Positions 1 to 20,375 of a stretch of DNA of 20,375 nucleotides are shown here, piece by piece. A program made the position numbers and the translations under genes. Below the pieces are notes generated by a model that was given only the letters and a program-made list of their open reading frames with translations, had not been told where the DNA came from and made no database searches. The stretch covers positions 1-20,375 of IMG/VR virus record IMGVR_UViG_3300043673_000020; one strand, written 5' to 3'. Positions within the stretch are counted from its first letter, which is position 1. The number at the start of each line of letters is the position of its first letter. Source of the stretch: a virus.

Positions 1-423
1 ATTGCCAATCCGTCACCGGGCGGTTCTTACTTTGGCTGCCAGAACGGGCATAACACGTCCTCCAATGCGGCGATTCATCAAGACTCCTACACGAGGATGA
101 CCAACTTTATAGCCGCGACGCTGGCATCGGGGATCGGCATCTTTGTGGGCACGCTTGGCACATCGAGCCAAGCAAAGTCTCTCAAGGGCACGCTCGATGC
201 GTTTTTTCAGAACATGCAAACGGCCGGACTTATCGGCGATCCCGGCAATCCCAACGCGCCGGACGCATGGATCTCGAGCGTGACGCCGACCAATGCGCTT
301 GGCGTCGAACAGGCATCCGTCCAGGTGCAGTATCAGGCCATCACCGAAGAGATCGTGATCTCGGTGCAGGGAGGTCAAAGCGTCGTTCTGACGCGATCCG
401 TAACCCCGAATTCTCAGATCTGA
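1..423 (+). CDS. Contractile tail sheath protein, C-terminal part (5'-truncated by window)
   Basis: The frame is open from base 1 through the stop at 421-423, so this is the end of a gene that starts outside the window. An ATG at 97 is internal, because the protein-like sequence continues upstream of it (GGSYFGCQNGHNTSS, then a segment reading SYTRMTNFIA). That pattern, followed by a helical stretch (SLKGTLDAFFQNMQ) and a final beta-rich strand (VQVQYQAITEEIVISVQ), resembles the C-terminal domain of phage tail sheath proteins. The sheath polymerises around the tail tube and contracts to drive DNA injection. Immediately downstream is a tail tube gene, which is the standard sheath-tube order. 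The family call is from pattern and context only; another large tail protein is less likely. Confidence 0.68.
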   Translation: MANPSPGGSYFGCQNGHNTSSNAAIHQDSYTRMTNFIAATLASGIGIFVGTLGTSSQAKSLKGTLDAFFQNMQTAGLIGDPGNPNAPDAWISSVTPTNALGVEQASVQVQYQAITEEIVISVQGGQSVVLTRSVTPNSQI

Positions 424-448
424 TCACTCAATCCCCCTCAACCTAGCG

Positions 449-464
449 TGCGCCAATTGGCGCA
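449..464. promoter_or_regulatory. Perfect 16-nt palindrome / hairpin between sheath and tube genes
   Basis: TGCGCC at 449-454 and GGCGCA at 459-464 pair around AATT. The hairpin lies in the 58-nt gap between the sheath stop (423) and the tube start (482), just before the ribosome binding site AGGAG at 471-475. No U-tract follows, so it is not a classical terminator. It may protect or process the mRNA and so raise tube expression over sheath expression, but that role is inference. Confidence 0.45.
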
Positions 465-481
465 TCCCGTAGGAGCACATC

Positions 482-922
482 ATGCCCGTTGCAGGTTTTA
501 CGATCGGCCGCGACGTCTCGATCATCTTCAACTTGCCGCAGGGGCCAGTGACGTTCTCCAACCTCACGGGCTTCACCCGTAAGCAGATATCGACGGGGAT
601 CGAATCCAAGGGGCTCGATGGCGTTGATCGCTTTGGTGAAATCCCGTCGGGCTGGGAAGGTACAGTCGAACTTGATCGCGCCAACCCCAACCTCGATCGC
701 GCCATCGCCTTTCTTGAGGGACTTTATTATTCCGGACAAAATGTGCCGTCTTCGACGTTTTCTGAGACCACGACGGAGCCTAACGGCGGATTGACTCAAT
801 TTCGGTATGTCGGCGTCGCTCTTAAATTCGACAATGCCGGCGATGCCAAGGGCGATGCCAAGGTGACGCAAACCTTCAGCTGGAAAGCCAGCCGGCGTCG
901 CATGGTCGGAGGCGGCGGCTAG
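482..922 (+). CDS. Phage tail tube protein
   Basis: The 146-residue product forms the inner tube of a contractile tail. It has the length and texture of tail tube proteins: a mixed beta-sheet protein opening with a strand pair around residues 5-30 (FTIGRDVSIIFNLPQG), a central region with FGEIPSGWEGTVELDR, and a C-terminal strand ending FSWKASRR. It starts at an ATG with a clear AGGAG seven bases upstream. It follows a sheath gene and is followed within three bases by a tail assembly chaperone, the conserved sheath-tube-chaperone-tape measure order of contractile phages. I did not identify individual catalytic or binding residues; none are expected for a structural protein. Confidence 0.75.
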   Translation: MPVAGFTIGRDVSIIFNLPQGPVTFSNLTGFTRKQISTGIESKGLDGVDRFGEIPSGWEGTVELDRANPNLDRAIAFLEGLYYSGQNVPSSTFSETTTEPNGGLTQFRYVGVALKFDNAGDAKGDAKVTQTFSWKASRRRMVGGGG

Positions 923-925
923 ACC

Positions 926-1303
926 ATGACCGATATTCCGCAAGTCACCATTCACGAACACGCAGCTGCAACGCCATCTCAGACTATTGCGCGCGCCGCG
1001 AACGCGACGGCGACGCGAACCGACAAGCGCGGGCGGCGGATCGTTGTAAAACGGTTCAATGCGCTGCAGTTTTTTCGGCTCACCCGGATCCTGGGCGATG
1101 GGATTGCGAACTCCGCGACGATGAATCTCGCAATGGCGGCCGCGTCCGTCTGCGCCATTGACGGCGATGACGAGACATTTCCGAACACACAACGCGAGTT
1201 GGAATCGATCATTCAACGGCTCGATTTCGACGGGCTGGATGCGGCGGGAGAAGCGCTGAAAGACTTGAGCGACGATCAGGGGCTAGACTCGGCAAAAAAC
1301 TAG
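926..1303 (+). CDS. Tail assembly chaperone, short (G-like) product
   Basis: This 125-residue acidic product lies between the tail tube and the tape measure, where tailed phages encode the G-type chaperone that coats the tape measure during tail assembly. Residues 30-60 are basic (TRTDKRGRRIVVKRFNALQFF) and the C-terminal half is acidic and helical (FDGLDAAGEALKDLSDDQ). It starts three bases after the tube stop, with GGAGGCGG upstream. The zero frame stops at TAG 1301-1303, immediately after a canonical -1 slippery heptamer, which strongly supports the lambda G/GT-type arrangement. The family has low sequence conservation, so the call depends on position and the frameshift signal. Confidence 0.75.
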   Translation: MTDIPQVTIHEHAAATPSQTIARAANATATRTDKRGRRIVVKRFNALQFFRLTRILGDGIANSATMNLAMAAASVCAIDGDDETFPNTQRELESIIQRLDFDGLDAAGEALKDLSDDQGLDSAKN

Positions 1304-1476
1304 CCAGCGACCCTCGTTTCCGCACGCGGGTCGCGGCCTGCAGGGGCATCCTGCCGTTCGACGTCGCCTTTGATGCCGCGGACGACTTCGTTATCGCCTG
1401 GGTTGTCGCTTCCGGGGAGATGATGGACGGCGGAAAGTTCGACTGGTCGTCGATGACCTGGCAGGAGCGAAAATGA
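926..1476 (+). CDS. Tail assembly chaperone, -1 frameshift fusion (GT-like) product
   Basis: A -1 shift on A AAA AAC (1294-1300) avoids the TAG at 1301. Base 1300 is re-read as the first base of CTA, and 58 further codons are added up to TGA 1474-1476, giving a 183-residue fusion. The extension begins LASDPRFRTRVAACRG and ends with a Trp-rich piece, FDWSSMTWQERK. It fills the otherwise empty 170 bases between the short product and the next gene, and its stop overlaps that gene's ATG (1473) as ATGA, as expected for a real translated segment. It has no good start codon of its own near 1300. In lambda and many other phages the fused form binds the tape measure and recruits tube subunits; that role is inferred here. 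Confidence 0.78.
1294..1300 (+). promoter_or_regulatory. -1 ribosomal frameshift slippery heptamer (A AAA AAC)
   Basis: In the zero frame the codons are GCA AAA AAC TAG, so the site fits X XXY YYZ exactly, with X = A, Y = A, Z = C. Both tRNAs can re-pair after slipping back one base. The stop codon sits directly after the heptamer. The site lies at the end of the chaperone gene, the classical position for this event in tailed phages. Confidence 0.82.
1303..1337 (+). promoter_or_regulatory. Frameshift-stimulating hairpin
   Basis: GCGACCC at 1307-1313 pairs perfectly with GGGTCGC at 1328-1334, with a 14-nt loop. The stem starts six bases after the slippery heptamer, within the usual 5-9 base spacing. 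GCC at 1303-1305 can further pair with GGC at 1335-1337 across a bulged A1306. The first pairs would melt or block as the ribosome sits on the heptamer, as expected for a stimulatory element. Confidence 0.6.
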
Positions 1477-1907
1477 CCAAAAATTTCGGCAGTCTCGCCG
1501 CTTTCGGGACATTCCTCGCCGGCATGGCGGTCAAGATTGAACACGCTGAACATTCAGCGCTAGAAGGGGCCGCTAAGATTGTCGAAACGGAGGCCAAGCG
1601 GGTCATCGGCTCCTACGATTATGGCTGGCCACAACTGGCGCAAGCCACACAAGACGACCGCGTGGCGCAAGGATATTCGGCGAATCAGCCCGGCTTGCGC
1701 CGGGGCGATATGCGGGATTCGATCGGGCATACGGTCGCAGGCCACGAAGCCCAGATCGGGTCCAACGATGACAAGCTGGTGTGGTTCGAGATCGGTACCT
1801 CGAAGCAGCCGCCACGCCCGGTTCTGGCCGGCGCGGCTATTCAAAAAGAGAAGGAAATCGTCGAGCTGATCGGGCACACCGTGCACACCGCGCTGATCAA
1901 GCCCTGA
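1473..1907 (+). CDS. HK97-gp10-like tail completion / head-tail joining protein
   Basis: The 144-residue product has features of the HK97 gp10-like family. An N-terminal helix (residues 20-45) carries LEGAAKIVETEAKRVIG. A central segment reads GLRRGDMRDSI, matching the family's G-x-L-R-x-S-I element. A C-terminal motif, VWFEIGTSKQPPRPVLAGAA, matches the typical 'E-x-GTS-x-x-PxRPFL' signature. These proteins cap the tail or join it to the head neck. Its ATG overlaps the stop of the frameshifted chaperone product as ATGA, indicating translational coupling. The position is slightly unusual: gp10-type genes generally come before the tube and chaperone genes, not after. Confidence 0.68.
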   Translation: MTKNFGSLAAFGTFLAGMAVKIEHAEHSALEGAAKIVETEAKRVIGSYDYGWPQLAQATQDDRVAQGYSANQPGLRRGDMRDSIGHTVAGHEAQIGSNDDKLVWFEIGTSKQPPRPVLAGAAIQKEKEIVELIGHTVHTALIKP

Positions 1908-1910
1908 GGG

Positions 1911-2153
1911 TCAAAAACGGACGATTTGGACCAAAAACCATAGGGTTATGGCCATGCCGAAGCCGAGAATGCCGCCAATTATGCCCCGGGCGACAAGGCC
2001 CGCGGCGCGAAACGGCTTGATCGAGAAACGGCGCGGCGGGGTTTGCGAAGGGGCATAGCGCGACCGACGCGGCTCGTCGTCAATCTGTTCGACCGATGGC
2101 CGTCGTTTCGGACGGCGCGGCTGCGGGAAATCCCATTCCTGAGCTGATGACAT
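1911..2153 (-). CDS. Small Arg/Pro-rich single-pass membrane protein on the opposite strand
   Basis: An 80-residue ORF is read against all its neighbours and fills the gap between the gp10-like gene and the tape measure. Residues 1-50 are hydrophilic, with PQPRRPKRRP and RRSRYAPSQTPPRR. Residues about 55-77 form one strong membrane segment (GLVARGIIGGILGFGMAITLWFLV). The layout suggests a cytoplasmic basic tail and one C-terminal membrane anchor. The ATG at 2153-2151 is my chosen start; a TTG at 2162 adds three codons and has GGGA just upstream. The 263-base gap has no convincing + strand gene, and the composition reads as coding on the minus strand. I do not recognise the family. A moron inserted in the tail operon is the best reading. 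Its promoter would have to lie inside the tape measure gene. Confidence 0.6.
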   Translation of the reverse strand: MSSAQEWDFPQPRRPKRRPSVEQIDDEPRRSRYAPSQTPPRRFSIKPFRAAGLVARGIIGGILGFGMAITLWFLVQIVRF

Positions 2154-2170
2154 TTTAGTCAAGGTATCCC

Positions 2171-4045
2171 ATGGACGCCTATAAGATAGCAGTCTCGCTG
2201 GCGATGTCTAGCAACGGACCGCAGGTTTTGCAGGCCTTGGCCGCGCAAATCCTCCATGTCCACGCCAAGGTATCCCAGCTTCAGGGTACGCTGAACAAGG
2301 TTCAACTGGCGATCGGCGGCGCGTTCGCGGTTGCCGGCGGACTTAAAATCCTTGGTGCTTACGGAAAGCTCGTCGAACACGGCGAGAAGCTGGTTCACTA
2401 CCAGACGCAGCTCCGCGCTGCCGGTTACGACAATCTGAAGATCGCGGAAGCGACCAACGCGGCCTATGAGACCGGGCGCAAGGTGCTGACGTCGCGCTAT
2501 GACGAAAATCTGCGCGACATCCACCATATCGCGGACGTCACCGGCGACATCGATGAAGCGATGAAGCTGTCGTCGGTTTTCGCGGAAGTGAAACAGGTTC
2601 TGATGTCGTTGAAAGACGACAAGATGCGCTCGCATTATGAGGGTGCCGAAGGCCAGACCCTGGCGCTGGCGCGCGCGCTGGAATCGATGGGCGTTATGCA
2701 GAAGGGCCCGGAGGAAGTCACCGACTGGGTGCAATCGATTACCGATGCCATGATCTCCATGCGTGGCCAGGTCGACGGATCGAATTTTCTCAGCACCATC
2801 CAGAATGCCGGCGGCTATCAGCGTTTCTGGTCAAAGGACTTTGTGGCTGGCGTGTTGCCGCCGCTGATCAACGAGATGAAGCGTCCGGTCGGCAACGCGC
2901 TCTATATGATGGAGCGCGGACTGTATCAGGGCCGCATTACCAAGGGCGGCGCGGAAGGACTGGAAAAATACGGCTTCATTCGTGGCGGCGAAGACTATCA
3001 AACCGACGCGGCGGGCCGCTATCTTGGGCTGAAGCCGGGCGCGGTCAAAGGTGCTGACGAATTTCTCGGGCCCGGAGGCAACCCCTACAAGTGGGTGACC
3101 GACGTTTTCATTCCGCAGATGGCCTCAAAGGGCATCACGGACGAAAAGGGATTGTTGAAGGCTGCTTCCGAGATCGCGCTCAACAAATCGTTCTTCAACG
3201 TGCTGACACTGTTCATCACGCAACAGAAGATGATCAACAAGGAAGTCGAAAACTGGCGGCGCGTCCAGGAGCATGGCGGATCGAAGTTCCTCAATGATGA
3301 TCCTTCGATCGTCAAAAAAGCGTTCTTCTCACAGTGGAAAAACCTTCTGATCGCGCTCGGCAGTCCGCAGGTGGCGCCGGCCTATGATGCGTTGAAGAAA
3401 ATAACGATTGGGCTTGCAGACATGGCGAAGGCGATCACCAAGATGGAGCCGGAGAAGTTGAGGTTGATCGGGGATGGCATCTTCGCGCTGGGTGCGGGCT
3501 TAGGGGGTGCCGGAGCCATCGCACTGTTGGCCGCGCTCGGTCCGGCAGGATGGCTGGTCGGCGCGATTGCCGGCCTCGCAACGCTGGCATGGATGAATCG
3601 GGATTTTGGCGCATGGCTGAAATCGAACTCGATCTCGGACGCGATCAATACGTGGATGGAGTCGAATTCATTGTCGGATTGGGTGACGACGTGGCTGAGC
3701 GCTGGCGCCGACGGCATCAAGACGTGGTTGAAGTCGAATTCCATTGTTGACTGGATCACCTCCAAGCTGCCAAGCATCCCATCGTCGCCATCTCCGCTCG
3801 CGCCGGGTGATACCGGTATCGACGGCATACCTTCACAACCTCTGCAGAAGCAGAGCTTCAGCGTGGGACCGCCGCCGAACGGAGAAAAGAAAATACAGTT
3901 GACGACGATATTCCAGGCCGACGGCCGCACACTGTCCCGCATGGTGACGGATCACCAGGTCCGCGACGGCAACGGCCCGGCGCAGGGCTCGCCGTACCCC
4001 GACACGACGCGCGGCGGTTCGACCTTCGATTTCGCGCTGGCGTAA
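2171..4045 (+). CDS. Tail tape measure protein
   Basis: At 624 residues this is the longest tail-module protein, and it follows the chaperone block as tape measures do. Residues 1-110 are helical and Ala-rich (VSQLQGTLNKVQLAIGGAFAVAGGL). Residues about 435-475 form a long hydrophobic stretch (FALGAGLGGAGAIALLAALG and WLVGAIAGLATLAW) typical of the membrane-inserting part. Residues 482-530 carry three imperfect repeats of the type W(L/M)(K/E)SNS(I/L)xD, starting at W482, W495 and W519. Tape measures set tail length and are ejected ahead of the DNA. At about 1.5 angstroms per residue this length would give a tail near 90-95 nm. AAGG six bases before the ATG supports the start. Confidence 0.82.
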   Translation: MDAYKIAVSLAMSSNGPQVLQALAAQILHVHAKVSQLQGTLNKVQLAIGGAFAVAGGLKILGAYGKLVEHGEKLVHYQTQLRAAGYDNLKIAEATNAAYETGRKVLTSRYDENLRDIHHIADVTGDIDEAMKLSSVFAEVKQVLMSLKDDKMRSHYEGAEGQTLALARALESMGVMQKGPEEVTDWVQSITDAMISMRGQVDGSNFLSTIQNAGGYQRFWSKDFVAGVLPPLINEMKRPVGNALYMMERGLYQGRITKGGAEGLEKYGFIRGGEDYQTDAAGRYLGLKPGAVKGADEFLGPGGNPYKWVTDVFIPQMASKGITDEKGLLKAASEIALNKSFFNVLTLFITQQKMINKEVENWRRVQEHGGSKFLNDDPSIVKKAFFSQWKNLLIALGSPQVAPAYDALKKITIGLADMAKAITKMEPEKLRLIGDGIFALGAGLGGAGAIALLAALGPAGWLVGAIAGLATLAWMNRDFGAWLKSNSISDAINTWMESNSLSDWVTTWLSAGADGIKTWLKSNSIVDWITSKLPSIPSSPSPLAPGDTGIDGIPSQPLQKQSFSVGPPPNGEKKIQLTTIFQADGRTLSRMVTDHQVRDGNGPAQGSPYPDTTRGGSTFDFALA

Positions 4046-4048
4046 ATC

Positions 4049-4534
4049 ATGCCCCTCACCCTGGGCGATATCACCTTCGCCGACTTCGAAATCCCCTCCA
4101 AGCTCAATGCCGCGATCGGCGGCAAGCAGGCGCTGGGCAAGCACAAGCTGCTCGGCGGTGCCCGCGTCACCGACGCGATGGGCGACGATCCGGACGATCC
4201 GGCGTGGGAAGGAAGATTCCGCGGCCCGAACGCATTGGATCGTGCGCAGGCGCTGAATGCGATGAAAGCGGCCGGGCAGGAAGTGCTGCTGACGTTTCTG
4301 TCGATACAATACACGGTCGTGATCGAGGAATTCGTTGCCGACCTGATGCAGGCCTATGAGATTCCCTACCGGATCAGATGCTACATCACGCAGGTCGATA
4401 CTGTTGCGGCATCGCCATCGCTCGATGACAGCGTGAATTCTGATCTGACGTCGCTGACGTCTCAACTAACACAATTCGATGCCAACGCGGCGCAGGCACA
4501 GTCCAATATCGCATCGGGAGCAGCGGGGCTGTGA
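4049..4534 (+). CDS. Post-tape-measure tail/baseplate protein (distal tail or gp43-like)
   Basis: This 161-residue product starts three bases after the tape measure. The N-terminal half reads as a beta-rich tail protein: LGDITFADFEIPSKL, then GGKQALGKHKLLGGAR, then WEGRFRG with an R-x-x-x-L-x-x-M pattern. The next part has strands YTVVIEEF and IPYRIRCYI. This arrangement is common in small proteins between tape measure and hub that bridge tail tube and baseplate, including distal-tail and Mu N-position proteins. The last 35 residues are Ser/Thr/Gln-rich and probably flexible. The exact family is not certain, and the call rests mainly on position and the beta pattern. Confidence 0.55.
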   Translation: MPLTLGDITFADFEIPSKLNAAIGGKQALGKHKLLGGARVTDAMGDDPDDPAWEGRFRGPNALDRAQALNAMKAAGQEVLLTFLSIQYTVVIEEFVADLMQAYEIPYRIRCYITQVDTVAASPSLDDSVNSDLTSLTSQLTQFDANAAQAQSNIASGAAGL

Positions 4535-4546
4535 GGTTTTAAAATT

Positions 4547-4677
4547 TGGTTCAAGCTGCCGCCGCCGATGCTGGCGCAGCGGTGCGATCACCCGGGCAGT
4601 CCTGACTTGGTGAAGCGTCGGCAGTGATGACTGATCGATAAGTGCCGTCGCGGATGCAGTGGTGCGGTGAAACCCAA
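4547..4677 (+). repeat. Structured inverted-repeat element, copy A
   Basis: This element fills the noncoding gap 4535-4678. Conserved blocks in order are TGGTTCAA (4547-4554), CGATCACCCGGGC (4585-4597), TGATCGATA (4632-4640), CAGTGG (4657-4662) and TGAAACCCAA (4668-4677). The same blocks occur with near-identical spacing in copy B read on the minus strand. Possible pairings are TTGG/TTCA with TGAA/CCAA closing the element, GCTGC+GCC (4555-4563) with GGC+GCAGC (4573-4580), CGATCA with TGATCG, and CCG with CGG (4645-4652). The closing strand covers the GGTGA Shine-Dalgarno-like sequence of the next gene. Function unknown. Confidence 0.72.
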
Positions 4678-4678
4678 T

Positions 4679-5026
4679 ATGGCCGTCAACCAATCCACCA
4701 TCTCCGCGCAACTCGCGACCTCGCTCGCTGCGGTGCAAGCCGCGATCTCCGCGGTGCCGGACCTGTCGACCGCGACGCCGTTCGCACTGGCGCCGGTCGC
4801 CGCGGCGGTCGCGGCCGAAATCGCGACGTTGCAGAATGCGGTCGCGCAATTCGACGCGGATATTGTTACGACCAGCGTCGCCGGCGTCACCGCGGGCCAG
4901 CCGGCGCCGACGCAATGGGCGGTGTTGCTGAACCAGGTCAGTGACAGCCAGCAGATCGCGGCATTGCTGAACGCCTTGGGTTATTTACAGAGGTTAGCCA
5001 CCAACCTTGCACAGGCGACGGGATGA
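4679..5026 (+). CDS. Small Ala-rich helical phage protein
   Basis: A 115-residue product rich in Ala, Val and Gln, with predicted long helices (residues about 10-28, SAQLATSLAAVQAAIS, and 45-70, APVAAAVAAEIATLQNAVAQ) and no clear membrane segment because charged and polar residues are spread through. I chose ATG 4679, which has GGTGA eight bases upstream; an in-frame GTG at 4667 would add four residues. Its stop overlaps the next gene as ATGA, so it is translated with the LysM protein. I do not recognise the family. Position suggests a minor tail or baseplate component or assembly factor. Confidence 0.6.
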   Translation: MAVNQSTISAQLATSLAAVQAAISAVPDLSTATPFALAPVAAAVAAEIATLQNAVAQFDADIVTTSVAGVTAGQPAPTQWAVLLNQVSDSQQIAALLNALGYLQRLATNLAQATG

Positions 5027-5226
5027 GCACCATCGCGGGCACTACCATCACGATGGCTGGCGGCAACCTGTTCAAGCTCGCGGCGCAGGCCTATGGCGAC
5101 AGTTCGCAATGGAATCGGATCGCCGCGGCTAATGGGTTGTGGGATTTTCTTGTCGTAGGAACCGTCACACTGGCGATACCGCCGGCGAATGCATCAGCTG
5201 GGAATGGCGGCATTTTGGGGGTTTAG
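5023..5226 (+). CDS. Tail protein X, LysM-like
   Basis: The 67-residue product is almost entirely one LysM-type domain: a first strand (TITMAGGNLFKLAAQAYGDSSQWNRIAAANGL) followed by a strand near VVGTVTLAIP. This fits the short LysM tail proteins (X family) found next to the hub gene in P2-like and related contractile phages, where LysM binds the baseplate hub or peptidoglycan. The ATG overlaps the preceding stop as ATGA. In related phages the hub (D-like) gene normally follows directly; here about 1.3 kb of other genes intervenes. Confidence 0.75.
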   Translation: MSTIAGTTITMAGGNLFKLAAQAYGDSSQWNRIAAANGLWDFLVVGTVTLAIPPANASAGNGGILGV

Positions 5227-5305
5227 GGCGTCTGACGAACTCTGCAAGATCGCGGTCGAGGCGTCGCGGCTGATTTCCGCCAATCTCGCTGCGGGGCAGG
5301 CGTGA
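5204..5305 (+). CDS. Short ORF (33 codons) linking protein X and the following gene
   Basis: The frame runs ATG 5204 to TGA 5303-5305 and reads MAAFWGFRASDELCKIAVEA then SRLISANLAAGQA. The second half is a regular amphipathic helix. The stop overlaps the next ATG at 5305 as TGATG, a coupling typical of real genes. The first 23 bases overlap the end of the LysM gene in another frame, and no strong ribosome binding site is visible. It is otherwise the only coding explanation for 5227-5304. Function unknown. Confidence 0.42.
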   Translation: MAAFWGFRASDELCKIAVEASRLISANLAAGQA

Positions 5306-5886
5306 TGGAAAAGGTCGGTATCGAAATCCCGCGCCTGAACCTCGCAACGGTTCAGGTCTGTTTGATCGGCGATAGTCCGCTGATCTGCCATGCTTGGTCG
5401 CACAAGGCCAAACAGGCGATGCTCGACAAGCAGATGAAGAAAGGCCGGCAAGCGAAAGAAGCAAAGGATCCTAACAAGGATTATCAGGAATCACTTTACA
5501 AGCTTGGCGACGGCTATGGCTTTCCCGCCGTCGCGTTCAAGTCTGCTATGGTCGGGGCCTGCCGGTTCGTTGAAAACATGAAGATGACGGAAGCGCGCGG
5601 TGCGTTCCACATTCTTGGTGAGATGATCCCGATCGAGGGAACGCCGACGCCGCGCGAGGACATGGTTCGTGTCGGCATGGGGACGGCCGATATCCGCTAC
5701 CGCGGCGAGTTCAAGTCGTGGCGCGCGGTGCTGGATATTTCCTACAATCAGGCGGCGATCAGCACAGAGCAGATCGTCAACCTGCTCAATGTCGCAGGTT
5801 TTGGTGTAGGTATCGGCGAGTGGCGGCCGGAGCGTAATGGTTCCTACGGCAGGTTTCACGTGGCAACCGAAGGGGAGGCCACGTAA
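5305..5886 (+). CDS. Conserved phage protein of unknown function (GEWRP-motif protein)
   Basis: The 193-residue product begins with a strand (ATVQVCLIGDSPLICHAWS), then a Lys-rich helix (KQAMLDKQMKKGRQAKEAK). A core follows with GFPAVAFKSAMVGACR, then DIRYRGEFKSWRAVLDISYN, then EQIVNLLNVAGFGVGIGEWR and a Gly-rich end (GSYGRFHV). I recall this pattern as recurrent in tailed phages, usually without an assigned function and paired with a gene like the next one. The Gly-rich C-terminal GVGIGEWRP...GSYGRF has a faint resemblance to RAMP/Cas7-type loops, which I cannot confirm. It is not a recognisable tail protein, so its place between X and the hub gene is odd. ATG 5305 is preferred; GTG 5302 is adjacent. 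Confidence 0.7.
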   Translation: MEKVGIEIPRLNLATVQVCLIGDSPLICHAWSHKAKQAMLDKQMKKGRQAKEAKDPNKDYQESLYKLGDGYGFPAVAFKSAMVGACRFVENMKMTEARGAFHILGEMIPIEGTPTPREDMVRVGMGTADIRYRGEFKSWRAVLDISYNQAAISTEQIVNLLNVAGFGVGIGEWRPERNGSYGRFHVATEGEAT

Positions 5887-6392
5887 TGCGAATTGCAAAA
5901 TACGAATTCGCCGAAGGCGCAAGGCTTCAACCCGGTGCCAAGGCTGATGATGCCGACGCGATCGGCCAACATCTTGAAACGCTCCGGGTCAAGTACAAGG
6001 GCGAGTTGACTCCGGCGGATGTGGTCGCTGATGCCAAAGGACACAACTCTCCGCTTCACTCTTTCTTTGAGTGGAGTGACAGCGAGGCGGCACAACAATA
6101 TCGGCTGCAGCAGGCGCGCGGTTTGATCCGCGCCGTTGTCGCGGTCATCGTGAGTGACGACGCGCCGGCAAAGCGAACGCAGGCGTTCGTTCACATCGCC
6201 GATCCGGGCGCACCGCATTATCGTGCGGTCGATCAAGCGATGTCGTCGGAACGCACGCGAGAAATGGTTCTGCGACAGGCGTTCAAAGAGTTCCGTGCCT
6301 GGCAAAAGCGATACGAACATCTTGAAGAACTGGCCGATCTGTTCAAAGCTGGAACAAATCTGGTCGAAAGGATCCCGCAACTGCGGGATTAA
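5886..6392 (+). CDS. Conserved phage protein of unknown function (partner of the GEWRP protein)
   Basis: This 168-residue protein shares one base with the previous stop (TAATG), so it is translationally coupled to it. It contains LTPADVVADAKGHNSPLHSFFEWSDSEAAQQYRLQQARGLIRAV at about residues 40-80. A strand region (VAVIVSDDAPAKRTQAFVHI) follows, then a long charged C-terminal helix (MVLRQAFKEFRAWQKRYEHLEELADLF). I recall similar FEW-D-S proteins accompanying GEWRP proteins in other phages, with unknown role. The charged helices suggest a nucleic-acid or protein-binding adaptor, which is inference. It does not look like a tail component. Confidence 0.68.
   Translation: MRIAKYEFAEGARLQPGAKADDADAIGQHLETLRVKYKGELTPADVVADAKGHNSPLHSFFEWSDSEAAQQYRLQQARGLIRAVVAVIVSDDAPAKRTQAFVHIADPGAPHYRAVDQAMSSERTREMVLRQAFKEFRAWQKRYEHLEELADLFKAGTNLVERIPQLRD
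6372..6389 (+). terminator. Hairpin at the end of the unknown gene pair
   Basis: ATCCCGC at 6372-6378 pairs with GCGGGAT at 6383-6389 around a 4-nt loop. It overlaps the last codons of the preceding gene and is followed by TAAACC, with no U-tract. It may mark the 3' end of the cassette transcript, stabilise mRNA, or be a side effect of coding. Weak as a terminator. Confidence 0.35.
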
Positions 6393-6395
6393 ACC

Positions 6396-6508
6396 ATGGC
6401 ATGGCGTGGCACGGTAGGTTGTGGCGCGCCGGGGCGTGGTAAGGCAAGGCAGGCAAGGCGGGTCCTGGCTGGTCGAGGCTTGGCATGGCATGGCACGGCA
6501 GGCGCGGC
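6396..6508 (+). repeat. Degenerate pentanucleotide array (NNGGC, 23 units)
   Basis: The stretch between the unknown gene pair and the hub gene splits cleanly into 5-base units such as ATGGC ATGGC GTGGC, AAGGC AAGGC and ATGGC ATGGC ACGGC. There are 21 five-base units and two four-base units (AGGC at positions 12 and 22 of the array). Most units end in GGC. The two ends both carry ATGGC pairs. The strand is strongly G-rich. An ORF runs through it but its protein is low-complexity and it overlaps the hub gene, so I treat the array as noncoding. Confidence 0.78.
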
Positions 6509-6525
6509 TGATATTGGATATTTAA

Positions 6526-7596
6526 ATGTCAGCTACGCTTCGCCAACCGCGCGCCTTCGTGGCGGTCGCGGGCGCCTCGCTGGTGCCGATCGAATGTTCG
6601 GTCGACGTCTCGCTGCATCAGAGCGCCGACACGTTCTATGCCAAGCTGCCGCTCGACAATGATGCCGGGCTCGACGAAGTGTTCTGGGCCGGCACCGCGC
6701 CGATCCCGGTCACCATCAACGCCACCAGCGACCAGCTGATCGGCGGCATGACCGCGTTGCTGGTCGGGCAGGCCGACGAGCCGCTGATCGATTTTGCGCA
6801 GCGCACGGTTTTGATCAAGGGCCGCGACCTGACGGGCGCGCTGACCGATCTAAAGACTTCGGAGAAGTGGCAGAACCTCTCCAACCTGGACATCATCACG
6901 CAACTGGCCGGACGCGCCGGGCTGACGGTGAATTTCGCCGGCACGACCGATCAGGCCGGCTTGCAGTTCGATCAGGACTATACCGAAATCTCCGACCTGG
7001 ATTCCTGCTGGAACGTGATTGTCGCCAGCGCAAAACGTCTGGGCTCCATCGCCTTCGTCAAGGGTAGCGTGCTCTATATCCAGCCATTGGATGCGGCACC
7101 GTCCAGTTTCTTCAAGATCAACTATTCGCGCCCGACACCAAGCCAGATCGCCTCGGGCAGCTTTGTCGGTCTGACCTGCGCGCGCAATCTCAATCTGGCG
7201 AAAGACACCTCGATCGAGCTGCAAAGCTGGCAGCACAAGCAAGGCAAGTCCGTCACCTCGAAATTCCGCAGCAAGGGCAAGCATACCGGATCGAACCCGT
7301 CGATCTATCAGTTCCGCGCCGCCAACCTGTCGAAAGAACAACAGGACCGCATCGCCAAGAGCCATCTCAAGGAAACGCTGTCTCACGAGCGCCAGATACG
7401 CCTGACCAATCATCCCGGCGACGTCACGGTCAATCCGGCCACCATGGGCGTGTCATTGACGGGAACGGGGACCGATTTCGATCAGGACTACATCCTGTCC
7501 AACGTGATCCATCGGTTTTCGCGCGAAGGCTATGTGATGGACCTGTCGGCGCATTCGCAGGATGCCAGCCGCGGCGAGCCGGAACAGCAGCAGTGA
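6526..7596 (+). CDS. Baseplate hub / late control D-like tail protein
   Basis: The 356-residue product resembles the gpD/Mu gp44/T4 gp27 hub family, which forms the ring linking tail tube to central spike. The N-terminal part (residues 1-110) holds beta strands with AFVAVAGASLVPIECSVDVS and VLIKGRDLTGALTDLK. A middle region has LDIITQLAGRAGLTVNF and DLDSCWNVIVASAKRLG, a typical hub element where a helix precedes a strand with GSVLYIQPL. The C-terminal part includes LSHERQIRLTNHPGDVTVNP and the final strand pair. Gene order (protein X, then D, V, W, J, I) supports the call. GGAT lies seven bases before the ATG. The stop overlaps the next gene as TGATG. Confidence 0.78.
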   Translation: MSATLRQPRAFVAVAGASLVPIECSVDVSLHQSADTFYAKLPLDNDAGLDEVFWAGTAPIPVTINATSDQLIGGMTALLVGQADEPLIDFAQRTVLIKGRDLTGALTDLKTSEKWQNLSNLDIITQLAGRAGLTVNFAGTTDQAGLQFDQDYTEISDLDSCWNVIVASAKRLGSIAFVKGSVLYIQPLDAAPSSFFKINYSRPTPSQIASGSFVGLTCARNLNLAKDTSIELQSWQHKQGKSVTSKFRSKGKHTGSNPSIYQFRAANLSKEQQDRIAKSHLKETLSHERQIRLTNHPGDVTVNPATMGVSLTGTGTDFDQDYILSNVIHRFSREGYVMDLSAHSQDASRGEPEQQQ

Positions 7597-8138
7597 TGGA
7601 AAGTTTTCGCAACTTCATCCATCTCGAGGTGCAGCGCTTCCTCGATCGGCGGACCCGCAAGATGCCGTGCATCGTCACGGGATACCGCGGCGACCTGCAT
7701 GCGGTGAAAGTCGAATTGCAGCCGACCGGAACGCTGTCGGGCTGGATCCAGGTCGAAACCGACCAGGTGGGCAATCTGGTGGCGCCGAACATCGGCGACC
7801 CCGGCTGGCTCGACTTTCACGAGGACGACCGCCGCGCCGCGGTATTCGTCGGATCGAACCACAACGATCTGTTTCCGCCGCCGCAAGCGATCAATGCCGG
7901 CGAGCGGCTGATCAAGACCTCGTTCGGATCGATGTTCTATTTCAAGAACGACGGCTCGATCACATCGACCGACAAGGCCGGGACCGTGATCGCCTCCGAC
8001 GGCACCGGCAACGCCACGGTGACCGCAACGACTGCAGTGACCGTGCACGCACCAGCGATCAATCTCGGCAATGGCGGTGCGCTGCAGCCGGTGCTGCTCG
8101 CGAACAGCCAGCCCAGCACGGTTTTGAAGGCGCAATGA
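7596..8138 (+). CDS. Baseplate assembly / central spike protein V
   Basis: A 180-residue spike protein. Residues about 20-95 form an OB-fold-like region (MPCIVTGYRGDLHAVKVELQ, GWIQV, GDPGWLDF, RAAVFVG), matching the N-terminal domain of gpV-type spikes that docks on the hub. The rest is a short beta-helix with repeating polar strands (FYFKNDGSITSTDKAG, then TVTATTAVTVHAP). The tip lacks an obvious HxH iron-binding motif. I use ATG 7596, which overlaps the hub stop as TGATG; GTG 7593 is in frame just before it. It lies upstream of the W/gp25-like gene, as expected. Confidence 0.8.
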   Translation: MESFRNFIHLEVQRFLDRRTRKMPCIVTGYRGDLHAVKVELQPTGTLSGWIQVETDQVGNLVAPNIGDPGWLDFHEDDRRAAVFVGSNHNDLFPPPQAINAGERLIKTSFGSMFYFKNDGSITSTDKAGTVIASDGTGNATVTATTAVTVHAPAINLGNGGALQPVLLANSQPSTVLKAQ

Positions 8139-8139
8139 A

Positions 8140-8517
8140 TTGGGCCAAGATCTCGCACATTGGTTTGGTCAGGACCTCAACGTCGCGGCCTCCGGCGATC
8201 TCTTGACCGTCGACGGCACCGTGAAGGGCCAGCAGCGGGTGCTGCGGCGGCTGTTGACCAATCCCGGCGATTACATCTGGCATCCGACCTATGGCGCCGG
8301 ACTGGCCTCGAAAATCGGGCAACCGTTCGATGCCGCAGCCTGTGCGGCCTTGATCAAAGCGCAAATCTTTCTGGAACCTTCCGTGGCGCGCGATCCGGTG
8401 CCGGTGATCGGCGTCACGCAGATCACCAACGGGCTGTTCGTGTCGATCGCCTATAGCGACGCGCAGTCAGGTTCGCCGGTTTCACTGTCGTTCGACGTCA
8501 CGCCGCCGGGAAGTTGA
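8140..8517 (+). CDS. Baseplate wedge protein W (gp25-like)
   Basis: The 125-residue product matches the gpW/T4 gp25 family that forms the wedge core and links baseplate to sheath. Visible hallmarks are an early DLNVAASGDLLTVDGTVKG, then QQRVLRRLLTNPGDYIWHPTYGAGL (the conserved L-L-x-x-P-G-x-x-x-x-x-P-x-Y-G-x-G pattern), then a helix and a final strand with SFDV. The only in-frame start that preserves this N-terminus is TTG 8140; GAAGG sits nine bases upstream, and an ATG at 8135 is out of frame. A rare TTG start two bases after the spike stop suggests coupled, reduced translation. Confidence 0.82.
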   Translation: MGQDLAHWFGQDLNVAASGDLLTVDGTVKGQQRVLRRLLTNPGDYIWHPTYGAGLASKIGQPFDAAACAALIKAQIFLEPSVARDPVPVIGVTQITNGLFVSIAYSDAQSGSPVSLSFDVTPPGS

Positions 8518-8521
8518 CAGC

Positions 8522-9739
8522 ATGGCCTCGTTGAACACCCAAAGCTTCACCACGGGGCTGCAGAACTTCGTCGCGGCGGCGCAGGGCACCTGCAAGACGC
8601 TTTTGGACTTCACGGTCGGCTCGATCCTGCTGGCCGTGGCCGAGGCGACGCAGGGTGTCGTGCTGTGGCTGCAGGGCCTGATCCTGCAACTGCTCGCGAC
8701 CACGCGGCTGGCGACCTCCAAGGGCAACGACGTCGATACGTTTTGCGTCGATTTCATGCCGGCATTGCCGGGCAGCGTCACCGCCGTACTCCCCAACGGC
8801 TCGCCGCGGCTGCCGGCGGTGTCGTCGACTGGATCTGTCACCTTCGCGCGCTTCACGCCGACCAATGCGGCGTTCATTCCGGCCTCGATTACACCAGGCG
8901 ATGGCCTCGGCGCGGTGATCCAAACGCTGGACGGCACGCAGACTTTCAACGTGGTCGCGGACACCACGCAGCCGCTGTATTCGACCGCGCTGGGCGGCTA
9001 CACCATCCCGGCCGGGCAGGGCAGTGGCGCGGCGAAGGTCAAGGCGGTCAACGGCGGGACCGGCGGCAATATCTCCGCGGGGACGCTGAGCGTGCTGCAG
9101 ACCGGGTTGTCCGGGGTCGATACCGTCACCAACGCGGCGCCCTATACCAATGGAATCAACCAGGAGAGCGATCCGGCGCTGAAGGCGCGGTTTGTCGCCT
9201 TCATGAATTCGCTGTCGGAAGGCACCTTGGGTGCATTCGCCTTTGCGATCACCTCATTGCAGCAGGGCCTGCAATACAAGCTGATCGAAAACGTCGATTA
9301 CAATGGTTCAACCGACAACGGCATGGTGACCGTGATCATCGACGACGGTTCCGGCACCACGCCGACCGCGACGGTCAATCTGGTCGCCAACGCCATCATC
9401 TCGGTGCGCGCGGCGGGGATTCGCTCCGGCGTGTTCGCGGCGACGAAATTGGCCGCCAACGTGGTGATGACGATCGGCGTCGCGCAGGGCTTTGTGCCGG
9501 CGATGGTGCAGCTGCAGGCGATCGCGGCGGTCACGACCGCGATCAACGGCGTCGGGATGGGCGATCCGCTGGGGGCCGGACCGACGCTGGATTTCATGCT
9601 TTTGGGGCAGGCGGCGTTCAACGTGCCGGGGGTTTCTAGCGTGACCGGGGTTTTGCTCAACAGCGGCACCGCCGATCTGACCGGGACCAAGTTGCAAACG
9701 ATCAAGGCGGGTACGCTGACCGTCAATCTGGCGAGCTGA
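8522..9739 (+). CDS. Baseplate J-like protein
   Basis: The 405-residue protein matches the baseplate_J/gp47 family. The N-terminal 60 residues carry LLDFTVGSILLAVAEATQGVVLWLQ, a family hallmark. The central part has beta-rich repeats, including VKAVNGGTGGNISAGTLSVLQ. Around residues 210-250 comes the family's ESDPALKARFVAFMNSLSEGTLGAFAFAI. The C-terminal domain has MVTVIIDDGSG and a final Asn/Thr-rich strand region. Baseplate J assembles with W and I to form the wedges around the hub. The start ATG lies four bases after the W stop. The length is normal for the family. Confidence 0.85.
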   Translation: MASLNTQSFTTGLQNFVAAAQGTCKTLLDFTVGSILLAVAEATQGVVLWLQGLILQLLATTRLATSKGNDVDTFCVDFMPALPGSVTAVLPNGSPRLPAVSSTGSVTFARFTPTNAAFIPASITPGDGLGAVIQTLDGTQTFNVVADTTQPLYSTALGGYTIPAGQGSGAAKVKAVNGGTGGNISAGTLSVLQTGLSGVDTVTNAAPYTNGINQESDPALKARFVAFMNSLSEGTLGAFAFAITSLQQGLQYKLIENVDYNGSTDNGMVTVIIDDGSGTTPTATVNLVANAIISVRAAGIRSGVFAATKLAANVVMTIGVAQGFVPAMVQLQAIAAVTTAINGVGMGDPLGAGPTLDFMLLGQAAFNVPGVSSVTGVLLNSGTADLTGTKLQTIKAGTLTVNLAS

Positions 9740-9740
9740 G

Positions 9741-10538
9741 ATGGCAACCGGGGATATTCCTGATCTCGTTTATCGCTTGCGCGCCAACACGCCGCCGTGG
9801 TTTCCCAATCAGGGCGCGGCGCCGGTCGTCGATGGTGTGCTGACGGGCATCGCGACGCTTTTGAGTTATGTCTATCAACTGATTCAGTACGCGCGGGCGC
9901 AGTCGCGGATCCGCACGTCCTCCGGCGGCTGGATCGACCTGATCGCGTGGGATTATCTGGGATCTCGCTTCACGCGGATGCCCGGCGAGAGCGATAATGC
10001 ATTCCTGGCGCGGCTGTTGCCGGAGCTGGTGCGGCGGCGCGTGACGCGCGCGGCCATCCAGCAGGCGGTGCAGCAACTGACGGGGTTTCCGGTTCGGGTG
10101 ATCGAGCCGGAACAGTTGACCGATGTCGGCTTCTGGAAAATGCGGGGATCTTCGCCGGCTCCAGTTTCGTTCTACCGGGTCGACACCATGCCCAATCCGG
10201 CGCGCTGGTCGAGCCGCGGGCTGCGCTGCATGTTCTTTATCGAATGCGTGCTGCCGCTGACATCATCGTTCGGCAACAATCCGATGCCGTCCTACGGCGA
10301 ATATACCGCGACGTTGTTTCTGCGCGGCACGTCAGGCGCCAAATCCGGCACCTCGGCCCAGATCAGCCGCGGCGATTTCGCCTCCTCAGGCGGCGCGCAA
10401 GCGGTCTACAGCCTGATCAATGCGATGCGTGCGGCGGGCATCACCTGCTGGGTCAAGTTCGTGCCGGTGCCCACGGCCGCGCTCTGGGATCAGCCCGGCG
10501 TGACCTGGGATCAGCCCGGCGTCGCCTGGGACCGTTAA
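9741..10538 (+). CDS. Baseplate/tail protein I-like (Mu gp48-like)
   Basis: A 265-residue protein located directly after J, where P2 and Mu encode protein I/gp48 that links wedges to tail fibres. Residues 1-110 are helical (GVLTGIATLLSYVYQLIQYARAQ then IRTSSGGWIDLIAWDYLG), which fits gp48-type proteins whose N-terminal helix bundle packs on J. Residues 110-130 contain RRVTRAAIQQAVQQLTGFPV. The C-terminus ends with two and a part 7-residue repeats (WDQPGVT, WDQPGVA, WD), encoded by 21-base direct repeats at 10485-10526. The start ATG overlaps the preceding stop context by one base gap. Confidence 0.72.
   Translation: MATGDIPDLVYRLRANTPPWFPNQGAAPVVDGVLTGIATLLSYVYQLIQYARAQSRIRTSSGGWIDLIAWDYLGSRFTRMPGESDNAFLARLLPELVRRRVTRAAIQQAVQQLTGFPVRVIEPEQLTDVGFWKMRGSSPAPVSFYRVDTMPNPARWSSRGLRCMFFIECVLPLTSSFGNNPMPSYGEYTATLFLRGTSGAKSGTSAQISRGDFASSGGAQAVYSLINAMRAAGITCWVKFVPVPTAALWDQPGVTWDQPGVAWDR
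10485..10532 (+). repeat. 21-bp tandem repeat at the end of the I-like gene
   Basis: Units start at 10485, 10506 and (partial) 10527, each beginning TGGGATCAGCCCGGCGT or TGGGAC. They encode a Trp-Asp-Gln-Pro-Gly-Val heptad repeat at the protein's C-terminus. Copy number could vary by slippage. Confidence 0.75.
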
Positions 10539-10601
10539 CCGCCTCTTTCATCCGACGCGCATCACGCCGCTTTGCCGCGGTCTCTTTGGCTTGGGGTTTC
10601 C

Positions 10602-12554
10602 ATGGTGAACCGTTCGATCGTTTACGATCAAGAACAACTCGATCCGTTCGATGTGCTGTGGCAGTACAAGGATTTTCTCGCCGCGATCGGCGCGCTTGAG
10701 CTCGATCTGTCCGGGCAGATCACCACGCTGGTCACGGGCTTCGCGCCGACCCCGACCGGACCGGCGTCGCTGTCGATCAACCTCACGGCGGGCCGCATCT
10801 ACCAGCAATCGGTGATGGATTCGAGCGCCTACGGCGCGCTGGCGTCGGATGCCTCGATCGTGCAGCAGCAGGGTTTTGCGCCGGCGCAATCCTTGACGCT
10901 GTCGACCGCGGGGCTGTCGTCCGGGCAGTCGATGTGGGCGCTGGTGCAGGCGCAATTTTCGCAAGTCGACGTGATCCGGACCGGCGATCCGACCGGGGGC
11001 GTGCTCAATTACTGGAACGTCAACAATCCGGCGCAGCCGTTCCAGGGCCCGAACAACAACGGCTCGTCGCAGCCGACCGAACGCAAGGCGACAGTCGCCA
11101 TTCAGGTGATCTACGGCTCGCCAGCTTCAACAGGCTCCGAAGTGCCGCCCAATCCCACCAATGGCTGGGTGCCGCTGTTCCTGGTCGACCTGGCGTTTGC
11201 CCAGACCACCATCACGTCGGGGCAGATTCTGGTCGCGGGGCCGAGCGTCGGCTCGAACGTGCCCAGCAATTATCCGGGTGCGCCGTTCCTCGCGGGCCTT
11301 CTGAATCAGCATCACAAGGGCACGGCCGGGCAGGCGCCGCAGATCGATCTCACCGCGGAAGTGAAGAACCTGCTGCCGCTATTGAACCTGCCGGCGTCGT
11401 CGACCTCGGGCGGCGGCATCGGCGTGGTCAAACTGCATGCCGGCAATCCGAACGGCAATGTCGCGGGCAATTTCAACGTCAACGGTGCGTCGGATTTTTG
11501 CATCGATACCACGGGGCAGTTGTTGTATTTCTGCTCGGTGACCGGCACAGCATCGACCGCGGTGTGGACCTCGGTATCCGGTGCGACCACCTCGATCTTT
11601 GCCGGTGGCACCGCAACCGGCTCGGTCAATGCGCAGGTCATCGCGAGTACGACGCCATCGGGCTTCACCAAATCGACCGGGCAGGTCGTCACCGGGACCG
11701 GTATTAACAACACTGGGTCGACAACGCTCAATGTCGACGGCACTGGTACCTCAACGGTGCAGAAAAACACCGGTTCCGGCAACGTCAATCTGACCGGCGG
11801 TGAGATGAACGGTTTCTTCACCGTTGTCTGGACCGGTTCGATCTATCTGTTGCAGCCGGGCCTGCTGGGCCAGTTGGCGACGATGAATCTCGGCCAATGG
11901 GTCAAGAACGACGGCAGCGGCAATCTCACGGTCAACGTCGATGCCAGTTTGCAGGATAATGGCGGCGGCAAGCTGCAGGTGACGCCGAGCGGGTTGCCGC
12001 CGAGCGGTGCGCTGATGCCCTATTCGGGATCGTCGGCACCGTCCGGCTGGCTATTGTGTCAAGGTCAGGCAGTTTCCCGCACCACCTTTGCAACCCTGTT
12101 CGGTGTCACCAGCATCACCTATGGCTCCGGCGACGGCGTCACCACCTTCAACCTGCCTGATTTGCGCGGCCGCGTCGTGGCTGGCGTCGATGGCGGTGTC
12201 AACCGGCTCACGACCAACACGATGTCGTCGCAAGCGCTCGGAGGTATCGGAGGCCTCGAACTTGAGACTTTGAACGTCGGACAATTGCCGACGAACATCG
12301 CGTCGAATGGGAACAACACGATCGTTGTTGATGGCGTAAATATTGTCACCACAACGAACGGGGCTGCATCGGTTGCCAATTGGTCGAACGGCAGTGGCAC
12401 AACGCTAACCGCATTCCAGCCAAATCAGGCGACTGCCGGGACTGTTTCGTCGTCCAGAACCCAGAACGTCGGTGTTACCTCCACCAATACTTCCGGCGGC
12501 GGACATCCGAACGTCCAGCCGACCATGGAACTCAATTACCTCATCAAGACGTAA
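10602..12554 (+). CDS. Tail fibre protein with phage tail collar domain
   Basis: A 650-residue fibre following the I-like gene. Residues 1-90 include an N-terminal attachment-like region (YDQEQLDPFDVLWQYKDFLA). The shaft is Gly/Thr/Asn-rich and beta-prone. A collar domain lies at about residues 464-535: SGALMPYSGSSAPSGWLLC, then SRTTFATLFGVTS, then FNLPDLRGRVVAG, which is the classic G-x-x-x-P-Y-x-G...P-x-G-W...F-x-x-L...P-D-L-R-G-R-V pattern. The remaining 110 residues are beta-rich and Thr/Asn-rich, presumably a receptor-binding tip. I chose ATG 10602; an in-frame TTG at 10572 would add ten residues but has no better upstream signal. Confidence 0.82.
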   Translation: MVNRSIVYDQEQLDPFDVLWQYKDFLAAIGALELDLSGQITTLVTGFAPTPTGPASLSINLTAGRIYQQSVMDSSAYGALASDASIVQQQGFAPAQSLTLSTAGLSSGQSMWALVQAQFSQVDVIRTGDPTGGVLNYWNVNNPAQPFQGPNNNGSSQPTERKATVAIQVIYGSPASTGSEVPPNPTNGWVPLFLVDLAFAQTTITSGQILVAGPSVGSNVPSNYPGAPFLAGLLNQHHKGTAGQAPQIDLTAEVKNLLPLLNLPASSTSGGGIGVVKLHAGNPNGNVAGNFNVNGASDFCIDTTGQLLYFCSVTGTASTAVWTSVSGATTSIFAGGTATGSVNAQVIASTTPSGFTKSTGQVVTGTGINNTGSTTLNVDGTGTSTVQKNTGSGNVNLTGGEMNGFFTVVWTGSIYLLQPGLLGQLATMNLGQWVKNDGSGNLTVNVDASLQDNGGGKLQVTPSGLPPSGALMPYSGSSAPSGWLLCQGQAVSRTTFATLFGVTSITYGSGDGVTTFNLPDLRGRVVAGVDGGVNRLTTNTMSSQALGGIGGLELETLNVGQLPTNIASNGNNTIVVDGVNIVTTTNGAASVANWSNGSGTTLTAFQPNQATAGTVSSSRTQNVGVTSTNTSGGGHPNVQPTMELNYLIKT

Positions 12555-12563
12555 GGCCACATC

Positions 12564-13100
12564 ATGACGCTGAAAATCCAATTGTCGCACATCAAAGCGC
12601 TGCCGTTCGATTTCGAGACGGCGGTCGCCGACTTCATCGCCGCCAAAAAACGCCATCAGACGACCGAGGGCGAGCCCGCGCCGTCCGCGCCGCATCAGAT
12701 GGTCGAAGCTGCCGTGAAGCGCATCCCGGGCTCGATCGATCCGCCGCGCGCTGACGAGTTCGTGGCCGATTACGAGATCGTCGACGATACCCCGCCGCCG
12801 CCGTCGCTTGAGGCGCGAAAGTCCGCGCTGGCGATGCAGGCGCAAACCGCTGCGCAAGGAGCCATCAACAAATTGCGGCCGCCGTTGAAATCCCGCCTGC
12901 TGGCGATCGAGTTCAGTCGCGCGATGGCGATCGAGGAAGCCAAGCGCGCGCCATCGGAAAGGGCGACGATCGCGGGCTATCTCGACGGCAATGTGCGCGT
13001 TGAGGCGATCACCTATCACCTCGCGAAAATCGAGGCATCGATTCACGATCTGACCGACGCGACCATCGACGATTTCGACGCGCCGCCGTTTCCGAACTGA
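12564..13100 (+). CDS. Hypothetical protein downstream of the tail fibre (possible fibre assembly factor)
   Basis: A 178-residue soluble protein. The N-terminal half has ITS-like strands (LKIQLSHIKALPFDFETAVADF) and a Pro-rich linker (DDTPPPPSLEARK). The C-terminal half is helical and charged (LKSRLLAIEFSRAMAIEEAKRA). I do not recognise the family. Fibre genes are often followed by a dedicated chaperone, so a fibre assembly role is plausible from position only. It starts ten bases after the fibre stop. Confidence 0.6.
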   Translation: MTLKIQLSHIKALPFDFETAVADFIAAKKRHQTTEGEPAPSAPHQMVEAAVKRIPGSIDPPRADEFVADYEIVDDTPPPPSLEARKSALAMQAQTAAQGAINKLRPPLKSRLLAIEFSRAMAIEEAKRAPSERATIAGYLDGNVRVEAITYHLAKIEASIHDLTDATIDDFDAPPFPN

Positions 13101-13106
13101 TTTCGC

Positions 13107-13235
13107 TTTGGTTCAAGCGGCCACTGACGTTGCTGCAACACCTATCGATCACCCTGGCACTTCGGGCGTTGCAGAAAATACGAAAGCCCGGGTGATCGAA
13201 GATTCCACCAGCGCGCACAGTGGTGGATTGAACCA
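13107..13235 (-). repeat. Structured inverted-repeat element, copy B (inverted relative to A)
   Basis: Read on the minus strand from 13235 to 13107, blocks are TGGTTCAA, CGATCACCCGGGC (13198-13186), CAGGGTGATCGATAGGT (13156-13140), CAGTGG and CTTGAACCAAA. Stems visible on the + strand are TGGTTCAA (13109-13116) with TTGAACCA (13228-13235), CCACTG (13121-13126) with CAGTGG (13218-13223), CGATCACCC (13146-13154) with GGGTGATCG (13190-13198), and a local hairpin TCCACCA (13204-13210)/TGGTGGA (13221-13227). CAGTGG and TGGTGGA overlap, so the last two alternatives exclude each other. It fills most of the 176-base gap before the second fibre gene, which otherwise holds nothing recognisable. Confidence 0.78.
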
Positions 13236-13276
13236 GCCCTAACCCTTTCGACATGCCTCGCACTGGAAATCCGTTC

Positions 13277-15793
13277 ATGATGCTTCGCCATCTCCGCGCG
13301 CTGCTCGGCGTTGTCCTGACGCTGGCCTGGTCGAACCTCGCGTTCGCGCAGTCGACCATCAACACCGGTCAGCCAGCGGGAGAATCCGACCTGACCTCGC
13401 TGGTGATGCGCCAGCAGTTCCTGGCGGCGGCCTCCGACATCAACGGGCTGTTGTCGAAGCATGCCGCGACGTCGGTCGGTCAGTGCCCATCGACGCCTTA
13501 CGTCGGCGAGGACTGCCTCACCATCGGCGCGACGCCGTACAACTGGCTGGTATGGTCCGGCGGCACCGGCGGCTGGGCCAATTTCGCGACGATCAATCCG
13601 TCGACCGGGGTTGTTGCGGTCACGCTGAATGCGGGCGAAATCACGGGCTCAAATCCGATTGCGGTCGGGTTTCCTGGCGGCGTCGCGACGGTGGCGCTGA
13701 ATTTCAATGCGTCGCTGGCACTGGATGGAGGCAACAATCTCGGCATCAACCTCGCCAATCCCAATACCTTCACGGCGACGCAGACCTTCCCGGCCGGCAG
13801 CATCACGAATTCGGAGCTGGCGAATTCGACGATCTCCGGTATCTCGCTGGGATCGAGCCTGGGCACGCTGACGTTCGGGACGCATCTGGCGGCCAGCGGA
13901 ACGTCGTACAACGGATCAGGCGCGGTCAGCCTTACATCGGATGCGACCAACCTCAATACCGCATCAGCGATCGTCGCACGCGACGGCAGCGGCAATTTCG
14001 CCGCGGGTACGATCACGGCGGCGCTGACCGGGCATGCGTCGCTCGATCTGGCGGTCAGCGCTCTCGGAACGAACGTGCAGACGGCGCTCGGCAGTGCGCT
14101 CAACGGAACGGGCGGCCTGGTCGGATTTAGCGGCTCGCTGGGCGCCGCGACCGCGACCTCAATCAACGGGGTGACCGTCACCCCCTCGACCGGCACGCTC
14201 ACGATCGTGAATGGAAAAACGCTGACCGATACGTCCGGCATTACGGTGGGCGGTATCGTCATATCGAATGGAACAGGAGGATTTAATCCATACACCGGCT
14301 CGGCCTGCACCAACCAGGTGGGAACGGCTCTGAGCGCAAGTGGCGTGGTAAACTGCGTCAGCATCACCAATGCGTTTCTGTCTCCAGGCACCTTTGCCGC
14401 CATCACCGGGCTGACGGCGCCATCGATCGCGGGCGGCGCGCTGTCGGGGACCTTCACGGGATCGCCGACATTCAGTGGATCACCGACGTTTTCCTGCGCG
14501 GCCTGCATCGGATTTTCGAACATAGGAAATCTCGGCGCATCGTCGCTGGCAGGAAATCCGACAGGATCGACTGCACCAATTGCGGGTGTGGGCCTGGGAC
14601 CGACGTTCGCGTTTGTCGGGTCCACCCTTGAGACCGGTGCCGGGACAGGCGACGTGGCCTGGCCGGCGAACGGATTCGCGACGACGATCCAGGCGGCCGC
14701 GGTGACGTTCGCCAAGTTCCAGAACCTTGCAGCCCTTTCGATGTTCGGCAATTGCACGAATGCCCCGGCTGCCGGCGGCAATGTCACAGGCATCGCCAAC
14801 CAGGTGCTGCGCGTCAACGGCGCCGGCACGGCGTGCGGGTTTGGGGCGATTGACCTGTCGCAGCCGGCAGCCGTGACTGGAGCGCTGCCGTTCGCGAACC
14901 ACCCTGCAGGAACGTCGGATACCGTTCTTGGCTATTGGGGCTCGACCGTGGCGTCGGCAACGGGCGTGCCGAACTGTTCGAACTCCCTGACATATTCCAC
15001 CACCACGCATCTGTGGGGCTGCAATTCGAGCGCGGGCACTGGAACGGTCACCGAGCAGAAGAACACCGCGAGCGGCGGATTGGTCACGTCGGGAAACTGC
15101 GACAATACATCAACCAATGCAGGGTCCCCCTGTAATTACGCCTTGACGACGGCCCGTCAAACGCTGCCGACCATCTGCGCTGGCTTCAGCGGAGGTGTGT
15201 GTCCGACCAGCGCCAGCGGCACCTATACGACGCCCGCCAACGTCCTCTGGTTTGAGGTCTATGCATGCGGCGGCGGCGGCGGTGGCGCTGCTGGAGGTGG
15301 GGGCACCAGCGGCGGCAGTGGAACGGCTTCTACGTTCGGCACGTCGCTGGTCAGCGCATCCCCAGGCAGCGCTGGCGCCGGCGGCGGTGCCGGCGGCGCT
15401 GGCGGCAGCGGCGGCACAGGTGGTATTTCGCTCCCAGGCGGTCAAGGCAACAACGGCTCTTTGGCTGCTACGGCTGGAGACGGGGGTTTAGGGGGTATGG
15501 GCGGCAGCAATCGAAATGGTGGCGGCGGGTCCAGCGGGGCGGCTACAGCCTCGGCTGCAACGGGTGCCCCAAATTCGGGTGCCGGTGGCGGCGGCGGTGT
15601 CTCGACCACCAATGCTGTGACCTCAGGCGGCGGTGGCGGTGCGGGTGAATGCCGCTATTATGTCAGCGGTACGCCGCTGGCGACCTATGCATGGACCCTT
15701 GGACCCGGCGGTAGCGCCGGCACCGGCGGCACACAGGCCGGCGCAACTGGTGCAACGGGAAGCCTACTTGTGGTAGAACACTTCGGCAGCTGA
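13277..15793 (+). CDS. Large putative tail fibre / adhesin with Sec signal peptide and Gly-rich C-terminal domain
   Basis: An 838-residue protein. The N-terminus is a classical signal peptide (basic RHLR, hydrophobic ALLGVVLTLAW, then AFA|QS, cleavage after A24). After it comes STINTGQPAGESDLTSLVMR and FLAAASDINGLL, which resembles the N-terminus of fibre proteins in rhizobial prophages. The long middle is Thr/Ser/Gly-rich and beta-prone, typical of a fibre shaft. Residues about 660-838 form a glycine-rich domain with runs of Gly flanked by YTTPANVLWFEVYACGG and LLVVEHF, like the receptor-binding Gly-rich domains of some phage adhesins. ATG 13277 gives a normal signal peptide; the ATG at 13253 would add eight polar residues and has no better ribosome binding site. 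Confidence 0.7.
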   Translation: MMLRHLRALLGVVLTLAWSNLAFAQSTINTGQPAGESDLTSLVMRQQFLAAASDINGLLSKHAATSVGQCPSTPYVGEDCLTIGATPYNWLVWSGGTGGWANFATINPSTGVVAVTLNAGEITGSNPIAVGFPGGVATVALNFNASLALDGGNNLGINLANPNTFTATQTFPAGSITNSELANSTISGISLGSSLGTLTFGTHLAASGTSYNGSGAVSLTSDATNLNTASAIVARDGSGNFAAGTITAALTGHASLDLAVSALGTNVQTALGSALNGTGGLVGFSGSLGAATATSINGVTVTPSTGTLTIVNGKTLTDTSGITVGGIVISNGTGGFNPYTGSACTNQVGTALSASGVVNCVSITNAFLSPGTFAAITGLTAPSIAGGALSGTFTGSPTFSGSPTFSCAACIGFSNIGNLGASSLAGNPTGSTAPIAGVGLGPTFAFVGSTLETGAGTGDVAWPANGFATTIQAAAVTFAKFQNLAALSMFGNCTNAPAAGGNVTGIANQVLRVNGAGTACGFGAIDLSQPAAVTGALPFANHPAGTSDTVLGYWGSTVASATGVPNCSNSLTYSTTTHLWGCNSSAGTGTVTEQKNTASGGLVTSGNCDNTSTNAGSPCNYALTTARQTLPTICAGFSGGVCPTSASGTYTTPANVLWFEVYACGGGGGGAAGGGGTSGGSGTASTFGTSLVSASPGSAGAGGGAGGAGGSGGTGGISLPGGQGNNGSLAATAGDGGLGGMGGSNRNGGGGSSGAATASAATGAPNSGAGGGGGVSTTNAVTSGGGGGAGECRYYVSGTPLATYAWTLGPGGSAGTGGTQAGATGATGSLLVVEHFGS

Positions 15794-15808
15794 GCGATTC
15801 TGATCGCT
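15793..15808 (+). terminator. Hairpin right after the adhesin stop, attenuator-like
   Basis: AGCGAT (15793-15798) pairs perfectly with ATCGCT (15803-15808) around TCTG. GGGGGAATTTTTG follows, so a T5 run lies about eight bases downstream. The same stretch carries the GGGGGA ribosome binding site of the next gene at 15823. It could be a partial terminator or an mRNA-stabilising stem limiting spike expression; the distance to the T run weakens the terminator reading. Confidence 0.4.
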
Positions 15809-15822
15809 GGGGGAATTTTTGA

Positions 15823-17010
15823 ATGACTCGTTTTCTCAGAGGCCTCATCGCCTTGTTGGCGATGTGCGCGATGACTTGCGTCGCATCGGCTAACACGTGC
15901 GGGGCCAACAGCCATCAGCCTGCCAAGGTCGCGGAATATATCGTCTCGGACAGTACCGACAACAATCAGACGATTCTGCTCGGCGGCAATGCGTGGTATC
16001 CGGTAACTCTGGACGTCCCGACTAATTATTCGTCGGATTTCTGCGTCGAACTCATCAACACCGATCCGCTCCGCGACAAATACATCGTCGTGACCGGAGG
16101 CAATACGTTCTGGCTGCACGGGCTTCAAACCGCCAACGCGCGCATGGTCGGCGGGGTCTGGTACACCACGCATCCGGACCGCTGGAAATCACCTGGCGGC
16201 GGCGGACCGCTGAACCTGTTTTCCGATTACAAAAATGGCAACGACGCGAACGATTGTCTCGCACCGGGCGAAGGCAACGCATGCCAGACCTTTCAGGCCG
16301 CCTATTACAAATTATGTGATCAGGTCGATTTACGAGGCACGGCTTCGAACCAGACCCTCGCAAACATATATCTCGCCCCGAACACCGCTGACCTCACCGG
16401 TGGCCATCTGGCGTGCCCGATGGTCGGACAACAGGGCGGCGCATCGCTTAACATCATCGGCGGCGCCGGCTCGTCGGTGTGTCCGCCGAATGCCACGGCC
16501 ATCGGTGCGTTTGAGGCGGGCGTTCGTATTCGCGTCCTGAACGTCTATCTTTGCTCCGGCATCGGCGACGACCTCGCCGCGGGACTCGGCGCCACGATCT
16601 ATGTAATGGACAATGTCCAGTTTGGTGCAGCCGCGAATGCTCATATGGATGTGTCTGATCCCGGCTCCCATATAATCATCCAAGGCAACTATCAGATTTG
16701 GGGATCGGCCAACTATCACATGCTGTTCCAAGGTATGGGAGAGATTCAAACCATCGCGTCAGCGACATCGCCGATCACGGTAACATGGGGCGCGGCAACG
16801 ACGTTCAATACGTTCGCTTTGTCAGGCCCAAGCGGCGTGGCACTCGTTCCAAATATGACGTTCAACCTCAACAGCTATTCGAGCGGCGGCAAGCGGTTTG
16901 CTGTGGGGGATTCCAGCTTGCTGTATACCGGGACATCAGGTGCGGTCAATTATTTCCCCGGCGACACGGCCGGCACTCCAAGCCCATCGACGGGCGGCAT
17001 TTACGATTAG
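15823..17010 (+). CDS. Putative tailspike-like protein with Sec signal peptide
   Basis: A 395-residue protein. Residues 1-23 form a signal peptide (RFLRGLIALLAMCAM then ASA|NT). After it, residues 24-115 form a Cys-containing beta domain with WYPVTLDVPTNYSSDFCVEL. Residues about 130-310 start with LFSDYKNGNDANDCL, which resembles the opening of pectate-lyase-like beta-helix spikes, and continue as short strands with Ile/Val/Asn spacing (IYVMDNVQF, IIIQGNYQIWG). The C-terminus is Gly/Ser/Thr-rich and ends GIYD. No enzymatic residues are obvious. It follows the adhesin, supporting a receptor-binding or spike role, but a secreted host-surface protein is possible because of the signal peptide. 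Confidence 0.6.
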   Translation: MTRFLRGLIALLAMCAMTCVASANTCGANSHQPAKVAEYIVSDSTDNNQTILLGGNAWYPVTLDVPTNYSSDFCVELINTDPLRDKYIVVTGGNTFWLHGLQTANARMVGGVWYTTHPDRWKSPGGGGPLNLFSDYKNGNDANDCLAPGEGNACQTFQAAYYKLCDQVDLRGTASNQTLANIYLAPNTADLTGGHLACPMVGQQGGASLNIIGGAGSSVCPPNATAIGAFEAGVRIRVLNVYLCSGIGDDLAAGLGATIYVMDNVQFGAAANAHMDVSDPGSHIIIQGNYQIWGSANYHMLFQGMGEIQTIASATSPITVTWGAATTFNTFALSGPSGVALVPNMTFNLNSYSSGGKRFAVGDSSLLYTGTSGAVNYFPGDTAGTPSPSTGGIYD

Positions 17011-17061
17011 GTCCCGGCGCGCCTGAGCCGCCGACTTTCATTCAGATTGAACCCAACATCA

Positions 17062-17084
17062 CGGCGCTGACGTTTTCGGCGCCG
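17062..17084 (+). terminator. Weak hairpin between spike-like and endolysin genes
   Basis: CGGCGC (17062-17067) pairs with GCGCCG (17079-17084) around an 11-nt loop, followed by CTTTGACG with no real U-tract. It lies in the 108-base gap before the endolysin gene and may mark the boundary between structural and lysis transcripts. Nothing else is recognisable in this gap. Confidence 0.33.
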
Positions 17085-17118
17085 CTTTGACGCGTTCCTA
17101 AAACCTCGGAGAACCACC

Positions 17119-17781
17119 ATGACCGACACCGCTCCAGCGGGCGCTCCCGCGTTGCCGAATTTTGGCCCGGCGCTGCGCAAGCTGTGGCCGCATGCCGACA
17201 TGCACATTCCGGGACTGACGGTCGCGATGATCGAGCAGGCGCCGGCGCTGTTCGCCAAGTCGGGTATCGGTACGGCCATCGAGATCGACAACATGATGGG
17301 CGAGTTCACCGAGGAATGCGGCGGCGGCTTCGAGGTTGAGGAAAACCTCAACTACCGTGCTGCGCAGCTTCACGCCCAGTGGCCGCTGCATTTCTCGATG
17401 GAACAGGCGCTGGAGATGCAGCACCAGCCGGCCCTGATCGCCAACCAGGCCTATAACGGCCGCATGGGCAATCGGCCAGGCACCAATGACGGCTGGAATT
17501 ACCGCGGCCGCGGCCCGGCGCAGACCACCGGCCGGGAAGCCTATGGCATCCTCGGCGAGGCGATGAAGCTCGACCTCATCAACCATCCCGAACTGATCAA
17601 CGACAACAGGTATTTTCTGCCCTGTGGCGTGGTCGACTTCGTCGTGATCTGCAAATGCTTGAGCTGGGCGCAGCGCGACGACGAGGTCAACGAGACGCGG
17701 CACCTCAACGGCGGCCTGATCGGGCTCGGCCAGCGCGAGGCCTCGATCCGGATGTGGAAACACATGCTGGGTGTTGCGTGA
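17119..17781 (+). CDS. Endolysin, glycoside hydrolase family 19 (chitinase-like muramidase)
   Basis: The 220-residue enzyme is predicted to cut the glycan strand of peptidoglycan to release progeny. Family signatures are EFTEECGGGFEVEENLNYRA (residues 62-81), where E66 and E75 align with the two catalytic acids of GH19 lysins (usually H-E-S-G-G and T-E-E-N-L-N-Y), then NYRGRGPAQTTGREAYGIL and the helix with NHPELI. The replaced first motif residue (Glu for His) and Cys67 are unusual but leave the acids in place. No signal peptide is seen, so it probably depends on a holin. A Shine-Dalgarno GGAG precedes the ATG. The stop overlaps the next start as GTGA. Confidence 0.85.
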   Translation: MTDTAPAGAPALPNFGPALRKLWPHADMHIPGLTVAMIEQAPALFAKSGIGTAIEIDNMMGEFTEECGGGFEVEENLNYRAAQLHAQWPLHFSMEQALEMQHQPALIANQAYNGRMGNRPGTNDGWNYRGRGPAQTTGREAYGILGEAMKLDLINHPELINDNRYFLPCGVVDFVVICKCLSWAQRDDEVNETRHLNGGLIGLGQREASIRMWKHMLGVA

Positions 17782-17987
17782 CCGACGAAGAGATCGTCAC
17801 CGAAATCAACGCATCAGCCAGGGAAGAGGCGCGCGCCGTTTTCGCCAACCTCTTTGTCAGTCAGGTATCGGGCAAACGAGATGTGCCGCAGACCGCGGTC
17901 GATCATTGCGCATCGAGCCTTCGCTTGTTGAGCGCGTTTGCGGCCGCCGTCACAAAGCAGATCAGCGATGGCGCAAAGGGAGAGTAG
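17778..17987 (+). CDS. Small helical protein in the lysis cluster
   Basis: A 69-residue protein translated from GTG 17778, which overlaps the endolysin stop (GTGA). Two helices are visible: residues 3-25 (DEEIVTEINASAREEARAVF) and residues 40-62 (VDHCASSLRLLSAFAAAVTK). It has no membrane segment. The frame is open further upstream, but that part is inside the endolysin gene in another frame, so the overlap start is preferred. Family unknown; co-translation with the endolysin suggests a role in late functions. Confidence 0.58.
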   Translation: MTDEEIVTEINASAREEARAVFANLFVSQVSGKRDVPQTAVDHCASSLRLLSAFAAAVTKQISDGAKGE

Positions 17988-17991
17988 GGCC

Positions 17992-18474
17992 ATGGCCAAA
18001 ATCACGCTGCGCTTTGTCGAGGGACAAGGCCTCGAATCTGACGCGATCGAGATCCGGGAAGGCACCTGCATGCCGATCGTCCCGAGCCACGTTGAATGCG
18101 TCGATCCGGATACCGGCAAGTACATCGGCCAGCACGCCGACGGCATGATGGCCCGGGATCCGGGCTATGACGCGCCGTTCAAGGCCGAGTGCTTTGTCGA
18201 ATTGCCGTGCAACGACGAGCAGGCCAAGGCGTTCTATGACGCCGCGCGCGCCTCGATCGGCGAGTCCTATGATTGGAAAGCCATCCTCGGGTATGTGCTG
18301 CCGGGACATTTCCACCAGAAATTCCACGCGATCTGCTCGGCGAAAATGACGCTGCTGCTGCGCGACAAGGCCAACTGGTTTCCCAGCAAAGCACCGCTGG
18401 CGGTGCCGTTTCACTGCATGGATCCGCGCGACCTGCTGCTGATCCTGTCCACCCACGTCAAAATCGATCATTGA
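17992..18474 (+). CDS. Permuted NlpC/P60-like (YiiX-type) protein
   Basis: A 160-residue protein starting at ATG 17992, four bases after the previous stop, with AGGG before it. It has the order of permuted papain-like proteins: an early His (H33 in VPSHVECV), then D-x-x-T-G-K-Y-I-G, a helix with QAKAFYDAARASIGE, the characteristic YDWKAILGYVL, and a late Cys (C115 in HAICSAKM). In typical members the late motif reads C-S-E. Here it is C-S-A, so the hydrolase activity is not assured. These domains act on peptide or amide bonds in cell walls or lipids. In this lysis cluster a wall-modifying role is possible; the call is from motif order, not a search. Confidence 0.58.
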   Translation: MAKITLRFVEGQGLESDAIEIREGTCMPIVPSHVECVDPDTGKYIGQHADGMMARDPGYDAPFKAECFVELPCNDEQAKAFYDAARASIGESYDWKAILGYVLPGHFHQKFHAICSAKMTLLLRDKANWFPSKAPLAVPFHCMDPRDLLLILSTHVKIDH

Positions 18475-18491
18475 AAAAGGAAGGCATCACC

Positions 18492-18719
18492 ATGAAGGGC
18501 ATCGATCCAAAATATATTATGTATCTCGGTCTCTTGGTCACGATCGAGCAGGCGATCGGTCACGGCACTATATCGTTGACCAATATCGTTCCGCCGACCA
18601 TCGCGCCCTATGTCGAGAGCTGGTGCAACCTTCTGGCGTTCATCGGCACCACCATCATGACCGGTCAGGCCGCTATTTCATCCAGCAATCCGGGGCCGCT
18701 GATTACGCCGCCGAAATAA
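18492..18719 (+). CDS. Holin-like small membrane protein
   Basis: A 75-residue protein with two hydrophobic segments, residues about 8-28 (YIMYLGLLVTIEQAIGHG) and 44-64 (WCNLLAFIGTTIMTGQAAI), and a polar C-terminal tail. Size, two membrane passes and position after an endolysin fit a class II-type holin, which would let the endolysin reach the wall. ATG 18492 has GGAAGG nine bases upstream. No charge-rich dual start is visible. The call is by context and hydropathy. Confidence 0.58.
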   Translation: MKGIDPKYIMYLGLLVTIEQAIGHGTISLTNIVPPTIAPYVESWCNLLAFIGTTIMTGQAAISSSNPGPLITPPK

Positions 18720-18720
18720 G

Positions 18721-18769
18721 GGCTGGTTCACCGCGCCAGCCAGCCCGCGTCGGCTGTCATCGGTCACCC
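18721..18769 (+). repeat. Left half of a third structured element (copy C)
   Basis: GGGCTGGTTCA (18720-18730) is identical to the 5' end of copy B read on its own strand, and CGGTCACCC (18761-18769) follows after 30 bases, the same spacing as copies A and B (31 and 30). A hairpin CAGCC (18741-18745)/GGCTG (18752-18756) occupies the same place as the first hairpin of A and B. The expected right half does not follow; it is found 470 bases later. Confidence 0.65.
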
Positions 18770-19000
18770 CGCAGTGCCGATGCCTCGCCATATTTTACTT
18801 TTGCGGCCGCTCCCAATTTCACCCATCGACCCGGCGGCTTCTCCGTTGTGTCCGGCTCTCGGCGTTTGCGAGTAGCGAGCGATGGCGCGAACAACGGTGT
18901 AGGGGACGAAGCTGCGTGGTGAAAGCTGAAGGCTTCCTTCGCGGTCGCAAATCAAATCCGCGCCGGACGGAATCCGGCATTCGAAAACAGGAGAGCCAAG
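18770..19000 (+). promoter_or_regulatory. Leader region before the Acb2/Tad1-like gene
   Basis: This stretch has no convincing gene (short ORFs only). It contains two compact hairpins: CTCG with CGAG inside a GCT/AGC clamp near 18855-18876, and GCCGGA (18962-18967) with TCCGGC (18973-18978) around CGGAA, just before the AGGAG ribosome binding site. No sigma70 promoter stands out to the eye. The hairpins may regulate or protect the leader of the downstream gene. Confidence 0.35.
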
Positions 19001-19228
19001 ATGGCTTCTGTCGAGAGCACTTCGGACGAGCGCACGGTGAACAATACCATGCGCCACGCCTATCGCGTCCTCAGCGATGCCGAGAAGGCCAACATGCAGG
19101 CGATCAAGGATGAGGGATTGAAGTTTCACGATCTCGTTTCCGGCATGGGCAACAGTCGCGAACTCGCGCTTGCCAAAACCAAGATTGAAGAAGCCGTCAT
19201 GTGGGCTGTGAAGCACATCACGGCTTAA
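19001..19228 (+). CDS. Acb2/Tad1-like cyclic nucleotide sponge (predicted anti-CBASS/anti-Thoeris)
   Basis: A 75-residue all-helical protein matching the small phage proteins known as Acb2/Tad1-type (NCBI 'Acb2/Tad1 domain'). Key pieces are HAYRVLSDAEKANMQAIKDE at residues 19-38 and SRELALAKTKIEEAVMWAVK at 52-71, the family's conserved helical hairpin. Tyr21 and Lys36 have the same 15-residue spacing as the ligand-binding Tyr11 and Lys26 I recall for Acb2. Acb2 and Tad1 bind signalling nucleotides (cyclic di- and trinucleotides, gcADPR) and so block CBASS or Thoeris effectors. It has its own strong ribosome binding site (AGGAGAG) and lies between the two halves of the structured element. Substrate is not predictable here. 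Confidence 0.75.
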   Translation: MASVESTSDERTVNNTMRHAYRVLSDAEKANMQAIKDEGLKFHDLVSGMGNSRELALAKTKIEEAVMWAVKHITA

Positions 19229-19242
19229 GCATCATCCGCTGA

Positions 19243-19293
19243 CAGGGTGATCGATAGGTAGCCCAGCAACCAAGCTGGCTACTTGAAACCAAA
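19243..19293 (+). repeat. Right half of a third structured element (copy D)
   Basis: CAGGGTGATCGATAGGT (19243-19259) is identical over 17 bases to copy B, then 23 bases with shared CAGCAAC and TGG, then TTGAAACCAAA (19283-19293). The hairpin GTAGCC (19258-19263)/GGCTAC (19277-19282) takes the place of the last hairpin in A and B. GGGTGATCG (19245-19253) can pair with CGGTCACCC of the left half, and TGAAACCA with TGGTTCA. T-rich sequence follows, so it could also end transcription of the Acb2-like gene. Confidence 0.72.
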
Positions 19294-19326
19294 TTTTCTT
19301 TCAAAACCTCAACCAGGAGAAGACCT

Positions 19327-20118
19327 ATGAAAATGGGAATGATGTTCCACGTCTCAAGACTGCGACTGTTGATGTCGATTTGGCTGGCCTGCATATTGGT
19401 GCTGGCGCTGCTGTTCGGCATTGCACCATCACGCGCGGCCGACAATCTGCCGGCCAAGGCCCCTTCCGCCGCCAACTCGTTCTTCAACGCTTACCCCTAT
19501 GGCAGTTCCGGCTTCTTCGTCGGCCTGTTCACCGAAGGCGGCGCCAGCGCGGTCTCCGGCTCTGTGGCGGGCGTAGGCTCGTCGAGCCTGACATCGACGC
19601 AGGCCGGCGCCGGTCTCACCCTGGGCTACGCGTGGGGCAGGGCGGGCAGTCCGGTGGCCTATTCCCTTGAAGGCGATTTCGGCTGGACCAACTTCAACGG
19701 CTCGACCGCGGGTTTCAGCCTCTCGGGCCCGGCCGCGTTCGAACAGCGCTTTGTGGTGTTCACGCCGCTGGCGAGCGTGCTCAACATGCTGCCGATTTTG
19801 TCGTCGGCGCTCGGCACCGTGCCGCCGTTTCCCGGCCTGTCCAACGGCCTCACCGCCAGCAATCTGCAGATCGGGTTGATGGCCGGCATCGACGAGAACG
19901 ACATCTCGGCCAACTTCGTCGGGATTCCATCGAACCGCGAATGGCGCGTGGCCCCGATGATCGGTCTCGTATCGATGGAGCAATTGTCCAACGGCGTCGC
20001 GGTGCGCTCCTGGGTCAAGAACGTGTTCCCCGACAAGGGCGTCTGTTCCGGCCCCATTGCGAACGGCTGCGCCAATGTCGGCAACACGGTCAAGGTCGGG
20101 GTCGGGATTTATTACTGA
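19327..20118 (+). CDS. Outer membrane beta-barrel protein
   Basis: A 263-residue protein with a long signal peptide (SRLRLLMSIWLACILVLALL, cleavage near SRA|AD) followed by AADNLPAKAP, a typical Omp25/31-like mature start in Bradyrhizobium. The rest alternates hydrophobic and polar residues (AGAGLTLGYAWG, YSLEGDFGWTNF, WRVAPMIGLVSMEQL) and ends in a barrel-type aromatic terminus (VGVGIYY), as needed for BAM insertion. AGGAGA lies six bases before ATG 19327. Phage-encoded outer membrane proteins such as lambda Lom alter the host surface or exclude other phages; that role is inference here. A host gene at the prophage edge is the alternative. Confidence 0.72.
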   Translation: MKMGMMFHVSRLRLLMSIWLACILVLALLFGIAPSRAADNLPAKAPSAANSFFNAYPYGSSGFFVGLFTEGGASAVSGSVAGVGSSSLTSTQAGAGLTLGYAWGRAGSPVAYSLEGDFGWTNFNGSTAGFSLSGPAAFEQRFVVFTPLASVLNMLPILSSALGTVPPFPGLSNGLTASNLQIGLMAGIDENDISANFVGIPSNREWRVAPMIGLVSMEQLSNGVAVRSWVKNVFPDKGVCSGPIANGCANVGNTVKVGVGIYY

Positions 20119-20134
20119 TCGTTCGAAAAACACC

Positions 20135-20165
20135 CGGCGCGGCTCTCCAGTCGAGGGTCGCGCCG
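20135..20165 (+). terminator. Stem-loop after the outer membrane protein gene, probable terminator
   Basis: CGGCGCG (20135-20141) pairs perfectly with CGCGCCG (20159-20165), with an inner CTC/GAG pair in the 17-base loop. A T-run (TTTTT near 20182-20186) follows about 17 bases later, so this is a plausible but not ideal Rho-independent terminator. Confidence 0.5.
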
Positions 20166-20204
20166 CTCCCTTGGGCTTTAGTTTTTCGGATTGGAAGTTT
20201 GGGA

Positions 20205-20375
20205 ATGACGACGTTCGAATGGGCCATGGTGTCCATCTCAGCTGCCGGTTTTCTCCTGACGGCCGGGGGAATCCTGGGCGGCTGCATCTGGGCCGTCGCC
20301 AAGATCAAATCGGATATCGACGAGAAAATCACGGCCGAGCGACTGCGGATCGATACTATTTTCGAGGCCGAACGC
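20205..20375 (+). CDS. Small membrane protein with one N-terminal TM segment (3'-truncated by window)
   Basis: The ORF starts at ATG 20205 (GGAAG seven bases upstream) and is open to the window end, 57 codons. Residues about 8-30 form one membrane segment (VSISAAGFLLTAGGILGGCIW), then a charged helix with KIKSDIDEKITAERLRIDT. A membrane anchor followed by a coiled-coil-like helix resembles i-spanins and other small phage membrane proteins, but too little is present to decide. Confidence 0.55.
   Translation, partial: MTTFEWAMVSISAAGFLLTAGGILGGCIWAVAKIKSDIDEKITAERLRIDTIFEAER

Follow-up and report, generated by a model that had tools for sequence, protein, structure and literature searches.

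The 20,375-base phage sequence analyzed here (the window) carries three copies, designated A, B and C, of a unit made of two inverted arms, and related arms recur at unrelated loci across five phage contigs, both at gene junctions and within genes, and with different cargo at one and the same locus in different phages. We consider it probable that the three copies represent a phage-borne family of small mobile DNA units that are non-autonomous, and MITE-like and cassette-like in character; that these units move is inferred from sequence comparison.

The window encodes tail, baseplate (Baseplate_J, tail collar), endolysin-like and holin-like genes, almost all on the + strand, as called with a simple custom model that was also applied to the other carrier contigs. 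The nearest relatives found for its baseplate gene, at about 40% identity, were three metagenomic phage contigs, one Komagataeibacter phage and two Rhizobiales genomes. Copy A (4547-4674, + strand) consists of a left arm at 4547-4597 and a right arm at 4632-4674, scoring 33.6 and 14.8 bits against the arm profile, with TGGTTCAA at 4547, CGATCACCCGGGC at 4585-4597 and TGATCGATAAGTG from 4632. Copy B (13109-13235, + strand) has its arms at 13109-13158 and 13186-13235 (43.0 and 39.5 bits), and its - strand reads TGGTTCAA at 13235, CGATCACCCGGGC at 13198-13186 and TGATCGATAGGTG from 13151. Both are empty inverted pairs, with no transposase gene inside. The preliminary description had reported these two copies with the same blocks and spacings; they are indeed present, and stand far above chance, the maximum reached anywhere in reversed contigs being 10.3 bits; there, the arm profiles returned no arm of at least 14 bits.

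Within each of the two copies, the second half is related to the first in inverted form, and a BLAST comparison within the window already matched the left arm of A to the + strand of the left part of B (E 5.5e-5). We therefore take the unit to be the arm of about 50 bp, with A and B as inverted pairs of it. The two copies had also been placed in opposite orientations, which was taken as an argument for mobility. Since each copy is quasi-palindromic, the shared blocks match either way and orientation cannot be read from them, so that argument was an artefact. Arm similarity instead favours the same orientation for A and B: the left arm of A scores 49 against the left arm of B versus at most 43 (outside the best four) against the right arm.

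A suspected split copy proved to be real. Copy C spans about 567 bp (18724-19290), with a left arm at 18724-18771 (+ strand, 20.2 bits) that begins 4 nt past the stop codon of the holin-like gene, and a right arm at 19241-19290 (- strand, 32.7 bits); the BLAST comparison within the window likewise matched one arm of B to 19240-19293. The approximately 460 bp between the arms hold a gene (19001-19228, + strand) for a 75-aa Acb2/Tad1 hairpin-domain protein (Pfam PF24729, E 1.5e-19), located between the holin-like gene and an outer-membrane beta-barrel-like gene. Judged by its family, that of the cyclic-nucleotide sponges, the product is probably an anti-CBASS/Thoeris sponge. The arm as the unit, the bracketing of genes by arm pairs and the acb2-family gene within the split copy all go beyond the preliminary description.

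The building block can be written as TGGTTCAA-N29/30-CGATCACC, and is laid out as an outer purine tract, T-G-(G/A/T)-T-T-C-A (conserved outer block TGRTTCA), a variable and often hairpin-prone middle, and then CGATCACC. Since the outer flank of the arms is purine-rich (0.73 versus 0.50 in the background), the unit probably reaches some 10 bp further out, and its ends are approximate. Across the carrier set, made up of five metagenome-derived virus records in IMG/VR (the window and the phage contigs G001, G002, G003 and G004), the profile of the first arm type identified 28-29 arms of at least 14 bits, with a top score of 43. A second arm type (TGATTCAGCGCGGCACTG...GAGAAGTCAGGC; 12 copies of at least 14 bits) surfaced when inverted partners of the first were sought, and the two types together account for about 40 arms. 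Both types were defined on the contigs that they describe, such that their bit scores are not an independent test of the family, a role that falls to the reversed-sequence control and to inverted pairing. Inverted partners of the window arms, sought within 2.5 kb, were found at E values of 6e-5 to 7e-14, and 16-17 inverted pairs spanning 113-999 bp were identified overall. Eight of these are empty and measure 113-128 bp, namely A and B in the window, G002 7932-8056, G003 31072-31195, 48954-49066 and 50793-50905, and G004 1628-1754 and 18526-18653; each of the remaining pairs (257-999 bp) is loaded with one ORF or protein segment. Three loci of G003 carry nearly the same right arm (scores 86-98), pointing to recent copying, and part of the distribution reflects descent, since most of the five metagenomic carriers share genes.

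The preliminary description had called for a search for copies beyond A and B, and it was in IMG/VR that these were found. A first, degenerate pattern scan returned 74 loci, for the most part chance matches, with the arm present in G002 and G003 and weakly in G001; a stricter two-arm pattern then added G004. All 13 matches of a second viral pattern scan, whose gap range excluded the known copies, were due to chance, and named phages and plasmids gave no true arm match. On inspection, the same was true of all 46 matches of the canonical two-arm pattern in GTDB (84,980 species), a scan sensitive to close relatives and not to diverged ones, since the pattern fits about one copy in each carrier phage. 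Pattern searches covering 397 genomes from the order and 149 from a single family produced chance-like single matches only, and a sequence-only arm model gave two noise-level matches in 397 Rhizobiales genomes, a weak test in that scoring was limited to 14 candidates per genome.

Comparison with related phages suggests that these units have arrived at several of their sites by insertion. Copy A divides a tail gene into an N-terminal part (4049-4534, + strand, 161 aa), which can be aligned to the N-terminal region of the single genes found in L194, L195 and the Komagataeibacter phage phiKX1, and a C-terminal part (4679-5026, + strand, 115 aa) in the same frame, which carries the GYL...NL-type C-terminal end of these single-gene relatives. 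The gene is undivided in all three relatives, and is followed by a homologue of the window gene 5023-5226 in L194 and L195 and by a gene of equal size in phiKX1. The C-terminal part is alanine-rich, and gene order and the GYL...NL motif are therefore the main grounds for a gene split by A. Elsewhere in this tail module, two genes with no Pfam match (5305-6392) lie between genes 5023-5226 and 6559-7596, whose homologues are nearly adjacent in L194 and L195; no arms were found around these two genes.

Similar comparisons could be made at other loci. The empty pair at G003 50793-50905 separates homologues of the window genes 17992-18474 and 18492-18719, which are only 17 bp apart in the window; an arm at G004 38988-39037 separates two genes with a 1-bp overlap between their G001 homologues; and an arm at G002 29-81 comes after a gene that has a homologue in G004 overlapping the next gene there. 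Moreover, the subtype of copy B recurs in-frame within a D12-class DNA methyltransferase gene of G002 and G003, where the position of the arms is identical between the two, so that they count as one event. The left arm of B is closest to the left arm in the G003 methyltransferase gene and its right arm to the right arm in that of G002, in which (L112:14059-16818) the in-frame arms enclose an apparent second copy of the enzyme's own N-terminal domain. The relatives that provide the unoccupied sites are diverged, and loss in a relative could thus also account for individual cases; taken together, the comparisons would be more simply read as insertion than as repeated loss. The proposal of a mobile, MITE-like element is thereby strengthened, through copies in other phages, a split gene, unoccupied equivalent sites and the occurrence of one subtype at unrelated sites. 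Target-site duplications were not found, the mean longest match between flanks being 3.35 as compared to 4.09 at random sites.

The cargo differs between phages at two loci. At the holin-like/outer-membrane-protein position that copy C occupies in the window, G004 carries a cassette encoding a 118-aa protein that matches the Acb2/Tad1 family less strongly (E 4e-5, just under the Pfam cut-off); its left arm is related to that of copy C and its right arm is of a different type. At the second locus (G002 18608-18929 and G003 28550-28885), homologous neighbours flank arm pairs that enclose different small ORFs. Other loaded pairs include G003 43948-44946, whose product resembles DHH/DHHA1-type proteins (DHH phosphoesterases; matches just under the Pfam cut-offs), and G003 36459-37133, with an ORF of 223 aa that runs from within one arm to within the other. 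We also noted that GCGCCGGACGGAATCCGGCA, located just upstream of the acb2-family gene (window 18960-18979), recurs as GCGCCGGACGGTTTCCGGCA before the Tad1-like gene of G004, possibly as a common hairpin in the cassette leader. Separately, G002 encodes a NusG-like protein (L113:4185-4805), possibly a phage antitermination factor, next to a shared HTH (replication-type) gene, and a NusG match occurs in one more of the scanned proteins.

Cargo exchange of this kind could also arise if the arms were conserved linkers at module edges that never transpose, with proteins of the ERF/YqaJ type swapping the intervening DNA during co-infection. Such proteins do occur in the carrier phages, the differing cargo at a shared locus in two phage pairs is in line with swapping, and so is the lack of a target duplication. 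Homologous swapping nevertheless leaves unexplained how arms first arrived at unrelated sites, how A came to split a gene and how units came to lie in-frame in the methyltransferase, and there is considerable divergence between many of the arms that belong to different cassettes. We therefore regard recombination between linkers as a rather unlikely account of the family as a whole.

Folding and coding analyses bear on what the arms themselves might do. The preliminary description had considered the copies a selected structured RNA of about 130 nt, closing into a cloverleaf or a bistable stem, with covarying hairpins. Copy B does fold far better than its shuffles (z -5.7 with DNA parameters, -4.9 with RNA parameters), and so do three other short copies (-4.6, -3.7 and -2.6, DNA parameters), yet A (-0.8) and the 113-bp copies (-0.1 and -0.3) fold unremarkably. 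In a consensus fold of the eight short copies (RNAalifold), the covariation term was only -0.05 kcal/mol and a kept double change was seen in 1 of 16 pairs, such that the covarying hairpins were not borne out and no common fold emerged. Nor were arms more complementary to their own partners than to others (p 0.085 for the whole arm, 0.41 for the middle), and an Rfam search of the window gave only chance-level matches, located elsewhere than A and B. Hairpins within the arm middles are mildly more common than in dinucleotide shuffles (z -2.5). With extreme folding confined to some copies, and neither covariation nor own-partner complementarity, a structured RNA is largely refuted, and we consider it very improbable as the basis of the family.

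A conserved coding peptide was also considered, as the arms often read M/L-V/I-Q...PIDHPG. It is disfavoured by the differences between arms at the three codon positions (0.31/0.36/0.40), which show a weak third-position excess, and by GATCACC, which is kept across a frame shift; with so weak an excess, tolerance of the peptide is more likely than selection for it. Across copy B, for example, runs an ORF of 44 codons with a TTG start (13108-13242, + strand; LVQAATDVAATPIDHPGTSGVAENTKARVIEDSTSAHSGGLNQP), which is probably incidental, and its LVQAATDVAATPIDHPGTSGVAENTKARVIEDSTSAHSGGLNQP peptide matches that of the in-frame copies in the G003 and G002 methyltransferases.

A regulatory role was considered as well. 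Left arms lie mostly 4-18 nt past a stop codon, as might be expected if they served as operators or as signals in the transcript, with a phage NusG-like or sigma-like factor as one candidate; the inverted pairing would then reflect a dimeric binder or transcript hairpins. This stop-codon spacing, together with the NusG-like and weakly sigma-like proteins encoded by carrier phages, lends the idea some weight, and the purine-rich outer flank is in line with it. Regulatory sites would not, however, be expected in-frame within coding sequence or dividing a gene as A does, at both ends of a gene, or missing from the equivalent junctions of relatives, and neither covariation nor a common fold was seen; we consider this role improbable.

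In the favoured reading of mobile units, two inverted arms form either an empty palindrome of 113-128 bp, as in A and B, or a one-ORF cassette, as in C with acb2. Such units may insert when their ends are recognised by a recombinase or transposase acting in trans, or when they are annealed by phage recombination proteins. Empty units would then spread in a MITE-like manner and loaded ones would carry accessory genes, anti-defence genes among them, from phage to phage. Because insertion is mostly just past stop codons or in protein linkers, peptides encoded by the arms would be tolerated by-products, much as in Rickettsia palindromic elements. A partial scan of about 70 proteins of the window and carriers revealed no transposase of the DDE or Y1 type, and did reveal a tyrosine integrase as well as ERF and YqaJ recombination proteins. 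With low confidence, we suggest that a single-strand-type enzyme or annealing would fit the missing target duplication and the hairpin-prone ends. A more specialised, and doubtful, possibility is a phage-specific gene-cassette system, in which hairpin-prone arm pairs are recognised, perhaps as single strands, by a phage or host recombinase that would insert empty arms as docking sites and load or exchange single accessory genes behind stop codons at fixed loci.

Several known systems share features with this family. Rickettsia palindromic elements (RPEs) are palindromes of about 100-150 bp that occur between genes as well as in-frame in protein genes unrelated to one another, and that encode a conserved peptide (PMC10969869). 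The empty pairs fall within this size range, and units lie in-frame within the methyltransferase ORF of G003 and G002 and at the ends of other ORFs; unlike RPEs, they are carried by phages and not by a bacterial chromosome, and their arms bracket whole genes (257-999 bp), the likeness being drawn from the published description of RPEs. As in MITEs, the units are short, have terminal inverted repeats, lack an internal transposase, are present in many copies and lie both between and within genes, whereas the missing target-site duplication, the lack of a cognate IS among our findings and the long, variable arms set them apart. In mobile insertion cassettes (MICs), such as MIC231 of the Bacillus cereus group, ends matching those of an IS flank a passenger gene, and empty versions coexist. 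The term mobile insertion cassette appears in passages of PMC5444012 and PMC6542083. The phage units likewise have the same ends flanking a passenger gene in place of a transposase, alongside empty versions, but no IS with these ends was found and the cargo consists of phage accessory genes.

Resemblance to REP/BIME sequences lies in short, hairpin-prone units that are frequently arranged as inverted pairs; in contrast to these, a GTAG-type foot was not recognised and the paired units enclose whole genes, and a partial scan of carrier proteins found no RAYT (Y1 family). Integron attC sites are single 3' sites with GTTRRRY/RYYYAAC cores. Integron cassettes also combine a single ORF with partly palindromic ends of variable sequence, yet the present units consist of two inverted arms bearing TGGTTCAA, and no integrase of the integron type was identified; attC membership was rejected on the core mismatch, the conserved outer block being TGRTTCA, in which GTTCAA does not fit GTTRRRY. 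By analogy, the family would work like MITEs and MICs, with in-frame copies resembling RPEs by description; given that neither a cognate IS nor a target duplication was seen, and that the comparison with RPEs is one of description, this likeness does not establish membership in any of the three. We found no phage cassettes of this kind described in the open-access literature.

The entry and exit of single accessory genes (morons, anti-defence genes) in phage genomes is largely unexplained, and the paired arms offer a concrete, testable module for it, with the same ends seen empty, within genes and around anti-defence genes. The in-frame copies extend to phages a type of palindromic selfish DNA known mainly from Rickettsia. 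If the units did constitute a cassette system, they would represent an integron-like or MIC-like route of moron traffic, anti-CBASS/Thoeris sponges included.
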